Part shown: piece after piece, positions 1 through 64,000 of the stretch
Position numbering within the stretch: the stretch's first letter is position 1
Layout of the letters: each line of letters starts with the position of its first letter
Origin: Rhodospirillaceae bacterium
Lineage (GTDB): Bacteria; Pseudomonadota; Alphaproteobacteria; TMED109
Direction: 5' to 3'
DNA length: 64,000 nucleotides
Assembly: GCA_902615805.1 (NCBI GenBank)
Contig: CACMQH010000002.1
Coordinates: 1-64,000 of the forward strand
Program-made: the position numbers and the translations under genes
Notes under the pieces: model-generated
What the model was told of the DNA's origin: nothing
Seen by the model: only the letters and a program-made list of their open reading frames with translations
The model's database searches: none

Positions 1-2
1 GA

Positions 3-941
3 AAAAAATTAGAAATAATTTTTGACTTGAATAACGATCTATATGGTATCTCTTTAAATATAGATCAGATGACTAAATTACAAATAGCTCTTATAGACAA
101 CAGTTTTAAAGTTTTTTTTTATAAAAAGCCTTATAAAATAAAAAATAATTTAAGCGAAATTATAATTAGTTCTAACTTGTATAATGACTCAGAAGCTTTT
201 GGTTTACCTAGAAGTATTTTTTTTGAGTTAGTTAATATACTTAGTTTTTCATTAGATTTTCAAAGAGATATAAGAAAAAATACTACTTTTCTAGTGCTGT
301 ATGAAAAGTTATATGATTATAAAAACAACCTTATCACTACTGGTAAAATTTTATATTCTAAAGTGTTACTAAAAAATGATTCTATAGAAATGTATTTATT
401 TAAAAGCAATGAGAGAGAAGCAGACTTTTATGATAGTCAGGGTAAAAGTATTCGAAAAACTTTAATGAAGACTCCAATAGATGGTGCAAGACTTTCTTCA
501 GGCTTTGGAAAGAGAAGACATCCTATTTTAGGTTATAATAAGATGCATAGAGGAATTGATTTTGCTGCAAAAAGAGGTACTCCTATATATGCTGCCGGAG
601 ACGGTATTATTGAAAGAGCAAATTTTTATGGTGCATATGGTAGATATATTAGAATTAGACATAACTTACAATATAAAACTGCTTATGCGCATCTTTCAAA
701 ATTTGCTAGAGGTATTAAAAGAAATATTAAAGTTAAGCAAGGGCAGGTAATTGGATATGTCGGAACATCTGGTAGGTCAACTGGACCTCATTTGCATTAT
801 GAGGTTATTTTTAATAAAAAACAAATAAACCCTCTTAAACTTAAAATGCCAGAATTAAATACATTGAATAAAAATGAAATGTTGGATTTTACTAAACAAA
901 AAGAAAATATAATTAAAATATTAAGCGATATTAGGAGGTAA
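3..941 (+). CDS. M23-family metallopeptidase (LytM domain), 5' end outside window
   Basis: This is a zinc endopeptidase of the M23/LytM type, expected to cut peptidoglycan cross-links in the periplasm. The reading frame is open to the window edge, so the true N-terminus is missing. Counting from the TTG at 27, the zinc ligands are visible as HRGID (H174, D178) and HLH (H255, H257), with an additional conserved H222 in AYAHL. The N-terminal 140 residues look like the accessory domain seen in alphaproteobacterial M23 proteins. It converges with clpB, and the two stop regions overlap by 11 bases. The family call is firm; the exact bond cleaved is unknown. Confidence 0.85.
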   Translation, partial: KKLEIIFDLNNDLYGISLNIDQMTKLQIALIDNSFKVFFYKKPYKIKNNLSEIIISSNLYNDSEAFGLPRSIFFELVNILSFSLDFQRDIRKNTTFLVLYEKLYDYKNNLITTGKILYSKVLLKNDSIEMYLFKSNEREADFYDSQGKSIRKTLMKTPIDGARLSSGFGKRRHPILGYNKMHRGIDFAAKRGTPIYAAGDGIIERANFYGAYGRYIRIRHNLQYKTAYAHLSKFARGIKRNIKVKQGQVIGYVGTSGRSTGPHLHYEVIFNKKQINPLKLKMPELNTLNKNEMLDFTKQKENIIKILSDIRR

Positions 942-3459
942 TTTTAAGTTTGAATTTGCCTTCTTTTACTCCTACAGTAAAATATGAGTCTTCTTTTATT
1001 TGGTTATTAATTAATGCATCAGCAATAATATCACCTATTTCTTTTTCTATGAGTCGTTTTAAAGGCCTGGCTCCATATTCTCTACTATAACCTTTTTCAG
1101 ATAATAAATTTACAACTTCTAAGTCAAAAAGAATTTTAATATTTTTACTTGTTAATCTATTTTTTAATATTGCTAATTGATTTTCAATAATGGATTTGAG
1201 GTTATTTTTTTCTAATTTATTAAAAACAATTATTTCGTCTAATCTATTTAGAAACTCAGGTTTAAAATGACTTTTCACCTGTTCTAATACTTTTATATCT
1301 CTTTCTTTTGTATAATTGTTATCAAGTATAATTTCACTTCCAATATTTGAGGTTAAAATAATAATGGTATTTTTAAAGTCCACAGAGTTGCCCTGCCCAT
1401 CTACAATCCGTCCTTCATCAAGTAGTTGCAAAAAGACATTAAAAATTTCAGAATTAGCTTTTTCAATTTCATCAAATAAAATTACTTTAAAAGGTCTGTC
1501 TTTAACTGCTTTTGTTAATCTACCACTTTCTTCAAAGCCTACATAACCTGGTGGAGCTCCAATAAGTTTTGATATTGAGTGTTTCTCAGTATATTCTGAC
1601 ATATCAATAGTAATTAGTTCTTTTTCATCTTTAAATAAATAATCAGAAAGAGTTTTAGCAATCTCTGTTTTTCCTACCCCTGTAGGACCTAAAAATAGAA
1701 ATGATCCTATAGGTTTATTAGGATCATTTATTCCAGTTCTAGATCTTTTAATTACAGAAGATATAGCCTGAATAGCATTATCCTGTCCCACTATTCTTTT
1801 TTTTAAAATTTCATCTAGGTTGATAAGGGCATCTCTTTCTTTTTCTAATATCTTATCAATAGGGATCCCAGTCCAATTTGATAAGACACTTGCTATATCA
1901 TTATCTGTAACTTTTTTATCTTCCAAGATATTTTTATGCAAATTTTCTATTTTTAATATTTTCTCTTTTAAACGTGGAAGCTCATAATGAGTAAGTTTTC
2001 CAGCAAGGGCTAAATCACCATTTCTTTTAGCTTTTTTTAATTCGCCATTATTTTTTTCTAGTTCTTCCTTAAGTTTATTCAATTTCTCTATTTCATTTTT
2101 GTATAGGTGCCATTCATTTAGCAGTTTTTCTAATGATGTATGAATTTTTAAATTCTCTTTTTCCAATTCATTTTTTCTTTTATTATCTGTTTTATTTTCT
2201 TTTAATATATTTTCTAATTCTATTTTATTCTTCAGTAATTTATTTTCTAATTTCTCTGCTTGTAATGGTTTTGTCTTCAGTTCTATTCTTTTTTTACTAG
2301 CAGCTTCATCTATTAAATCAATTGCTTTATCAGGAAGTTTTCTATTAGTTATATATCTGGCTGAAAGTTTTGAAGCAGCAATTACTGCATTATCTGAAAT
2401 ACTAATTCCATGATGTATTTCATATTTTTCTTTCAGGCCTCTTAGAATAGTTGTAGTATTGTCTATACTAGGTTCATCAATATAAACTGGTTGAAATCTT
2501 CTGGATAATGCTGAGTCTTTTTCAAAATATTTTCTATACTCATTTAAAGTGGTTGCTCCAATACAGTGTAGTTTGCCTCTTGCTAAAGCTGGCTTTAAAA
2601 TATTAGCAGCATCTAGAGACCCTTCATTAGCTCCAGTTCCTACCAACGTGTGTATTTCGTCTATAAATAAAATTATATTTTTATGTAACTCTATTTCTTT
2701 AATAACATTTTTTAACCTTTCCTCAAATTCGCCTCTAAATTTGGTTCCTGCCATTAGGAGTGGCAAATCTAAAGCTACCAACTTATATTCGCCTATATTA
2801 TCGGGTACTGATTGTTCTATAATTTTAGTGCTAATTCCCTCAGCTAAAGCAGTTTTCCCCACGCCAGGATCGCCAATAAGAATAGGGTTATTTTTAGTCC
2901 TTCTTGATAAAACTTGTATAGATCTTTTAATTTCACTTTCTCTTCCTATGATAGGGTCTATTTTATTATTTTTTGCTAATTCAGTTAAATCAATTGTGTA
3001 TTTTTTTATATTATCATACTGATCTTGGTTATCATTTTTAATAGACTGAAGGTAATTTTTTAAGATTTCATATTTTATACCAAATTTATTAAGAATTTTT
3101 TTAGTGACTGGACTTATATCTGATGTCAATTCCATTAATGCAATCAAGCTCTCAGAATTACTTACTTTATATTTACTGATTTGATCATTAATTTTATTTA
3201 GTAATAATATCACGTTACTTTGTACTTGTGTGTCTTTAGAACCATTATTTTGTTCATTTGATATCTTTATACTTTCATCAAGTAAAGCTTGTTTATTAAC
3301 TTTAAGTTCTTTTAAAGTTTTAGATATTAAATTATCATCTTGAAGAAGAATTATAAGAATATGAATTGGTAAAAAATAATTAAAGCTATTGTCTTTTGCA
3401 TAGTTGAAGGCTGCATCGATAGTAATTCTTAATTTTTCACTAAAATTATCTAAATTCAT
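931..3459 (-). CDS. clpB: ATP-dependent disaggregase ClpB
   Basis: ClpB is a hexameric AAA+ chaperone that pulls polypeptides out of aggregates together with DnaK. The 842 residues show an N-terminal Clp repeat domain, a first Walker A (GDPGVGKT, residues 196-203), a second Walker A (GPTGVGKT, near 590) and the arginine-rich C-terminal small domain. A long charged coiled coil between the ATPase modules (roughly 400-520) is the ClpB middle domain and separates it from ClpA. The order prfA, prmC, DUF4167, clpB is common in Alphaproteobacteria. A strong Shine-Dalgarno (AGGGGG) precedes the ATG, and a heat-shock-like promoter lies just upstream. Confidence 0.93.
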   Translation of the reverse strand: MNLDNFSEKLRITIDAAFNYAKDNSFNYFLPIHILIILLQDDNLISKTLKELKVNKQALLDESIKISNEQNNGSKDTQVQSNVILLLNKINDQISKYKVSNSESLIALMELTSDISPVTKKILNKFGIKYEILKNYLQSIKNDNQDQYDNIKKYTIDLTELAKNNKIDPIIGRESEIKRSIQVLSRRTKNNPILIGDPGVGKTALAEGISTKIIEQSVPDNIGEYKLVALDLPLLMAGTKFRGEFEERLKNVIKEIELHKNIILFIDEIHTLVGTGANEGSLDAANILKPALARGKLHCIGATTLNEYRKYFEKDSALSRRFQPVYIDEPSIDNTTTILRGLKEKYEIHHGISISDNAVIAASKLSARYITNRKLPDKAIDLIDEAASKKRIELKTKPLQAEKLENKLLKNKIELENILKENKTDNKRKNELEKENLKIHTSLEKLLNEWHLYKNEIEKLNKLKEELEKNNGELKKAKRNGDLALAGKLTHYELPRLKEKILKIENLHKNILEDKKVTDNDIASVLSNWTGIPIDKILEKERDALINLDEILKKRIVGQDNAIQAISSVIKRSRTGINDPNKPIGSFLFLGPTGVGKTEIAKTLSDYLFKDEKELITIDMSEYTEKHSISKLIGAPPGYVGFEESGRLTKAVKDRPFKVILFDEIEKANSEIFNVFLQLLDEGRIVDGQGNSVDFKNTIIILTSNIGSEIILDNNYTKERDIKVLEQVKSHFKPEFLNRLDEIIVFNKLEKNNLKSIIENQLAILKNRLTSKNIKILFDLEVVNLLSEKGYSREYGARPLKRLIEKEIGDIIADALINNQIKEDSYFTVGVKEGKFKLKITS

Positions 3460-3473
3460 TTAATACCCCCTTT

Positions 3474-3507
3474 AGATATGGGTGTTGTTAATATGCAACA
3501 CAAGGGG
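3474..3507 (-). promoter_or_regulatory. Candidate heat-shock (sigma-32/RpoH type) promoter of clpB
   Basis: On the minus strand the gap before clpB reads CCCCTTG (3501-3507) and then, 17-18 bases later, CCCATAT (3476-3482). This resembles the RpoH consensus CTTGAA with CCCCATnT. The spacer contains a perfect inverted repeat, GTGTTG with CAACAC, separated by 8 bases. The predicted transcription start would fall near 3469, almost on top of the Shine-Dalgarno, so the leader would be very short. The match is by eye only. Confidence 0.4.
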
Positions 3508-3516
3508 TAAAAAAAA

Positions 3517-3762
3517 TTAGTCTGTTTTTTTATTAGAATTGTTAATTCTTAAAAAGTGTTCAGCATGTTGCATATAATTTTCTGCTGCTACTTTATCTCC
3601 TGCTGAGGAGGCATCCTTAGCTAAACTTTCATATTTCATTTTAATTTCTAGAGGGTTACCTTTAGGTTTTTGTTTAAATGTTTTATTTTCATACCCATTG
3701 ATCCCATTTTTATTCAGGGATTTGGGTCTATTTCTTCTAAAAGAATTATTTTTTTTTATCAT
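3517..3762 (-). CDS. DUF4167 domain protein
   Basis: This is an 81-residue basic protein. Its core (residues about 38-73) has the pattern YESLAKDASSAGDKVAAENY followed by QHAEHF, which I recognise as the DUF4167 signature found almost only in Alphaproteobacteria. The N-terminal third is rich in Lys, Arg and Asn and looks disordered, as in homologues, where this tail is thought to bind nucleic acid. Function is not established. It sits 5 bases downstream of prmC and is probably co-transcribed with hisS-prfA-prmC. Confidence 0.85.
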   Translation of the reverse strand: MIKKNNSFRRNRPKSLNKNGINGYENKTFKQKPKGNPLEIKMKYESLAKDASSAGDKVAAENYMQHAEHFLRINNSNKKTD

Positions 3763-3767
3763 TTATA

Positions 3768-4622
3768 TTAAGATGTTGATTTTGTTATTGTGCCAATGAC
3801 AAAACGGGGTTGATTTGAATAGTCTTTAAAAACGCTAGTTTGCATTATATTTGCCTCTTTCATTAATTTTTCTACTTTTTGTGCTTGATCATAACCAATT
3901 TCAAATAAAATTTTAGAATTTTTACTAAATGGTTTTTGAGCTAGCCCCAAAATAATTTTTTTATAACAATCAATACCATTTTTTCCTCCGTCTAGAGAAA
4001 TAATGGGATCGTAGTTCCTTACTTCTGGTTCTAATTTTTTTATAACCTCAGTTTTAATATAAGGAGGATTTGCTAAAATTATATCAAAATCAAAATTTAC
4101 AAAAATATCTAACCAATTGCAACAAATAAAATTTATTTGGTTTAATACATAATTCTTTTTAGCGTTTTGTTTTGCTAAATCTAAACTTTTTTGATTTATA
4201 TCTGTTGCTATACATTTTGCTTTAGGAAAATTTTTCATTAAAGCTATACTGATAGCTCCAGACCCAGTACCTAATTCTAAAATGTGTTTGGGATTTAATT
4301 TCATATCAATAATAATATCAATTAATAGTTCAGTTTCGCTTCTGGGAGAAAAAGTATTATGGTTTATATCTAATTCAAAGTCTCTAAATATTTTTTTTTT
4401 CATTATCCTGTCAAATGGTTCTCTTTTTAATCTTCTATCAAGGTATTCCTTTATTAACTTTTTTTGCTTTTCATTTATGATTAATTCTTTCTCTATTAAC
4501 TGAGTTGCTAAATCTATTTTTAAAATTTCCTGAATCATTGAACGTATTTCCTCTAAAGAATTATTAATTCCAGCAGCATTGAACTTTTTTACATAAAGGT
4601 TAATTAAATTTGTTATAAGCAT
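3768..4622 (-). CDS. prmC: Release factor glutamine methyltransferase PrmC
   Basis: PrmC methylates the glutamine of the GGQ motif in release factors 1 and 2, which speeds peptide release. The 284-residue protein has a helical N-terminal substrate domain, the SAM-binding ELGTGSG (116-122) and the NPPY motif (185-188) that positions the glutamine amide. It lies directly downstream of its substrate gene prfA; the start codon at 4622 overlaps the prfA stop by one base. Confidence 0.93.
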   Translation of the reverse strand: MLITNLINLYVKKFNAAGINNSLEEIRSMIQEILKIDLATQLIEKELIINEKQKKLIKEYLDRRLKREPFDRIMKKKIFRDFELDINHNTFSPRSETELLIDIIIDMKLNPKHILELGTGSGAISIALMKNFPKAKCIATDINQKSLDLAKQNAKKNYVLNQINFICCNWLDIFVNFDFDIILANPPYIKTEVIKKLEPEVRNYDPIISLDGGKNGIDCYKKIILGLAQKPFSKNSKILFEIGYDQAQKVEKLMKEANIMQTSVFKDYSNQPRFVIGTITKSTS

Positions 4623-5695
4623 TATAAAGATTTTATTTTGGCTTCTAAGTCTGCAGCTAATAATGGTTCTATGACTTCATCTAAGGCAATACCTGATATA
4701 ATATCTTCAAGTTTATATAGAGTTAAATTAATTCTATGATCTGTTACTCTTCCTTGAGGATAATTGTAGGATCTAATTTTCTCTGATCTATCTCCACTTC
4801 CGACCATTGACTTTCTCTTATTAGCAATTTTTTCTTCATTCTCTGTTTTAGTTTTTTCATATAAACGGGAGGCTAACATTTTCATAGCTTTCGCTTTATT
4901 TTTATGTTGACTTTTTTCTTCTTGGCAACTTGCTACAACATTAGTAGGTATATGCGTTATTCTTACTGCACTATCTGTAGTATTTACATGTTGTCCTCCT
5001 GCACCTTGAGATCTAAAAGTATCTATTCTTAGATCTTTAGGTTCAATTTGTATGTCTACTTCTTCGATCATAGGCAATACTGCTATGGTAGCTGCAGATG
5101 TATGAATTCTTCCTTGAGTCTCTGTTTGAGGAACTCTTTGAACTCTATGTACTCCTGATTCGTATTTCAACTGAGAAAATACATCTGTCCCAGTGAAAGA
5201 GATAATAGCTTCTTTGCATCCTCCAATATTGGTCTCACTGAAGCTCATTATTTCAAACTTCCATTTTTTTAATTCAGCGTATTTTTGATACATTTTCATT
5301 AACACCATAGAAAATAAAGCAGCCTCATCACCTCCAGTTCCTGCTCTAATTTCTATAATTGCATTCTTTTCATCATCAACATCTTTGGGTATTAGTAATT
5401 TTTTTAAATTGTTATAAAGTTTTTCTAAATTTTTACTTAGTTTTTCAATATCTTGCCTAGCTAGTTCTAATAATTCCTGGTCTGAACTTTCAGTTAATAA
5501 ATGTTTGCTATCTAATAGTTCCTGTTCACATTTTTCAATATCTTCTTTGCACTCTAGAACTTGTTCTAATGAAGAAAATTTTTTACTTAACTTGACTCTC
5601 ATATCAGGGGAAATAGTGCTATCAGATAATTGAATTTGTATTTTCTTATGAAGTTCAGTGACTTCATTAAGCTTTGTCTCAAAGTGTTCAATCAT
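4622..5695 (-). CDS. prfA: Peptide chain release factor 1
   Basis: RF1 reads UAA and UAG stop codons and triggers hydrolysis of peptidyl-tRNA. The GGQ catalytic loop is at residues 233-235, and the stop-codon-reading tripeptide is of the RF1 PxT type (VPQTE, near 190). I chose the ATG at 5695 (MIEHFETK), giving 357 residues, the normal RF1 length. The frame is open to 5731, but that would add 12 residues not expected in the family. A GGAG lies about 11 bases upstream of the chosen ATG. The start overlaps the hisS stop by 8 bases, suggesting translational coupling. Confidence 0.93.
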
Positions 5696-6926
5696 TTTTA
5701 AAGAACTCCAAAATAAATTTCTTTTCAACAATATTTTGGATGCCAGTACTTAAATTTTTAACTGTACAAACTTCTTTTTTTACTTCATTTTCTCCTAGGA
5801 TTATTGCATAATCAGCTTCAATTTTATTAGCATACTTTAAAGATTTTTTTAAATTTTTATCAATGTAAACTTCAGTTGTATAATTGCTATGCAAAAACTT
5901 CTCTCTTATTTTATAAGCGGTAGTTAAATATTCTGATTGCATAGGAATAATCAAAATTATTTCTGGTTTTTTATTTTTTAATTTTACTAGGCTTTTTAAT
6001 CTTTCTACACCAGCTGCCCATCCACTACCTGAAAGTTTTGGCCCTCCAAGCTCAGCAACTAAGTTGTCATAATTCCCTCCAGCTAAAATAGCAAATTTAG
6101 TATCAGCTTTCAAAGTAAATTCAAAAATTGTATTGCTATAATAATCAAGTCCTCTAACTAAATAAGGGTCTTCTTCATAAAGTATATTAAAGTCTTCAAG
6201 TATATTTTTCAGTTTTATAAAGTTTTTTTTACTTTGTTCTGATAATGTATCACTAATTTTTGGAACATATTTGTTCACTTCTATGTCTTCTAAATTTTTA
6301 GAATCTAAAATTCTTAAAGGATTTTTTTCTAGCCTGATAATACTGTCTTTAGATAGCTTACTTTTATTTTGTAAGTAATATTCTTTTAAAATTTTTTTAT
6401 AAATTTTTCTATCTTCTAAGTTTCCTAGATTATTTATTTTTAGAATTAGATTATCAAGAATATTTAAGTCTTTAAGAAAATTAGATGCTAAGTATATTAC
6501 TTCAAAATCTTTTTCTACGCCTGGTTTTGAATAAACTTCTACACCAACTTGAGTAAACTGTCTAAGCCTTCCCTTCTGGGGTCTTTCATACCTAAACATA
6601 GGACCATAGTAATAATATTTTAAGGGTAAATCTTGTGTTAGCCCATTACTAATTATAGCCCTTGCAATTCCTGCAGTACCTTCAGGTCTCAAAGTTAACT
6701 TATCATTGCTTCTATCAATAAAAGTATACATTTCCTTCATAACTACATCTGAAGATAATCCTAAGGTTCTACTAAAAACTTCATTAAACTCCATTATTGG
6801 AGTTCCTATAGGTTTAAAGTTAAAGTTATGCGCCACAGACTCAAATAGTTTTATAACTTCTTTTTGAGATAAAAAGTCTTCTCCAATAAGATCATGCATA
6901 CCCCTTATGTTTTTAATCTTAGTCAT
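5688..6926 (-). CDS. hisS: Histidyl-tRNA synthetase
   Basis: This class II synthetase charges tRNA-His. Over 412 residues it has motif 2 ([14 protein letters not shown], near 110), motif 3 ([11 protein letters not shown], near 300) and a complete C-terminal anticodon-binding domain, so it is the real enzyme rather than the HisZ paralogue. Motif 2 is of the canonical bacterial kind that reads the extra G-1 of tRNA-His, not the derived form of some alphaproteobacterial orders. Its ATG overlaps the ispG stop by 8 bases. The order rodZ-like, ispG, hisS matches E. coli. Confidence 0.93.
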
Positions 6927-7983
6927 TTTGGCTCAATTTTTCTTTAATTAATTTTGATATTTCATCAACAAGATTTTTATTTTTACTGACAAACTTTTTT
7001 TTGCCATCTATATAAATTTGATGGTTATTATTACCACCACCGGTAACGCCTATCTCGGTATGCATAGCTTCTCCAGGTCCATTAACTACACAACCTAAAA
7101 TTGATATGTTAATAGGATCTTTAACCCAAGAAAATTTACTCTCTATTTGTTTCACAGTATTAATAACATCAAACTGCTGCCTTGCACAAGAAGGGCAGGA
7201 AATTATATTAAGGCCAGTTTTTCTAATATTCAAAGCTTTTAAAATTTCAAGTCCAACTTTAATTTCTTTTACCGGGTCATCAGAAAGAGACACTCTTAAG
7301 GTATCACCAATGCCTTCTGAAAGCAGAATCCCTAATCCTATTGAGGATTTTACTGTTCCTGAAAACTCTCCACCTGCTTCAGTTATTCCTAAGTGTAAGG
7401 GGTAGTCAGTTTTTTTAGCAACTAAGCGATAAGATGCAATTGCTAAATCAATATTTGATGCTTTTACACTTACTTTTGTATTAAAAAAATTTAGCTTTTC
7501 TAGAGAATGTAAATTAGCTTGAGCACTTTCTAACATAGCTTCCGGAGTAGGTTGATTATATTTTTTTAATAAATTTTTTTCAAGAGAACCAGCATTTACT
7601 CCTATACGAATGGAGCAATTATTGCTTTTTGCTGCTTCAACTACTTCAGCTACTCTATCTTGACTACCAATATTACCAGGGTTAATTCTAAGGCAGGCTG
7701 CTCCTGCTTCAGCAGCTTCGATAGCACGTTTATAATGAAAATGTATGTCTGCTATAATAGGAACATTAACTTGTGAAATAATTTTTTTTAGGGATTCAGT
7801 TGATTCTTTATCAGGGCAAGATACTCTAACTAAATCAGCTCCAGCTTCTACTAAGCTTTTAATTTGTTTTACAGTCGCCTCTACATTAGTAGTTAGCGTG
7901 TTAGTCATAGACTGAACTGTTATCGGATATTCAGATCCAACCTTAACTGTTCCAACATTTATTTGTTTAGTAATTCTTCTCAT
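6919..7983 (-). CDS. ispG: 4-hydroxy-3-methylbut-2-enyl-diphosphate synthase IspG
   Basis: IspG carries out the penultimate step of the MEP isoprenoid pathway, converting MEcPP to HMBPP with a [4Fe-4S] cluster. The 354 residues form the short bacterial version: TIM barrel followed by an iron-sulfur domain. The cluster ligands are visible as CPSC (C263, C266) and C298, with E305 in NGPGEA expected as the fourth ligand. It lies between the rodZ-like gene and hisS, the usual proteobacterial arrangement. Confidence 0.94.
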
Positions 7984-8002
7984 TTATATGTCATCAACTG
8001 AT

Positions 8003-8431
8003 TTAATTTAAATGTGATCCAATTAAATACAAATTTAAATATGTTTTCTTATTCCAAAGTAAATATACACAGCTTATAGCAATTAAAGATAAAAGTATAA
8101 CTATTGAACTGTATTTATTTTTTTTTAATTCAGAACTTTCTAGCTGTAAATTTGATTTTTCTAATTTGGAAACCTTTTTTGTTTCAGTGAATCTTAATTT
8201 ACATAAATCTTCTAATTTTAAAAACTTTATATAACTATTTAAGAACCCTTTTAAATAAGATTCTTGTTCAATGTTTATGTCTCCTTTTTCAAATTTAGCA
8301 AGAATCTCTTTTTTTATTAGAAGCAACTTAGATGCATCTTCAATTTCAATATTTTGTAGTTCTCTATTTTCTTTAAGAAAACTTCCTAAGTCTTTTAAAT
8401 TAGTAAAGGTTTTAATTTTAGAATCAATCAT
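8003..8431 (-). CDS. RodZ-like helix-turn-helix membrane protein, shortened
   Basis: Residues about 12-75 form the HTH_25-type helical domain of RodZ (LGSFLKENRE... and YLKGFLNSYIKFL), followed by a charged linker and one membrane span at 107-126. Full RodZ continues with a long periplasmic segment, but here only about 16 residues remain. RodZ links MreB to the wall-elongation machinery. The position directly upstream of ispG is the RodZ position, which supports the assignment. The stop of lysC overlaps its start by 4 bases. Whether the short form still binds MreB is unknown. Confidence 0.7.
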   Translation of the reverse strand: MIDSKIKTFTNLKDLGSFLKENRELQNIEIEDASKLLLIKKEILAKFEKGDINIEQESYLKGFLNSYIKFLKLEDLCKLRFTETKKVSKLEKSNLQLESSELKKNKYSSIVILLSLIAISCVYLLWNKKTYLNLYLIGSHLN

Positions 8432-9654
8432 TTCTTTCTAGAGTTTAATTTAAATATAGAATGTAATGACCTTATAGCTAACTCTTTATATTTTTCATCA
8501 ATGAGTACACTGATTTTAATTTCAGAAGTACTTATAACATGAATATTGATATTATTTTTTGCTAGTTCTGTAAACATCGTATTTGCTACTCCAACATTAG
8601 TTTTCATACCTAAGCCAACAATAGAAACTTTGCAAATATCATTATTAATAAATATATCATTAAATTTAATCTTATTTTTTAGTTTGTTCATAATATTTTT
8701 TGCTTTTTTGGCGTCTGTTTTTGATATTGTAAAAGCATAAGTAACATGGGCGTCTTTTGCTGACCCTGATTGTACGATCATATCAACATTAATATTTTCT
8801 TTAGATAAAGCATTAAAAATAGTTGCTGAAATACCAGGTTTATTTTTTATATCTATAAGTGTTATTAAGGTTTCATTGTTGCTATGTGCAATTCCTCTAA
8901 TAATTTGTTTTTCTAAATAAACATTCTTTTTTGTTAACATAGTTCCCTTCTTTCCAGTAAAACTAGATAGCACTTGAAGCTTTACATTATATTTTAAAGC
9001 TAATTGAACAGATCTAGTATGTAAAACTTTTGCACCTAGAGAAGATAATTCTAACATCTCTTCATAATTAATTTCATCTATTTTTTTTGCTTCTTTCACA
9101 ATTCTAGGGTCTGCAGAAAATACTCCTGCTACATCTGTGTAAATGTCACACCTTTTAGCACCTAGGCTTGCTGCTAATGCCACTGCAGTCGTATCTGATC
9201 CACCTCTGCCTAAAGTAGTTATTCTATCAAGTTTATTAATTCCCTGAAACCCAGAGACTACAGGCACCTCATCATTTTTTAAACTATTTTTGATGTGCTG
9301 AGTTTCAATCTTTAAGATATGAGAGTTATAATATGAAAGGTCAGTGTGTATAGGAACTTGCCATCCTTGAAATGATTTTCCTTTAATATTATTTTTATTT
9401 AATAATATAGAAAATAAAGAACTTGATATTTGTTCTCCTGCTGATAAAAGACTAGAGATGTCATCTGACTTTTTATATTCATCTAATCCTGAAGTTAGTT
9501 TTAAAAGCCTATCTGTTTCCTTACCCATTGCCGAAACAACTACCACAACAAAGTAACCAGTTTTTCTAGCTTTTTTAATATATGAAATAGCTCTTTCAAT
9601 TCTATCTATGCTAGATACTGATGTACCTCCAAACTTTTTTACTATAATATTCAT
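8428..9654 (-). CDS. lysC: Aspartate kinase (monofunctional)
   Basis: Aspartokinase phosphorylates aspartate, the first step towards lysine, threonine, methionine and diaminopimelate. The 408 residues begin with the kinase motif VKKFGGTSV (5-13), carry the GRGGSDTTA active-site stretch (near 149), and end with two ACT domains from about 265 on, the part that normally binds lysine or threonine for feedback control. No homoserine dehydrogenase is fused. It is the first gene of the minus-strand block, with a possible -10 element in the intergenic gap. Confidence 0.93.
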   Translation of the reverse strand: MNIIVKKFGGTSVSSIDRIERAISYIKKARKTGYFVVVVVSAMGKETDRLLKLTSGLDEYKKSDDISSLLSAGEQISSSLFSILLNKNNIKGKSFQGWQVPIHTDLSYYNSHILKIETQHIKNSLKNDEVPVVSGFQGINKLDRITTLGRGGSDTTAVALAASLGAKRCDIYTDVAGVFSADPRIVKEAKKIDEINYEEMLELSSLGAKVLHTRSVQLALKYNVKLQVLSSFTGKKGTMLTKKNVYLEKQIIRGIAHSNNETLITLIDIKNKPGISATIFNALSKENINVDMIVQSGSAKDAHVTYAFTISKTDAKKAKNIMNKLKNKIKFNDIFINNDICKVSIVGLGMKTNVGVANTMFTELAKNNINIHVISTSEIKISVLIDEKYKELAIRSLHSIFKLNSRKK

Positions 9655-9680
9655 AAAATATAAATTATTTTAACTATTGT

Positions 9681-9688
9681 ATTATAAT
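9681..9688. promoter_or_regulatory. Palindromic -10 element between lysC and ubiG
   Basis: The 52-base gap between the divergent genes lysC and ubiG contains ATTATAAT, which reads the same on both strands. It supplies a perfect TATAAT hexamer in each direction. For ubiG the predicted start would be about 9695, at the Shine-Dalgarno; for lysC it would leave a leader of about 20 bases. No convincing -35 is visible on either side. Confidence 0.35.
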
Positions 9689-9706
9689 AAATAAAGGAGT
9701 TTGTAG

Positions 9707-10420
9707 TTGAAGGAAAGTATTTTTGATAAAATATCTTCAGAATGGTGGGATAAGAATGGCCCTATGAAACTGTTGCATTCTATGAATGAAACTAGAATGT
9801 TATTTATTAAGGAAAGAATTATTAATAAATATCAAAAATTAGGTAGCTTAAAAGAAATTTTAGAAAAAAAATTAATACTTGATCTTGGGTGTGGAGGAGG
9901 CATATTATCAGAGACTCTGGCTGAAGAAGGGGCAAATATATTAGCAATTGATCAATCAAAAAAGCTGATTAATGAGGCTAAGAAAAGGGCTAAGTCTAAA
10001 AAACTAAAAATAGATTATCAATGTCAAAGTATAAAAAATCTTAAGGGCAAAAGAGCTAAATTTGATATTATATTATGTATGGAAGTTGTAGAGCATGTTG
10101 AAGATTACAGAAGTTTTATTAAGCTAGCTTTTGAATGTTTAAAAAGAGATGGAATAATAATTTTTTCAACTATAAATAGAAGTTTTTTATCATATTTTAC
10201 TACAATATTATTAGCAGAAAAAGTTTTAAAGTTAGTTCCATCTAAAACTCATAACTGGGATATGTATGTTAAGCCAGAAGAGATACTGAAAGTAGCAGAT
10301 ACATTTAGGTTCAAGTTGGACAAGATAAAAGGCTTGGCTGCAATACCATCTTTGCAAGGGTTTAAATGGATAAGAATTAATAATACAAAGGCTAATTATA
10401 TAATTTCAATTATTAATTAA
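9707..10420 (+). CDS. ubiG: Ubiquinone biosynthesis O-methyltransferase UbiG
   Basis: UbiG performs both O-methylations of the ubiquinone ring. The 237-residue protein has the family N-terminus with SSEWWDKNGPM, the SAM motif DLGCGGG (59-65) and the FSTINR post-motif. The start is a TTG at 9707, chosen because GGAG at 9696-9699 has normal spacing to it and no ATG fits. It lies back to back with lysC, the usual alphaproteobacterial arrangement, and its stop overlaps that of secA by 4 bases. Confidence 0.92.
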   Translation: MKESIFDKISSEWWDKNGPMKLLHSMNETRMLFIKERIINKYQKLGSLKEILEKKLILDLGCGGGILSETLAEEGANILAIDQSKKLINEAKKRAKSKKLKIDYQCQSIKNLKGKRAKFDIILCMEVVEHVEDYRSFIKLAFECLKRDGIIIFSTINRSFLSYFTTILLAEKVLKLVPSKTHNWDMYVKPEEILKVADTFRFKLDKIKGLAAIPSLQGFKWIRINNTKANYIISIIN

Positions 10421-12888
10421 TTTTTTTCTCTTAATCTTTCTCTAAAACTTTTTCCTTTGTTGATTTTTTCTTGTTTAGTTTCTATTTCTATAAGCATAAT
10501 AAATCTACAAGCAGTTATCCTTACAGTCTCTAACATTTCTTCAAACATTGTAAAGGATTCTCTTTTATATTCATTAAGAGGGTCTCTTTGTGCGTAAGCT
10601 CTCAGTCCAATACCTTGTCTAAGTTGATCTAACCCTAATAGATGAGCTTTCCACTGCTGATCTAAAACTTGCACTAAAATTTGTCTTTGAATAAGTGAAA
10701 AGTTTTCTCTTCCGATTAAATGAACTTTATTATCAAGCTTGGCAGATATTTTTTCTTTTAGATAAATTAAAAAAGAATCACTATTTTCAAATTTTTTATT
10801 ATTTATTTCCAATCCAAATATATTTTTAATATCTGTAAAAATATTTTTGAAATTTAACTCTTCTTCTTCATTAGATTTATTTCTTTCAACTATATTTGTT
10901 AATGTGTCATGTAACATATCAATAAATATTTGATTAATATCTTTTATTGTAAGAAGCTCTTTTCTTTGTTCATAAACTACTTTTCTTTGATCATTCATCA
11001 CATCATCAAATTTTAAAAGATTTTTTCTTATTTCAAAATTCCGGCCTTCAACTTTTGATTGAGCTTTTTCAATTGCTTTATTAATCCAAGGATGTACTAT
11101 AGCTTCACCATTTTTCAGTCCTAATTTCTGTAGCATACCATCAAGTCTTTCCGAACCAAATATTCTCATTAAATCATCTTCAAGGGAAATAAAAAATTTA
11201 GAGCAGCCTGGGTCACCTTGTCTACCAGACCTTCCCCTTAGTTGATTGTCTATTCTTCTGCTTTCATGCCTTTCTGTACCTAAAACGAACAACCCTCCTG
11301 ATTTAAGCGCTCTATTTTGATTATCTTTTGATTTTTCTATATTACTTATTTTATTATCAACTACATCAGAAATATTTCCGCCTAATTGAATATCTGTACC
11401 TCTTCCAGCCATATTAGTAGCTATTGTTACTGCAAAAGGCTTTCCCGCTTGAGATATTATTTTTGCTTCTTTTTCATGAAAACGCGCATTTAACACCTCA
11501 TGTTTTATATTTAGCCTTTTTAATCTTTTGGAAATTAACTCAGAAGTTTTAATATTGGTCGTTCCAACTAATAAAGGCTGACCTTTTTCATGAATTTTAG
11601 AAATTTCTTTAACTACAGCTTGCCATTTTTCTTCATTTGTTCTGTATATTTCATCATTTAAATCAGTTCTTATCATATTTTTATGAGGGGGTATTTCTAA
11701 AACATCTAAGCCATAGATCTCTGAGAACTCAGCCGCTTCTGTTTTAGCAGTACCTGTCATTCCAGATAACTTAGGGTACATTCTAAAATAGTTTTGAAAT
11801 GTCACAGAGGCTAAAGTTTGATTTTCATTTTGAATTTGAACATTTTCTTTAGCTTCTATTGCTTGATGTAATCCATCAGAAAATCTCCTTCCTTCCATCA
11901 TTCTGCCAGTAAACTCATCTACTATAACAACTTGATTATCTTTAACTAAATAATCTTTATCCTTAGAAAACAAAAAGTTAGCTTTCAAAGCTTGATTGAT
12001 GTGATGAAGAATACCAATATTTTCAGGAGCATATAGGTTTTGACTTTCTATAAGATTTTTAGAATGTAAAAGTTTTTCAAAATTTTCTATTCCCGAAGTG
12101 TTTAAGTTAATCGATCTAGATTTTTCATCAATCTCATAGTATTTTTTTTCTATATTTTTAATAAAATTATTGATTATATGATAAAGTTTAGTGTTGTCTT
12201 CTACAGCCCCTGATATAACAAGCGGAGTACGCGCTTCATCTATAAGAATACTATCAACCTCATCTATAATTGCATAGTTAAAGCTTCTCTGACACATATC
12301 TTCTAAATTAAATTTCATATTATCTCTTAAATAGTCGAAGCCAAATTCATTATTGGTGCCATATGTAATATCTGCCATATAGGCATTTTTTCTATCCGTA
12401 TCAGACATACCTGATTTAATACAACCAACAGATAATCCAAGAAATTTATATATAGCTCCCATCCACTCACTATCTCTAGATGCTAAATATTCATTTACGG
12501 TAACTATATGTACTCCTAATCCACTAATAGCATTCAAATAAGCAGATAAAGTTGAAACAAGTGTTTTACCCTCACCTGTCTTCATTTCTGCTATTTTGCC
12601 ATTATGAAGTGCAATACCTCCTAAAATTTGTACATCGTAGTGTCTTTGCCCTAGTGTTCTAATAGCGGCTTCTCTGACTAGCGCAAAAGCATCTGGAAGA
12701 ATATCATCTAGCTTTTTACCATTCCTCAAGGCCTGTTTAAGATCATTAGTTTTATTTTTGATCTGCAAATCAGATAATAGTTTGATTTGACTCTCTAAGT
12801 CATTAACATTATCTAACAATAACTTATAATTATTTAATATCTTTTTATTTGGATTAATAAAGAAACTATTTTTTAAAAAATTCAACAT
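10417..12888 (-). CDS. secA: Preprotein translocase motor SecA
   Basis: SecA is the ATPase that pushes unfolded preproteins through SecYEG. The 823 residues contain Walker A (GEGKT, 105-109), the DEVD box (near 207), the GRAGRQGD-like RGRSGRQGDPG motif of the second ATPase domain, and the helical scaffold. The protein ends at FRERLREKN, without the cysteine-rich zinc tail that binds SecB and lipids in E. coli SecA (901 residues). No Shine-Dalgarno is visible; a TATAAT ends 8 bases before the ATG, so the mRNA may be nearly leaderless. Confidence 0.94.
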   Translation of the reverse strand: MLNFLKNSFFINPNKKILNNYKLLLDNVNDLESQIKLLSDLQIKNKTNDLKQALRNGKKLDDILPDAFALVREAAIRTLGQRHYDVQILGGIALHNGKIAEMKTGEGKTLVSTLSAYLNAISGLGVHIVTVNEYLASRDSEWMGAIYKFLGLSVGCIKSGMSDTDRKNAYMADITYGTNNEFGFDYLRDNMKFNLEDMCQRSFNYAIIDEVDSILIDEARTPLVISGAVEDNTKLYHIINNFIKNIEKKYYEIDEKSRSINLNTSGIENFEKLLHSKNLIESQNLYAPENIGILHHINQALKANFLFSKDKDYLVKDNQVVIVDEFTGRMMEGRRFSDGLHQAIEAKENVQIQNENQTLASVTFQNYFRMYPKLSGMTGTAKTEAAEFSEIYGLDVLEIPPHKNMIRTDLNDEIYRTNEEKWQAVVKEISKIHEKGQPLLVGTTNIKTSELISKRLKRLNIKHEVLNARFHEKEAKIISQAGKPFAVTIATNMAGRGTDIQLGGNISDVVDNKISNIEKSKDNQNRALKSGGLFVLGTERHESRRIDNQLRGRSGRQGDPGCSKFFISLEDDLMRIFGSERLDGMLQKLGLKNGEAIVHPWINKAIEKAQSKVEGRNFEIRKNLLKFDDVMNDQRKVVYEQRKELLTIKDINQIFIDMLHDTLTNIVERNKSNEEEELNFKNIFTDIKNIFGLEINNKKFENSDSFLIYLKEKISAKLDNKVHLIGRENFSLIQRQILVQVLDQQWKAHLLGLDQLRQGIGLRAYAQRDPLNEYKRESFTMFEEMLETVRITACRFIMLIEIETKQEKINKGKSFRERLREKN

Positions 12889-12967
12889 TAGAGATAATTA
12901 TATTTTTCAATTTTGTAATTTATATTATAAGAAATATCATTAGTATATAAATATTTAAATAAATATT

Positions 12968-14194
12968 ATGAAAAAAATGTTTTATAAATACTTTCCTAAA
13001 ATACCAATTTTGGAAAATGTAGATATAATATGTGGTAAAGCTAATATAAAAAGTAGATCAAGATTGGATTTAGCAATAATTATTTTTAACAATTATGCAA
13101 ATGTAGCATATGTTACAACCAAATCAAAAACTTTTGCAGCTAATATAAAGTGGCTGAAAGCAAATAAAAGTATATCAAAAGTAAAGGTTCTTATGGTGAA
13201 CTCTGGTAATGCTAATGCTTATACAGGAGAACAGGGGTACTTAAATTTGAAAAGTCTAATAAAATTTCTGTCGTATGGGTTTAACTGTAAAAACAAAGAA
13301 GTAATAATATCTTCAACCGGAGTTATAGGAGAACAACTTCCTATTAATAATATAATTTCAACATTAAATAAATTTGCTGAAAACTCGATAGAAAAAAAGA
13401 ATATGAATTGGGAGAGTTTCGCAAGATCTATAATGACTACTGATACCTTTCCAAAAGGAATATATAAGAAAACTAAAATTGGAAATAAAGAGGTCAAATT
13501 AATTGGTATTGCTAAAGGGTCAGGGATGATAGCTCCAGATATGGCAACAATGTTAGGATATATTTTTACAGATGCTGATTTATCATCAAAACTTTTACAA
13601 GAGTTATTGATTGAGGTAAATGAAAAGTCTTTCAATAGCATTACAGTGGATAGTGATATGTCTACTAATGATATGGTTTGTTTTTTTTCAACTAGAAAAA
13701 TTTTAAATAAAGTTCAAACTATTAAAGATAAGATACTTGATAAATTTAAAAAAGATTTACAGTGGGTAGCAACAGAGTTAGCAAAAAAAATAGTATGTGA
13801 CGGAGAAGGAGCAACTAAGATTATAGAAGTTAATGTATTAGGGGCAAAAAGTTATTCAGATGCTAAAAATGTTGCTCTATCTATAGCTAACTCACCTTTA
13901 GTAAAAACTGCTATTGCTGGAGAGGATGCAAATTGGGGAAGAATAATAATGGCTATAGGAAAATCAAAGGCAAAGTTAGAGCAGAATAATATCTCTTTAA
14001 AGTTTGGTAGAAACATAGTATTAAACAAAGGAAAGCTAAAAAAAAATTACAATGAGAAACCTATTTCTGAATATTTAAAAAAAAATGAAATTAGGATAGA
14101 AGTAGATTTAAACTATGGTAAGTTTTTCTCTAAAGTATGGACATGTGATTTAACAAAAAAATATATAGAAATCAATGCTGATTACAGAAGCTAA
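12968..14194 (+). CDS. argJ: Bifunctional ornithine acetyltransferase / N-acetylglutamate synthase
   Basis: ArgJ moves the acetyl group from N-acetylornithine to glutamate in the cyclic arginine pathway, and may also make N-acetylglutamate from acetyl-CoA. The precursor self-cleaves before the nucleophilic threonine; the site is visible as DMA-TMLGY with A193/T194. The oxyanion-hole TTG-type motif appears as SSTGVIGEQL. At 408 residues it has normal length. It is divergent from secA across an 79-base gap without a clear promoter. Together with argG at 40066 it shows a working arginine pathway. Confidence 0.93.
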   Translation: MKKMFYKYFPKIPILENVDIICGKANIKSRSRLDLAIIIFNNYANVAYVTTKSKTFAANIKWLKANKSISKVKVLMVNSGNANAYTGEQGYLNLKSLIKFLSYGFNCKNKEVIISSTGVIGEQLPINNIISTLNKFAENSIEKKNMNWESFARSIMTTDTFPKGIYKKTKIGNKEVKLIGIAKGSGMIAPDMATMLGYIFTDADLSSKLLQELLIEVNEKSFNSITVDSDMSTNDMVCFFSTRKILNKVQTIKDKILDKFKKDLQWVATELAKKIVCDGEGATKIIEVNVLGAKSYSDAKNVALSIANSPLVKTAIAGEDANWGRIIMAIGKSKAKLEQNNISLKFGRNIVLNKGKLKKNYNEKPISEYLKKNEIRIEVDLNYGKFFSKVWTCDLTKKYIEINADYRS

Positions 14195-14971
14195 CTATTT
14201 CTTTCCTATTAAATAATAAATAGATAAAGTATTTTTTTTTAAATTTCCTTCTTTTAATTCTATATCGTATGTCCTATAAAATTCTTTAAACAAAGACTTT
14301 TTAATAGTAAAGTTTTTTCTTTTTAATAGATAATTGCTCTCTCCTACATACCTTATAAAGTTCCATACTTCTTCAGGCTTGGTTATATTAAATTGAAAAT
14401 TTTCTTTATCTACTATTACATTTTTGAAGCCAGCAGCAGAACATAAATTTCCTAATGTTTGCATATCAAATAAAGGGTTAAAATTATAATTTATGTCTGG
14501 CTTAAAAAACTTTATAAAGTAAGAGCTAAATTCTTTAAAACATTCATCCGCTGGGAACACACTTGCAAAAACTCCATCATTTTTAAGTATAGTATATATA
14601 TTTTTAAATACTGAAGGAATACTTTCACTGCTATTTAGAGATAATAGACTAAAACAGAAGTCAAAAAGTTTTTCTTTAAAAACTATATCATTTAAATTTG
14701 AGACTACTCTTTTATTACTCTTTACTAAAATTTTTTCTGATAAGCAGGTTTGAAAATAATTTGATTGGAAACCCTTATAGTATATTTTTTCTCTTAAAAT
14801 ATCATTTCTAGAAGCTATTTCTAAAATATTTTTACTTTTATATTCTTGATCGTCATCAAAAACTTTTTCTATTAAAATTTCAGAAATAGTTTCAAAAAAA
14901 CTAACTACTCTTTTATGGTTTTTATTAAAAGATTTAATATGATTAAATTGAATTTTTTTTTTATCAAACAT
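14195..14971 (-). CDS. SAM-methyltransferase-fold protein, NDUFAF5/BioC-like
   Basis: This 258-residue protein has the overall layout of the alphaproteobacterial methyltransferase-fold proteins related to mitochondrial NDUFAF5: a start of the MFDKKK type, a helical N-terminus, a degenerate SAM loop (ILEIASRND near 72 in place of DLGxGxG), and a C-terminal GFKNVIVD element followed by an EEVWNFIRYVGES-type segment. NDUFAF5 acts as an arginine hydroxylase on complex I in mitochondria; whether this protein does so is inference. I chose the ATG at 14971 rather than the TTG at 14980. It overlaps the upstream gene by 8 bases. Confidence 0.65.
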   Translation of the reverse strand: MFDKKKIQFNHIKSFNKNHKRVVSFFETISEILIEKVFDDDQEYKSKNILEIASRNDILREKIYYKGFQSNYFQTCLSEKILVKSNKRVVSNLNDIVFKEKLFDFCFSLLSLNSSESIPSVFKNIYTILKNDGVFASVFPADECFKEFSSYFIKFFKPDINYNFNPLFDMQTLGNLCSAAGFKNVIVDKENFQFNITKPEEVWNFIRYVGESNYLLKRKNFTIKKSLFKEFYRTYDIELKEGNLKKNTLSIYYLIGKK

Positions 14972-15473
14972 TTTTGGCAAAAATACGTTGTTTAAATAAA
15001 TGATGTGAAGTGTTGTTTATGTATATATTTTCATAAGTTATTAAATGCATTTTAGCACTTAATTGTATGAGTTCTTTTGGTTTCAAAATATATTTAGGAT
15101 TATTAGGTCTTCCAATTTTTTGATGTCCTTCACTAAATGTTTCATATATCAAATATCCTCCTTTTCTAATAGAGCTTATAATTAAAGGAAATATTTTCCT
15201 GTTTAAAAAATTAGTAACTATAATGATGTTAAATTTTTGTTTTTCCAAAGGCCAATTATTAATATTTTCTACATCTATAACTTTTTTTTTTATTAACTTT
15301 CCATTAAAACAATTTAGTTTATGTTCATCAATATCTACTGATAATACATTGTAGCCTAAACTTGATAAAAATATTGAGTGTCTACCTCTACCACATGCTA
15401 AGTCTAAGACATAGCCATTTTTGCAAGGGAGTTCTTCTAAGCAGTATTTAACCCAGTTTGATATTTTATTCAT
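14964..15473 (-). CDS. TehB-like class I SAM methyltransferase
   Basis: A 169-residue methyltransferase with a clear motif I, VLDLACGRGRHS (about 22-33), and VDIDEHKLN as motif II. The glycine-rich stretch and following RGGYLIYETFSEG resemble TehB and related small methyltransferases. The substrate cannot be read from sequence. The frame opens with a TTG at 15506, but the ATG at 15473 (MNKISNWVKY) gives the normal family start. It is co-directional with, and overlaps, the downstream NDUFAF5-like gene. Confidence 0.75.
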   Translation of the reverse strand: MNKISNWVKYCLEELPCKNGYVLDLACGRGRHSIFLSSLGYNVLSVDIDEHKLNCFNGKLIKKKVIDVENINNWPLEKQKFNIIIVTNFLNRKIFPLIISSIRKGGYLIYETFSEGHQKIGRPNNPKYILKPKELIQLSAKMHLITYENIYINNTSHHLFKQRIFAKNV

Positions 15474-15537
15474 AGTTTCTATTGTAAAATATATAATATA
15501 TAACAATATGTATAATTATATTACTATAGAGTGAAAA

Positions 15538-15969
15538 ATGATATTATATGATTTACAATGTGATAAAAACCATAAATTTGAGTGCTGGTTTGCTTCAAGT
15601 ACAAAGTATGAAGAGCAGTTAAAAAATAAGATGATAATATGCCCCTATTGTAATAGTACAAAAGTACAGAAATCCTTAATGGCTCCAAATATCAATACTA
15701 AAAGTAGTTCTAAAAATAGTAAAAAGAACAATAAAAAAAAATTAGCGCAAGATAATTTAGAAAATCAAATTAAGAAATTTAGAAAATATATTGAAAAAAA
15801 TACAGATAATGTAGGAAAAAACTTTGCTGAAGAAGCTAGAAAAATCTATTATGGGGAGACAAAATCTAGACCAATAAGAGGAGAGTCTACTGAAAAAGAA
15901 GCTCAAGAACTTGCAGAAGAAGGTATTCAGTTTTCTAGATTACCCTGGTACGCGAAAGAAGACGCCTAA
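15538..15969 (+). CDS. DUF1178 zinc-ribbon protein
   Basis: The first 40 residues form a small zinc ribbon of the FmdB/DUF1178 kind, with C8, C16 and CPYC (C35, C38) as candidate metal ligands. A lysine-rich linker follows, then the conserved C-terminal part with NVGKNFAEEARKIYYGE and the RPIRGE motif typical of DUF1178. Function is unknown. Its stop codon overlaps the ATG of the mutase gene by one base (TAATG), so the two are translationally linked. Confidence 0.85.
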   Translation: MILYDLQCDKNHKFECWFASSTKYEEQLKNKMIICPYCNSTKVQKSLMAPNINTKSSSKNSKKNNKKKLAQDNLENQIKKFRKYIEKNTDNVGKNFAEEARKIYYGETKSRPIRGESTEKEAQELAEEGIQFSRLPWYAKEDA

Positions 15970-18131
15970 TGGTTAAGTTTTCAAATAAAACTCTTGATGA
16001 CTGGAATGAACTAGCTAATAAGGAATTAAAAAGTAAGGTTAATAATGGAGAACAAAATCTTAGCTGGGAGTCTGAAGAAGGAATACAAATAAAAGCGTTA
16101 TATACAAAAGATGATTTAGAGGGACTAGAGCATTTAAATACTATGCCGGGTTTTCCTCCTTTCGTAAGAGGCCCTAAAGCAACTATGTATTCTGGGAGAC
16201 CCTGGACAATTAGGCAGTATGCTGGTTTTTCTACAGCAAAAGAGTCCAATGCTTTTTATAGGAAAGCCTTAAAATCTGGGCAAAAGGGACTATCTATTGC
16301 CTTCGATCTTGCAACTCACAGAGGTTATGATAGTGATCATCCTAGAGTTATAGGTGATGTTGGTAAAGCAGGTGTTGCTATAGATTCCGTGGAAGATATG
16401 AAAGTTTTATTTAATGAAATACCACTAGAACAAATGAGTGTTTCTATGACTATGAATGGAGCAGTTTTACCAATATTGGCTTCTTATATAGTAGCGGCAG
16501 AAGAACAGGGAGTTGCAATGGAACTATTATCAGGAACTATACAAAATGATATTTTGAAAGAATTTTTAGTTCGCAACACATATATTTACCCTCCAGCAAG
16601 TTCAATGAGAATTATTTCAGATATTATTGAATTCACTTCTAAAAAAATGCCAAAATTTAATTCTATTTCAATATCAGGTTATCATATGCAGGAGGCTGGA
16701 GCAAACCAAGTTCAAGAGTTAGCTTTTACTATTGCAGACGGTCTAGAGTATGTAAAGACTGCAATAAATAATGGACTTAAAGTTGATGATTTTGCACCAA
16801 GATTGTCATTTTTTTTTGCAATTGGAATGAATTTTTTTATGGAAGTATCAAAGCTTCGGGCAGCTAGGTTTCTATGGGCAAAAAAAATGAAGCAGATGTT
16901 TAATCCTCAAAATGTAAAATCGTTAACTTTAAGAACTCATTGTCAAACTTCTGGTGTATCCTTAACTGAAAAGGACGCTTATAATAATATAGTGAGAACA
17001 ACTGTTGAAGCTATGGCAGCAGTTATAGGGGGGACACAGTCATTGCACACTAACTCTTTTGATGAAGCAGTAGCATTACCTACTGAAATGTCTTCAAGAA
17101 TAGCAAGAAACACTCAACTCATATTGCAAAATGAAACAAGCATTACTAGAACTGTAGACCCTTTGGCAGGTAGTTATTATGTTGAAAGCTTGACCAACTC
17201 ATTAATAGTACATGCAGAAAAACTTATAGATGAAATTTTAGGATTAGGAGGTATGACAAAAGCTATAGAAAATGGATATCCAAATAAACTAATCGAAGAG
17301 TCGGCTATAAGGAAACAAGCAAAGATTGATAGTGAAGAAGAAATTATAGTTGGTGTAAATAAATTTATTAACGAAAATGAAAAAGATTTTGATATACTTG
17401 AGATAGATAATACAGAGGTAAGAAAGGAACAAATTAGCTCCATAGAAAAAATTAAAAATAATAGAAATGCTGAAAAATGCGAAATAGCCTTGAAGTCTTT
17501 AACTAAATCTGCAAAGGAAAATAGGGGAAATTTATTAGAATTGAGCATTGCAGCAGCAAGAGAGCGCGCCACAGTGGGCGAAATTTCTTATGCATTAGAA
17601 AAAGCTTTTGGAAGATATCAAGAAAACTTGAATATAACAAAAGGTGTATATAAAAAAAGTTTTAACAATAATATTAAAATTGATGACATTAAAGAAAGCA
17701 TTAATAAGTTTACTAAAGAAGAAGGGCGTAAACCAAAGATGCTGGTTGCTAAGTTAGGACAAGATGGACATGATAGAGGGGCAAAGGTAATTGCTTCTTC
17801 TTTTTCAGATTTAGGTTTTGATATTGAAATTACAAAATTATTTTTGACTCCTGAGGAATTAATAAAAGAAGCTAATAAGATTAAGCCTGATGTAGTGGGT
17901 ATATCAAGTCACGCGGCAGCTCATATGACATTAGTCACTGATTTTATGAATCTTTTAAAATTAAATAAAAATAATTACATAGTAATATGTGGTGGAGTAA
18001 TTCCAAAAAAAGATATCAGTAAATTAAAAAACTTGGGGGTATCAGAAATATTTGGACCTGGAACAAACATAATTAATGCATGTTATAAAATTTTAAATTT
18101 AATAAAGTATGGAAAAAAATCTAATATTTAA
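15969..18131 (+). CDS. Methylmalonyl-CoA mutase (B12-dependent)
   Basis: The enzyme interconverts (R)-methylmalonyl-CoA and succinyl-CoA by a radical mechanism using adenosylcobalamin. At 720 residues it is the single-chain, homodimeric type. The N-terminal part is the substrate-binding TIM barrel (PGFPPFVRGP near 60, SGTIQNDILKE near 190). The C-terminal domain binds B12, with the base-off signature DxHxxG at D599, H601, G604. It would complete propionate use begun by the propionyl-CoA synthetase at 30845; the carboxylase and epimerase are not in the window. Confidence 0.95.
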   Translation: MVKFSNKTLDDWNELANKELKSKVNNGEQNLSWESEEGIQIKALYTKDDLEGLEHLNTMPGFPPFVRGPKATMYSGRPWTIRQYAGFSTAKESNAFYRKALKSGQKGLSIAFDLATHRGYDSDHPRVIGDVGKAGVAIDSVEDMKVLFNEIPLEQMSVSMTMNGAVLPILASYIVAAEEQGVAMELLSGTIQNDILKEFLVRNTYIYPPASSMRIISDIIEFTSKKMPKFNSISISGYHMQEAGANQVQELAFTIADGLEYVKTAINNGLKVDDFAPRLSFFFAIGMNFFMEVSKLRAARFLWAKKMKQMFNPQNVKSLTLRTHCQTSGVSLTEKDAYNNIVRTTVEAMAAVIGGTQSLHTNSFDEAVALPTEMSSRIARNTQLILQNETSITRTVDPLAGSYYVESLTNSLIVHAEKLIDEILGLGGMTKAIENGYPNKLIEESAIRKQAKIDSEEEIIVGVNKFINENEKDFDILEIDNTEVRKEQISSIEKIKNNRNAEKCEIALKSLTKSAKENRGNLLELSIAAARERATVGEISYALEKAFGRYQENLNITKGVYKKSFNNNIKIDDIKESINKFTKEEGRKPKMLVAKLGQDGHDRGAKVIASSFSDLGFDIEITKLFLTPEELIKEANKIKPDVVGISSHAAAHMTLVTDFMNLLKLNKNNYIVICGGVIPKKDISKLKNLGVSEIFGPGTNIINACYKILNLIKYGKKSNI

Positions 18132-18188
18132 ATTTTATAGTTGATGGATTAATAAATATATATTAATTTCTTGTATTGGAGAATAATA

Positions 18189-18491
18189 ATGACAAGAAAA
18201 TGTGATCTCACAGGAAAATTAGTAATAACTGGAAATAATGTTAGTCACGCAAATAATAAGACTAAAAGAAGGTTTATTCCCAACCTTCAAAATGTAAGTT
18301 TATATAGTGATAAACTAGGAAAAAAATTAAAATTTAGAATTGCTACATCTACACTTAGAACAGTTGAAAAAAATGGTGGTATTGATAGCTTCTTACTGAA
18401 CGCTTTCAATAAAAACCTCTCAAGCAATGCAAGAAAGTATAAGAAAAGTATCTCTAAAGCCTCTGTTCAAAATAATTCTAAAAAAGATTAA
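18189..18491 (+). CDS. rpmB: 50S ribosomal protein L28
   Basis: L28 is a structural protein of the large ribosomal subunit. The start at 18189 gives [10 protein letters not shown], the standard L28 N-terminus, with TTGGAG at 18176-18181 as ribosome binding site; the open frame upstream (from a TTG at 18171) is not used. The body contains [17 protein letters not shown] and the [11 protein letters not shown] element. At 100 residues it carries a typical alphaproteobacterial C-terminal extension. It converges with cobT, and the ends overlap by 14 bases. Confidence 0.95.
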
Positions 18492-20250
18492 TTAATTGTT
18501 TAGACATAACGTTACCTAGATCATCAACATCTAATATTGTAACGGCCTTGGCATAGTATCTAGTGACATCGTGACCAATGCCAATTGCTAGTAGCTCTAC
18601 AGAACCTCTTTTTTCTATAGATTTAATGACATATTTTAAGTGATTGTCTAAGTAATTACTTTTATTAGAAGACAAAGTACTATCATCTACTGGTGCTCCA
18701 TCAGATATTACCATCAATATTTTTCTTTTTTCTGAGCGAGCATTTAATCTTTTATATGCCCAATCAAGAGCCTCTCCATCAATATTTTCTTTTAAAAGTC
18801 CTTCTTTCAACATTATACCAAAATTTTTTTTAGTTCTTCTTACCGGTGCGTCTGCATTCTTATATATTATATGGAGTAGTTCATTTAGTCTTCCTGGTAA
18901 TTTTGGTTTATTTTCTTTAATCCAAGTATCTCTTGCTTTACCTCCTTTCCAGGTTTTAGTTGTAAAACCTAAAACCTCAACTTTAATACCACACCTTTCT
19001 AAAGTTCTCGCAAGAATATCAGTAGAAATTGCTGCAATTGTAATAGGTCTTCCTCTCATCGAGCCAGAGTTATCTATTAAGAGTGAGACTACTGTATCTT
19101 TAAATTCAGTATCTTTTTCTTTTTTATATGATAAAGAACTTTCAGGGGTAGTTATTACTCTGGCTAGTTTGCCACTATCAAGGATACCTTCTTCTAGATC
19201 AAATTCCCACCATCTATTTTGTTTTGATAAAAGCTTCCTTTGAAGTTTATTGGCTAAAATTGTGATAGTTGAGTCTAATTTTTCAGTCTGCTTATCTAGC
19301 TGTTTTCTGAGTTTTGAAGCTTCTTCAGCATCACAAAGTTTATCAGCATTAGTAACACTGTCAAACTTTTTAGTGTAAATAGAATATTTAAAATGAGTTT
19401 CTATGCTATCTTTAAAATCATTACTTGAGGATGAATTATAATCAGAGCTTTCTTCTTCACTACCTACTTCATTTAGAGACTCATCATTTTCTAAACTATC
19501 TGTACTTTGACTTTCAGCTGTATCAGTTATTTCAAAGCTTTGATACTCTTCAGTTTGTTTTTTTGTTTCCTGTTCTAGGTTTTCCTGTTCTTCACTATTA
19601 TCATCATTTTTTTCGTTATTATTATTTTCATTTTGTACATTTTGATCTATGACATCATTTATTAGTTTTAAAACTTCTATACTAAATTCTTTTTGATTAG
19701 AAATTTTATCTAAGATTTGTATATTTTTACTTTTCAATTCTTTATTTAGGGAGTTGATTATAGGGTCGCCTACTTCAGATAATTGATTATACAGATCCAA
19801 TCCCAATATATTATTTTTTAAAAATAGTTTAAATGTCTCTGGTTTACTGAGCTTTATATTTTCAGTTATCTTTTCATTAATATACTCTGTATCAAAATCC
19901 AATAGATTTTTTTTTATTCCAGGGTACTTTACACTACCTAATAATTCACACCTTAAGAACTCTATTTCATCAAAAATAACTTTAGTTTCTAAGTTTTTAG
20001 GTGACATTTTTTGATGAATTTTATTGTTATGGTATCTGTTAACGAGTGATGCGGAATCACTTCTGCCTCTAATTCTTAGCTTGCTTTTATAGAGTTTATC
20101 TTTATTAACTTCAGGCAAATTTACATTTTGGTAAGAACTTTTATTATCTGAACCAAATAATATATTAATATCAGATTTTTTAGATATCGCTTTTATGGTA
20201 CTTTCTATTGATTTTTTAAAAGTATTTATATTTGTGTTTGGTTTACTCAT
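18478..20250 (-). CDS. cobT: CobT-type VWA protein (cobaltochelatase subunit-like)
   Basis: CobT and CobS form the AAA+/VWA chaperone that helps CobN insert cobalt in aerobic B12 synthesis. The 590-residue protein has the CobT layout: a helical N-terminal part, a very acidic low-complexity stretch (about 215-285) and a C-terminal VWA domain with the MIDAS motif DNSGSM (near 390). I used the ATG at 20250, which overlaps the cobS stop by 8 bases. CobN is not in the window, and CobST pairs are widespread in alphaproteobacteria that do not make B12, so another metal or protein target is possible. Confidence 0.88.
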
Positions 20251-21262
20251 TAATAATATTAGAAGAATCGTTAATAACATTTACCCAAGCACTTGGTAGC
20301 TCTATTGCAAAGCATCTTTGATAATATTCAGCAATAATAGGCCTTTCAGCTTCATCGCATTTATTTAGGAATGTTACTTTAAAGGCGTATTCTATGTCAT
20401 TAAATATTAATGCGTTTTCAGCCCAAGTTATAACCGTTCTTGGAGACATAACTGTGGATATATCGCCGTTTTTAAAACCTGTTCTAGTCAGATTAGCTAA
20501 ATTAATCATCAGAGCTATTTTCTCTTTTTGATATTTTTTTAAAAATTTTTTAGCTTTCGAACTGACAATATTAAGCTCTTGTTTTTCACTTAAATAATTT
20601 AAAGTAGAAACTATATTCCATCTGTCCATTTGTCCTTGATTTATTTGCTGAGTACCATGATACATTCCTGATGTATCTCCAAGTCCTATAGTATTGGTAG
20701 TACAAAAAAGTCTAAATGATGGATGCGGAGTTATTACTTTATTCTGCTCTAATAAGGTTAGTTTCCCTTCTAACTCAAGTATCCTCTGAATTACAAACAT
20801 TACATCTGGTCTACCTGCATCATATTCATCAAAAACTAAAGCTACGCCATTATGCAAGGCCCATGGAATAATGCCTTCTTTAAATTGTGTTATCTGTGAT
20901 CCATTTTCTAATACAATTGCCTCCTTGCCAATTAAATCAATTCTACTTACATGGCTATCTAGGTTAACCCTTAAACATCGCCAATTAAGCCTAGCTGCAA
21001 CTTGCTCTATGTGAGTTGATTTTCCTGTTCCATGATAACCTTGAATCATTACTCTTCTATTAAATTGAAAGCCTGCCAAAATTGCTAAGGTAGTATCTTT
21101 ATCAAAAATATAATTATCGTCTATTTCAGGTACATATGGGTCTCTTTTGCTAAATGCATCAACCTCTAAATTTGTTTCTATATTAAACAGTTCCGAGACA
21201 TTTATTTTGTTTGTAGGTTTATCTAAGGGCTCAAGAGCATTGGTATCTTGTAAATGTTTCAT
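20243..21262 (-). CDS. cobS: CobS-type AAA+ ATPase (cobaltochelatase subunit-like)
   Basis: CobS is the MoxR-class AAA+ partner of CobT. The 339 residues show a Walker A in GYHGTGKST (75-83), a Walker B ending in VFDEYDAG, a sensor with [10 protein letters not shown], and the C-terminal [14 protein letters not shown] motif of the family. The gene starts 8 bases after the J-domain gene and is translationally linked to cobT. The role is ATP-driven remodelling of a client; which client cannot be read here. Confidence 0.92.
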
Positions 21263-21270
21263 AATTTCCT

Positions 21271-21822
21271 TTATTGTTTCAAAAAATTTAATAACTCTGA
21301 ATATGCGTAATTTAATTTTATAATGTGTTCTTCATTATTATTTTTACTAACATCAGGATGAAACTTTTTGACCATTTTTTTATACTGTTTTTTTAATGCA
21401 GATATCTTTACAGGTAACTTAACTTCTAATATTTCTGCACAATTTGCAATATTAGTATTTTTTACTTTATCTTTAGGCTTTGAGTCAGAAAAATCTAAAT
21501 TTTCATTATTAAATTCATTAGAATTTAAAAACTTGTACTTTTTAATTTTTTCCCATGTTGGCCTATGCCATAGTGCATCTTTAGAAATTTCATTATAAAT
21601 TTCATCACTAGTTCTACCTTTAAAGTAATCCCATCCTTTATTGTATAATTTAACATGTTCTAAGCAAAACCATTTAAACTCTCTAAGTTTTTCTCTAGAA
21701 GTGGGAGCTTTATATTCACCTTTTTTTTGGCAATTACCCCATTCGCAATATTTAGTAAGAGCCAAAAATTCATCCTCTTTTCCCTCAAAAAAATAACTAA
21801 AGCTTTTTTTATTTTTATACAT
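21271..21822 (-). CDS. J-domain protein of the CobS/CobT cluster
   Basis: The last 60 residues form a J domain with the HPD tripeptide at 155-157, preceded by an N-terminal region holding CxxxxC (C26, C31) and the conserved block YKAPTSREKLREFKWFCLEHV. This arrangement is typical of the alphaproteobacterial J protein encoded between bolA and cobS. J domains stimulate Hsp70, so it probably recruits DnaK to a specific client. Divergent from bolA across a 51-base gap. Confidence 0.85.
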   Translation of the reverse strand: MYKNKKSFSYFFEGKEDEFLALTKYCEWGNCQKKGEYKAPTSREKLREFKWFCLEHVKLYNKGWDYFKGRTSDEIYNEISKDALWHRPTWEKIKKYKFLNSNEFNNENLDFSDSKPKDKVKNTNIANCAEILEVKLPVKISALKKQYKKMVKKFHPDVSKNNNEEHIIKLNYAYSELLNFLKQ

Positions 21823-21873
21823 AATTATTAATATTATGTTATTTTATCTTATTAGCAATAGTAGGTATTAATT

Positions 21874-22143
21874 ATGAAAGAAGATTCACGAAAAAAAAGA
21901 ATTGAAACAATTCTAAAAAAAAACTTTTCTCCTAATGTACTATTGGTAAGAGATGATAGTAAAAAACACGAGGGGCACAGCCAAGTTAGCAGAAATGCCA
22001 AGGAAACTCACTTTTTTATAAAGATGGTACTAACTAATTGCACGACAACTAAAGTGAATTTACATAGAAAGGTATATAACCTGTTAAATAATGAATTTAC
22101 TACTGGATTGCATGCATTAGAGTTGGATCTAAAAAGTTCTTAA
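21874..22143 (+). CDS. bolA: BolA-family protein
   Basis: An 89-residue BolA-like protein. It carries the family pattern of a class II KH-like fold, with the conserved histidine pair in KKHEGH (about 31-36) and the C-terminal GLHALEL containing the invariant histidine. BolA proteins bind iron-sulfur clusters together with monothiol glutaredoxins and take part in iron homeostasis. No glutaredoxin gene is adjacent here. The stop overlaps that of the CorC-type gene by 4 bases. Confidence 0.9.
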   Translation: MKEDSRKKRIETILKKNFSPNVLLVRDDSKKHEGHSQVSRNAKETHFFIKMVLTNCTTTKVNLHRKVYNLLNNEFTTGLHALELDLKSS

Positions 22144-23384
22144 GTTTTATTTTTTTTTATTAAAACCTTAGTAATTCTAGTTTGGCTTCTTGATATGATA
22201 TTGATAATTAAGTTTTTTATAACAAAATTTTCACCTGTTTCGGGTATTCTTTTAGCAGTATTAATGATCAGACCAGCTATTGTTGATGCTGAGTTTTCTG
22301 GTAGTTTAAAATTAAATTTTCTATTTAAATCTCTAATAGTAACATTTCCATTAACATAAATATTACCATTATTATCATATAAAAGATTAGAAGAAGGATA
22401 GTCATGTTCATCTTCTATTTGGCCCACTATTTCTTCTAATATATCTTCAAGTGTAACTAATCCTAAAAGCACACCATATTCATCTACAACAAACGCCATC
22501 TGTTTTTGTTTTTCTCTAAACTCATTTAGTTGGCCAAGTAGACTGGTAGTTTCAGGAATAAACCAAGGTTCTTGTAAAACTTTTTTAACATCAAATTTCT
22601 TAAGTAGCAGTGATCTTAATAAATCTTTTACATACACAATACCTATAATATTTTCTGAATTATTTTCCCATACAGGAAATCTTGAGTAAGGTGTCTCATT
22701 TGCAAGCTTAGAAAAAAAATCTTTATTTTCGTTAATGTTAACACTAAAAATATCTTTTCTATGAATCATAACTTCATGAATTTCTCTATCTTTTAAATCT
22801 AAAATACTTTCTAACATAAATCTGTTATCTTTTACCATTTCTCCTTCTTTTGCTGCTAGCAAAATAGCTCCCCTTATCCTATCTTCATTATTATTATTAT
22901 TACTTTTAATTTTTTTGAAGCTTAATAAAAAATGAATTAACTTTTGAATCAAAAAGTTTATAGGTGATAATAGCCAAACAAAAAACATCAACATAGGAGT
23001 ATAAAATATTAATAAGGTATCAGGTTTTCTTATTGCGTAAATTTTCGGCAAAACTTCAGCAAAAATAAATATTAAAGATGTCATTACTAAAGTAGAATAC
23101 AAAATTCCTATTGGGCCAAAAGACTTAATGAGAATGTTTGTTGCTAATGCTGAAGATAAAATATTAACTAAATTATTTCCTAATAATATTGCACTGATTA
23201 TAATTTCTTTTTTTTTTAATAGCTTTTGGGTTCTTATAGCTTTTTTATCTTCCTCTGATACTTTTTTTTGGATTAAAGGTTCAGATATACTAGTGATTGC
23301 TGTTTCTGAAGAGGAAAAAAATCCTGATAAAACTATTAAAAAAAAAATAATTAAGATTTGAATAATCAAATATAATTCGGGCAT
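22140..23384 (-). CDS. HlyC/CorC-family membrane protein (CNNM and CBS domains)
   Basis: The protein has the CNNM/CorC architecture: an N-terminal DUF21 membrane domain of about four helices (5-150), a pair of CBS domains (about 195-320, with MIHRKDIFSV and VDEYGVLLGLVTLEDILEEIVG) and a C-terminal CorC_HlyC domain. Relatives are linked to magnesium or cobalt efflux. At 414 residues it is full length. Its ATG shares a base with the aroB stop, an arrangement seen with aroK-aroB in other Alphaproteobacteria. Confidence 0.9.
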   Translation of the reverse strand: MPELYLIIQILIIFFLIVLSGFFSSSETAITSISEPLIQKKVSEEDKKAIRTQKLLKKKEIIISAILLGNNLVNILSSALATNILIKSFGPIGILYSTLVMTSLIFIFAEVLPKIYAIRKPDTLLIFYTPMLMFFVWLLSPINFLIQKLIHFLLSFKKIKSNNNNNEDRIRGAILLAAKEGEMVKDNRFMLESILDLKDREIHEVMIHRKDIFSVNINENKDFFSKLANETPYSRFPVWENNSENIIGIVYVKDLLRSLLLKKFDVKKVLQEPWFIPETTSLLGQLNEFREKQKQMAFVVDEYGVLLGLVTLEDILEEIVGQIEDEHDYPSSNLLYDNNGNIYVNGNVTIRDLNRKFNFKLPENSASTIAGLIINTAKRIPETGENFVIKNLIINIISRSQTRITKVLIKKNKT

Positions 23385-24484
23385 TAAATTATAAATTCCT
23401 CAATTGTTTTTTTAACTATGGTTTTATCAATATTATTTTTTATGAATGTAGCACCTATTCCTTTGCATAAAATAAAACGAATATTTCCTTTATAAGATTT
23501 TTTATCTGTTTGCATTTTCTTTAAGATATTTTTACTCAACCATTTTTTTTTATTAGATAAATCTTTTAATTTAATTGGGAGTTTAGAGCTTTTTAGATGA
23601 TTTTCCAATAGATTAAAATCATTTATTTTAGCATAACCTAAATTATATGATAACTTCATAGCCATCAATAACCCTAAAGAGACTGCTTCGCCATGCCTTA
23701 TTTTATAATTTAATTCATTTTCTAACGCATGAGCAAATGTATGTCCTAGATTCAAAAGCATTCTAGTTTTTTTTTCTTTTTCATCTAACTTTACTATTTC
23801 TGCTTTTTTTTTAACACAAGTTGAAATAATTTTTAAAATATTTTTAGGAACCAAACTCAAATTATCTTTATTATGTTTATTTAACCAATTAAAAAAAACT
23901 CTATCATTGATTAAGCTATACTTAACTACTTCAGCATACCCAGCTAATAAGTCTTTTCTCGGCAAAGTACTAAGAGTATTTGGATCAATAAACACAGCAG
24001 CTGGTTGAAAGAAAGTTCCAATTAGGTTTTTCCCTAATTTAGAATTTATTGCTGTTTTTCCTCCTACAGAACTATCGACTTGAGATAAAAGAGTGGTTGG
24101 TATTTGAATAAACTTTACCCCTCTTAATATTATAGAAGATAAAAAACCTGTTAAATCTCCTACAACACCACCGCCAAAGGCGTAAATAATATCATTCCTA
24201 TTTATTCCTTTTTTTATAATTTTTTCCGCAAGTGATTCTAGAGATTTGAAAGATTTACTTTTTTCGCCATTTAAAACAGAGTAAGCATTTATTGTAATAT
24301 TTTTAGCAGAAAATCTATCAGTTAATTTTTTTAAATAATACTTTTTAACATTCTGATCAGTAATAATAATAGCTTTGCAATCAGTATAATATTTTTTATG
24401 GAACGTTGCTATATCGTCAAAAATATTATGCTGTAAATAAATATAATAGCTATTATATTTTAAATTAATTTTTATTTTAACCAT
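23384..24484 (-). CDS. aroB: 3-dehydroquinate synthase
   Basis: AroB makes 3-dehydroquinate from DAHP, the second step of the shikimate pathway, using NAD and a divalent metal. The 366-residue protein shows the NAD-binding GGGVVGDLTGFLSS (near 104), the substrate loop with PTTLLSQVDSSVGGKTAIN, and metal ligands in NLGHTFAHALE and RHGEAVSLG. It overlaps aroK by 8 bases, so the two steps are co-expressed. Confidence 0.95.
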   Translation of the reverse strand: MVKIKINLKYNSYYIYLQHNIFDDIATFHKKYYTDCKAIIITDQNVKKYYLKKLTDRFSAKNITINAYSVLNGEKSKSFKSLESLAEKIIKKGINRNDIIYAFGGGVVGDLTGFLSSIILRGVKFIQIPTTLLSQVDSSVGGKTAINSKLGKNLIGTFFQPAAVFIDPNTLSTLPRKDLLAGYAEVVKYSLINDRVFFNWLNKHNKDNLSLVPKNILKIISTCVKKKAEIVKLDEKEKKTRMLLNLGHTFAHALENELNYKIRHGEAVSLGLLMAMKLSYNLGYAKINDFNLLENHLKSSKLPIKLKDLSNKKKWLSKNILKKMQTDKKSYKGNIRFILCKGIGATFIKNNIDKTIVKKTIEEFII

Positions 24485-25046
24485 CTTTTATACTTACGTA
24501 TTCTTCAATTTGATTTAGTATTATATCAGACATATTTTCTTTGCTAGTATTTATTATGTTTACCTTTATATCTGCTTTTTGATAATAAAGCATTCTATCT
24601 TTTAAAAGATTTTTTAACTTTTCTTTTGTATTAAACGTTAGCATTAATGGACGTTTAATTTTTGATTTTTTTAGTCTATTATAAATAATATCTATGTTGC
24701 CATTTAACCAAATACTAATTCCAACACAATTTATTAATTTTCTAATGTTATAATTTAAATAAGCGCCCCCCCCCAAAGACATAATAAAATTATTATCTTT
24801 ATTATTTTTTATCTTCTCAATTATTATTTTCTCTTCAATTGCTCTAAACTTACTTTCTTCATTTCTTCTAAAATATTCATTTATTGAACAGCCTAAGGCT
24901 AACTCAATTTCTTTATCACTGTCAAAGAAGGGCAAATTAAGCTTAGAGCTTAGCTTTTTACCAATAGTCGTTTTTCCAGTAGCCATAAAACCTACTAAAA
25001 AAAGTTTCTTTGCTGTTGATTTTTTATATAAACTTATTTCATTCAA
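24477..25046 (-). CDS. aroK: Shikimate kinase
   Basis: AroK phosphorylates shikimate with ATP. The 189 residues contain Walker A GFMATGKTT (19-27), the shikimate-binding DSDKEIE (42-48), FRAIEEK (67-73), the glycine motif GGG (92-94) and the lid RxRPLM-like KRPLML. The three glycine codons lie in a run of nine G on the coding strand (24766-24774), striking in such an AT-rich genome and a possible slippage point. First gene of the aroK-aroB-corC unit. Confidence 0.93.
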   Translation of the reverse strand: MNEISLYKKSTAKKLFLVGFMATGKTTIGKKLSSKLNLPFFDSDKEIELALGCSINEYFRRNEESKFRAIEEKIIIEKIKNNKDNNFIMSLGGGAYLNYNIRKLINCVGISIWLNGNIDIIYNRLKKSKIKRPLMLTFNTKEKLKNLLKDRMLYYQKADIKVNIINTSKENMSDIILNQIEEYVSIKDG

Positions 25047-25122
25047 TAGATGTTTGTTTTATGCTAAATTTTAAAGTATTATATAGTATATTACATAACA
25101 GAATAATTTCATTGAAAAATTT

Positions 25123-25266
25123 ATGATAATTAAAAAAATTTTAGTTTTTAGTGTTTTAGTAATTTTTGGACTTATTTTTTTTGTTATTTTTTTTTGGGAA
25201 ATACCTGCGCCACAAGAAAAAATAGAAAAAAATATTGAAATACACCGGTTAAAAAATGATAACTAA
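25123..25266 (+). CDS. Small single-span membrane protein (47 aa)
   Basis: An ATG at 25123 opens a 47-codon frame with a short basic N-terminus, one hydrophobic span (about 6-25) and a short tail reading EIPAPQEKIEK. Its stop overlaps the start of the next gene by 11 bases, as expected in a compact operon. Small proteins with a single span and an IPAP-type motif occur near aroK and xerD in other Alphaproteobacteria from memory, but I cannot verify this here. Function unknown. Confidence 0.6.
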   Translation: MIIKKILVFSVLVIFGLIFFVIFFWEIPAPQEKIEKNIEIHRLKNDN

Positions 25267-27106
25267 AAAATATCTATTTATTATTTTGTTTAGTTTTGTT
25301 TTCAATAATTTATTTTCAGAGGAACCACCAAAGAATATAATATTATTAGAAGAAAATCTTAAATTAGAAAAAAATGATGGTGAACCAAGTGAGGAAAAGG
25401 CTGAAAGTGAAAGTGAGAATAACTTAGAAGAAGTAATTGGTAGTACAGAAAATAAAGAAAATAAAAATTTAATAGTAATAGATGATATACCTAAAGAGTT
25501 TAATGATTGGTATGGTATATTGTCCAGTGAAGAGGGCGGTCTTGGTTGGTTAATGTGGGGAAGTACAAACAGTTTTTTTGCTAAAAATTTATTAGAAAGA
25601 ACAAATTTTTCAACTCAATCAACAACCTTATTTAAGTTAACATCTAGAATATTATTGTCTCGAGCTCAAAAACCTATAGAAAACAATCTTGCAAGAATTA
25701 ACGGGGCATTAAATGATGATAGTGAACTAAAATATTTAAAAGCAAAGATTAGAATTCTGAGTAATATAGGAGATACTGCAAATATAAATAAGCTTATAGA
25801 TAATATTCCATTAGAAATAAAAGATGATAACTTCTATAATTTAATATTTGATTTAAGAATTTACGATAAAGATATTCCTTATATTTGTAATGAGTTACAA
25901 AAGAAAAAATTTGACGTTAAAGAAGATATAGAAAAGAGAAAGACGCTAATTGCTTGCAATATTGCTAAAAGGAAATATAGTCAAGCGCAATTAGCTTTAG
26001 ATTTATTAGAAAATGACTCTGTTGAAAGCCTACCTTATATTAAAAAAGTACGTAAGTATTTAGAAGACCCGTCAGTTAAAAATTTGTTATTAGAAGAAAA
26101 AAATATAGAAGATATGAATTATAAAATAATTAGTTTAAGTGATTATTTAATAGCTAAAAAAATTTTTTCTAAAGACCCCTTAACTTTAGATAAAATTATT
26201 TATGATATGAAGTTATATAGTATTAAAGAACAGATAGAATCTTTAGAAAAGTTGGTAACTTTTGGTTTGTACAGTCCTACTATTTTGAAAAATTCATATG
26301 TTGATTATCATAAAACAGTAAAAGATATAGTAGATCTAGATAGTTTAACTAATAAGGAAAGCGAAAATTCTTTGGATGTAAGGGTTAGTTTATTCTATCT
26401 TATAAATAATACAATATCAGATGTAGATAGAGCTAAGCTTTTAAACTTATTGTGGTTAAAGGCAAAGGAAATTAATATAGAAAAAGCTTTATATGGAATA
26501 TCTTTGGATTCTATCAATACAATAACACCACAGAGAGAGTTAAGTTGGTTTACATATCCAGTAACAAGAGCATTAATAAGCAATAAGAAAGTAGAGGAAG
26601 CAAAAAATTGGTTATTTTTTATTAATAATGATTTTAAAGATAGAGCAGTATTGGATTTAAATTTTTGTAAAATGCTATTGTTATTATATGTTGTGGACCC
26701 AGACTTAAAGAAATCTAATTTTGAAATACCTGATATAAGTTTCTTATTAGATGTGCTTAATAATAGTTTAGAAGTAAAAAAAGAAAGCATTTATAATCTT
26801 ATGATTACTTTAAAGGCCTTAAATTATGATATTTCACCTCTCCTATGGGAAAACTTTTATAACGAATTTGAAAGTTTTAACTCTAGTTCTAATATAAATA
26901 AAACTAACCTGTTTTTAATATTAGAACAATCTCTTAAGAAAAGAAATTTAGCAGAAACTGTATTTATTGTAATAGATCTATTCAATTCATCAAAAAAAGA
27001 AGAATTAAATTTTTATTATTTATACAAATCTATTTATTCATTAAATAATATAGGCTTGAGAGAATATGCGAGAGAATTAGGTATAGAAATAAACTTTGGG
27101 TTATAG
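25256..27106 (+). CDS. Large exported helical protein of unknown function
   Basis: The 616-residue protein starts with a signal peptide (MITKKYLFIILFSFVFNNLFS), then an acidic linker (30-70), and the rest is predicted mostly helical with recurring pairs of amphipathic helices resembling a TPR-like solenoid (for example around 135-260). I recognise no catalytic motif. It is likely periplasmic. Genes of similar size and layout are found next to xerD in Rhodospirillales-type genomes. It lies between the small membrane protein and xerD, probably one transcript. Confidence 0.7.
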   Translation: MITKKYLFIILFSFVFNNLFSEEPPKNIILLEENLKLEKNDGEPSEEKAESESENNLEEVIGSTENKENKNLIVIDDIPKEFNDWYGILSSEEGGLGWLMWGSTNSFFAKNLLERTNFSTQSTTLFKLTSRILLSRAQKPIENNLARINGALNDDSELKYLKAKIRILSNIGDTANINKLIDNIPLEIKDDNFYNLIFDLRIYDKDIPYICNELQKKKFDVKEDIEKRKTLIACNIAKRKYSQAQLALDLLENDSVESLPYIKKVRKYLEDPSVKNLLLEEKNIEDMNYKIISLSDYLIAKKIFSKDPLTLDKIIYDMKLYSIKEQIESLEKLVTFGLYSPTILKNSYVDYHKTVKDIVDLDSLTNKESENSLDVRVSLFYLINNTISDVDRAKLLNLLWLKAKEINIEKALYGISLDSINTITPQRELSWFTYPVTRALISNKKVEEAKNWLFFINNDFKDRAVLDLNFCKMLLLLYVVDPDLKKSNFEIPDISFLLDVLNNSLEVKKESIYNLMITLKALNYDISPLLWENFYNEFESFNSSSNINKTNLFLILEQSLKKRNLAETVFIVIDLFNSSKKEELNFYYLYKSIYSLNNIGLREYARELGIEINFGL

Positions 27107-27107
27107 A

Positions 27108-28040
27108 TTGAGAAAAGTGGTTAATAATAATGGAGAAGACTTTATATTATTATTTTTAGAAAAATCTATTACAGAAAAAAATTTAACTAAACCTACTTTA
27201 GATTGTTATAAAAATGACCTTAAAGGTTTTTATAATTTTTTAAAAAAAAATAACTATAGTTTATTTTCATGTACTTATAATAATATAATTACTTGGATAG
27301 AATTATTAAGTAAACAATCATTAGAAAAATCAACAATATCAAGAAAAATTTCTACTGTAAGGCAGTTTTATAATTTTTTATTTGTTGAACAGCTTATAGA
27401 TGTAAATCCTGCCACCAATATTACAGCTCCAAAAAAGAAACAAGCTCTGCCAAGATTTTTAAGTGAAGAAGATATAAAAAAAATTTTAAACTATTTATAC
27501 ATTAATAAAGACACATTCAAGAATTTCCAAACTTTATTATTAACAGAATTGCTTTATGCTACTGGGTTAAGAGTATCAGAGCTAGTTTCTATGAAATTAA
27601 GCAATTTAAATGAGGATCTAAATAGTATTTGTATATTAGGAAAAGGAAATAAAGAAAGAGTAATTCCATTAGCAAAAATTACAAAAAAAATACTATCTCA
27701 ATACTTAAGCAGTTCATATTATTTAAAATCCAAGGATAAGTCCGGAGACTCATGGCTTTTTCCTTCAAGGAAGAGTCATATAACTAGACAAACTTATTAT
27801 TATAAACTGAAATCAATTGCAATAAAATCAGGTTTAATTATCCATAAAATTTCGCCCCATATGTTAAGGCATGCATTTGCCTCTCATATGCTCAAAAATG
27901 GAGCAGATTTAAAAGTTATTCAATATTTGCTAGGCCATGAAGATATATCTACAGTTCAAATATATACTCACGTTAATCTAAAAGATTCATTAAATGCTAT
28001 AAAAAAACACCCTATTAGGAATACTTTACGCAAGGGTTAA
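27108..28040 (+). CDS. xerD: Tyrosine recombinase XerD/XerC type
   Basis: Site-specific recombinase that resolves chromosome dimers at dif. An N-terminal SAM-like DNA-binding domain (to about 95) precedes the catalytic domain. Counting from the TTG at 27108 the active-site residues are R155 (ATGLRVSEL), H251 and R254 (HMLRH), H277 (LLGHED) and nucleophile Y286 (IYTHV). The start is uncertain: TTG at 27096 or 27108, or GTG at 27117, with no strong ribosome binding site. XerD versus XerC cannot be settled from one copy. Confidence 0.88.
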   Translation: MRKVVNNNGEDFILLFLEKSITEKNLTKPTLDCYKNDLKGFYNFLKKNNYSLFSCTYNNIITWIELLSKQSLEKSTISRKISTVRQFYNFLFVEQLIDVNPATNITAPKKKQALPRFLSEEDIKKILNYLYINKDTFKNFQTLLLTELLYATGLRVSELVSMKLSNLNEDLNSICILGKGNKERVIPLAKITKKILSQYLSSSYYLKSKDKSGDSWLFPSRKSHITRQTYYYKLKSIAIKSGLIIHKISPHMLRHAFASHMLKNGADLKVIQYLLGHEDISTVQIYTHVNLKDSLNAIKKHPIRNTLRKG

Positions 28041-28059
28041 TCTAATATATTTTCACATT

Positions 28060-29040
28060 ATGAGAAATAATAAATATAATATAAAATTACGGTTAAATAG
28101 GTCAGAATTAGCAGTACCAGGTTCCAGAATAGATTTTTTTGAAAAAGCCGCCAAAAGTGATGCAGATATAATATTTTTAGATTTAGAGGACTCTGTTTCA
28201 ATAAGTCAAAAGTCAAGTGCTAGGGCTAATGTTATTGAAGCAGTGAATGAAATTGATTGGAGAGATAAAACATTATCAATTAGAGTAAATAGTTATGATA
28301 CAGAATTTATTAATGATGATATTGAAGAAATAATGAAAAATACTTCTTCTAGATTAGATTTGTTAATGTTTCCAAAAGTAAATAGTGATAAGGAAGTTAT
28401 AAAATTTGATGAATTAGTTACTGCTTATGAAAATAAATTTAAAAGAAAAAAGAAAATAGGTTTTGAAATTATTATAGAAACAACTTTAGGTTTAATTAAT
28501 ATTAACAAAATAGCACTTTCCAGTAAAAGAAATGAATCTTTACATTTCGGCTCAGCGGATTTTGCTGCCTCTATAGGAGCAAAAATCACTAATATAGGGG
28601 GTATAAATAAAAATTATGGAGTTTTAGACGGCAATAAAAAGAAAAGAACTTTTTTTATAAATGATATGTGGCACTTTGCATTATTTAAAATAGTATTGAC
28701 AGCACATGCATATGGTTTAAGAGCAGTAGATTGCCCATTTGGTGATTTTTCAGATGAATTAGGATTTGATTTTGCAGCAAGAAGTTCTTACACTATGGGA
28801 TTTGATGGAAAAATGGTAATACATCCATCACAAATTAATCTCTCTAATAAAATATTTTCTCCTACAGAAAAAGAAATTTTAGAGGCAAAAGAAATATTAG
28901 CACAAATGAAATTAGCTGAAAAAAAAGGAAAAGGAGCTATTGCATTTAATGGAAAATTGTTAGATATTGTATCTATAAAACAGGCACAAAATATAGTAGA
29001 AATAGATAATATGATAAAAAATACTAGAGAAGATACATGA
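28060..29040 (+). CDS. mcl1: L-malyl-CoA / beta-methylmalyl-CoA lyase (CitE-like)
   Basis: The 326-residue protein belongs to the HpcH/HpaI-CitE superfamily and resembles Rhodobacter Mcl1 along its whole length: RSELAVPGSR near 13, LDLEDSV (near 43), the GSADFAASIGA and NYGVLDG elements, WHFAL, and the CPFGDFSDELGF motif. Mcl1 cleaves malyl-CoA to acetyl-CoA and glyoxylate and beta-methylmalyl-CoA to propionyl-CoA and glyoxylate. Metal ligands of the family (E and D in FEIIIET and the ADF region) are present. It overlaps accA by 4 bases. Confidence 0.85.
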   Translation: MRNNKYNIKLRLNRSELAVPGSRIDFFEKAAKSDADIIFLDLEDSVSISQKSSARANVIEAVNEIDWRDKTLSIRVNSYDTEFINDDIEEIMKNTSSRLDLLMFPKVNSDKEVIKFDELVTAYENKFKRKKKIGFEIIIETTLGLININKIALSSKRNESLHFGSADFAASIGAKITNIGGINKNYGVLDGNKKKRTFFINDMWHFALFKIVLTAHAYGLRAVDCPFGDFSDELGFDFAARSSYTMGFDGKMVIHPSQINLSNKIFSPTEKEILEAKEILAQMKLAEKKGKGAIAFNGKLLDIVSIKQAQNIVEIDNMIKNTREDT

Positions 29041-29993
29041 AGTTCTTTTTAGACTTTGAAGCAGAAATAGCGGAATTAGAAGCTAGAATTAATGAGCTAA
29101 GGCATGTTAGCAACGTAAAAGGCACTAAAATTCTTGATGAAATTTCTAACCTAGAATTCAAGACAAAAAAACTTTTAAAAGCTAAGTATTCCTCACTATC
29201 ACCCTGGCAGAGGGTACAAGTTGCGAGACATCCTGAAAGACCGCATTTTATAGATTATATAAGTGGTATTTTTGAAAACTTTCAAGAATTGAATGGTGAT
29301 AGAAACTTTGGACAAGATGATGCAATAATAGGAGGGTTAGCCTCTTTGGATGGTCAATCCGTCATGATTATAGGTCAGGAAAAAGGTAACGATACTAATA
29401 GTAGAATAAAGAGAAATTTTGGTATGGCTAGGCCTGAGGGTTACAGAAAGTCTATTAGACTTATGAATTTAGCTAATAGATTTAATTTACCAATTCTTAC
29501 TTTTGTAGATACTGCAGGAGCATATCCAGGAGTGGGTGCTGAACAAAGAGGTCAGTCAGAAGCCATAGCATCATCAATTAAAACGTGTTTGAGTGTAGAC
29601 GTACCTTTGATAAGTATTATTATAGGAGAAGGTGGCTCCGGAGGAGCTGTAGCAATAGCTACTGGAGACAGAGTTTTAATGTTGGAAAACTCAGTCTATT
29701 CAGTTATTTCTCCGGAGGGTTGTGCCTCAATATTATGGCAAAAAGAAGGGTTTGATGAAATTGCTGCTAATAGCTTAAAATTAACTTCTAGTGACTTAGT
29801 TAAGTTAAATGTTATTGATGAAGTTATTAATGAGCCGCTAGGAGGAGCGCATAGAGACATTGATAAAACTATTGAAAATGTTAAGCATAGTCTTTTAAAA
29901 AACCTTAAAGAACTTAATTCTAGCAAGCATACAAATTTACTATCTTTAAGACGTAAAAAATATTTAAAATATGGATCAACACTTAGAGTTTAG
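29037..29993 (+). CDS. accA: Acetyl-CoA carboxylase carboxyltransferase subunit alpha
   Basis: AccA with AccD transfers CO2 from biotin to acetyl-CoA to give malonyl-CoA, the committing step of fatty acid synthesis. The 318 residues show the typical start (FLDFEAEIAELEARI), the HPERPHFIDYI block, the FVDTAGAYPGVGAEQRGQ stretch and GEGGSGGAVAIA of the crotonase fold. Length is normal. It is coupled to mcl1, and a position downstream of xerD is usual in Alphaproteobacteria. Confidence 0.95.
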   Translation: MKFFLDFEAEIAELEARINELRHVSNVKGTKILDEISNLEFKTKKLLKAKYSSLSPWQRVQVARHPERPHFIDYISGIFENFQELNGDRNFGQDDAIIGGLASLDGQSVMIIGQEKGNDTNSRIKRNFGMARPEGYRKSIRLMNLANRFNLPILTFVDTAGAYPGVGAEQRGQSEAIASSIKTCLSVDVPLISIIIGEGGSGGAVAIATGDRVLMLENSVYSVISPEGCASILWQKEGFDEIAANSLKLTSSDLVKLNVIDEVINEPLGGAHRDIDKTIENVKHSLLKNLKELNSSKHTNLLSLRRKKYLKYGSTLRV

Positions 29994-29998
29994 CAAGT

Positions 29999-30838
29999 TT
30001 GTCACTATTAAGAAAATTTCAAGATCTTAATAACTTCATTTACAATGAAAATTATTACAAACTTATTTTTGGCAAAATACAAATAGGTTATGTACACAGG
30101 AAAATAGCGAAATATATACTACTAAACGTTAAAGGTATTTATTTGTTAGATCAAAAAATTTATTTTGAAAATACATCACAAACCGAACTTAAAAAAATAA
30201 TTTTAAAAATAACAGAAACCTTAAGTGAAAAAAAAAAACTTTTTATTCCTGCTGGTGAGTTATTTTCATGTAGAAATACTATTGAAGGAAAAGAACTTTT
30301 TAAATTAGATAGAAAGTTAGTAGAGTTTTTAGGTATAAGGGGTTATGGAGTTCATTTAATAATATATATAAAACGAAAGAATTCATATAAGTTATGGGTG
30401 CCTAAAAGAAATAAAAAAAAATTGGTATCGCCATCAAAGTTTGACAATAGTGTTGCAGGAGGAGTAAGAGCAGGAGAAGGTGTTTTTTGTGCTTTAGAAA
30501 GGGAGGCCTATGAGGAAGCTGGTCTAAAAAAAGAACAACTTAATAATGTAAAACTAGTTGGAACATTAAATTATAATTGGAAAAATAGCCCATATACCTT
30601 AAGAAGAGATACATTATATCTTTTTGATTTAGAAGTAGATGATAAGTTCAAGCCACAATGTTTAGATGGAGAGGTTGAAAAGTTTGAGTTAATGGAATGG
30701 AAAAAAGTTTTAAAGCTTATGCAAAATACTGACTCAATAAAAAATAATTGTAATTTAGTTTTTTTTAATTTTATGGTTAGGCATAGTCTCATTAATAAAA
30801 AATTAGAAAAAAACTATGAAGAAATATTAAGGGTCTAA
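29999..30838 (+). CDS. Nudix hydrolase with DUF4743 N-terminal domain
   Basis: The Nudix box is complete (pattern GX5EX7REXXEEXG, from about residue 154: GVRAGEGVF then REAYEEAGL). Residues 1-125 match the DUF4743 type, with the GYGVHLIIYI and LWVPKR elements that precede the box. Eukaryotic members of this group act on thiamine-related diphosphates; the bacterial substrate is not known to me. The start is a TTG at 29999, 5 bases after accA. The order xerD, mcl1, accA, Nudix suggests one transcript. Confidence 0.85.
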   Translation: MSLLRKFQDLNNFIYNENYYKLIFGKIQIGYVHRKIAKYILLNVKGIYLLDQKIYFENTSQTELKKIILKITETLSEKKKLFIPAGELFSCRNTIEGKELFKLDRKLVEFLGIRGYGVHLIIYIKRKNSYKLWVPKRNKKKLVSPSKFDNSVAGGVRAGEGVFCALEREAYEEAGLKKEQLNNVKLVGTLNYNWKNSPYTLRRDTLYLFDLEVDDKFKPQCLDGEVEKFELMEWKKVLKLMQNTDSIKNNCNLVFFNFMVRHSLINKKLEKNYEEILRV

Positions 30839-30844
30839 TAACAA

Positions 30845-32713
30845 TTAAACTTTTAAACACTTAATAAGCTCTAAAGTATTAATATCTTCAATAGTTGCAG
30901 GCACTTTATAGTCTTCTTTGTTAAGAATTTTAGATATAGTAGATCTTAAAATCTTACCAGATCTAGTCTTTGGTAAATTTTCAACAACAATTGATTTTTT
31001 ATATGATGCAACGGGGCCAAGCTTTTCTCTTACTAAATTAATAGTTTCTTTAATAATAGTGTTTTCTGAATTCATTGAAGATGTACTCAATACAATTAAG
31101 CCTATAGGAACTTGTCCTTTGAGTTCATCATTAAAGCCTACAACAGCACATTCTGCTACATCTTGATGTTGGGTTAAAATTTCTTCTATAGATCCTGTTG
31201 ATAATCTATGACCTGCACAGTTTATAATGTCGTCTGTTCTTGACATCACAGAAATATATCCGTTTTTATCAATTATCCCTGCATCAGAGGTATCATAATA
31301 ACCATCAAATTTTTTTAAGTATGCTTCATAAAATCTATTTTTGTTATTCCAGATTTCTGAACTGCAACCGGGAGGAAGAGGAAGTTTGATAACTAAGTTA
31401 CCCATATTTTCTGGAGCTAATTTTTCTCCTTTATCATTTAAAACATTTACTTGAAAACCTGGTGCTGCTTTTCCAGTAGAGCCATACATTATATCAAAAA
31501 GTCCGAATTGAGGAAAATTTCCAGCTATAGACCAGCCTGTTTCTGTTTGCCACCAATGATCAATTACAGGTTTCTTGGTCATTTCCATAGTCCATTTTAT
31601 ACTTTCTGGGTCAGCTCTTTCACCTGCTAAAAAAATGTACTGTAACTTAGATAAGTCATATTTTTTTAATTCTTGTCCATCTGCGTCTTCTTTCTTTATA
31701 GCTCTTATTGCAGTAGGAGCAGTAAACATAGTTTTTACTTTATATTCAGATATTACTCTCCAAAATTGTCCAGCATCCGGAGTTCCGACAGGCTTTCCCT
31801 CATATAATACAGTACTGCAACCTAATAAAAGTGGCGCATAAACTATGTAAGAGTGACCAACTACCCATCCTACGTCTGATGCAGCCCAAAAAATATCATC
31901 CTCTGAAATATCATAAGTCATTTTCATACTATTTAATAAAGCAACAGCATGCCCTCCATTGGTTCTTACTATTCCTTTTGGTATGCCGGTAGTGCCAGAT
32001 GTGTGTAAAATATATAATGGGTCGTTGGAGTCAACAGGCACACAATTAATTGAAAAGGAGTTGTCAACAAATTCATTCCATGAAATATCATTTTCTGAGG
32101 TTAATTTACACAAGTACTGCTCTCTTTGATATATAATTTGTTTTATAGGCTTATGAGATGTTAGAGAGAGAGCTTTATTTAGAATTTTTTTATAATCAAT
32201 TATTCTTTTTGGTTCTAAACCGCAACTTGCAGAAATAATTACTTTTGGCAAAACATCAGAAATTCTGCTTGCTAATTCTTCTGCAGCAAAACCTCCAAAT
32301 ACTACAGAATGTATGGCTCCTATTCTTGCACAAGCTAGCATAGATATAATTACTTCTGGGATCATTGGCATGTAAAGTATTACTCTATCTCCCTTTTTCA
32401 CCCCTATATTATTTAACGAAGCAGCTAAGGAAGATACTTGTTTGAGGAGCTGACCATAAGTAACTTTTTTTTTTGTATTAGTTATAGGACTATCATAAAT
32501 AATAGCAACCTTATCACTCTTTCCATTTTCTACATGTTTATCTACACAATTATAACAAGTATTTAATTTTCCTTGATGGAACCATTCGTAATAATTATCA
32601 GTTTTGTGTAAAGTTTTTTTGTAAGGCTCTATCCAACTAACGTCTTTAGCTTTTTCATCCCAAAAAGATAATGGGTTATAAGCCCATTCTGAATAATATT
32701 TATTATAAGACAT
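30845..32713 (-). CDS. prpE: Propionyl-CoA synthetase PrpE
   Basis: An AMP-forming acyl-CoA synthetase of 622 residues. The PrpE character shows in FWDEKAKDVSWIEPY near the N-terminus, the adenylation motif HTSGTTGIPKGIVR with NGGHAVAL after it (near 231), WWQTETGW, and the acetylatable lysine in RSGKILR (near 590). It activates propionate for the methylmalonyl route or others. It converges with the Nudix gene. A terminator-like hairpin ends only about 5 bases before its ATG and no Shine-Dalgarno is visible, so expression may be unusual. Confidence 0.9.
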   Translation of the reverse strand: MSYNKYYSEWAYNPLSFWDEKAKDVSWIEPYKKTLHKTDNYYEWFHQGKLNTCYNCVDKHVENGKSDKVAIIYDSPITNTKKKVTYGQLLKQVSSLAASLNNIGVKKGDRVILYMPMIPEVIISMLACARIGAIHSVVFGGFAAEELASRISDVLPKVIISASCGLEPKRIIDYKKILNKALSLTSHKPIKQIIYQREQYLCKLTSENDISWNEFVDNSFSINCVPVDSNDPLYILHTSGTTGIPKGIVRTNGGHAVALLNSMKMTYDISEDDIFWAASDVGWVVGHSYIVYAPLLLGCSTVLYEGKPVGTPDAGQFWRVISEYKVKTMFTAPTAIRAIKKEDADGQELKKYDLSKLQYIFLAGERADPESIKWTMEMTKKPVIDHWWQTETGWSIAGNFPQFGLFDIMYGSTGKAAPGFQVNVLNDKGEKLAPENMGNLVIKLPLPPGCSSEIWNNKNRFYEAYLKKFDGYYDTSDAGIIDKNGYISVMSRTDDIINCAGHRLSTGSIEEILTQHQDVAECAVVGFNDELKGQVPIGLIVLSTSSMNSENTIIKETINLVREKLGPVASYKKSIVVENLPKTRSGKILRSTISKILNKEDYKVPATIEDINTLELIKCLKV

Positions 32714-32716
32714 GCA

Positions 32717-32752
32717 TAAAGAAAAAGGGCAAAAGTTAAAAACTAATGCCCT
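32717..32752 (-). terminator. Rho-independent terminator between BI-1 gene and prpE
   Basis: Read on the minus strand, AGGGCA (32747-32752) pairs with TGCCCT (32726-32731) around a 15-base loop that can form an inner AGTT/AACT stem, followed by TTTTTCTTT. It terminates the Bax inhibitor-1 transcript. The T-run stops about 4 bases before the prpE ATG. Confidence 0.7.
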
Positions 32753-32763
32753 GACATATAATT

Positions 32764-33498
32764 CTATTCTCTATTGCCAAAAAGCATTAGTAGATATTGA
32801 AATAATAATAATAAATCTAAATATAACTTCAAAGCTCCCATTACTGCTTTTTTTGTTGTATCTTCACTGTTCTCATTTTCTACATAAATTTCTTTAATGA
32901 CTTGTGTATCATATGCTGTTAATCCAGCAAAAATTATTACACCTATAATAGACATTGCAAATTGTAAAGCTGAAGAGCCTAAAAATATATTAACAATTGA
33001 AGCTATTATAAGTCCAATTAAACCCATCATAAGAAAACTGCCCATTTTGGCGAGTGATCTTTTAGTGGTATATCCCCATATACTCATAGTCAAAAACATA
33101 GAAGCAGCTATAAAAAATACTCTTGCTATTGTAGCTCCAGTATATACTAGAAATATACTAGCTAGAGAAATTCCATAACATGCTGATAATAACCAGAATA
33201 AATTTTGAGCAGTTCTAGAACTCATTTTATTGATACCAAAACTCATCCACAAAATGATTCCTAAAGGAGCAAACATAACTACAAATGCAAGGGGTCCTTG
33301 CATCATAGACATAACTAATGCATTACCAGATACATAAGCATTAGCAAAAAGATATGAAATAACTCCAGTTATTGCCAAACCAGCAGACATATAACCGTAA
33401 ACTCTTAACATAAATTTTCTAAGACCTTCATCTACTGCAGACAGCGAAGAAGCTCTTGATCTAACGTTATAATCGTTAGTATATTTACCAAATGCCAT
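32764..33498 (-). CDS. Bax inhibitor-1 / YccA family membrane protein
   Basis: A 244-residue integral membrane protein with seven hydrophobic segments and the family pattern LRKFMLRVYGYMSAGL near 30 and AYDTQVIKE near the C-terminus. Members act as ion leak channels or help FtsH; the bacterial role is not settled. I chose the ATG at 33498 (MAFGKYTND), which has GGAG at good spacing, in place of the first start of the frame at 33603, which would overlap the divergent pterin dehydratase gene. Confidence 0.9.
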   Translation of the reverse strand: MAFGKYTNDYNVRSRASSLSAVDEGLRKFMLRVYGYMSAGLAITGVISYLFANAYVSGNALVMSMMQGPLAFVVMFAPLGIILWMSFGINKMSSRTAQNLFWLLSACYGISLASIFLVYTGATIARVFFIAASMFLTMSIWGYTTKRSLAKMGSFLMMGLIGLIIASIVNIFLGSSALQFAMSIIGVIIFAGLTAYDTQVIKEIYVENENSEDTTKKAVMGALKLYLDLLLLFQYLLMLFGNRE

Positions 33499-33588
33499 TG
33501 ATAACTCCATAAAATAATTAATAATATATATAATATATGATAATTTTAGTCTAATATTCAAGAATTGTTTTAAAATAGGAGATGGCAT

Positions 33589-33873
33589 ATGAATGAAAAA
33601 CAATTTTCTTATTTTTTAGAAAATGATTGGGAAGTTCAAGGTAATGAAAAGCAAGCTTCTAAAATTTTTGAGTTTAAAAACTTCAAAAGAGCTTTTTCTT
33701 GGATGACTAGCTTAGCATTTGAAGCAGAAAACCAAAATCACCACCCTGAATGGAAAAATATTTATAATAAGGTAGAAGTAACTTTAACTACTCATGACAT
33801 AGGAATGCTTTCTGAAAAAGATGTGCTCCTAGCTACAGTGATGGATAAAGAGTTTGAAAAACATAACCACTAA
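33589..33873 (+). CDS. 4a-hydroxytetrahydrobiopterin dehydratase (PCD/DCoH)
   Basis: A 94-residue pterin-4a-carbinolamine dehydratase. The catalytic block is ENQNHHPEW followed by YNKVEVTLTTHDIGMLSEKD (about 47-77), with the two adjacent histidines and the later THD histidine. It recycles oxidised pterin cofactor after aromatic hydroxylation; in bacteria without phenylalanine hydroxylase it may serve molybdopterin or folate chemistry. A GGAG Shine-Dalgarno lies before the ATG. The next gene overlaps it by 20 bases. Confidence 0.93.
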   Translation: MNEKQFSYFLENDWEVQGNEKQASKIFEFKNFKRAFSWMTSLAFEAENQNHHPEWKNIYNKVEVTLTTHDIGMLSEKDVLLATVMDKEFEKHNH

Positions 33874-34318
33874 GCAATACAAAACTAATGAGAATCTAGC
33901 TAAAATATTAGGATTTAGTGGTTTAATACCATTTATAATTGCTATTATTACACTTAATTTAAATATTAGTAAAATTCAAGTATTAGAAATTATTATAGTA
34001 TATGGATATACTATTATTGCTTTTCTAGGAGGAATTTACTGGGGAGTAGGTCTAAATATTAAAACAGGAGCTAAAAAGTATTTTTTTATTTCTACTTTAC
34101 CTACCATTCTAGTACTTATAAGTTTATTATTTTCGTTTAGCTTAATAGCAAAAATAATTTACTTAATTTGCATATTAAATTTTTTTTTATATCTAGAATA
34201 TTCTTTTTTACAAACTTTAAAACTTCCTAGATGGTTTTTGCTTCTTAGAATTAAATTAAATATATTTTTAACTATTTTACTAACTATGATTGCATTAAGT
34301 GCTTACTTATCAATTTAA
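33854..34318 (+). CDS. DUF3429 membrane protein
   Basis: A 154-residue protein with about five hydrophobic segments. The stretch LGFSGLIPFIIA (near 19) and AFLGGIYWG (near 56) is the DUF3429 pattern. Function is unknown. The only available start is a TTG at 33854, inside the pterin dehydratase gene, so the two are probably translated together. Its end overlaps the stop of the EamA gene on the other strand by 9 bases. Confidence 0.8.
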   Translation: MKNITTKQYKTNENLAKILGFSGLIPFIIAIITLNLNISKIQVLEIIIVYGYTIIAFLGGIYWGVGLNIKTGAKKYFFISTLPTILVLISLLFSFSLIAKIIYLICILNFFLYLEYSFLQTLKLPRWFLLLRIKLNIFLTILLTMIALSAYLSI

Positions 34319-35176
34319 TTTACTTAATTGAATTCCAGAAAAGATAATCAGTAAAGCACCTAACAAAAAGAATAAAGTTATGCTTTCTGAGAATATTAAG
34401 ACTCCTATTATAGTAGCAAAAATAACTCTGAAAAAGTCAAAAGGCATTACTATAGTTGACTTAGCTTCCCGTAATCCTTTAATTGTAAAAAATTGAGCTA
34501 ATAATCCAAAAATAGAAGCAAAGAAGATATTAAATATTGATTTTGGTGAGGGAAATATTGCTAAATGAAAATATGGAAAAAATAAAAATATGCAACTATA
34601 TAAAGCAAACCAAAATTGTATATTTAGTGTGTTTTCGTATGCTACTATTTTTTTTATTAATATTTTAACTAAAGCAATTAAAAACGCTCCGAATAAGGCG
34701 TAAAAATAATATTTTAGATTGGATGCGCTGTCTGCTTCAATTCCAATTATTATAACAATTCCCAAAAAACCTATTAGAATATAGAAGAAAGAAGAAAAAT
34801 AAGTCTTTTCCTTAAGCAAAATAACAGCAAGAGGTAAAATAAAAAATATTTTTGAAAAATTAATTATAGTTAAATTAGATATAGGAATATATTTTAGAGC
34901 AGTGAAAGTAAAAAACATCGCAGAAACTCCCAATATGGTTCTAAAAAAATGAAACTTAAAATATTTTTTTTTTACTTCAAAAAATTTGAATTTATATAAA
35001 GTTAATAAAATGGTTAAGGCAAAAATAGACCTTAAAAACATAATATCTAAAACGTGATGTTGTTCTATTATTAGCTTTAAAAATGCTGACATAATAGAAA
35101 AGCATAGTGCAGCGATAATAATAAATGTTATACCTTTAAAATTTTTTTTTTTTTGTGAGTTATTTAATAATTTCAA
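34310..35176 (-). CDS. EamA-family (DMT) transporter
   Basis: A 288-residue protein with ten predicted membrane spans in two EamA repeats, the layout of drug/metabolite exporters such as YdcZ/RhaT relatives. The substrate cannot be inferred. The apparent start is a TTG at 35176. It lies 13 bases downstream of another EamA gene with which it shares the repeat pattern, probably by tandem duplication or as paralogues in one operon. Confidence 0.85.
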   Translation of the reverse strand: MKLLNNSQKKKNFKGITFIIIAALCFSIMSAFLKLIIEQHHVLDIMFLRSIFALTILLTLYKFKFFEVKKKYFKFHFFRTILGVSAMFFTFTALKYIPISNLTIINFSKIFFILPLAVILLKEKTYFSSFFYILIGFLGIVIIIGIEADSASNLKYYFYALFGAFLIALVKILIKKIVAYENTLNIQFWFALYSCIFLFFPYFHLAIFPSPKSIFNIFFASIFGLLAQFFTIKGLREAKSTIVMPFDFFRVIFATIIGVLIFSESITLFFLLGALLIIFSGIQLSKLN

Positions 35177-35189
35177 TTTTATTAACAGG

Positions 35190-36080
35190 TTATAATCTCT
35201 TTGCAGTAATAACAGGAGTAGTTTCTTTTTTACCAGCTACTTTTTCTCTATTAATAATATATATACTTGAAATAAAAATTATTAGACTTCCTAGGAATAT
35301 TGATATAGTCGGAGTTTCTAAAAAAATGTAAAAAGCAAATAAAGCAGTAAATGGTAACCTTAAGTAATCAAAAATTAGTACATAAGTAGCTTCAGACTTT
35401 GCAAATGCTCTTGTAATTCCTTGATGTGCTAGAGTAGCTGTAAGACCAGTACTAATTAGCAGTAACCACTGATAAAAGGAGGGAGTTTTCCAATAAATAA
35501 TGCAAGGTATAAGAGAAAAAATAGATAAAATAGCTGGCATATAGAAAACTACAGCATTTGGATGATCAACCATAGAAAGTTTTTTAATGAAAATAGCTGC
35601 TAATCCCATAAGAAGAGAAGCTAATACTGCAATAAGTATATAAATATTTATCTCAGTAAATCCAGGCTTAATAATAATTAAAGCTCCTAAAATTGAAAAG
35701 ATAATGGCTATAAATCTTCTTTTTTTAATTTTTTCTTTCAAGAAAATTATTGCACACAATGCCCCAAATATAGGAGCAGTAAAGTTAATGGCAGTTGCTT
35801 CAGCTAATGGTATTTTTGAAATGGAAAAAAACCATAAATACATTGCAGCCAATGCTACAGAAGATCTAGCTAACTGTAGTTTATATGATTTAGTTTTTAG
35901 ACTTAATAAACCAGCATTCAAAAGCCAGGGAAGGATGAAAACAATAGCAAAAAAAGATCTAAAAAATATGATTTGTGACAAGCTAAAATCAGTAGATAGA
36001 TATTTAACAAGAGTATTTAATAATGCAAAATTTAAAGACGCAAAAAGCATCCACAAGGCTGAGTTAATTCTTAATGACAT
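35190..36080 (-). CDS. EamA-family (DMT) transporter
   Basis: A 296-residue, ten-span EamA protein (ALWMLFASLNFALLNTLVKYL at the start, RSFFAIVFILPW near 45, second repeat from about 150). It starts with ATG at 36080, 28 bases from the start of the divergent CoA-transferase gene. It is first in a two-gene unit with the second EamA gene. Likely exports or imports a small metabolite; no specific substrate motif is visible. Confidence 0.87.
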   Translation of the reverse strand: MSLRINSALWMLFASLNFALLNTLVKYLSTDFSLSQIIFFRSFFAIVFILPWLLNAGLLSLKTKSYKLQLARSSVALAAMYLWFFSISKIPLAEATAINFTAPIFGALCAIIFLKEKIKKRRFIAIIFSILGALIIIKPGFTEINIYILIAVLASLLMGLAAIFIKKLSMVDHPNAVVFYMPAILSIFSLIPCIIYWKTPSFYQWLLLISTGLTATLAHQGITRAFAKSEATYVLIFDYLRLPFTALFAFYIFLETPTISIFLGSLIIFISSIYIINREKVAGKKETTPVITAKRL

Positions 36081-36108
36081 TTTTTTATTTTATTTTATTA
36101 TCTATAAG

Positions 36109-36822
36109 ATGAATGATAAAGTATTTAAAAAAGTTTATAAAGAGCCTAAAGAGGCATTAGAAGGAATTCTTTTTGATGGAATGATAGTTATGTCAGGAGG
36201 ATTTGGTTTATGTGGGTTGCCAGAAAATCTAATACTTGCTTTAAGGGATAGTGGAGTAAGAAATTTAACTGTTATTTCAAACAATGCAGGTACTGAAGGA
36301 CAAGGCTTAGGGCTCTTATTAGAGACGAAGCAAATAAAAAAGGCAATATCATCTTACGTAGGAGAAAATAAGTTATTTGAGCAACAATATTTGTCTGGCG
36401 AGATAGAGTTAGAGTTTAACCCTCAGGGTACTCTTGCAGAAAGAATTAGAGCTGGAGGAGCAGGTATACCAGCATTTTTTACTGCTACAGGAGTTGGTAC
36501 ATTAGTTGCTGAAAATAAAGAACATCAGTCTTTTAACGGAAAAGAATATATAATGGAAACAGGTTTAGTAGCCGATCTATCAATCGTAAAGGCATGGAAA
36601 GGAGATAAGTCTGGTAACTTGATTTATAGAAAGACAGCTAGAAACTTTAATCCAGTTATGGCAACAGCAGGAAAAGTAACTATTGCAGAAGTAGAAGAAC
36701 TATGCGAAATAGGTGACTTAGATCCTGATCACATACATACGCCAGGAATTTATGTCAACAGGATATTAGAAGGACGTAACTATACCAAAGCAATAGAAAA
36801 CTTAACATTGAGTGAAAGTTAA
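36109..36822 (+). CDS. scoA: 3-oxoacid CoA-transferase subunit A
   Basis: Subunit A of succinyl-CoA:3-oxoacid CoA-transferase, which activates acetoacetate. The 237 residues carry the ALEGILFDGMIVMSGGFGLCG N-terminal motif, VSSYVGEN-like SSYVGENKLFEQQ, GTLAERIRAGGAGIPAFFT and HTPGIYV near the C-terminus. I start at the ATG at 36109 (MNDKVFKKVYKEP); the frame stays open far upstream to 35704 across the antisense EamA gene, which is chance. It is followed after 3 bases by scoB. Confidence 0.92.
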   Translation: MNDKVFKKVYKEPKEALEGILFDGMIVMSGGFGLCGLPENLILALRDSGVRNLTVISNNAGTEGQGLGLLLETKQIKKAISSYVGENKLFEQQYLSGEIELEFNPQGTLAERIRAGGAGIPAFFTATGVGTLVAENKEHQSFNGKEYIMETGLVADLSIVKAWKGDKSGNLIYRKTARNFNPVMATAGKVTIAEVEELCEIGDLDPDHIHTPGIYVNRILEGRNYTKAIENLTLSES

Positions 36823-36825
36823 TTA

Positions 36826-37455
36826 ATGGCTTGGACTAGGGAACAAATGTGTGAAAGGGCTTCAAAAGAACTTGAAGATGGTTACTATGTTAACTTAGGT
36901 ATAGGTATGCCAACATTAGTTGCTAATTATATTAGTGAAAAAAATAATATTACTCTGCAAAGTGAGAATGGAATGTTGGGTATGGGCCCTTTTCCTAAAA
37001 AGGGAGAAGAAGACCCGGATTTAATTAATGCAGGCAAACAAACAATTACTTCGCTAGCAGATTCAAGTTTTTTTTCATCAGCGGACTCCTTTTCAATGAT
37101 AAGAGGAGGTCATATTGATTTGTCAATTCTGGGAGCAATGCAGGTTTCGGAGGCAGGAGATTTAGCTAACTGGATGATACCTGGAAAAATGGTCAAAGGT
37201 ATGGGAGGCGCTATGGATTTAGTGGCTGGAGTGAAGAAAGTATTAGTGCTAATGGATCACAATGCTAAAGATGGAAGTCCAAAAATAGTTACTAAATGTA
37301 CTTTACCATTAACTGGGAAAGAGGTTGTTAATCTTATAATAACTAATTTGGGGGTATTTGAGGTTGATAAAGGTATAAGAGTTTTAGAGATTGCTCCTGA
37401 TATTAGTAAGCAAGAAATCATAAACAGGACTGAAGCTAATTTAGACTTTAGTTAA
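36826..37455 (+). CDS. scoB: 3-oxoacid CoA-transferase subunit B
   Basis: Subunit B holds the catalytic glutamate, visible in SENGMLGMGPFP (near residue 46). Other family signs are VNLGIGMPTLVANY near 22 and GGAMDLVAGVKKV near 127. With scoA it would move CoA from succinyl-CoA to acetoacetate, linking ketone body or polyhydroxybutyrate breakdown to acetyl-CoA. The end overlaps the stop of the quinone oxidoreductase gene by 8 bases. Confidence 0.93.
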   Translation: MAWTREQMCERASKELEDGYYVNLGIGMPTLVANYISEKNNITLQSENGMLGMGPFPKKGEEDPDLINAGKQTITSLADSSFFSSADSFSMIRGGHIDLSILGAMQVSEAGDLANWMIPGKMVKGMGGAMDLVAGVKKVLVLMDHNAKDGSPKIVTKCTLPLTGKEVVNLIITNLGVFEVDKGIRVLEIAPDISKQEIINRTEANLDFS

Positions 37456-38422
37456 CTTTCAGAACTAGTTTGCCTATATTTTTTCTTTCTAGTAAATATT
37501 GTAATGCTTCAGAGGCATTTTCAAGTTTAAAGGTTTTATGATTATTGGGTTTTAATAAATTTCTATTATATAAATCTTCTAATTTTAAAAAATCTTTTTT
37601 AATGCTATTCGGCTCTCTATATGCTAGTTCTCCCCAATACAAACCTATAGCACTAGCATTTTTCAATAGTAATCTATTGGCTGGAATATTAGGTATATTT
37701 CCTGAAGCAAAACCTACTACAACAAATCTTCCGTTCCATTTAAGAGACTTTACTGAATCTAAAGCATATTGTCCTCCAATCATATCAATCACAACATCTA
37801 TTTCTTTTATATTAAGTTTATTAAGTTCATTTCTAAGAATCTTTTCTTTATAATTAATGACATAGTCGGCACCTTTGGATGTACAACTTTTTAATTTACT
37901 GTCACTTCCTCCACAAGCTATTACCTTTGACCCTAAAGCTTTAGCTATTTCAACTGTTGCAATGCCTACCCCTCCAGTTGCTCCGAGAATTAAACATGTT
38001 TCGCCTTTTTTAATTTTAGCACTAGTTACTAAAGCACTGTAAGCTGTGCCATATATTACAGGAAATCCAGCAGCAATTTCTAATGGCATATTTGAAGGAA
38101 CTTTATAAGTATTTTCACTAGGCACCACAACTTCAGACTTATATCCGCCATATTTCATTATAGACATCACTAAATCTCCAACTTTATGTTCAGTTACATT
38201 TTTTCCTATACCTATTATTTTGCCTGAAATTTCAAGCCCAGGAGAAAATGGGGGTCTTGGTCTTTCCTGATACCTGCCTTTTATAGTTAATACATCTGCA
38301 AAATTTACACCACATGCACTGACTTTTATTTTTACACATTTGTCATCTATATTTTGAGAATCTGATCTTACATACTCAAGAATATCAGGACCACCATATT
38401 TTTTTACAACTACACTATACAT
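37448..38422 (-). CDS. Zinc-free quinone oxidoreductase (MDR family)
   Basis: A 324-residue medium-chain dehydrogenase/reductase with a GroES-like N-terminal half and a Rossmann domain carrying GATGGVGIATVEIAK (near 144). Catalytic zinc cysteines are absent, as in NADPH:quinone oxidoreductases. The PGLEISGKIIGIG and SGNIPNIPANRLLLKN segments match the QOR group. A TATAAT lies 4 bases before the ATG on the minus strand. Physiological electron acceptor unknown. Confidence 0.87.
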   Translation of the reverse strand: MYSVVVKKYGGPDILEYVRSDSQNIDDKCVKIKVSACGVNFADVLTIKGRYQERPRPPFSPGLEISGKIIGIGKNVTEHKVGDLVMSIMKYGGYKSEVVVPSENTYKVPSNMPLEIAAGFPVIYGTAYSALVTSAKIKKGETCLILGATGGVGIATVEIAKALGSKVIACGGSDSKLKSCTSKGADYVINYKEKILRNELNKLNIKEIDVVIDMIGGQYALDSVKSLKWNGRFVVVGFASGNIPNIPANRLLLKNASAIGLYWGELAYREPNSIKKDFLKLEDLYNRNLLKPNNHKTFKLENASEALQYLLERKNIGKLVLKVN

Positions 38423-38489
38423 TTTATTATAGACCTTAACTATTTTTTAAATTAAAACTATTTTTACCTAATACTTAAATGGAGTAAAT

Positions 38490-39005
38490 ATGAATTTTAA
38501 ATATGCTGTAATTTTAATAAATTTTTTTCTACTAGTATTTAGTTTTAAAGTTATGTCTGATAACGAAGGTACAAAAAAAATAGGGAGCTTTGAAAAATGG
38601 AGTGTTTATGCAAAGTCTAAATCTTTATGTTATATAATAGCTCAGCCTGAAAAATCTGAAGGAGAATATAAAGTAAGAGGACGCGTAAGAATAGTTGTTT
38701 ATAGAAATAACCTTGAAAATCAAAATAAGAATGCAGTTGGCATTGACTTCGGATACTCTTTTAATGAAAATAGCAAGGCATTCATCGAAATTGACAGTAA
38801 AAATAAATTTGAACTCAATACTTTTGGACAAACTGCCTGGACTGCTTCAAAAACTAAAAAAGATAAAAAAATAATAAAAGCTATGATTAAAGGCGATAAA
38901 CTAATTGCTTATGGACAATCTAGAAGAGGAACTAAAACTAAGGATACTTATTCTTTAAATGGTTTTGCAAAGGCCTTTAATAAAATTAATGATTACTGTA
39001 GTTAA
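38490..39005 (+). CDS. IalB-family exported protein
   Basis: A signal peptide (1-21) is followed by a 150-residue domain with the invasion-associated locus B pattern: KWSVYAKSKSLCYIIAQP near 32-50 and paired cysteines (about C44 and C170). IalB was named for red-cell invasion in Bartonella, but homologues are common in free-living Alphaproteobacteria, where the role is unknown. GGAG precedes the ATG at good spacing. It lies just upstream of rlmN and argG. Confidence 0.8.
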   Translation: MNFKYAVILINFFLLVFSFKVMSDNEGTKKIGSFEKWSVYAKSKSLCYIIAQPEKSEGEYKVRGRVRIVVYRNNLENQNKNAVGIDFGYSFNENSKAFIEIDSKNKFELNTFGQTAWTASKTKKDKKIIKAMIKGDKLIAYGQSRRGTKTKDTYSLNGFAKAFNKINDYCS

Positions 39006-39010
39006 GTCAG

Positions 39011-40054
39011 TTGAAAGAAAATATATATAATACATCATTTGCAGAATTAAAATCTTTTTTTATTGATTTAGATGAAAAGGCTTTTAGAGCTGAGCAACTT
39101 TGGAATTGGCTATATGTAAAAGGGATAGATGAACTATCAGGGTTAAATAATATTTCTAAAAATATTATTAATAAAATCAACGAGCAATATTATCTATCTC
39201 AGTTTAAGGTAAGTAGAAGTTTATTATCTAAAGATGGAACTAGAAAATGGTTGTTCAAACTAGAAGATGGCAAAGAAATAGAAACGGTTTATATCCCTGA
39301 TAAAAATAGAGGTACAATTTGTGTTTCTTCACAAGTAGGTTGTTCTTTGTCGTGCTCTTTTTGCCATACTGGTACTATGAAGTTTTCAAGGAATTTAAGT
39401 ACGTCAGAAATATTAGGACAAGTAATGTATGTAAAAAATATTTTGAAAGATTGGAATAATAAAACTGATAAAAAAAAAATAACCAATATAGTATTTATGG
39501 GAATGGGAGAACCTCTTTTAAATTATGATAATGTTATAAAGTCTATTAACGTACTTACAGATCAAAAAGGTTTAGCTTTTTCAAAAAGGAAAGTAACATT
39601 GTCAACATCAGGAGTAGTGCCTAAAATTTTAGACTTTAAAGAAGATACTGATGTTAATTTAGCTGTATCTTTTCATGCAGCCTTTGATGAAATAAGAGAT
39701 ATTTTAGTTCCAATTAATAAAAAATGGCCTATAGCAAATTTATTAGATGCTTTAAAGGAATATAGTAAAAAAAGAACGCATAAAAGAATAACTTTTGAGT
39801 ATATTATGTTGGAAGGAATTAATGATAGTATTAAAGATGCTAAAGAGTTAGTTAAACTAATAAAGCCTTACAGAGCTAAAATAAACTTAATACCTTTTAA
39901 TCCATGGCCAGGATCTAACTACAAGGCTTCTTCGCCAGATCAAATTAAAGTATTTAAAAAATTTATTTTGGATGAAGGTAAATTGGTTGCAACAGTTAGG
40001 TTACCAAGAGGAGATGATGTACTTGCAGCTTGTGGTCAACTAAAATCTTTTTGA
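39011..40054 (+). CDS. rlmN: 23S rRNA / tRNA (adenine-C2) methyltransferase RlmN
   Basis: A radical-SAM enzyme that methylates A2503 of 23S rRNA and A37 of some tRNAs. The cluster ligands are C111, C115 and C118 (CSLSCSFC), and the second catalytic cysteine is near 341 in AACGQL. The [17 protein letters not shown] block separates RlmN from Cfr. The start appears to be TTG at 39011, 5 bases after the IalB gene; no good ribosome binding site is seen. Confidence 0.93.
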
Positions 40055-40065
40055 AAGGATTATTT

Positions 40066-41247
40066 ATGAAAAAAAAAGTAGTATTAGCATATTCAGGAGG
40101 TTTAGATACTTCGGTTATCCTTAAATGGTTGCAAATAGAAAAAAAATTGGATGTCATTGCTTTTATTGCGGATATTGGGCAGAAAGATGAATTAAAAATA
40201 GCTAAAAAAAATGCTATAAAAATGGGTGCTAAGAAAGTTATAGTAGCAGATCTTAAAAATATTTTTGCTAAAGATTTTATATATCCTATGTTTCGAGCCA
40301 ATACTTTATATGAAGGAAATTATTTACTTGGTACAGCAATAGCAAGACCTTTGATTGCAAAAAAGCAAATTGAAATAGCAAAAGAATATAAAGCAGATTA
40401 CGTATCTCATGGAGCTACAGGTAAAGGTAATGATCAAATTCGCTTTGAATTAGGTTACTATTTTCACAATCCAAGTATTAAAGTTATTGCACCTTGGAGA
40501 GAATGGAGTTTAAATTCAAGAGCAAGGTTAATCAAATATGCACAACTAAATAAGATACCAGTGCCAGGTAGTAAGAAAAAAGAACCACCTTACTCTATGG
40601 ATGCAAACCTGTTGCATATTTCTTATGAAGGAAAAATATTAGAAGACCCTTGGGAAAGCCCTGATGCAAAAATGTTTAGGATGACAAAAGACCCAAGTAA
40701 AGCTAGCAGCAAAGGTGAAGATATAATCTTAAGTTTTAAAAAAGGTGATTTGGAAAAAGTTAATAATAAAAGATTGTCACCTTTTTTAGCTATGCAAACT
40801 TTAAATATTATAGGCGGAAGAAACGGTATAGGTAGAAAAGATTTAGTTGAAAATAGAACTGTAGGGATGAAATCAAGAGGGGTATATGAGACTCCAGGAG
40901 GTACTATTTTATTAGAGGCCCATAGAGCAATAGAAAGTCTAACATTAGATGGTCCTTCCATTACATTGAAAGATGAGATTATGCCAAAATATGCTCAATT
41001 GATATATGATGGTTTATGGTTTAGTCCAGAAAGAGAGATGTTACAGGCTTTGATCGACAATAGTCAAAAAAGAGTAGAAGGGGAAGTGAAATTATTTCTA
41101 AGACAAGGAACTATTACTGTAAAAGGTAGAAGGTCTAAATATAGTTTATACAATAAAGATCTTTCAACTTTTGAAGAGGATAAAATTTATAATCAAAAAG
41201 ATGCCGAAGGTTTTATAAAACTTAAGTCATTAAGGTTTAGGGGTTAA
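40066..41247 (+). CDS. argG: Argininosuccinate synthase
   Basis: ArgG joins citrulline and aspartate using ATP in arginine synthesis. The 393 residues show the ATP pyrophosphatase loop AYSGGLDTS (8-16), [15 protein letters not shown] near 115 and the [14 protein letters not shown] stretch. I chose the ATG at 40066, preceded by AAAGGA, over the first start of the frame at 40030, which would overlap rlmN. Following rlmN is a common alphaproteobacterial order. Confidence 0.95.
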
Positions 41248-41248
41248 A

Positions 41249-41542
41249 TTAACTAAAGTTAATTAAGCCGCTATATTCAAATAGTAAATTTCTGAAAAAT
41301 ATAAGTAGTATAATTAAAATGACTGGAGAAATGTCGACACCAGCAAAATCAGGTAAGAGCTTTCTTATTGGTCTTAAAAGTGGTTCAGTGATTTTATACA
41401 AAAAATTACCAACCATATTAACAAAGCTACTTTGCGTGTTAATGATTCCAAAAGCTATGAGCCAACTTAAAATAGCCTGTATTATTAAAAGCCAAATAAA
41501 TAGTTCTACAATTTGACTAATTAGTATTACTAAAGAGTTCAT
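41249..41542 (-). CDS. YggT-family membrane protein
   Basis: A 97-residue protein with two hydrophobic segments (6-30 and 70-90) around the conserved LYKITEPLLRPIRKLLPDFAGVDISP motif of the YggT family. Homologues influence cell division or osmotic tolerance, but no biochemical activity is established. A TATTAT ends 6 bases before the ATG, which would fit a leaderless mRNA. Confidence 0.88.
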   Translation of the reverse strand: MNSLVILISQIVELFIWLLIIQAILSWLIAFGIINTQSSFVNMVGNFLYKITEPLLRPIRKLLPDFAGVDISPVILIILLIFFRNLLFEYSGLINFS

Positions 41543-41557
41543 ACTAGAATAATATAT

Positions 41558-41597
41558 AAAAAAAGGGAGGTAGCAAAGGAAAAATTCCTTTGCTACA
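41558..41597 (-). terminator. Rho-independent terminator of the ammonium transporter gene
   Basis: A perfect 12-base inverted repeat (GTAGCAAAGGAA at 41570-41581 and its complement at 41585-41596) with a three-base loop lies 15 bases past the transporter stop. On the minus strand it is followed within five bases by a run of T. It is the strongest terminator in the window. Confidence 0.85.
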
Positions 41598-41611
41598 CTT
41601 TGAAGGAAAGG

Positions 41612-42931
41612 TTATTTTTTCTTTGAGACGTATTCTAACCCAACCTGACCAGATTCTGTATAATCTAAACCATACTCTTCATCATCTTCACTTGCCCTAA
41701 TGCCTACGGTAGATTTAAGTATGAACCAAACTATTGTAGAACCAATTACAGTAAATATGCCAAAGGCTAATATACCAATTATCTGCGTTCCGTATGAGGT
41801 ATCACCATTAGTAAATGGAACTATAAGCGTACCCCATATACCTGCAAATAAATGAGCTGGTATTGCGCCAACAACATCATCTATTTTTAACTTATCTAAA
41901 AGTTTCATACCAAACATACAGATTATACCACCAATTCCACCAATAATTATTGCTTGTCCTATAGAGGGTGTTAAAGGTTCAGCAGTAATACTCACTAAAC
42001 CTGCAATAGCACCATTTAAAGTAGCTCCAATGTCAGTTTTTCCATACATTAATCTACTTAAAATCATAGGAGCTAATACACCTCCAGCTGCAGCCATTGA
42101 AGTGTTGGCAAAAATAGTAGCCACTGCGTCTGCATCTGCATATGAACCGAGAGCTAATTGTGAAGCTCCATTAAAACCGAACCATCCTAACCAAAGTATC
42201 CATACTCCGAGAGTAGCCATAGGAATAGATGAGCCTGGCATTACATTAGCAGTGCCATCTTCATTAAATTTACCTTTTCTAGCTCCCAGAAATAATGCTC
42301 CTACAAGAGCTGCCCATCCACCAACAGAATGAACTATTGTCGAGCCTGCAAAGTCGGAAAAGCCCATTTCACTAAGCCATCCGCCTCCCCACTGCCACGA
42401 ACCGGATATAGGATAAAGAATAGCTGTGAGCACTAAAATAAATGCAAAGAAAGGATATATTAATATTCTTTCTGCTAACGCTCCAGAAACTATGGAAGCA
42501 GTAGTAGCAACAAAAACCATTTGGAAGAACCAGTCTGATGCAGGTGAATAACCTTGTCCCACTAAATCATCAGCACTACCAACTCCACTAGACCAAATAC
42601 TAATTGAACCTATGTAACCTCCATCTACCCCAGCATACATTAGATTGTAACCAATTAAATAATACGCTAATCCAGCAATAGAGAATAATCCTAGATTTTT
42701 AATACAAATAACTACAGTATTTTTACCTCTAACAAGTCCTGCCTCAAGCATAGTAAAACCAGCGGCCATCCACATTACTAGAAAACCACCTATACAAAAT
42801 AATAATGTATTAAAAACAAATGAAATTTCTGCAGGATCTGCCACAGCAGCTTCAGCTGCCTCATGGCCATCCGCAAAGGCTAAATTAGTCGAGATGACAT
42901 AGCCTAAAATAAGAAATAAGTATTTAAACAA
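41612..42931 (-). CDS. amtB: Ammonium transporter Amt
   Basis: A 439-residue Amt/MEP/Rh channel with a signal peptide (about 1-20, ending AFADG) and eleven membrane spans. Family motifs include AAGFTMLEAGLVRGKN near 60, DFAGSTIVHSVGGWAALVGA (near 193, with the first pore histidine) and the cytoplasmic tail. It brings in ammonium under nitrogen limitation. No glnK is adjacent and no sigma-54 promoter was found. The start is a TTG with AGGAG 7 bases upstream. It ends in a strong terminator. Confidence 0.93.
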   Translation of the reverse strand: MFKYLFLILGYVISTNLAFADGHEAAEAAVADPAEISFVFNTLLFCIGGFLVMWMAAGFTMLEAGLVRGKNTVVICIKNLGLFSIAGLAYYLIGYNLMYAGVDGGYIGSISIWSSGVGSADDLVGQGYSPASDWFFQMVFVATTASIVSGALAERILIYPFFAFILVLTAILYPISGSWQWGGGWLSEMGFSDFAGSTIVHSVGGWAALVGALFLGARKGKFNEDGTANVMPGSSIPMATLGVWILWLGWFGFNGASQLALGSYADADAVATIFANTSMAAAGGVLAPMILSRLMYGKTDIGATLNGAIAGLVSITAEPLTPSIGQAIIIGGIGGIICMFGMKLLDKLKIDDVVGAIPAHLFAGIWGTLIVPFTNGDTSYGTQIIGILAFGIFTVIGSTIVWFILKSTVGIRASEDDEEYGLDYTESGQVGLEYVSKKK

Positions 42932-43010
42932 TTTATACTCCTTTATAGTTAAAAATATATAAATATCAAAAGCAGTACTAATTACAATATAATTATTTAA
43001 TAATTTTTGT

Positions 43011-43032
43011 ATAAAAAATAGGCATATGCCTA
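43011..43032 (-). terminator. Short terminator after the 97-aa membrane protein gene
   Basis: The perfect palindrome TAGGCATATGCCTA (43019-43032) lies 5 bases past the stop of the 43037 gene. On the minus strand it can form a five-pair stem with an ATAT loop, followed by six T. Short, so only moderately convincing. Confidence 0.5.
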
Positions 43033-43036
43033 AAAA

Positions 43037-43330
43037 TTAGCTTGAAATTTTTACATCTTGAATTTCTTTTCCGTCTTTTGTAATCACTCTAAGTTTTACA
43101 TTTCCTGTTTCCTTATTAGTTACTTTAAGCAGCTTTCTATCTGGATCATTTGCTTTAAGCTTCAGTAATGCATCCTGAATATCAGTTCTGGTAGCTAACT
43201 CTAATAATCTATCTTGTAAAAACTCAATTCTATTTTCTAGCTTTTCTAATTGTTTAGCCCTATTACCTTCTATAGCAAATAATGCAATAATACATATTGC
43301 TACAATAACTAAGAATATTACTTCTGCCAT
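43037..43330 (-). CDS. Small membrane-anchored coiled-coil protein, unknown function
   Basis: The 97-residue protein has one N-terminal membrane span (3-20), a coiled-coil-like segment (24-48, EKLENRIEFLQDRLLEL) and a C-terminal part with NVKLRVITKDGKEIQDVKIS, which looks like a short beta hairpin. I do not recognise the family. It overlaps the stop of the next upstream small gene by one base, so the three small genes here form an operon. Confidence 0.7.
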   Translation of the reverse strand: MAEVIFLVIVAICIIALFAIEGNRAKQLEKLENRIEFLQDRLLELATRTDIQDALLKLKANDPDRKLLKVTNKETGNVKLRVITKDGKEIQDVKISS

Positions 43331-43533
43331 TATTCGCTAAGCCTTAGAGTAGAAAAAAATCTGTCGTATTTATACATTTTCCCATCGTCTGAACTGAGGT
43401 AGGTGTAACGAATATTATCTAGATTCTTAAATAAAACAAATGTTAGGGAAGAAATTATTAATAAATTAACAAAAAAATTTCTTTTATTAATTAAATTATT
43501 TGAAAAAAATTTAAATTTACTTAGTTTTTTCAT
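43330..43533 (-). CDS. Small membrane protein, paralogue of the C-terminal half of its neighbour
   Basis: A 67-residue protein with a basic N-terminus and one membrane span (about 21-37). The tail NIRYTYLSSDDGKMYKYDRFFSTL lines up with KVRYTIVTDPYGTEFVYDRFTGKL of the protein encoded at 43571. The two look like duplicates of one module. A nine-pair hairpin overlaps its Shine-Dalgarno and start codon. Function unknown. Confidence 0.65.
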   Translation of the reverse strand: MKKLSKFKFFSNNLINKRNFFVNLLIISSLTFVLFKNLDNIRYTYLSSDDGKMYKYDRFFSTLRLSE

Positions 43534-43558
43534 TTTTCTCTCCTAAATCAGAGAAAAA
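43533..43558 (-). promoter_or_regulatory. Hairpin covering the Shine-Dalgarno and start codon of the 67-aa gene
   Basis: On the minus strand TTTTTCTCT (43558-43550) can pair perfectly with AGAGAAAAA (43541-43533) around the eight-base loop GATTTAGG. The last paired base is the A of the ATG, and the Shine-Dalgarno AGGAGAG is split between loop and stem. This is what a translation-blocking hairpin, such as a simple RNA thermometer, would look like. A chance AT-rich repeat is also possible. Confidence 0.4.
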
Positions 43559-43570
43559 TAATGCTCTAAT

Positions 43571-43975
43571 TTAGTAAGTTATTTTTTTTTTTAATTTACC
43601 TGTAAACCTATCGTATACAAATTCGGTGCCATAAGGGTCGGTAACTATAGTATATCTAACTTTATGAAAATTATTTGTTAATACAAATATTAATGAAATA
43701 ATTATGCTACTAGTTGCTAGTGCTTGCCTATACTTAAAAAGTAATATTCTATTGTTATAAACATTATTTAGTACTTTTCCAAAAATTGATAGTTGATTAG
43801 CTTGCTCAAATGCTACCTTTTCCAGCTCTATATCTTTTAATTCTCTATATTTTTGTAAAATTTGGTCTTTTGGAATTGGTTTAGTTTTTCTTCTCCAAAA
43901 TATATTATCGATATCATCATAATCAAACTCAGCATCAGGATTTATTGCTAAAATAGCATCAGATAATGTAATCAT
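43571..43975 (-). CDS. Protein with phage XkdW-like N-terminus and a membrane span
   Basis: Residues 1-60 read ITLSDAILAINPDAEF, then IDNIFWRRKTKPIPKDQILQKY, a pattern close to small phage proteins of the XkdW kind (INP-x-AEF ... TPIPxxxI). A linker, one membrane span (about 86-104) and a tail with VRYT and YDRF follow; the tail is shared with the neighbouring 67-residue protein. The phage resemblance is from memory. It may be a phage-derived module fused to a membrane anchor. Confidence 0.6.
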   Translation of the reverse strand: MITLSDAILAINPDAEFDYDDIDNIFWRRKTKPIPKDQILQKYRELKDIELEKVAFEQANQLSIFGKVLNNVYNNRILLFKYRQALATSSIIISLIFVLTNNFHKVRYTIVTDPYGTEFVYDRFTGKLKKKITY

Positions 43976-44036
43976 AGTATAAACTTTAAATTATTATTAT
44001 AATAACGGATTGCTAAAAAAAAAATTAAATAGTTTT

Positions 44037-44624
44037 TTATTTTGGCCATTTTTTTACTAAGTCTAAAAACAATGGATCTATTGATTCTTTATTTTTAATG
44101 GCGTCCCTTGCAATATCTCCTGGCGAGTCATTATATCCAAAATAAGTAAAGTCTTTCATTTGCATAGGATACAGTATTCCATTTAAGTGATCATATTCGT
44201 GTTGTATTAATGCAGCCCATGTAGAGTGAGCCTCATGTTCTACTAATTTATTATCAGGAGTATAGTACTTAACAAAAATTTTATCATATCTAGGCACTTT
44301 TGCATGCAACCCTGGTAGTGATAGACATCTTTCCCAAAACATTTTCTTTTTTGTGGTGATAGGAGTTATTTCAGGGTTAATCATATAAGTCCAGGGTTTA
44401 GTGCTAAATTTACTTTTAAGAGGAATACGGTTCTTGTTAACTCTATAAACTATTACTCTTTTGCTAACCATTACTTGAGGTGCTGCAAGGCCGCTTGCTC
44501 CAATAAATTTCAATGTATCTTTCATATTTAAAATTAATTCAGATACTTCTTCAAAGTTTTTTACCTTTGATGCCTTTTTTCTTAATATTGGATGACCCAT
44601 TTTCAATATTTGTAAAACTGCCAT
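44037..44624 (-). CDS. def: Peptide deformylase
   Basis: Removes the formyl group from nascent proteins. The three motifs are GASGLAAPQ (42-50), ERCLSLPGL (98-106, metal ligand C100) and QHEYDHL (141-147, H142, E143, H146). The second motif has Arg where most bacterial enzymes have Gly (EGCLS), so this is probably a divergent second-type deformylase rather than the classical one. At 195 residues length is normal. It lies 5 bases after the hydrolase gene. Confidence 0.88.
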   Translation of the reverse strand: MAVLQILKMGHPILRKKASKVKNFEEVSELILNMKDTLKFIGASGLAAPQVMVSKRVIVYRVNKNRIPLKSKFSTKPWTYMINPEITPITTKKKMFWERCLSLPGLHAKVPRYDKIFVKYYTPDNKLVEHEAHSTWAALIQHEYDHLNGILYPMQMKDFTYFGYNDSPGDIARDAIKNKESIDPLFLDLVKKWPK

Positions 44625-44629
44625 AATAG

Positions 44630-45721
44630 TTAGAGTTTCTTTAAAAATTTAAAAATAATATCAAAAGTTTTATTAGGTTGTTCTTGCTGAACCCAGTGAC
44701 CTGCTTGCTTTATTATAAACCTACCATAATAATTTTTTAAAAAAACATTTTCCATTTTTTCTAGATCTCCTGGTTTTTGATACATACCCCAATCTGCGCT
44801 TCCAGAAATAAATATTGATGGTATATAAACAGACTTAGGCAAGTTAAGTTTTATTATTCTTAATTTTTCTTTTTTACTTAACATTACCTTATACCAAGAT
44901 AAAGGTTTTTTTATTCCTGACTTAAGAAAGTTTTTAACATAATAAGCTAAATCAACCTCATTTAGCCAAGTACACCCTGTCACTTCTTTTTTAGTAGGAG
45001 AGTATTTTTTTACTGTTTGAGCCATACCCAAATTTAATCTCATAATATAATATTCTGGCATTTTAGATATTTCTTTAGCTGTAAAGCTTTTTAATTTAAA
45101 AGGACTGTTTCCTTTATAATCATAACTTTTAAAATAAAAATAACTTCTTAAGAAATTATTTAAACCTTGTTTACATTTGATTATATTGTTATTTGCGCCA
45201 TATGAGGAGAAATAATATTGGTAGTGTTTGCGTTTTGGTTTTAATAGGGCTAGCTTTTGATTCATGCTAAACATTTTACTGATATTTTTAAGAATGGGAG
45301 GACCAGGAAAAGGCATACTCATTAAAGTTAAGCTTAATATATTTTTTTGGTGTAAAAGACATAAATAAGAACTTACGTATGCTCCAAAATCATGACCTAT
45401 TAGATGATATTTATCTATATTTAATTTTGCCATTAAACAAGACACATCTCTTGCTAAGTTTAAAACACTAAATGAATTAAGTGTTTCTTTAACTTTTGAT
45501 TTTGTTTGTCCATAACCTCTTTGATCTGGGGCTATGCAATAATAACCAGCTTTTTCAAAAAGCAACATCATATATCTGTAACTGAATGATATTTCAGGAA
45601 AACCATGCAGCAATAAAATAACATTTTTCTTTTTAACTTTAACGTTGTTTTCTAGAATATGTACATCTAATCCGTTTACGCTTTTTATAACCCTAGACTT
45701 TATTTTATAGTTATTAATCAT
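44630..45721 (-). CDS. Alpha/beta hydrolase, epoxide hydrolase-like
   Basis: The 363-residue protein has the alpha/beta hydrolase core with HGFPE (39-43), DQRGYGQT (near 66), an Asp nucleophile in GHDFGAY (D111) and the late histidine in AGHWVQQEQP (near 346). An Asp nucleophile and HGFPE are the marks of epoxide hydrolases and haloalkane dehalogenases. A long, basic cap insertion lies between about 140 and 270. The substrate is unknown. It follows the SDR gene directly. Confidence 0.82.
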   Translation of the reverse strand: MINNYKIKSRVIKSVNGLDVHILENNVKVKKKNVILLLHGFPEISFSYRYMMLLFEKAGYYCIAPDQRGYGQTKSKVKETLNSFSVLNLARDVSCLMAKLNIDKYHLIGHDFGAYVSSYLCLLHQKNILSLTLMSMPFPGPPILKNISKMFSMNQKLALLKPKRKHYQYYFSSYGANNNIIKCKQGLNNFLRSYFYFKSYDYKGNSPFKLKSFTAKEISKMPEYYIMRLNLGMAQTVKKYSPTKKEVTGCTWLNEVDLAYYVKNFLKSGIKKPLSWYKVMLSKKEKLRIIKLNLPKSVYIPSIFISGSADWGMYQKPGDLEKMENVFLKNYYGRFIIKQAGHWVQQEQPNKTFDIIFKFLKKL

Positions 45722-46411
45722 TTAAAAAGGAATAATATTTTTATTGTAATCAAAAAAAAGACCACTATCTTCTAAAGTCAATGTTTCTAATAAGTTAATT
45801 ATTTTTATTGCTGCTTCAGACGGCGTTTGAACTTTTTTTTTTCCTATAAAAGGGTTTGAAAGTCTTGTGTTAACCGTACCAGGGTGAATAGATACCATTA
45901 TAAGGTTTTTATTAACCCTTTTTTGTTCAATAGAGGATGTTTTAATAATCTGATTCAGGGCTGCTTTAGATGCTCTATAACTATACCATCCTCCTAAATA
46001 ATTATCCGATATACTTCCTACTTTAGCTGAGATTGAGGCAAATATTGACTTTTCATCTTTTGTCATTAATGGACAAAAGTATTTAATCATTAATGCAGTT
46101 GGTATGGTATTAATTTCAAAACACTTTTTCATATACTCTTGGTTTATATCTTTTAGCTTTTTTTCTGGAGAATAACAATTATCATGAAGAAACCCTATAG
46201 CATTTATAAAAATTTTAATTTTTATCTTCTGTTCTATAAATTTAAGGGATAGATCTTTTAAGTATTTTTCACTAATGATATTATTATTGGGCTCAGTTGT
46301 TCTAGAAAATCCATATACTTCGAAATTTTTTCTTTTTAAATTACTATATATATTGCTTCCAATACCACCAGAAACACCAAATACTAAAGCTGCCTTTTTA
46401 GATTCGGACAC
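45722..46411 (-). CDS. Short-chain dehydrogenase/reductase
   Basis: A 229-residue SDR with the NAD(P) loop GVSGGIGSN (about 12-20), the catalytic serine region SAKVGS and the active-site YSYRASK (near 143-149). It resembles the CsgA/C-factor branch. The start is a GTG at 46411, immediately before the stop of the upstream small gene. With the hydrolase and def it forms a run of four minus-strand genes. Substrate unknown. Confidence 0.83.
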   Translation of the reverse strand: MSESKKAALVFGVSGGIGSNIYSNLKRKNFEVYGFSRTTEPNNNIISEKYLKDLSLKFIEQKIKIKIFINAIGFLHDNCYSPEKKLKDINQEYMKKCFEINTIPTALMIKYFCPLMTKDEKSIFASISAKVGSISDNYLGGWYSYRASKAALNQIIKTSSIEQKRVNKNLIMVSIHPGTVNTRLSNPFIGKKKVQTPSEAAIKIINLLETLTLEDSGLFFDYNKNIIPF

Positions 46412-46719
46412 TACTTATTTTTACCCAGCACAACTTTTTTAAGTTGTTGAATATTTTGTGTTTTTACTGCGTTATTTTCACTTTTTTCAATTTCTGAAAA
46501 GTCAGCAAGAATTAATTGAGAAATTGCTGTTTGTACATTCTTACAAGAATCAGCTATTGCTTTAGAAGCTGATAAACCTATTTTATCATTCTGTTCATAA
46601 GATTTGGTTACCATATCCCACTCAGCCGAAACTAAAAGGTTAAGTAATTTACTTAATTTTTTAATTTGTTTATCCCTATTCTTTTTTAAAGATTTTATTT
46701 TATTTGTAAAATTATTCAT
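46411..46719 (-). CDS. Small helical protein, unknown function
   Basis: The 102-residue protein is rich in lysine and predicted all-helical, without a signal or membrane segment. I recognise no family. A good Shine-Dalgarno (AAGGAAA) precedes the ATG. Its stop shares a base with the SDR start, so it is the first gene of that unit. Confidence 0.65.
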   Translation of the reverse strand: MNNFTNKIKSLKKNRDKQIKKLSKLLNLLVSAEWDMVTKSYEQNDKIGLSASKAIADSCKNVQTAISQLILADFSEIEKSENNAVKTQNIQQLKKVVLGKNK

Positions 46720-46772
46720 AAATTTTCCTTTATATATATTAAAAAAAATAATAATACGTCGTTTATATATTT

Positions 46773-46967
46773 ATGTATTTAAATATCATAAATAATATTA
46801 GGCACGAAAGTAAGAGAAAAAATAAAAATACAGATTATTTGCTCGAACAAGAAAAAAATAATTTAGAAAATGTATCTAGTCAAATTTCCAATGATAATGC
46901 TAGCTTTATTTACTATTCAGTCTTTTATGGAGACTTAACTAAAAATTGGATTAAGCTTAATAATTAA
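46773..46967 (+). CDS. Possible small protein (64 aa)
   Basis: The 301-base gap between the divergent 102-residue gene and the popZ-like gene holds one open frame of 64 codons. The end of the product, ASFIYYSVFYGDLTKNWIKL, has an amino acid mix (Trp, Tyr, Phe, Gly, Asp) more like protein than random AT-rich translation. There is no ribosome binding site. It may be real or chance. Confidence 0.4.
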   Translation: MYLNIINNIRHESKRKNKNTDYLLEQEKNNLENVSSQISNDNASFIYYSVFYGDLTKNWIKLNN

Positions 46968-46984
46968 ATAATTTTTAAAAAAAG

Positions 46985-47015
46985 TTTTTTTCATATTTCA
47001 CATTTATGCTATAAT
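46985..47015 (+). promoter_or_regulatory. Extended -10 promoter of the popZ-like gene, leaderless
   Basis: TGCTATAAT (47007-47015) is a perfect extended -10 element. It ends 5 bases before the ATG at 47021, so transcription should start at or one base from the start codon. There is no Shine-Dalgarno. A T-rich stretch stands where a -35 would be. Confidence 0.6.
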
Positions 47016-47020
47016 AATTT

Positions 47021-47455
47021 ATGGATAAAAGAAGCCCAGAAGATATAAGAAAATCAATTAAATCTTTAGTTGAAGAAGCTGAGAGTGTTTCAATCGATAA
47101 TGAAAAAAATGTTGAGGTTCAAAAAGAACCTGAATCAAAATTAGATAACGTTTCTTTAGATTTAGAAAATAAATATAAAAAAAATCTTATTAAAAAGAAA
47201 GCTTCCTCCGAAGATAACTTAGACTTAGACTTGACAGGGTTAATTAGTGATGACGTAGCTCTAGCAGTAAGAGCAGAACTAATGCGATTTTCAGACGTTT
47301 TCGATACCGATGACACTAAAGAAATAATTTATAAATCTGTGACCAATGCAACGAGAGAGATGGTTAGAGAATGGTTAGATCAAAACTTAGCTTCTATAGC
47401 TAAAGAAGTTATTAATGAAGCTTTAGACAGACTATCTAAAAATGCTAGGAATTAA
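47021..47455 (+). CDS. PopZ-like protein (DUF2497)
   Basis: PopZ forms a polar network that anchors the chromosome origin and signalling proteins in Alphaproteobacteria. This 144-residue version keeps the N-terminal partner-binding helix (RSPEDIRKSIKSLVEEAE), an acidic linker and the C-terminal helices with MVREWLDQNLASIAKEVINEALDRL, which drive assembly. The linker is charged but less proline-rich than in Caulobacter. It is followed by gcrA on the other strand, another cell-cycle gene. Confidence 0.8.
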   Translation: MDKRSPEDIRKSIKSLVEEAESVSIDNEKNVEVQKEPESKLDNVSLDLENKYKKNLIKKKASSEDNLDLDLTGLISDDVALAVRAELMRFSDVFDTDDTKEIIYKSVTNATREMVREWLDQNLASIAKEVINEALDRLSKNARN

Positions 47456-47457
47456 AA

Positions 47458-47841
47458 CTAAACTTCAGTATTTAACTTAAAAAACTTTTTTACTTTCTGG
47501 TGACTATCTTTTCTTCTATAGGCAATTAAGCAGTGCTCACCACAATAAGGTTTTCCTGGAATTACCGGCTTACCACAGAAATAGAAATCATTATCTCCGG
47601 GGTGTCCTATAGGCCATTTACAACCACTCATACTAGGTACTAATGAAGATGCATTTATTTCTTTTTTTATAGTTTGGCTCTCAGAAGAAAGTTTTTTTGA
47701 AAGACCAAGTCTATTGGCTTTTCCTATTACAGCGTTTCTGCTTACATCTCCTAATTTTTCTGCAATATCCCTAGCTGATACCCCTTGTCCCCATAATTTG
47801 GAGAGTTTTTCTACTTTTGCTTTGGTCCAATAATTTTTCAT
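47458..47841 (-). CDS. gcrA: Cell-cycle regulator GcrA
   Basis: GcrA binds sigma-70 RNA polymerase and methylated GANTC sites (made by CcrM) to activate cell-cycle genes. The 127 residues have the N-terminal homeodomain-like helix-turn-helix (WTKAKVEKLSKLWGQGVSARDIAEKLG) and the C-terminal zinc-like part with CKWPIGHPGD near 75, FYFCGKPV and PYCGEHC. All landmark motifs are intact. Divergent from the ABC transporter. Confidence 0.93.
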   Translation of the reverse strand: MKNYWTKAKVEKLSKLWGQGVSARDIAEKLGDVSRNAVIGKANRLGLSKKLSSESQTIKKEINASSLVPSMSGCKWPIGHPGDNDFYFCGKPVIPGKPYCGEHCLIAYRRKDSHQKVKKFFKLNTEV

Positions 47842-47865
47842 GTTTTTAAATAGTTAAAAAAATAA

Positions 47866-47871
47866 TATATT
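47866..47871 (+). promoter_or_regulatory. Candidate -10 element of the ABC exporter, leaderless
   Basis: TATATT ends exactly 6 bases before the ATG at 47878, so the predicted transcription start is the start codon itself. No Shine-Dalgarno is visible. The surroundings are AT-only, so this is weak when taken alone. Confidence 0.35.
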
Positions 47872-47877
47872 ATAATA

Positions 47878-49629
47878 ATGTTAAAAAAGCAAAATAGATT
47901 ATCTACACTTTTTTTATATTTAAAACTTTTAAAGAAGTGGGGTTTTAAACAAAAAAAAAAATTTATAATAGCAAATATTTTAATGTTTATAGTAGCAATG
48001 GCAACTTCTATGTATCCATTAATAATAGACTTTGCTTTTGATGTGATATCAGAAAAGAATAAGCAATATATTTTTTTATTACCAGTATTGATATTAGGAA
48101 CTACTTTTATCAAAGGTCTTGCTCATTATTTCCAAACATTATATGTCGGGATAATCGCAAATAGTATTATTAAAGATATTCAATTTCATCTATACAATAA
48201 AGTTTTAGAATTTGATGTAACTATATTTAATAATCAAAATGCTGGTTCATTGCAGTCAAGATTTATCAATGATTTAAATATTTTAAGAGAATCAATAATT
48301 AGGACTTTAAATAATCTAATAAGAGATGTTTTAATCTTGTTAGGCCTGATAATTAGTATGTTTTATTTAGATTGGGTTTTAACAATATGTGTTTTATTAG
48401 TTTACCCAATTTGTATAGGCCCTGTTATAAAAATAGGAAAAAAAACCAGAGATATATCATTAAAACTACAAAAAAAAATTTCTGAAGCCAGTGCATTTTT
48501 AAGTGAGAGTTTTTCTGCAATAAGAGTAATAAAAACATATAATTTAGAGGATTTACAAAAAAAAAATGCTATAAAAAAATTTGAAAATATTTATGAAGGT
48601 AATGTTAAAATAATAAAAGTTAGAGCAAAAATAGAACCAACTTTAGAAATAATAGGAGGACTTGCAATTTCAATTGTACTAGTCTTAGCAGGAATAAGAA
48701 TTTTAAACAATAATTCTGATTTAGGATCCTTTACTGGATTTATAAGTGCTTTATTAATAGCAGTACAGCCAGCTAGAGCCTTGGGTACTCTACATACAAT
48801 TCTTCAGGAAGGAGCGGCTTCACTAATAAGACTAGAGGATTTACTTAAAAAGAAGAGTCTAATAGATATAACAGAAAGTAAAAAGATTTTGAGCTCATTA
48901 AAAGGTAAAATAAAATTTAGTAATGTAAGCTACTATTATAATTATGAAGAATATACTTTAAAAAAAATCAATTGTATAATTAGCCCAGGTGAACAAGTTG
49001 TAATTGTTGGTGCAAATGGTTCAGGAAAATCTACATTTATAAATTTAATTCCAAGACTAATGGATCCTGTAAAGGGCAATTTATATATTGATGATCAAAA
49101 TATAAAAAAATTACAAATTAAAAGCTTAAGAGATAGCATAGCATTAGTTTCTCAAGACGTAATTTTATTTGATACCTCAATAATGAAAAATATAGCTATT
49201 GCTAATCCAAAGGCTTCAAAATTTGAAATTATTGAAGCTTCTAAAAAAGCTGATGCGCACAATTTTATTATTAAATTAAAAAAATCTTATAAAACAATAA
49301 CAGGAGATAGGGGCTTAAATTTATCAGGTGGTGAAAGACAAAAAATTTCTATTGCCAGAGCGCTTATTAAACAGCCAAAAATATTATTATTAGATGAGGC
49401 AACAAGTGCTTTAGATAATAGATCTGAGTCAAAAGTAAATAAAGTGCTCAAAAGTTTTGAAAAAAATATTACTACTATAATAGTAGCACATAGGTTAAGT
49501 ACTATTCTGGAGGCAAAAAGAATAATTTATTTTGACAAAGGATGTATTTTAGCTGATGGAAGCCACAAGAACTTAATTAAAAATAATTCTCATTATAAAA
49601 AGCATTTTTACAGTGTATTTAAACAATAA
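47878..49629 (+). CDS. MsbA-type ABC exporter (fused membrane and ATPase domains)
   Basis: A 583-residue half-transporter: six membrane helices (about 25-310) followed by an ATPase domain with Walker A GANGSGKST, signature LSGGERQ, Walker B ILLLDEATSALD and H-loop AHRLS. The MsbA-like length and organisation suggest export of lipid A or another lipid, or of a peptide. It lies downstream of no transport partner, so it probably works as a homodimer. Confidence 0.87.
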   Translation: MLKKQNRLSTLFLYLKLLKKWGFKQKKKFIIANILMFIVAMATSMYPLIIDFAFDVISEKNKQYIFLLPVLILGTTFIKGLAHYFQTLYVGIIANSIIKDIQFHLYNKVLEFDVTIFNNQNAGSLQSRFINDLNILRESIIRTLNNLIRDVLILLGLIISMFYLDWVLTICVLLVYPICIGPVIKIGKKTRDISLKLQKKISEASAFLSESFSAIRVIKTYNLEDLQKKNAIKKFENIYEGNVKIIKVRAKIEPTLEIIGGLAISIVLVLAGIRILNNNSDLGSFTGFISALLIAVQPARALGTLHTILQEGAASLIRLEDLLKKKSLIDITESKKILSSLKGKIKFSNVSYYYNYEEYTLKKINCIISPGEQVVIVGANGSGKSTFINLIPRLMDPVKGNLYIDDQNIKKLQIKSLRDSIALVSQDVILFDTSIMKNIAIANPKASKFEIIEASKKADAHNFIIKLKKSYKTITGDRGLNLSGGERQKISIARALIKQPKILLLDEATSALDNRSESKVNKVLKSFEKNITTIIVAHRLSTILEAKRIIYFDKGCILADGSHKNLIKNNSHYKKHFYSVFKQ

Positions 49630-49630
49630 A

Positions 49631-50299
49631 TTACTCTCTTCTTAACAAAAAACTTATTAATGCATCTAATAACGTATTATTTTTAAAGTTATTTTTAAGG
49701 TTTTCTTTATCATAACTATTATTAAGCCATTTTAAAAAGTCTGATCTTTTATAAACCCCTTTTTTAATAAGCTCTGAAAAAAAATGATCGAGAATACCAG
49801 TTTTAGTGTATTTAATATGCAAATGCTTAAAGCTTAGTTCATGACTAGCTTCTTCTAAGCTATAGTTTTTTTTATATATAAGGTATAAAGCAGCTGCTAA
49901 GCCAGCTCTGTCTGCACCTGATTTGCAATGCATTAAACAGGGATATTCAACTTGATCTAATAATTTTTTAAAACCAATTAATTTACTTTTATCTGGAATA
50001 TCTCTTGAGGAGATAGGAAAGTTATGAATTTTTATATTCTCTAATGCACATATATTTTTTTCTAAATAGTAAGATGAGCAATGACGCTCTCCTCGTAAGT
50101 TTATAATGCTTTTTATCTTATAATTTTTAATGTCTCTTTTAATTTGATAAGGATATGGTTGATTACTTCTATACATTTGACCAGGAAGTACGCCCCAAGA
50201 CCTCCAGAATATTCTAAATATGCCGTGGTCTGAAAAAGTTGAATCAATGTAGGACATAACTTTATCTAGTTTTCCAGAAATATTTCCTCTATTCCACAT
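49631..50299 (-). CDS. Dual-specificity/tyrosine phosphatase-like protein
   Basis: The 222-residue protein carries the phosphatase loop HCKSGADRAG (CX5R, Cys near 125), preceded by the general-acid region with SSRDIPD, and by SIINLRGER, typical of the bacterial DSP/Siw14-like family. Substrate unknown; candidates include phosphoproteins, inositol phosphates or lipids. A TATAAG ends 6 bases before the ATG, which again suggests a leaderless mRNA. Confidence 0.82.
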   Translation of the reverse strand: MWNRGNISGKLDKVMSYIDSTFSDHGIFRIFWRSWGVLPGQMYRSNQPYPYQIKRDIKNYKIKSIINLRGERHCSSYYLEKNICALENIKIHNFPISSRDIPDKSKLIGFKKLLDQVEYPCLMHCKSGADRAGLAAALYLIYKKNYSLEEASHELSFKHLHIKYTKTGILDHFFSELIKKGVYKRSDFLKWLNNSYDKENLKNNFKNNTLLDALISFLLRRE

Positions 50300-50368
50300 A
50301 GTTACCTTATAGACTATAATTTAAAAATAGCACTAAAATTTTTAATATTTAGAAAGATAAAATTAAAT

Positions 50369-50376
50369 GATATATT
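50369..50376 (+). promoter_or_regulatory. Extended -10 element before the small basic ORF, leaderless
   Basis: TGATATATT (50368-50376) resembles an extended -10 (TGn then TATATT) and ends 6 bases before the ATG at 50383. It would start transcription of the small ORF and dcd at the start codon. Confidence 0.4.
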
Positions 50377-50382
50377 TTTAGT

Positions 50383-50523
50383 ATGAATAGAAAAAAAAAA
50401 ATTACTAATAGAAACAAAATTTTAGAAGAAGAGATGAAAAAAAACCTATTAAGAAGAAAAAATCAAACTAAAAATCAAGTAAAACTTATAAGAAAGGAAA
50501 AAAAAAATGGCATTGATGTCTGA
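50383..50523 (+). CDS. Small very basic protein (46 aa) upstream of dcd
   Basis: An ATG at 50383 opens a 46-codon frame made largely of Lys, Arg and Asn, with [14 protein letters not shown] in the middle. The product looks like the short lysine/arginine-rich proteins that many Alphaproteobacteria encode near murA (pattern NLRRRKxQxR, from memory). The stop overlaps the dcd start by 17 bases. The good leaderless promoter in front supports it. Function unknown; nucleic acid binding is plausible. Confidence 0.55.
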
Positions 50524-51061
50524 CCAGTGGATTGAAAAACAGGTACAGGAAAATAATATAATTAGTCCTTTTGAAAAGACGCAAATTAGAGAAGGCAAGA
50601 TATCTTATGGTTTGTCTAGTTATGGATATGATGCAAGGGTCTCTGACGAGTTTAAAGTTTTTACAAATGTTAATAATACAATAGTGGATCCTAAAAATTT
50701 TAGTTTAGAAGGTTTTGTTGAAAAAAAGTCAGATACTTGCATCATACCACCTAATAGTTTTGTTTTAGCACGTACAGTAGAATATTTTAAAATACCTAGA
50801 AATATTTTGGTTATATGTTTGGGGAAATCAACTTATGCTCGTTGTGGAATTATTGTAAATGTTACTCCACTTGAACCAGAATGGGAAGGACATGTTACTC
50901 TAGAGTTTTCTAATACTAGTCCTTTGCCAGCTAAAATTTATGCTAATGAAGGAGCATGTCAATTTTTATTTTTAAAAGGCCAAGAAGCTCCTAGATTTTC
51001 ATATGCAGATAAAAAAGGAAAGTATATGCAACAGCAAGGTGTTACTTTACCAAAAATTTAA
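50507..51061 (+). CDS. dcd: dCTP deaminase
   Basis: Dcd converts dCTP to dUTP on the way to dTTP. The 184-residue protein has the characteristic N-terminus with [17 protein letters not shown], the catalytic glutamate region [38 protein letters not shown] (in parts) and normal length. The ribosome binding site is AAGGA at about 9 bases. Upstream of murA, possibly co-transcribed with the small basic ORF. Confidence 0.94.
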
Positions 51062-51063
51062 TT

Positions 51064-52329
51064 ATGGAATATATTGAAATTGATGGAGGCAGAGAACTAG
51101 CAGGTGAAATAGAACTATCCGGCTCTAAAAATTCTGCTTTACCAATATTAGCTTGCAGTCTTTTATCAGATAAGCCTATTAATTTATCAAATGTGCCAGA
51201 CTTATTGGATATAAAATCAATGATTAATCTTATTGAAAGTTTGGGAGTTAATATAGGAAAAAAAAATAATAACTATATTTTAGAGACAAAAAAAATATTA
51301 TCGCATGAGGCTAATTATAATTTAGTTAGAAAGATGCGAGCCTCTTTTCTTACTCTAGGCCCATTATTAGCTAGAGAAGGTTTCGCTAAAATATCTCTGC
51401 CTGGTGGTTGTGCTATTGGTTCAAGACCAGTTGACTTGCATTTATATGCTATGAAAAAACTGGGAGCAAACATTGATTTTTCTGATGGTTATGTGATTGC
51501 AAAAAGTAATAGGAAAGGCTTAGTAGGTAATAAAATAGATTTTCCTAAAATTTCTGTAGGTGCTACTGAAAATGCTATAATGGCTGCTGTACTAGCAAAG
51601 GGTGAAACATTAATTAATAATGCAGCTTTAGAACCAGAAATAGTTGATTTATGTAATTGTTTAACATCTATGGGGGCTAAAATTGAAGGAGCTGGAACAA
51701 GTAAAATTAGAATTGAAGGCATAGATGTTTTTTTAAACACTTTCCATCAAGTAATAACAGACCGTATCGAAGCATGCACTTTTATTATAGCTGCTGCAAT
51801 TACTCATAGTAGTTTATTGATCAAAAGAATTAATTATGACCATATAGCTAAATTTTTAGAAATTATGGAAGAGATGGGCTTAGAGTTTAAATTAATTAAT
51901 GAAGCCATTTTTATTGAGAAAGGTAAAAAATTATCTTCAATTTCTATAAAAACTAAGGAATATCCAGGTTTTCCAACAGACCTACAAGCACAATTAATGA
52001 CACTTGCTTGTGTTTCAAATGGAAAGTCTTACATTGAAGAAAGTATATTTGAAAATAGATTTATGCATGTACCAGAGCTAAATAGATTAGGTGCTGATAT
52101 ACAAGTTAAGGGGAACAATGCTATTATTAATGGTAATTGTAGCTTTATAGGTGCCGAGGTTATGGCAACTGATTTAAGAGCATCAGTGTCTTTAATATTA
52201 GCAGCTTTAATTGCAAAAGGTAAAACAAAAATTAATAGAATTTATCATTTAGATAGAGGATATGAAAATATTGATTATAAACTCTCAACATGTGGAGCGG
52301 CAATTAAGAGAGGAAAACATGGAAATTAG
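51064..52329 (+). CDS. murA: UDP-N-acetylglucosamine 1-carboxyvinyltransferase
   Basis: MurA commits UDP-GlcNAc to peptidoglycan by adding enolpyruvate. The 421 residues include the SGSKNSALPILA start, the active-site cysteine C116 (PGGCAIGSRPVDLH), the fosfomycin target, and DLRASVSLILAALIAKG near the end. Length is typical. It begins 2 bases after dcd and overlaps the DUF2948 gene by 11 bases. Confidence 0.95.
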   Translation: MEYIEIDGGRELAGEIELSGSKNSALPILACSLLSDKPINLSNVPDLLDIKSMINLIESLGVNIGKKNNNYILETKKILSHEANYNLVRKMRASFLTLGPLLAREGFAKISLPGGCAIGSRPVDLHLYAMKKLGANIDFSDGYVIAKSNRKGLVGNKIDFPKISVGATENAIMAAVLAKGETLINNAALEPEIVDLCNCLTSMGAKIEGAGTSKIRIEGIDVFLNTFHQVITDRIEACTFIIAAAITHSSLLIKRINYDHIAKFLEIMEEMGLEFKLINEAIFIEKGKKLSSISIKTKEYPGFPTDLQAQLMTLACVSNGKSYIEESIFENRFMHVPELNRLGADIQVKGNNAIINGNCSFIGAEVMATDLRASVSLILAALIAKGKTKINRIYHLDRGYENIDYKLSTCGAAIKRGKHGN

Positions 52330-52753
52330 GCAAAACTGGTCTCCAGTTAAATTAAAGGCGGTTGACGACCAAGATCTGCAAGTTTTTAGTCAATGTTTGT
52401 TTGAGGCAATAGTACTTCCATCTGAAATTAATTTTGAACAAAATAAACAACGGTTTGCAATGGCAATTGAAAGATTCACATGGGAACATGCTAAAAATGA
52501 AAGCCATTTACTTATGCAAGTCCTGTCAATTTTAGTTATAAATTATGTTGAAAATGTTGATTTTAAAAATGTATATAATAATCACAAAATCAAAAATATT
52601 TTATCTATTAGTAATATTGACAATAATATTCTTATAATGCTTAATGACAATGAAGTTATTACGTTAAAAGTAAAAAAATGTTTTTGTTTATTAGAAGATA
52701 TAGGAAAACCAATCTATCCAGCAATAATACCTGCATATTCTAAAAATGATTAA
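52319..52753 (+). CDS. DUF2948 protein
   Basis: A 144-residue protein with the DUF2948 pattern: LKAVDDQDLQVFSQCLFEAIV near the start and RFAMAIERFTWE (about 51-62). It is found between murA and hisD in Alphaproteobacteria; function unknown. I used the ATG at 52319, with GAGGA upstream, rather than the start of the frame at 52262 deep inside murA. It overlaps hisG by 8 bases. Confidence 0.85.
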   Translation: MEIRQNWSPVKLKAVDDQDLQVFSQCLFEAIVLPSEINFEQNKQRFAMAIERFTWEHAKNESHLLMQVLSILVINYVENVDFKNVYNNHKIKNILSISNIDNNILIMLNDNEVITLKVKKCFCLLEDIGKPIYPAIIPAYSKND

Positions 52754-53414
52754 TAGAAAAACTGAAAAAAAAATTATTGTTGCCATACCTAAAGGTAGAA
52801 TATTAAAAGAATTAACTCCTATTCTTAACAAAGTTGATATTATTCCAGAAAAAGAATTTTTTGATTTTAATTCAAGAAAAATTTTATTTTCGAGCAATAA
52901 AAAACTTATTGATTTTATTAAGGTTAGAAGTTTTGATGTGGTCAATTTTGTAGCATATGGAGGCGCTCATCTTGGAATAGTTGGATTAGATGTAATTGAA
53001 GAGTTTAGTTATGAAGAAATATATTCACCAGTAAACTTAGGTATTGGACGTTGTAGGCTATCTGTAGCTGAGCCATTCAAAATGGCTTTGAAGGATGACC
53101 CAAAGACTTGGACACATTTAAAAATTGCTACAAAATACCCTAAAATTACAAAAAAGCACTTTGCATTAAGAGGAGTGCAGGCTGAATGTTTAAAGTTAAA
53201 CGGGGCATTAGAAATTGCTCCTAAATTAGACTTAAGTTCTAGAATTGTAGACTTAGTTTCAACAGGAAAAACATTAAAAGAAAACGGGTTAATAGAGGTA
53301 GAAAAAATTATGGACATCACTTCATATTTAATTGTAAACAAAAATATGGCTAAGACTTATCCAAACAGAATTAGAAAAATAATTTCAAATTTTAGAAAGG
53401 CAGTAAATGCTTAA
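52746..53414 (+). CDS. hisG: ATP phosphoribosyltransferase, short form
   Basis: HisG starts histidine synthesis by joining ATP and PRPP. At 222 residues this is the short form, which lacks the C-terminal regulatory domain and needs the HisS-like partner HisZ. The family pattern is visible in VAIPKGRILKELTPIL, GLDVIEE and the PRPP loop with DLVSTGKTLKENGL. HisZ is not in the window. It overlaps hisD by 8 bases. Confidence 0.93.
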   Translation: MINRKTEKKIIVAIPKGRILKELTPILNKVDIIPEKEFFDFNSRKILFSSNKKLIDFIKVRSFDVVNFVAYGGAHLGIVGLDVIEEFSYEEIYSPVNLGIGRCRLSVAEPFKMALKDDPKTWTHLKIATKYPKITKKHFALRGVQAECLKLNGALEIAPKLDLSSRIVDLVSTGKTLKENGLIEVEKIMDITSYLIVNKNMAKTYPNRIRKIISNFRKAVNA

Positions 53415-54705
53415 ATTAATTACATGTAACGAATCAAATTATGAAAAGAAACTTTTTTCTTATGTAAATAAAACGAGTATAAATAACAAAAAAAGAAGTG
53501 AAATAGTTAGTAATATTATAAAAAAAATAAAGAAAAATAAAAATGCAGCTTTACTTAAGTATTCGAATGAACTTGAAAATAATAACTTTAAAAATGTTAA
53601 GAGTTTAAAAGTAACACCAAAAGAAATTTCTAATGCTTTAAGTCAATGTTCTCAAGCTTTCCATGACTCTATAAAATTAGCTGTGCAAAGAATTACGAGT
53701 TATCAAAAAAAACTCATGCCAAAAAACCTTTATTACAAAGATGAATTAGGTATTAAATTAGGGAGTATTTGGTCTCCTTTAGAATCTTGTGGTTTATATG
53801 TACCTGGAGGAAAAGCATTATATCCTTCGTCTGTACTAATGAATGCTATCCCAGCAAAGGTAGCAGGAGTTAAAAGAATAGTAATAACTACTCCAGCTAA
53901 TAATAATTTATTGAGTCCTGAAATATTAGTGGCTGCAAATGCTGTAGGAATAAGTGAAATTTATAAGATTGGAGGAGCTCAAGCTATTGCTGCACTTACT
54001 TTTGGTACTGAAAGCATTCAAAAAGTTGATAAAGTTGTAGGGCCTGGTAATTCATTCGTTACTGAAGCAAAAAAACAGCTCTATGGTTATGTTGGCATAG
54101 ATTCCATTGCAGGTCCATCTGAAATATTAGTCATAGCTGACAGGCATAATAATCCTAAATGGGTTGCAATGGATTTATTATCTCAAGCAGAACATGATGA
54201 AGAAGCTAGAGCTATTCTAATTTCTAACAGTAAAGACTTTATAAAGAAAGTTAATAAGTACTTGTTTAGTTTTTTAAAATCCATTAAAAGAACTAAAATA
54301 GCATCGAAAAGCATTAAAAAAAATGGTCTAGCTATCTTAATAAAAGATATAAATTTTGCTCACTGTTTAGCTAATTATATCGCTCCTGAACATTTAGAAA
54401 TAATGACAAAAAATAAAAAATTATTAGCAAAAAAAATTAAAAACGCTGGTGCTATATTTATGGGTGAATATACTCCAGAGGCATTTGGTGATTATATAGC
54501 TGGTCCTAGTCATGTACTTCCAACCTCAGGAAATGCAAGGTTTGATTCAGGATTATCAGTTTCAGATTTTCTAAAAAGAACCTCTTACATAGAAGCAAAT
54601 AAAGCAGGTCTTAAAAATACTCTTCCTTCAATAGAGACGTTAGGAAATAGTGAAGGTTTAGATGCGCATGTTAAATCAGCAAAAATTAGGTTTTCTAAGG
54701 ATTAG
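53407..54705 (+). CDS. hisD: Histidinol dehydrogenase
   Basis: HisD carries out the last two oxidations of histidine synthesis with NAD and zinc. The 432 residues contain CGLYVPGGKALYPSSVLMNAIPA (in parts, near 125), KVVGPGNSFVTEAK, GIDSIAGPSEI and HVLPTSGNARFDSGLSV, with the metal ligands Q and H in LSQAEHDE and the catalytic E-H in APEHLEI. Coupled to hisG, which encodes the first step. Confidence 0.95.
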   Translation: MLKLITCNESNYEKKLFSYVNKTSINNKKRSEIVSNIIKKIKKNKNAALLKYSNELENNNFKNVKSLKVTPKEISNALSQCSQAFHDSIKLAVQRITSYQKKLMPKNLYYKDELGIKLGSIWSPLESCGLYVPGGKALYPSSVLMNAIPAKVAGVKRIVITTPANNNLLSPEILVAANAVGISEIYKIGGAQAIAALTFGTESIQKVDKVVGPGNSFVTEAKKQLYGYVGIDSIAGPSEILVIADRHNNPKWVAMDLLSQAEHDEEARAILISNSKDFIKKVNKYLFSFLKSIKRTKIASKSIKKNGLAILIKDINFAHCLANYIAPEHLEIMTKNKKLLAKKIKNAGAIFMGEYTPEAFGDYIAGPSHVLPTSGNARFDSGLSVSDFLKRTSYIEANKAGLKNTLPSIETLGNSEGLDAHVKSAKIRFSKD

Positions 54706-54708
54706 TAA

Positions 54709-55188
54709 TTGACTGAAACCAAATTTTTTATAGTAGAGGCTGAAGTTGACAAAATAAATTTAATAACTTGGAACCAAGAAATTGAACAAGAGCGTAAATC
54801 AGCTGTATTTGATTTGCTTAATAATGGAAAATTTAAACTTTACAATAAAAATGAAACAGGCCCATATAAAATAAATATAAAATTATTAGAATGGAAACTT
54901 TTATTGAGAGTAATTGATTTTTTTGATGACTCAATCATAGATTTAAAAATATCAATTAGTAGTATAAGGAGAATTATAAGAGATTATCAGATAGTTTGTG
55001 ATAATTATGTTGAAGCAATCAAGACAGCACCATTAAAAAAAATAGAAGCAATAGATATAGGAAGAAGAACTATACATGACGAGGGTGCTGGAATGTTGTT
55101 AGATGCTTTTAAAGAAAAAGCTGAATTGGATATGGACACTGCAAGAAGATTATTTACTTTAGTTAGTATAATATCAATAAAAATATAA
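54709..55188 (+). CDS. UPF0262 family protein
   Basis: A 159-residue member of UPF0262, an alphaproteobacterial family of unknown function. Family marks are the EIEQERKSAVFDLL segment near 25, GPYKINIKLLEWKL near 55 and DIGRRTIHDEGAGML near 115. The start is TTG at 54709, 3 bases after hisD. The low-molecular-weight phosphatase gene that often follows in other genomes is missing; infA comes next. Confidence 0.88.
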   Translation: MTETKFFIVEAEVDKINLITWNQEIEQERKSAVFDLLNNGKFKLYNKNETGPYKINIKLLEWKLLLRVIDFFDDSIIDLKISISSIRRIIRDYQIVCDNYVEAIKTAPLKKIEAIDIGRRTIHDEGAGMLLDAFKEKAELDMDTARRLFTLVSIISIKI

Positions 55189-55238
55189 ATGCTTGACCAA
55201 ATCAAGATTAACTAGCATTTTAAAAGAAAAGGAGAGAA

Positions 55239-55457
55239 ATGCCAAAAGAAGATGTTTTAGAATATGAGGGTGTAGTATTAGAAATACTTCCAAATGCAAT
55301 GTTCAAAGTAAAACTAGATAATGATCATGAAATTTTAGCTCATACAGCTGGTAGAATGAGAAAACATAGAATAAGAATATTGGCAGGTGATAAAGTTACA
55401 GTAGAAATGTCAACATATGATTTGACAAAAGGTAGAATAATTTTTAGGCATAAATAA
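55239..55457 (+). CDS. infA: Translation initiation factor IF-1
   Basis: IF-1 binds the ribosomal A site during initiation. The 72-residue S1/OB-fold protein begins [20 protein letters not shown] and contains [20 protein letters not shown], all canonical. AAAGGAGAG at the correct spacing precedes the ATG. It is followed within 20 bases by the maf reading frame. Confidence 0.96.
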
Positions 55458-55473
55458 TTAAGGTGTATTTAAA

Positions 55474-56040
55474 ATAAGTAATATAATTTTATCTTCTTCA
55501 TCATTAGCTAGACAAGAAATCCTAAAAAGAGTTAATGTTTCTTTTAAAGTATTTAAACCTAACATTGATGAAACACCCATAGATAAAGAAACTCCTCAAA
55601 ACTTAGTCAAAAGAATATCATCATTAAAAGCTGAAGAGGCACTTAAACAATATAAAAGGCACTTAATAATAGCAGCAGATACTATTTTATATTCTAGAAA
55701 AAATTTTTTTCATAAAACAACTAATAAAGGGCTAGCAGAAAAAAATTTAAAGTTATTGTCCGGCAGAAGACATACGATTTTTACTGGACTCACAATCATA
55801 GATAAAACTCATAATAAATTCTTTTATTTAACCAAAACCAAGATAAAGTTTAAGGTTTTAAATGAAATTGAAATTAAAAAATACTTAACTCTAAATGAGT
55901 GGAAAAACAAAACAGGATCTTATGCTATTCAAGGTTATGGGGCTTTTTTTATTAATTATATATCTGGTTCCTATTCAGGTGCTATAGGATTACCTTTAGA
56001 AAAGTTATATTATGTATTCAAAGATAAGAAAATATTATAG
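55474..56040 (+). CDS. maf: Maf-type nucleotide pyrophosphatase, start codon ATA
   Basis: Maf proteins hydrolyse non-canonical or canonical nucleoside triphosphates. The open frame runs from 55462 and encodes all Maf landmarks: ILSSSSLARQEILKR, NIDETPID, IAADTIL, LLSGRRHTIFTG and IQGYGAFFINYISGSYSG. No ATG, GTG or TTG exists in frame before 55756, well inside the conserved region. The best start is ATA at 55474 (giving SNIILSSS next), with AAGGTG 8 bases before it; this gives 188 residues. The stop overlaps the rlmE start. Confidence 0.8.
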   Translation: MSNIILSSSSLARQEILKRVNVSFKVFKPNIDETPIDKETPQNLVKRISSLKAEEALKQYKRHLIIAADTILYSRKNFFHKTTNKGLAEKNLKLLSGRRHTIFTGLTIIDKTHNKFFYLTKTKIKFKVLNEIEIKKYLTLNEWKNKTGSYAIQGYGAFFINYISGSYSGAIGLPLEKLYYVFKDKKIL

Positions 56041-56663
56041 TGAAAAGAACTAACAGTCAGAATATTTGGTTAAAAAGACAAAAAAAAGATGTTTTTGTAA
56101 AGCTATCTAAAGCTAAAGGTTATAGATCTAGAGCAGCCTTTAAACTAATAGAGATAAACAAAAAATTTAAAATTATAAATCAAAATAGTAAGGTAGTTGA
56201 TTTAGGTGCAAGCCCAGGTGGGTGGACACAGGTTGTAGCAGAGCTACAAAACAAAAAAAATCAAATAATAGCTATAGATAAAAAACAAATGGAGCCAATT
56301 GAAAGTTGTAAATTTATATATGATGATATATCAAATTTTCTAAAATATAATGAAACTTTAGAAAGAAATTATTTTGATGTAATTCTTTCTGATATGGCTG
56401 CTAATTCTTCTGGGCATAGGTTTACAGATCAGGCTAATGCAGAAAAAATTTATTATCTTGCTCAAAATTTTGCATTAAAATATTTAACAAAAAATGGAAG
56501 CTTCGTTTGCAAATTTTTTAGAAATTCCTTAGAAAAAACTATTTTACAAAATATAAAGCAAAGATTTAGTCTTGTGAAAATTTATAAACCAAATTCAAGT
56601 AGAAAAGACTCCAAAGAGATTTATTTAATAGCAATTGGTTTTAATAATTTACATAAGGATTAA
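56040..56663 (+). CDS. rlmE: 23S rRNA (uridine-2'-O-)-methyltransferase RlmE
   Basis: RlmE (FtsJ) methylates U2552 of 23S rRNA. The 207-residue protein shows YRSRAAFKLIEI near 29, the SAM loop VVDLGASPGGWTQV, the K-D-K-E tetrad signs in SDMAANSSGHR and GSFVCKFF. It starts with GTG at 56040, overlapping the maf stop by one base. In the alphaproteobacterial set its neighbour is usually guaB, as here. Confidence 0.92.
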   Translation: MKRTNSQNIWLKRQKKDVFVKLSKAKGYRSRAAFKLIEINKKFKIINQNSKVVDLGASPGGWTQVVAELQNKKNQIIAIDKKQMEPIESCKFIYDDISNFLKYNETLERNYFDVILSDMAANSSGHRFTDQANAEKIYYLAQNFALKYLTKNGSFVCKFFRNSLEKTILQNIKQRFSLVKIYKPNSSRKDSKEIYLIAIGFNNLHKD

Positions 56664-56693
56664 ATGCTATTAACATAATTTTTAGGAGACTAC

Positions 56694-58157
56694 ATGAAAT
56701 TAGACGAAGCCTTAACTTTTGATGATGTTTTAATAAGACCAGGATACTCTTCAATTTTACCAAGAGATGTTAGTACCAATACTTATTTCTCTAGAGAAAT
56801 AAAAATTAATATTCCGCTTGTTTCTGCAGCTATGGATACCGTAACTGAAGCTAAAATGGCTATAGCTATAGCACAGGGAGGAGGAATAGGAGTTATTCAT
56901 AAGAATAATTCTATAGATCAACAAATAGCAGAAATAGTAAAGGTTAAAAAATATGAATCGGGAATGGTTGTTGACCCAATTACTATAAGAGATGATTTGT
57001 CTCTTAAAAACTTAATTTCTTTAAAAGAAAAATTTAATATATCAGGTTTTCCAGTTGTTAATAAAAACAATAAGGTAGTAGGAATTATTACTAATAGGGA
57101 TGTAAGGTTTGCTCAAAATATGTCACAACCAATTAGTGAATTAATGACAAAAAAAAATTTAATTACAGCTGAAGCAGGTATTAGTAGAAAAAAGGCTTTA
57201 GATATTTTACATAGTAATAAAATAGAGAAACTAATAGTTATTGACAAAGGTAAAAGATGTGTGGGATTAATTACTGTTACAGACATAAAAAAATCAAAAA
57301 AATACCCTTTAGCTACGAAGGACCATATAGGAAGGCTAAGAGTGGCTGCTGCAATTGGAGTAGGGGAAGATGGATTAAATAGAGCCGAGTCTATCTTTAA
57401 AGCTGGAGCAGATGCAATAGTTTTAGATACTGCCCATGCGCATTCTAAAAGAGTAATAGATACAATTAGAGCTATTAGAAAAATAGTTAAAAATAATATT
57501 CAAGTAATAGCAGGAAATATCGCTACTAAAGAAGCTGCAAAAATGTTGCTAAAGGAAAAAGTTGACGCTATCAAAATAGGAATAGGCCCAGGATCTATAT
57601 GCACTACCAGAATAATAGCAGGAGTAGGTGTTCCCCAATTTAGTGCTATTACAGAAATATATGAAGCTACAAAAAAGTCAAAAATTCCGCTTATAGCTGA
57701 TGGGGGTATAAGATATTCTGGAGATGTTGCAAAAGCTATAGGAGCAGGAGCTGATTGCGTTATGATTGGATCACTTTTAGCAGGCACACAAGAGTCCCCA
57801 GGAGAAGTTTTTTTATTTCAAGGTAGATCTTATAAATCTTATAGAGGTATGGGGTCTTTAGCAGCTATGGAAAAAGGTTCCTCAGATAGATATTTTCAAC
57901 AGGATGTACAAGACAAGTTAAAGTTTGTACCTGAAGGCGTAGAGGGAAGAGTTCCATTTAAAGGAGCTAGCTCAGAAGTTATTTTTCAATTAGTTGGAGG
58001 GTTAAGAGCAGCAATGGGATACACAGGTAATTTAAATATAAATAAAATGAAAAGCAATTGTAAATTTCAAAAAATTACTACGGCTGGTGTTAAAGAAAGT
58101 CATATTCATGATATTGCAGTTACAAAAGAAGCGCCAAATTATAAAACTGAACGATAG
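56694..58157 (+). CDS. guaB: IMP dehydrogenase
   Basis: GuaB oxidises IMP to XMP, the committed step to GMP. The 487 residues include LTFDDVLIRPGYS near the start, two CBS domains (about 95-200), the active-site Cys C303 in GSICTTRI and the flap GYTGNL-like region. A clear AGGAGA precedes the ATG. guaB, rsmB and guaA are in line on the plus strand, and guaA completes the route. Confidence 0.96.
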   Translation: MKLDEALTFDDVLIRPGYSSILPRDVSTNTYFSREIKINIPLVSAAMDTVTEAKMAIAIAQGGGIGVIHKNNSIDQQIAEIVKVKKYESGMVVDPITIRDDLSLKNLISLKEKFNISGFPVVNKNNKVVGIITNRDVRFAQNMSQPISELMTKKNLITAEAGISRKKALDILHSNKIEKLIVIDKGKRCVGLITVTDIKKSKKYPLATKDHIGRLRVAAAIGVGEDGLNRAESIFKAGADAIVLDTAHAHSKRVIDTIRAIRKIVKNNIQVIAGNIATKEAAKMLLKEKVDAIKIGIGPGSICTTRIIAGVGVPQFSAITEIYEATKKSKIPLIADGGIRYSGDVAKAIGAGADCVMIGSLLAGTQESPGEVFLFQGRSYKSYRGMGSLAAMEKGSSDRYFQQDVQDKLKFVPEGVEGRVPFKGASSEVIFQLVGGLRAAMGYTGNLNINKMKSNCKFQKITTAGVKESHIHDIAVTKEAPNYKTER

Positions 58158-58159
58158 TA

Positions 58160-59410
58160 ATGAAAGTAGGTGCCGTTCTTGTTGCTTCTATTTTATTAGT
58201 AGAAGACATAATAATTAAAAAAATCCAAGCTAAAAAAACCTTAAAAAACTTTATAAGAAGTAATAAATATATTGGATCAAAAGATAGAAAGCTACTATAC
58301 GAAATTACCTTTAATATGTTAAAAAAATACTTTGGTTTACTTTATATTTGTAAAATTTATGATATAAATTGTTCGGTAAGAAACCTAGCTCTTTTTAATT
58401 TTTGTAATAAATTTAAACATCATAATTTAGAAGATTTATATCAGGGTAAATATTCCTTAAAAAAAAAAGATGGGGATTTTTATATTTTTAATAAAGCTAT
58501 TAATTTTAGAGGAGAAGTAAAACCTATGCTCCCTAGTTGGTTGGAAAAAAAAATCTTAATTAATACAGAAACAGAAAAATTTTTTTTTTATAACTCTATA
58601 TTATCAGAGCCCAGATTTGATATCGCAATAAACCTTATGAAATACTCTAGAGAGGAAGTAAAAAATAAATTAAAAAAATATAATATAATATGTAGTTATA
58701 CAAAAAACTCTACTGTAGGTATTACTGTTAATAATAGGATTCCAAAAAATACTTTAAAGAAAATTAAAAGTGATATGTTTGAAGTTCAAGATGAAGGGTC
58801 ACAACTAATGACACTTTTAATTGGAGTACAGACAAATATGAAAATTTTAGATATGTGTGCTGGGAAAGGAACAAAAACTATATTAATGAGTAACTTATTA
58901 AAAAGTGAAGGCTTTATAACAGCTTTTGATAAAATAAAAGAAAGGTTAGGTGTTTTAAAAAATAGAGTTAAAGAATTAAAGTTGAAAAATATTAATTTTG
59001 ATTTTGATTTTAAAAACCAAGGTCAGTTTGATTTAGTTTTGTGTGATGTGCCATGTAGTGGTATAGGCACCTGGAGAAGAAGGCCTGAAAATATTATATG
59101 GTTAAAAAATGAAGAATTAGAAAAATTAAAATTAGTACAGAATAATATTTTACTTAATGCTGCCAAGCTTTGCAAAGCTGGTGGAAAAATTGTTTATATA
59201 ACTTGCTCTTTGCTCTATGATGAAAATGAATTTCAGATAAAAAGCTTTTTAAATAATTTCAAAAACTTTGATGTTATAAATTTTAGAGAAGATATACAAA
59301 AGTATTTAAAAAAAGAAATATTTAAATACAATAAATATGGTTTAACTCTAACCCCTGATGTTTTGAATACAGACGGATATTTTATTAGTATGTTAAAAAA
59401 AACAGCATAA
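58160..59410 (+). CDS. rsmB: 16S rRNA (cytosine-C5)-methyltransferase RsmB-type
   Basis: The 416-residue protein has an N-terminal NusB-like helical domain (to about 135) and a NOL1/NOP2/Sun catalytic domain with ILDMCAGKGTKT, DVPCSGIGTWRRRPE and the catalytic TCS in VYITCSLLY. RsmB methylates C967 of 16S rRNA; relatives target other sites, so the exact base is inferred. It starts 2 bases after guaB, and guaA follows after a 47-base AT-rich gap. Confidence 0.85.
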   Translation: MKVGAVLVASILLVEDIIIKKIQAKKTLKNFIRSNKYIGSKDRKLLYEITFNMLKKYFGLLYICKIYDINCSVRNLALFNFCNKFKHHNLEDLYQGKYSLKKKDGDFYIFNKAINFRGEVKPMLPSWLEKKILINTETEKFFFYNSILSEPRFDIAINLMKYSREEVKNKLKKYNIICSYTKNSTVGITVNNRIPKNTLKKIKSDMFEVQDEGSQLMTLLIGVQTNMKILDMCAGKGTKTILMSNLLKSEGFITAFDKIKERLGVLKNRVKELKLKNINFDFDFKNQGQFDLVLCDVPCSGIGTWRRRPENIIWLKNEELEKLKLVQNNILLNAAKLCKAGGKIVYITCSLLYDENEFQIKSFLNNFKNFDVINFREDIQKYLKKEIFKYNKYGLTLTPDVLNTDGYFISMLKKTA

Positions 59411-59457
59411 AAATGATTATTTATATTTAATAAAATTAATTAATGATATAAAGATTT

Positions 59458-61020
59458 ATGATTAACAATAATAAAAAATATGTTCCTGTTTTGGTTGTAG
59501 ACTTTGGTAGTCAGACTACCCAACTAATACTTAGAAGAATTAGAGAAATAGGTATTTATTGTGAAGTTATATCTTACCAACAGATTATGGATAAAATAAA
59601 AGAACTAAAGCCAAAGGCGATTATTTTTTCAGGGGGACCATCTTCAGCATTTCACAGATTTTCTCCAAAAGTTGATAAAGAAGTTTTTGACATTAAAATA
59701 CCAATATTAGGGATTTGCTATGGAATGCAAATAATTTGTGAACAACTAAATGGTAAAGTTAACAAAACACATAAGAGAGAATTTGGAAAAGCTTATATAA
59801 GAGCATTAAAAAAAAGTACTTTATTTAAAGATAATATTAAATTAAATAGTAAGACACAAGTTTGGATGAGCCATGGAGATGAAGTGGTAAAGGTTCCAAC
59901 AGGATTCGAAATTATAGCAAGGTCAGATAATAATATTGCCGCTATTTCAAATAAAAAGAAAAAAATTTATGGGTTACAGTTTCACCCTGAAGTAATACAT
60001 ACCTTAAAAGGCAAACAATTAATTAGAAACTTTGTTTTACATATCGCAAAAATTAAGCAGGAATGGAAAATTAATGATTTTTTAGAAGAGCAAGTAAGCT
60101 TAATTAAAAATAAAGTTGGAAAAAATAAAGTTATTTGTGGTTTGTCAGGAGGTGTCGATTCTTCAGTTGTTGCTGCACTGATTAATAAAGCAATAGGAAA
60201 TCAATTAACGTGTATTTTTGTTGATCATGGGCTTTTAAGAAAATATGAAGAAAAAGAAGTAATATATAATTTTAAAAAATATACAAATGCCAAAATAATT
60301 TACGTTAATGCAAAAAATTTATTTATGCAGAAATTAAAAGGAATTAAAGATCCAGAAAGAAAAAGAAAGGTAATTGGAAGAGAGTTCATAAAAATATTTG
60401 AAATAGAAGCAAAGAAAATAAAAGATGCAAAATTTTTAGCACAAGGAACCCTTTATCCTGACGTTATAGAATCAAAAATAATTCAGGGATCAAAGTTAAA
60501 AGTTATAAAATCTCATCATAATGTAGGAGGATTACCTAAAAGGCTAAACCTAGAATTAATTGAGCCTTTAAGAGAGCTTTTTAAAGATGAGGTTAGAAGT
60601 TTAGGAAAAGAGTTAAATTTACCTGATAATATTATTCAAAGACACCCATTTCCTGGGCCTGGACTGGCAATAAGAATACCAGGAGAAATAACAGCTAATA
60701 AAATTAGAATCTTACAAAATGCAGATTATATCTATATTAATGAGCTAAAAAAATACAAACTTTATAATAAAATCTGGCAGGCATTTTGTGTATTATTGCC
60801 TATTAGAAGTGTAGGAGTAATGGGAGATAGTCGCTCTTATGAACTAACTTTATCTATAAGAGCAATTACTTCAAAGGATGGAATGACAGCTGAAGTTTTT
60901 TATTTCAAAGAAGACTTTATACAAAATCTTGCGGGAAAAATAATAGGCCAAGTTAAAGGAATAAATAGAGTTCTATACGATATAACCTCCAAGCCTCCAG
61001 CAACTATCGAGTGGGAGTAG
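59458..61020 (+). CDS. guaA: GMP synthase (glutamine-hydrolysing)
   Basis: GuaA aminates XMP to GMP. The 520 residues have the class I glutamine amidotransferase with C87 (GICYGMQ) and the histidine in LQFHPEV, the ATP-pyrophosphatase loop GLSGGVDSSV near 225 and the dimerisation domain ending PPATIEWE. The last 18 bases of the gene recur downstream, which fits integration of mobile DNA into this 3' end, a known integration hotspot in other bacteria. Confidence 0.96.
   Translation: MINNNKKYVPVLVVDFGSQTTQLILRRIREIGIYCEVISYQQIMDKIKELKPKAIIFSGGPSSAFHRFSPKVDKEVFDIKIPILGICYGMQIICEQLNGKVNKTHKREFGKAYIRALKKSTLFKDNIKLNSKTQVWMSHGDEVVKVPTGFEIIARSDNNIAAISNKKKKIYGLQFHPEVIHTLKGKQLIRNFVLHIAKIKQEWKINDFLEEQVSLIKNKVGKNKVICGLSGGVDSSVVAALINKAIGNQLTCIFVDHGLLRKYEEKEVIYNFKKYTNAKIIYVNAKNLFMQKLKGIKDPERKRKVIGREFIKIFEIEAKKIKDAKFLAQGTLYPDVIESKIIQGSKLKVIKSHHNVGGLPKRLNLELIEPLRELFKDEVRSLGKELNLPDNIIQRHPFPGPGLAIRIPGEITANKIRILQNADYIYINELKKYKLYNKIWQAFCVLLPIRSVGVMGDSRSYELTLSIRAITSKDGMTAEVFYFKEDFIQNLAGKIIGQVKGINRVLYDITSKPPATIEWE
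61003..61020 (+). repeat. att-like repeat, copy 1 (guaA 3' end)
   Basis: ACTATCGAGTGGGAGTAG, ending in the guaA stop codon. It is repeated with one mismatch at 62426-62443, and its last 12 bases are repeated exactly at 63710-63721. This is interpreted as the attB/attL core of integrated elements. Confidence 0.65.
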
Positions 61021-61120
61021 TCCCAAATTTTTAAACCTTTAGTGAGTATGGGTTTTAGGAAAAAACTAACATTCAAAGTAGGTTCAAAAAAGTTAGTTTT
61101 CTGATGTTTTGAAGTCCTTA

Positions 61121-61140
61121 GATTCAAAGTTAGATTCATA
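61121..61140 (+). repeat. GATTCAAAG-type repeat pair, left copy
   Basis: GATTCAAAGTTAGATTCATA here matches GATTCAAAGTTGACTCAAAG at 62365-62384 except for a one-base gap and a few changes. Each contains two units of GANTCAWAG, and the two lie inside the ends of the first islet. They may be integrase arm sites; the GANTC in them is also the CcrM methylation motif. Confidence 0.45.
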
Positions 61141-61177
61141 GAATTGACCCTATTGCTTCTCATAAGTATAAAATTCT

Positions 61178-61245
61178 GCTCTATTATTTTGAGCAGGGGA
61201 ATCATAATTCTAAGGTCGCAAGTTCAAATCTTGCCACCGCCACCA
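61178..61245 (+). pseudogene. 5'-degraded tRNA-Met(CAT) fragment
   Basis: From the anticodon arm on, the sequence is a regular tRNA: anticodon loop ATCATAA (61201-61207, CAT at 61203-61205), five-base variable loop, T-stem GCAAG/CTTGC with TTCAAAT loop, CACCGCC acceptor strand, A and CCA (61243-61245). A D-stem GCTC/GAGC survives but its loop lacks the invariant GG, and the bases where the 5' acceptor strand should be do not pair with CACCGCC. It is probably a tRNA 3' half left by integration rather than a working gene. Confidence 0.65.
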
Positions 61246-61447
61246 CAAACCCACAGTCATTAGAGATTACAGGGTTTCCAAAAATCTAAAAAACAAAATA
61301 CTTTTTTTTACCCTTTTTTACTCTAAAAAATCGGTGCTAAATATAAGGACGTTATTTAATTAAAAACATTATTGATAGGTCATATTTTGGTAATAAATAG
61401 TTGATAGAACCTGGTTTTAAATTTATAAAATATTGCTTTTTAAAAAT

Positions 61448-62200
61448 ATGATAATTTATACAGTAAATACTAACCAATATGATATTATGTCAGATAAACA
61501 TTTTTTTCATAAAAATGTTAAATACGTATGTTTTTATTCAGGAGAAATTAATAAAGTAGGCAAATGGGAATATATTAAAATAAATAGGAATAAAAATAGT
61601 CTTGTTCAATCTAGACAATATAAAATCAACTACTTTAAATTTTTTCCTAATGAAAAAACAGTTTACATAGACAGCAATAGGTTGATGAAAAAAAATTTTG
61701 TTGATAAGTGTATGCAAATATTTGACAATTCAGATTTTGCAGTTTTAAAACATCCTTCACGTAAGTCATTCTTAGATGAATTAATAGATTGGTATTTGAT
61801 TTCAGTAATCAAACAAAAGGATTTTAAAAAAATTATAAAACTATTTGAAAAATATAATTATGATTATAATACTCATCTATGTCCTCACTTGTATTGTATA
61901 TGGAGAAGAGATAATACCTTAAATAGGAATTTTTCAAAACAATGGTGGAAAAATTATAATATTTTTAAATTAAGAGATCAGTTATTGTTTTCCTTAACTC
62001 TTCAACAAAATTTATATACTCCTTTAATTATTAACAAAGATAATTTTACAAATAAACTGAATCACTTTAAGACTTATCAAAAAAATAAAAAAAAGGTAAA
62101 AAATATTTTTAAAATAGTTACAAATGTAAGAAATCTTACTCAAAAAAATTTAAGTTTTTCCTTAGATACTTTAAAGTGGAGAAAAATTGAAAGTAATTGA
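61448..62200 (+). CDS. DUF616-type glycosyltransferase
   Basis: The 250-residue protein follows the pattern of the TOD1/MUCI70 (DUF616) glycosyltransferase family: YTVNTNQYD at the start, YVCFYSGE, a QSRQYKINYFKFFPNEKTVYIDSN stretch (in parts, near 50-75, with the DxN-like metal site), LKHPSRKSFLDELIDW and, later, WWKNYNIF with RDQLLFSL. It would add a sugar to surface polysaccharide or lipid. I chose the ATG at 61448. It is the only gene between att-like copies 1 and 2. Confidence 0.7.
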   Translation: MIIYTVNTNQYDIMSDKHFFHKNVKYVCFYSGEINKVGKWEYIKINRNKNSLVQSRQYKINYFKFFPNEKTVYIDSNRLMKKNFVDKCMQIFDNSDFAVLKHPSRKSFLDELIDWYLISVIKQKDFKKIIKLFEKYNYDYNTHLCPHLYCIWRRDNTLNRNFSKQWWKNYNIFKLRDQLLFSLTLQQNLYTPLIINKDNFTNKLNHFKTYQKNKKKVKNIFKIVTNVRNLTQKNLSFSLDTLKWRKIESN

Positions 62201-62364
62201 AAAATATTAATTGCTGGAAGAATGTAAATTATTTTTAGAAGAAAAAAGGTTTTAAAGTATAATACTAAAATCCACTGCTCAAGATTTGGAAACATAGACT
62301 AGAAAAGAAGTTAAAAGTTATATAAAATAATATTAAGTATTATTGAAAGTCAATTGTGGCGGGA

Positions 62365-62385
62365 GATTCAAAGTTGACTCAAAGT
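62365..62385 (+). repeat. GATTCAAAG-type repeat pair, right copy
   Basis: GATTCAAAGTTGACTCAAAGT, two units of GANTCAAAG, the partner of the pair at 61121. It sits about 40 bases before att-like copy 2. Confidence 0.45.
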
Positions 62386-62425
62386 ATTTTAAAATCCATA
62401 GTGAGTAAGACTTTCAGGACTTTAG

Positions 62426-62443
62426 ACTATTGAGTGGGAGTAG
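62426..62443 (+). repeat. att-like repeat, copy 2
   Basis: ACTATTGAGTGGGAGTAG, 17 of 18 bases identical to the end of guaA (61003-61020). It is not inside a gene. It would be the far end of the first integrated segment and the near end of the next. Confidence 0.65.
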
Positions 62444-62495
62444 AGAAAAAATTAATAAAAGTACTCTTAAAACAAAATGTGATAATCATTAAACA

Positions 62496-62553
62496 TAGCA
62501 ACATTAATTAGTGTTGCTACGAAATACCTCGGGAGGAGACAAATTGTAGCAAC
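62496..62553 (+). promoter_or_regulatory. Possible alternative-stem RNA element
   Basis: Three segments pair in two exclusive ways: TAGCAACA (62496-62503) with TGTTGCTA (62512-62519), or GTTGCTAC (62513-62520) with GTAGCAAC (62546-62553). The second stem encloses CCTCGGGAGG, itself a small hairpin. This could be a cis-acting regulatory RNA, a small RNA or an inverted-repeat end of a mobile piece. Nothing else supports a choice. Confidence 0.35.
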
Positions 62554-62555
62554 TA

Positions 62556-62580
62556 TATGAGAATAATAATCATTCTCATA
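62556..62580. promoter_or_regulatory. Fur-like palindrome upstream of the NTF2-like gene
   Basis: TATGAGAAT, seven bases, ATTCTCATA: perfect nine-base arms. The core AATAATAATCATT resembles Fur/Mur-type iron boxes (GATAATGATAATCATTATC). A second half-like TGATAATCATTA stands at 62479-62490. It lies about 95 bases before the ATG at 62675. Regulator and target are inference. Confidence 0.4.
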
Positions 62581-62674
62581 ATAGTCAAGGGATATTTCTA
62601 ATACTAATTAATTTAAAAAAGATATATATTAATATTAAAAGTTTTTAAATTTCAATTAGTTAAACTTAAGAAAA

Positions 62675-63166
62675 ATGTTTGAAAAAGTAACATATAAATT
62701 AACTCAGAGTGTTTGCAATAATGATGGAGAAAGTCTTTCTAACCTTTTTGCAGATAATGGTGTGTATCATGACTATATATATGGTTCCTTTAAAGGAAAA
62801 AAAAATATAAAATTAATGCTGAATAACTATTTTCACAGAGATGCAAAAAATTTTTTCTGGGAAATGAGTGATCATGTATTTAAAGAAGATATAGGATATG
62901 CTAAATATATGTTTGCATTTACATCTAAAATTCCAGAATATTTAGGAAAAAAAGTAGTAGTGTCAGGAATTAGTTTCTTTAGGTTTAAATTTAACTCTAT
63001 TGTTGAATATAGTGAGTCCGTTAATGGAGGATTAGCGATGGTGCAATTAGGTGTTAAACCGGAAAAAATGCAAAAAGTTTTCTTGAAATGGTTCAAACGT
63101 TCTTTAGAAGATGATTTTAATTTAAGAAACTTTTATAAAGGTAATAGTAATGGGGAAAATAAATGA
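62675..63166 (+). CDS. NTF2-like (SnoaL-type) protein
   Basis: The 163-residue protein has the NTF2-like cone pattern: an N-terminal helix, a FADNGVYHDYIYGSFKGKKNIKLML stretch (in parts, near 24-50), a WEMSDHVF strand and a long last helix. This fold serves as small isomerases, hydrolases or simple binding pockets. Conserved H and D in YHDY could be catalytic. The next gene overlaps it by 4 bases. It is the first cargo gene after att-like copy 2. Confidence 0.65.
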   Translation: MFEKVTYKLTQSVCNNDGESLSNLFADNGVYHDYIYGSFKGKKNIKLMLNNYFHRDAKNFFWEMSDHVFKEDIGYAKYMFAFTSKIPEYLGKKVVVSGISFFRFKFNSIVEYSESVNGGLAMVQLGVKPEKMQKVFLKWFKRSLEDDFNLRNFYKGNSNGENK

Positions 63167-63630
63167 AATTTTTTTTATTATTTTTTATGATTATTAATAC
63201 AGTATCTGCTGGTCAATTAATCAATGAATTTAATTTTAGTGCTTCTACTGACGGACTATATAAATTAAAAGATGGGAGAGTTTTTGAAGCATCAAGTTTA
63301 GACGGTCATCTAAAAAATAATGTGGGCAGTTACGGAAAAATAAAATGTAATAGTTTAATTGAGACCAAGAGAAGTGAACTAATTTTTTTAAAAGTTATAT
63401 GTGAGATTTCTCTGAATGATGGGAATACAATTTGGTCAGTTTTAGAGAGAAGTAGTTCATCTTTTAAAGCAGGAGTTGGAGAGTCAACAGTTATTGATGC
63501 TACAGGAAAATATAGTAAGTTAATAGGAACTAAATGTATTTATGCAGTAACCAAATATAAAAACTCCAGTTTTGTAAAAGAACAATGTGAAATAAATGAT
63601 AAAATTCTTAGTGAACTTAAAAATAAATAA
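63163..63630 (+). CDS. Exported protein of unknown function
   Basis: A signal peptide (1-16, ending VSAG) is followed by about 139 residues predicted mainly beta-stranded. The stretch ATGKYSKLIGTKCIYAVTKY (about 110-130) resembles a pattern of small beta-barrel lipocalin-like or allene-oxide-cyclase-like proteins (GxGxYxxLxGxCxY). Four cysteines are present. Overlap with the NTF2-like gene suggests a two-gene cassette. Confidence 0.6.
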   Translation: MKFFLLFFMIINTVSAGQLINEFNFSASTDGLYKLKDGRVFEASSLDGHLKNNVGSYGKIKCNSLIETKRSELIFLKVICEISLNDGNTIWSVLERSSSSFKAGVGESTVIDATGKYSKLIGTKCIYAVTKYKNSSFVKEQCEINDKILSELKNK

Positions 63631-63709
63631 TCTAGTTAAAATTTTCAGGTTACTTCCAAGTAAAGATGAAATTCACTTTCACAAAGGGTTTTAGAGAGCA
63701 TGTTTAATA

Positions 63710-63721
63710 GAGTGGGAGTAG
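63710..63721 (+). repeat. att-like repeat, copy 3
   Basis: GAGTGGGAGTAG, identical to the last 12 bases of guaA; a following T extends the match to 13. Flanks differ from copies 1 and 2. It would mark the right end of the second islet. Confidence 0.6.
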
Positions 63722-63761
63722 TTCATAGATCATAAGTGCTTGATATAGGTGTTTGTTAGTT

Positions 63762-63813
63762 AGCAAGTAGTTAGATACTCAACCCTTTTTCTTTGCTATT
63801 ACTTGCTTTTTCA
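63762..63813 (+). terminator. Possible terminator after copy 3
   Basis: AGCAAGTA (63762-63769) pairs with TACTTGCT (63800-63807), followed by five further T. The 30-base loop is large for a terminator, so the call is tentative. It lies 130 bases after the exported-protein gene. Confidence 0.3.
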
Positions 63814-63865
63814 TTAAAATGTTAGATACAAATTTAGAAACTACAGCAAATATGGGAAAGAACAA

Positions 63866-64000
63866 TTGAGTACTGAGACATTGGCGAAAAAAAATATAAA
63901 AATTAAAGTAGATGAGCAGATTTTACTTAAAGTGCTTAAGTTAAATGATGTTTCTGACTCATACGTTGAGTGGCTTAATGATTTTGAAGTAACCAAATTT
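63866..64000 (+). CDS. GNAT acetyltransferase, 3' end outside window
   Basis: A frame from the TTG at 63866 (or 63881) runs to the window edge and shows KVDEQILLKVLKLNDVSDSY, then VEWLNDFEVTKF. This is the start of a GNAT-family acyltransferase of the kind that modifies amino sugars or ribosomal proteins (pattern LRPLxxxDxxxxYxxWLNDPEV). Only 45 residues are visible, so the substrate is open. It lies just after att-like copy 3, and surface-sugar modification would fit the glycosyltransferase nearby. Confidence 0.6.
   Translation, partial: MSTETLAKKNIKIKVDEQILLKVLKLNDVSDSYVEWLNDFEVTKF

Follow-up and report, generated by a model that had tools for sequence, protein, structure and literature searches.

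Probable AUA initiation of maf, and apparent near-cognate start codons at about 2% of conserved genes, in an AT-rich alphaproteobacterium

Near-cognate start codons are known from infC, the gene for initiation factor 3 (IF3), which is autoregulated by IF3 and starts with AUU in E. coli, AUC in Streptomyces, and AUA in S. aureus. An earlier note on the DNA studied here had cited the AUU of E. coli infC, and we likewise take ATT to be that start; ATT is also the codon aligned with the proposed maf start in one relative (G002, below). The infC systems and maf share a near-cognate AUH start behind a Shine-Dalgarno (SD) sequence, and the genome studied here has its own infC with a conserved ATA; however, the product of maf is not an initiation factor, so autoregulation would not be expected, and control of maf by IF3 is hypothetical. 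In S. aureus, AUA starts have been proven by ribosome profiling and reporters, with about 10% of AUG output, and ccpN and citZ start with AUA and cvfC1 with AUU (PMC13009471). The likeness lies in genes other than infC that have conserved AUA/AUU starts and a strong SD, with low output in S. aureus, but only a handful of cases in one genome is described there (PMC13009471), against about 10 of ~440 conserved genes, CTG among the codons, here. The E. coli pcnB gene starts with AUU (Binns and Masters 2002, cited in PMC13009471) and is a comparable non-infC housekeeping gene held low by its start codon, but one gene only in that genome. Streptomyces sigR has a GTC start that was proven by Western blots and is repressed by IF3; it resembles maf in having a conserved non-standard start missed by annotation, but differs in the codon, in encoding a stress sigma factor, and in that its start is proven (PMC5472188).

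The maf gene considered here lies in the window, i.e., the whole 64,000-nucleotide stretch of DNA that was analysed, on contig C2 of an assembly that totals 1.18 Mb in 50 contigs (75.5% complete, GC 28.5%). We denoted the window's own genome as G000; G001, G002, G003, G004, and G005 belong to the same genus (g1). The maf stop-to-stop frame (55462-56040, 192 codons) is located between infA and rlmE (Table 1). The earlier note had described a Maf frame open from 55462 without a standard start codon until a TTG at 55756, and AAGGTG followed eight bases later by ATA; the sequence agrees on both counts, and this TTG is the single ATG, GTG, or TTG in the frame. The note had also placed the TTG downstream of the IDE and AADT motifs, which holds and can be sharpened, as the complete Maf signature, six residues from S10 to K81, lies upstream; because the TTG encodes residue 95, its product would be without any of them. 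Fusion of maf to the infA frame, which would have refuted the note, is ruled out, because the infA stop (55455-55457) is followed by a stop in the maf frame (55459-55461).

Table 1 Features of the maf locus (window positions) and genes of the same genome without a standard start at the proposed site (contig:positions in G000; SD, or SD in G000/G005, then proposed starts)
Feature	Position	Strand	Details
infA (IF-1)	55239-55457	+	Upstream gene; stop 16 bases 5′ of proposed maf start; TIGR00008, E = 8e-35
Shine-Dalgarno TAAGGTG	55459-55465	+	AAGGTG at 55460-55465; aligned spacing 7 to ATA
Rival element GTG TAT TTA AAA TAA	55463-55477	+	Slippery heptamer T TTA AAA at 55468-55474, in -1 relation to maf
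Proposed maf start ATA	55474-55476	+	Aligned codons ATT (G002), ATA/ATT (G005); residue numbering
maf CDS	55474-56040	+	188 residues + stop; PF02545; PDB matches 1ex2, 4p0e; dN/dS 0.23-0.32
TTG, earliest standard start codon in frame	55756-55758	+	Residue 95; not useful as start
rlmE	56040-56663	+	GTG start; 1-base overlap with maf stop; NF008390, E = 2e-48
infC (IF3)	C1:347274-347774	-	No ATG/GTG/TTG before conserved region; L051; relatives L048-L050, L052-L054
rdgB	C5:35858-36472	-	AAGGA; ATT (G000)/ATT (G005)
nadD	C3:11117-11740	+	AAGGA; ATT (G000)/ATT (G005)
lnt	C11:21291-22835	-	TAAGGAG; ATA (G000)/ATT (G005)
trmB	C11:19443-20135	-	AAGG/TAAGG; ATA or ATT (G000)/ATA (G005)
phoH	C11:24097-25062	-	GGAG/AGGAG; ATA (G000)/ATA (G005)
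HNH nuclease	C9:20677-21243	-	AGGAG/AAGGAG; ATT (G000)/ATA (G005)
Class I/II aminotransferase	C7:29404-30699	+	AGGAGG/TAAGG; ATT (G000)/ATT (G005)
Tim44-like	C5:24706-25284	+	AAGGAG; CTG (G000)/CTG (G005)

The product of the frame matches Maf nearly from end to end (PF02545: E = 6e-45, profile positions 1-185 of 187; TIGR00172: 144 bits against a curated cut-off of 117). The signature residues of the family are S10, R13, E33, K52, D69/70, and K81/82 (PMC3899018). Counted from ATA 55474, they fall at S10, R13, E33, K52, D69, and K81, which is the published YceF numbering, and all six are invariant in seven relatives. In untagged solved Maf chains, residue 2, 3, or 5 aligns with residue 4 of the ATA-started protein. 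The window protein is thus like the Maf/YhdE/YceF nucleotide pyrophosphatases in its full-length match and six signature residues, and its gene differs by the non-standard start; the subfamily-specific residue 12 is Ala, against Arg in YhdE and an aromatic residue in YceF (PMC3899018). By profile and signature, the product is a Maf nucleotide pyrophosphatase, its enzyme activity being inferred. The genome also encodes a second Maf paralogue (C1:326310-326873, minus strand; L002), which is 27% identical to maf and apparently starts with TTG.

The start region was compared with those of close relatives. In the nearest species (G002, L003; Maf 85% identical), the codon aligned with ATA is ATT, the SD is identical, and the 87 bases 55416-55502 differ only at 55476, the third position of the start codon. 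In G005 (L004; Maf 61% identical), the junction reads TAA CTA TTA GGT AAA ATA ATT AAA AAT, with TTAGGT as SD; none of its three frames offers a standard start from the infA stop to the conserved Maf residues, and the maf start of G005 is ambiguous, either ATA or ATT. Since two more species of the genus have no standard start at this site, its absence here is neither a sequencing error nor chance. The earlier note would have fallen had relatives shown ATG at this codon and the base here proved to be an error, and no relative within the genus was seen with ATG. G001 and the other AT-rich genera mostly have a TTG a few bases past the infA stop, with no clear SD. Most likely, as inferred from this distribution without a tree having been built, the TTG start of maf was replaced by AUA/AUU, and an SD gained, within the genus. 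In G014 (L007, ~1475-1503), the TTG after infA is one base out of frame across a stretch of some 15 A residues, through either a homopolymer sequencing error or slippage.

We consider it very probable that maf is functional and that its translation begins at AUA 55474, although initiation is inferred and there are no expression data. ATA 55474 is the best start because its SD is normally spaced, counting from it reproduces the published residue numbers, and the nearest species has ATT at the aligned codon; the rare AUA start suggested by the earlier note thus stands as the best reading. The AAGGTG would position the 30S subunit on maf, perhaps with the assistance of ribosomes terminating on infA 16 bases upstream. 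Only the first two bases of AUA would pair with the initiator tRNA (anticodon CAU), and initiation should therefore be weak and sensitive to IF3, an inference from published work on E. coli infC and Streptomyces sigR (PMC5472188); in vitro, IF3 disfavours weak third-base pairs (PMC10158994). A stable structure over the maf start region was looked for and none was found. The start, TTG in most relatives, would have drifted to AUA/AUU in a lineage that may tolerate AUA, AUU, AUC, CUG, and perhaps ACG starts for low-demand enzymes, with strong SDs presumably compensating.

The earlier note had implied that maf is a lone case, which did not hold: about 10 genes of G000 appear to share a near-cognate start, including infC with ATA. 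We took the stop-to-stop frames common to G000 and G005, removed shadow frames, and read the remainder by hand (524 pairs, of which 491 were bounded upstream and 441 had at least 90 aligned residues). A first census had also yielded many antisense shadow frames and conserved leaders, which we discarded. Ten of the encoded proteins were checked with Pfam and NCBIfam; the RimI-like and ParB-like proteins were named by eye. About 10 of ~440 conserved G000 genes (2.3%) have a putative near-cognate start at normal SD spacing, and G005 has a few more. The ATA of infC is conserved in G000 and six relatives, in none of which does a standard start precede the conserved region; the layout is AGGAGGT-N6-ATA in the genus, and G007, G010, and G014 (genera g3 and g6) retain the ATA. 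The HNH nuclease has as its proposed start ATT in G000, G001, G002, and G004 and ATA in G005, each behind AGGAG or better, and it starts with ATG, TTG, or GTG in other genera. For rdgB, the start is ATT in G000, G002, G003, and G005, ATA in G001 and in G014, G017, and G020 (genus g6), and ATG in G007, G010, and several others; G005 has a TTG 11 codons upstream, without SD. The Tim44-like gene has CTG in g1, g3, and g6, and GTG and TTG in two outgroups. These outgroup comparisons are biased and do not measure rarity elsewhere, because the genes were chosen as start-less in g1. A TTG lies 12 codons upstream of the aminotransferase start in G000. Other genes vary within the genus: dnaQ has ATC in G005 and TTG in G000 behind the same AAGGAG, the gene at G000 C1:322642 has ATG in G000 and ATT in G005, and the RimI-like gene has ATG in G000 and ACG or CTG in G005. 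The ParB-like gene of G005 has AAGGAG and ATT.

Two further loci were noticed. ZapE (G000 C3:32490-33530, minus strand) has no standard start near its conserved N-terminus in G000 or G005, only an A run and ATA without SD. Upstream of the dapF ATG, 20 codons that are not part of DapF (G000 C3:47036-47095; G005 C49) are almost identical in the two genomes, possibly a conserved leader.

Near-cognate starts come with unusually strong SDs, as in S. aureus (PMC13009471), with the reservation that the statistics are post hoc. In random 12-codon intragenic windows, a near-cognate codon with an SD of at least 5 at a spacing of 4-8 occurs in 4.0%, against 8 of the 10 start-less G000 genes with such a codon and SD (binomial test: P = 3e-10, post hoc, the genes having been partly recognised by their SD). 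An SD of at least 5 is present in 70 of 609 ATG genes and 19 of 101 TTG genes of G000. The anti-SD at the 16S end of G000 is normal (CACCTCCTT). The initiator tRNA (L060 4063-4139, minus strand) has the anticodon CAU, and in our reading of the fold A29:U41 replaces the classical G29:C41; a lineage-specific initiator tRNA was rejected as an explanation, given that other families of the class carry a tRNA with 100% identity to it. Loss of KsgA was also rejected, with a strong match in G000 and the gene present across the family. No obvious change at conserved positions of IF3 was seen by eye, an inspection that is not conclusive.

Is maf instead a decaying gene that has lost its start, untranslated or yielding only a useless C-terminal fragment from TTG 55756? 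We hold this to be quite unlikely, although two observations point that way. One is the second Maf paralogue, which is, however, just 27% identical. The other is the ratio of amino-acid to silent changes between G000 and G002, which is 20:7 in the N-terminal half of maf and 13:27 in the C-terminal half (Fisher's exact test: P = 0.001) and could reflect relaxed selection on the N-terminal half. The silent rate of that half is only 0.13 against G002, compared with 0.26-0.36 in hisD, UPF0262, and rlmE (infA is also low, 0.17), and its amino-acid rate of 0.10 is far under the neutral level of about 0.3, so a deficit of silent changes explains at least part of the 20:7 ratio. Against G005, the dN/dS of the same half is 0.33. 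For the whole gene, dN/dS is 0.23 against G002, 0.30 against G005, and 0.32 against G001 (neighbouring rlmE: 0.17 to 0.26), which we read as purifying selection on the Maf protein. No stop or frameshift has arisen in three species at a silent divergence of about 0.4 to 1.0, the six signature residues are intact, and the SD and junction are conserved. The shortage of silent changes against G002 spans infA and the first half of maf (window 55239-55755).

A start at GTG 55463, followed by a -1 shift at T TTA AAA just 5′ of a stop, has only a slight chance of being correct. The heptamer fits X XXY YYZ with a stop directly after it, and both are kept in G002; conservation of the heptamer carries little weight because the whole region is nearly identical there, and the post-heptamer frame of G002 stays open three codons further. 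The GTG is abutted by the SD at zero spacing, the heptamer is absent in G005, where all three frames ahead of the conserved residues are devoid of GTG, ATG, and TTG, and the other start-less genes have no such slippery element. Equally slight is the chance that ribosomes remain on the mRNA after infA and reinitiate nearby, the exact codon being of minor importance and the SD dispensable. The infA stop 16 bases upstream of the maf start would allow it, and most relatives have a TTG a few bases past that stop and no SD; but an SD is found in all three start-less species, and other start-less genes have the same layout, so coupling to infA more likely assists initiation than accounts for it entirely. 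That AUA means Met in this lineage, as ATA at the proposed starts of maf, infC, lnt, and phoH might suggest, deserves virtually no credence, since ATT, ATC, and CTG are also among the proposed starts and, of 1971 internal ATA codons, most are matched in G005 by ATA/ATT/ATC and only 1% by ATG, an alignment by which internal ATA is Ile.

AUA and AUU starts are already known (infC, pcnB, ccpN, citZ, cvfC1), and maf, read as starting at AUA, joins them as a new member. The literature was searched for near-cognate starts in this bacterial group and none was found; the density of about 2% of conserved genes looks new relative to that literature, with no control census outside the genus. It is a tentative and rather doubtful proposition that AUA, AUU, AUC, and CUG are regular starts at a percent-level share throughout an AT-rich alphaproteobacterial clade, and that its members, among them nadD, lnt, trmB, phoH, and the house-cleaning NTPases Maf and RdgB, make up a translational regulon governed by IF3 abundance, with infC itself started by AUA. 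In this lineage, gene finders that assume ATG, GTG, or TTG would miss or cut short some 2% of conserved genes (maf, nadD, rdgB, trmB, and lnt among them), and the corresponding metabolic steps could be falsely scored as absent in reconstructions. The lineage offers natural material on how strict bacterial start-codon choice needs to be, and a system in which to ask whether a strong Shine-Dalgarno permits looser choice and whether IF3 abundance regulates genes other than infC.
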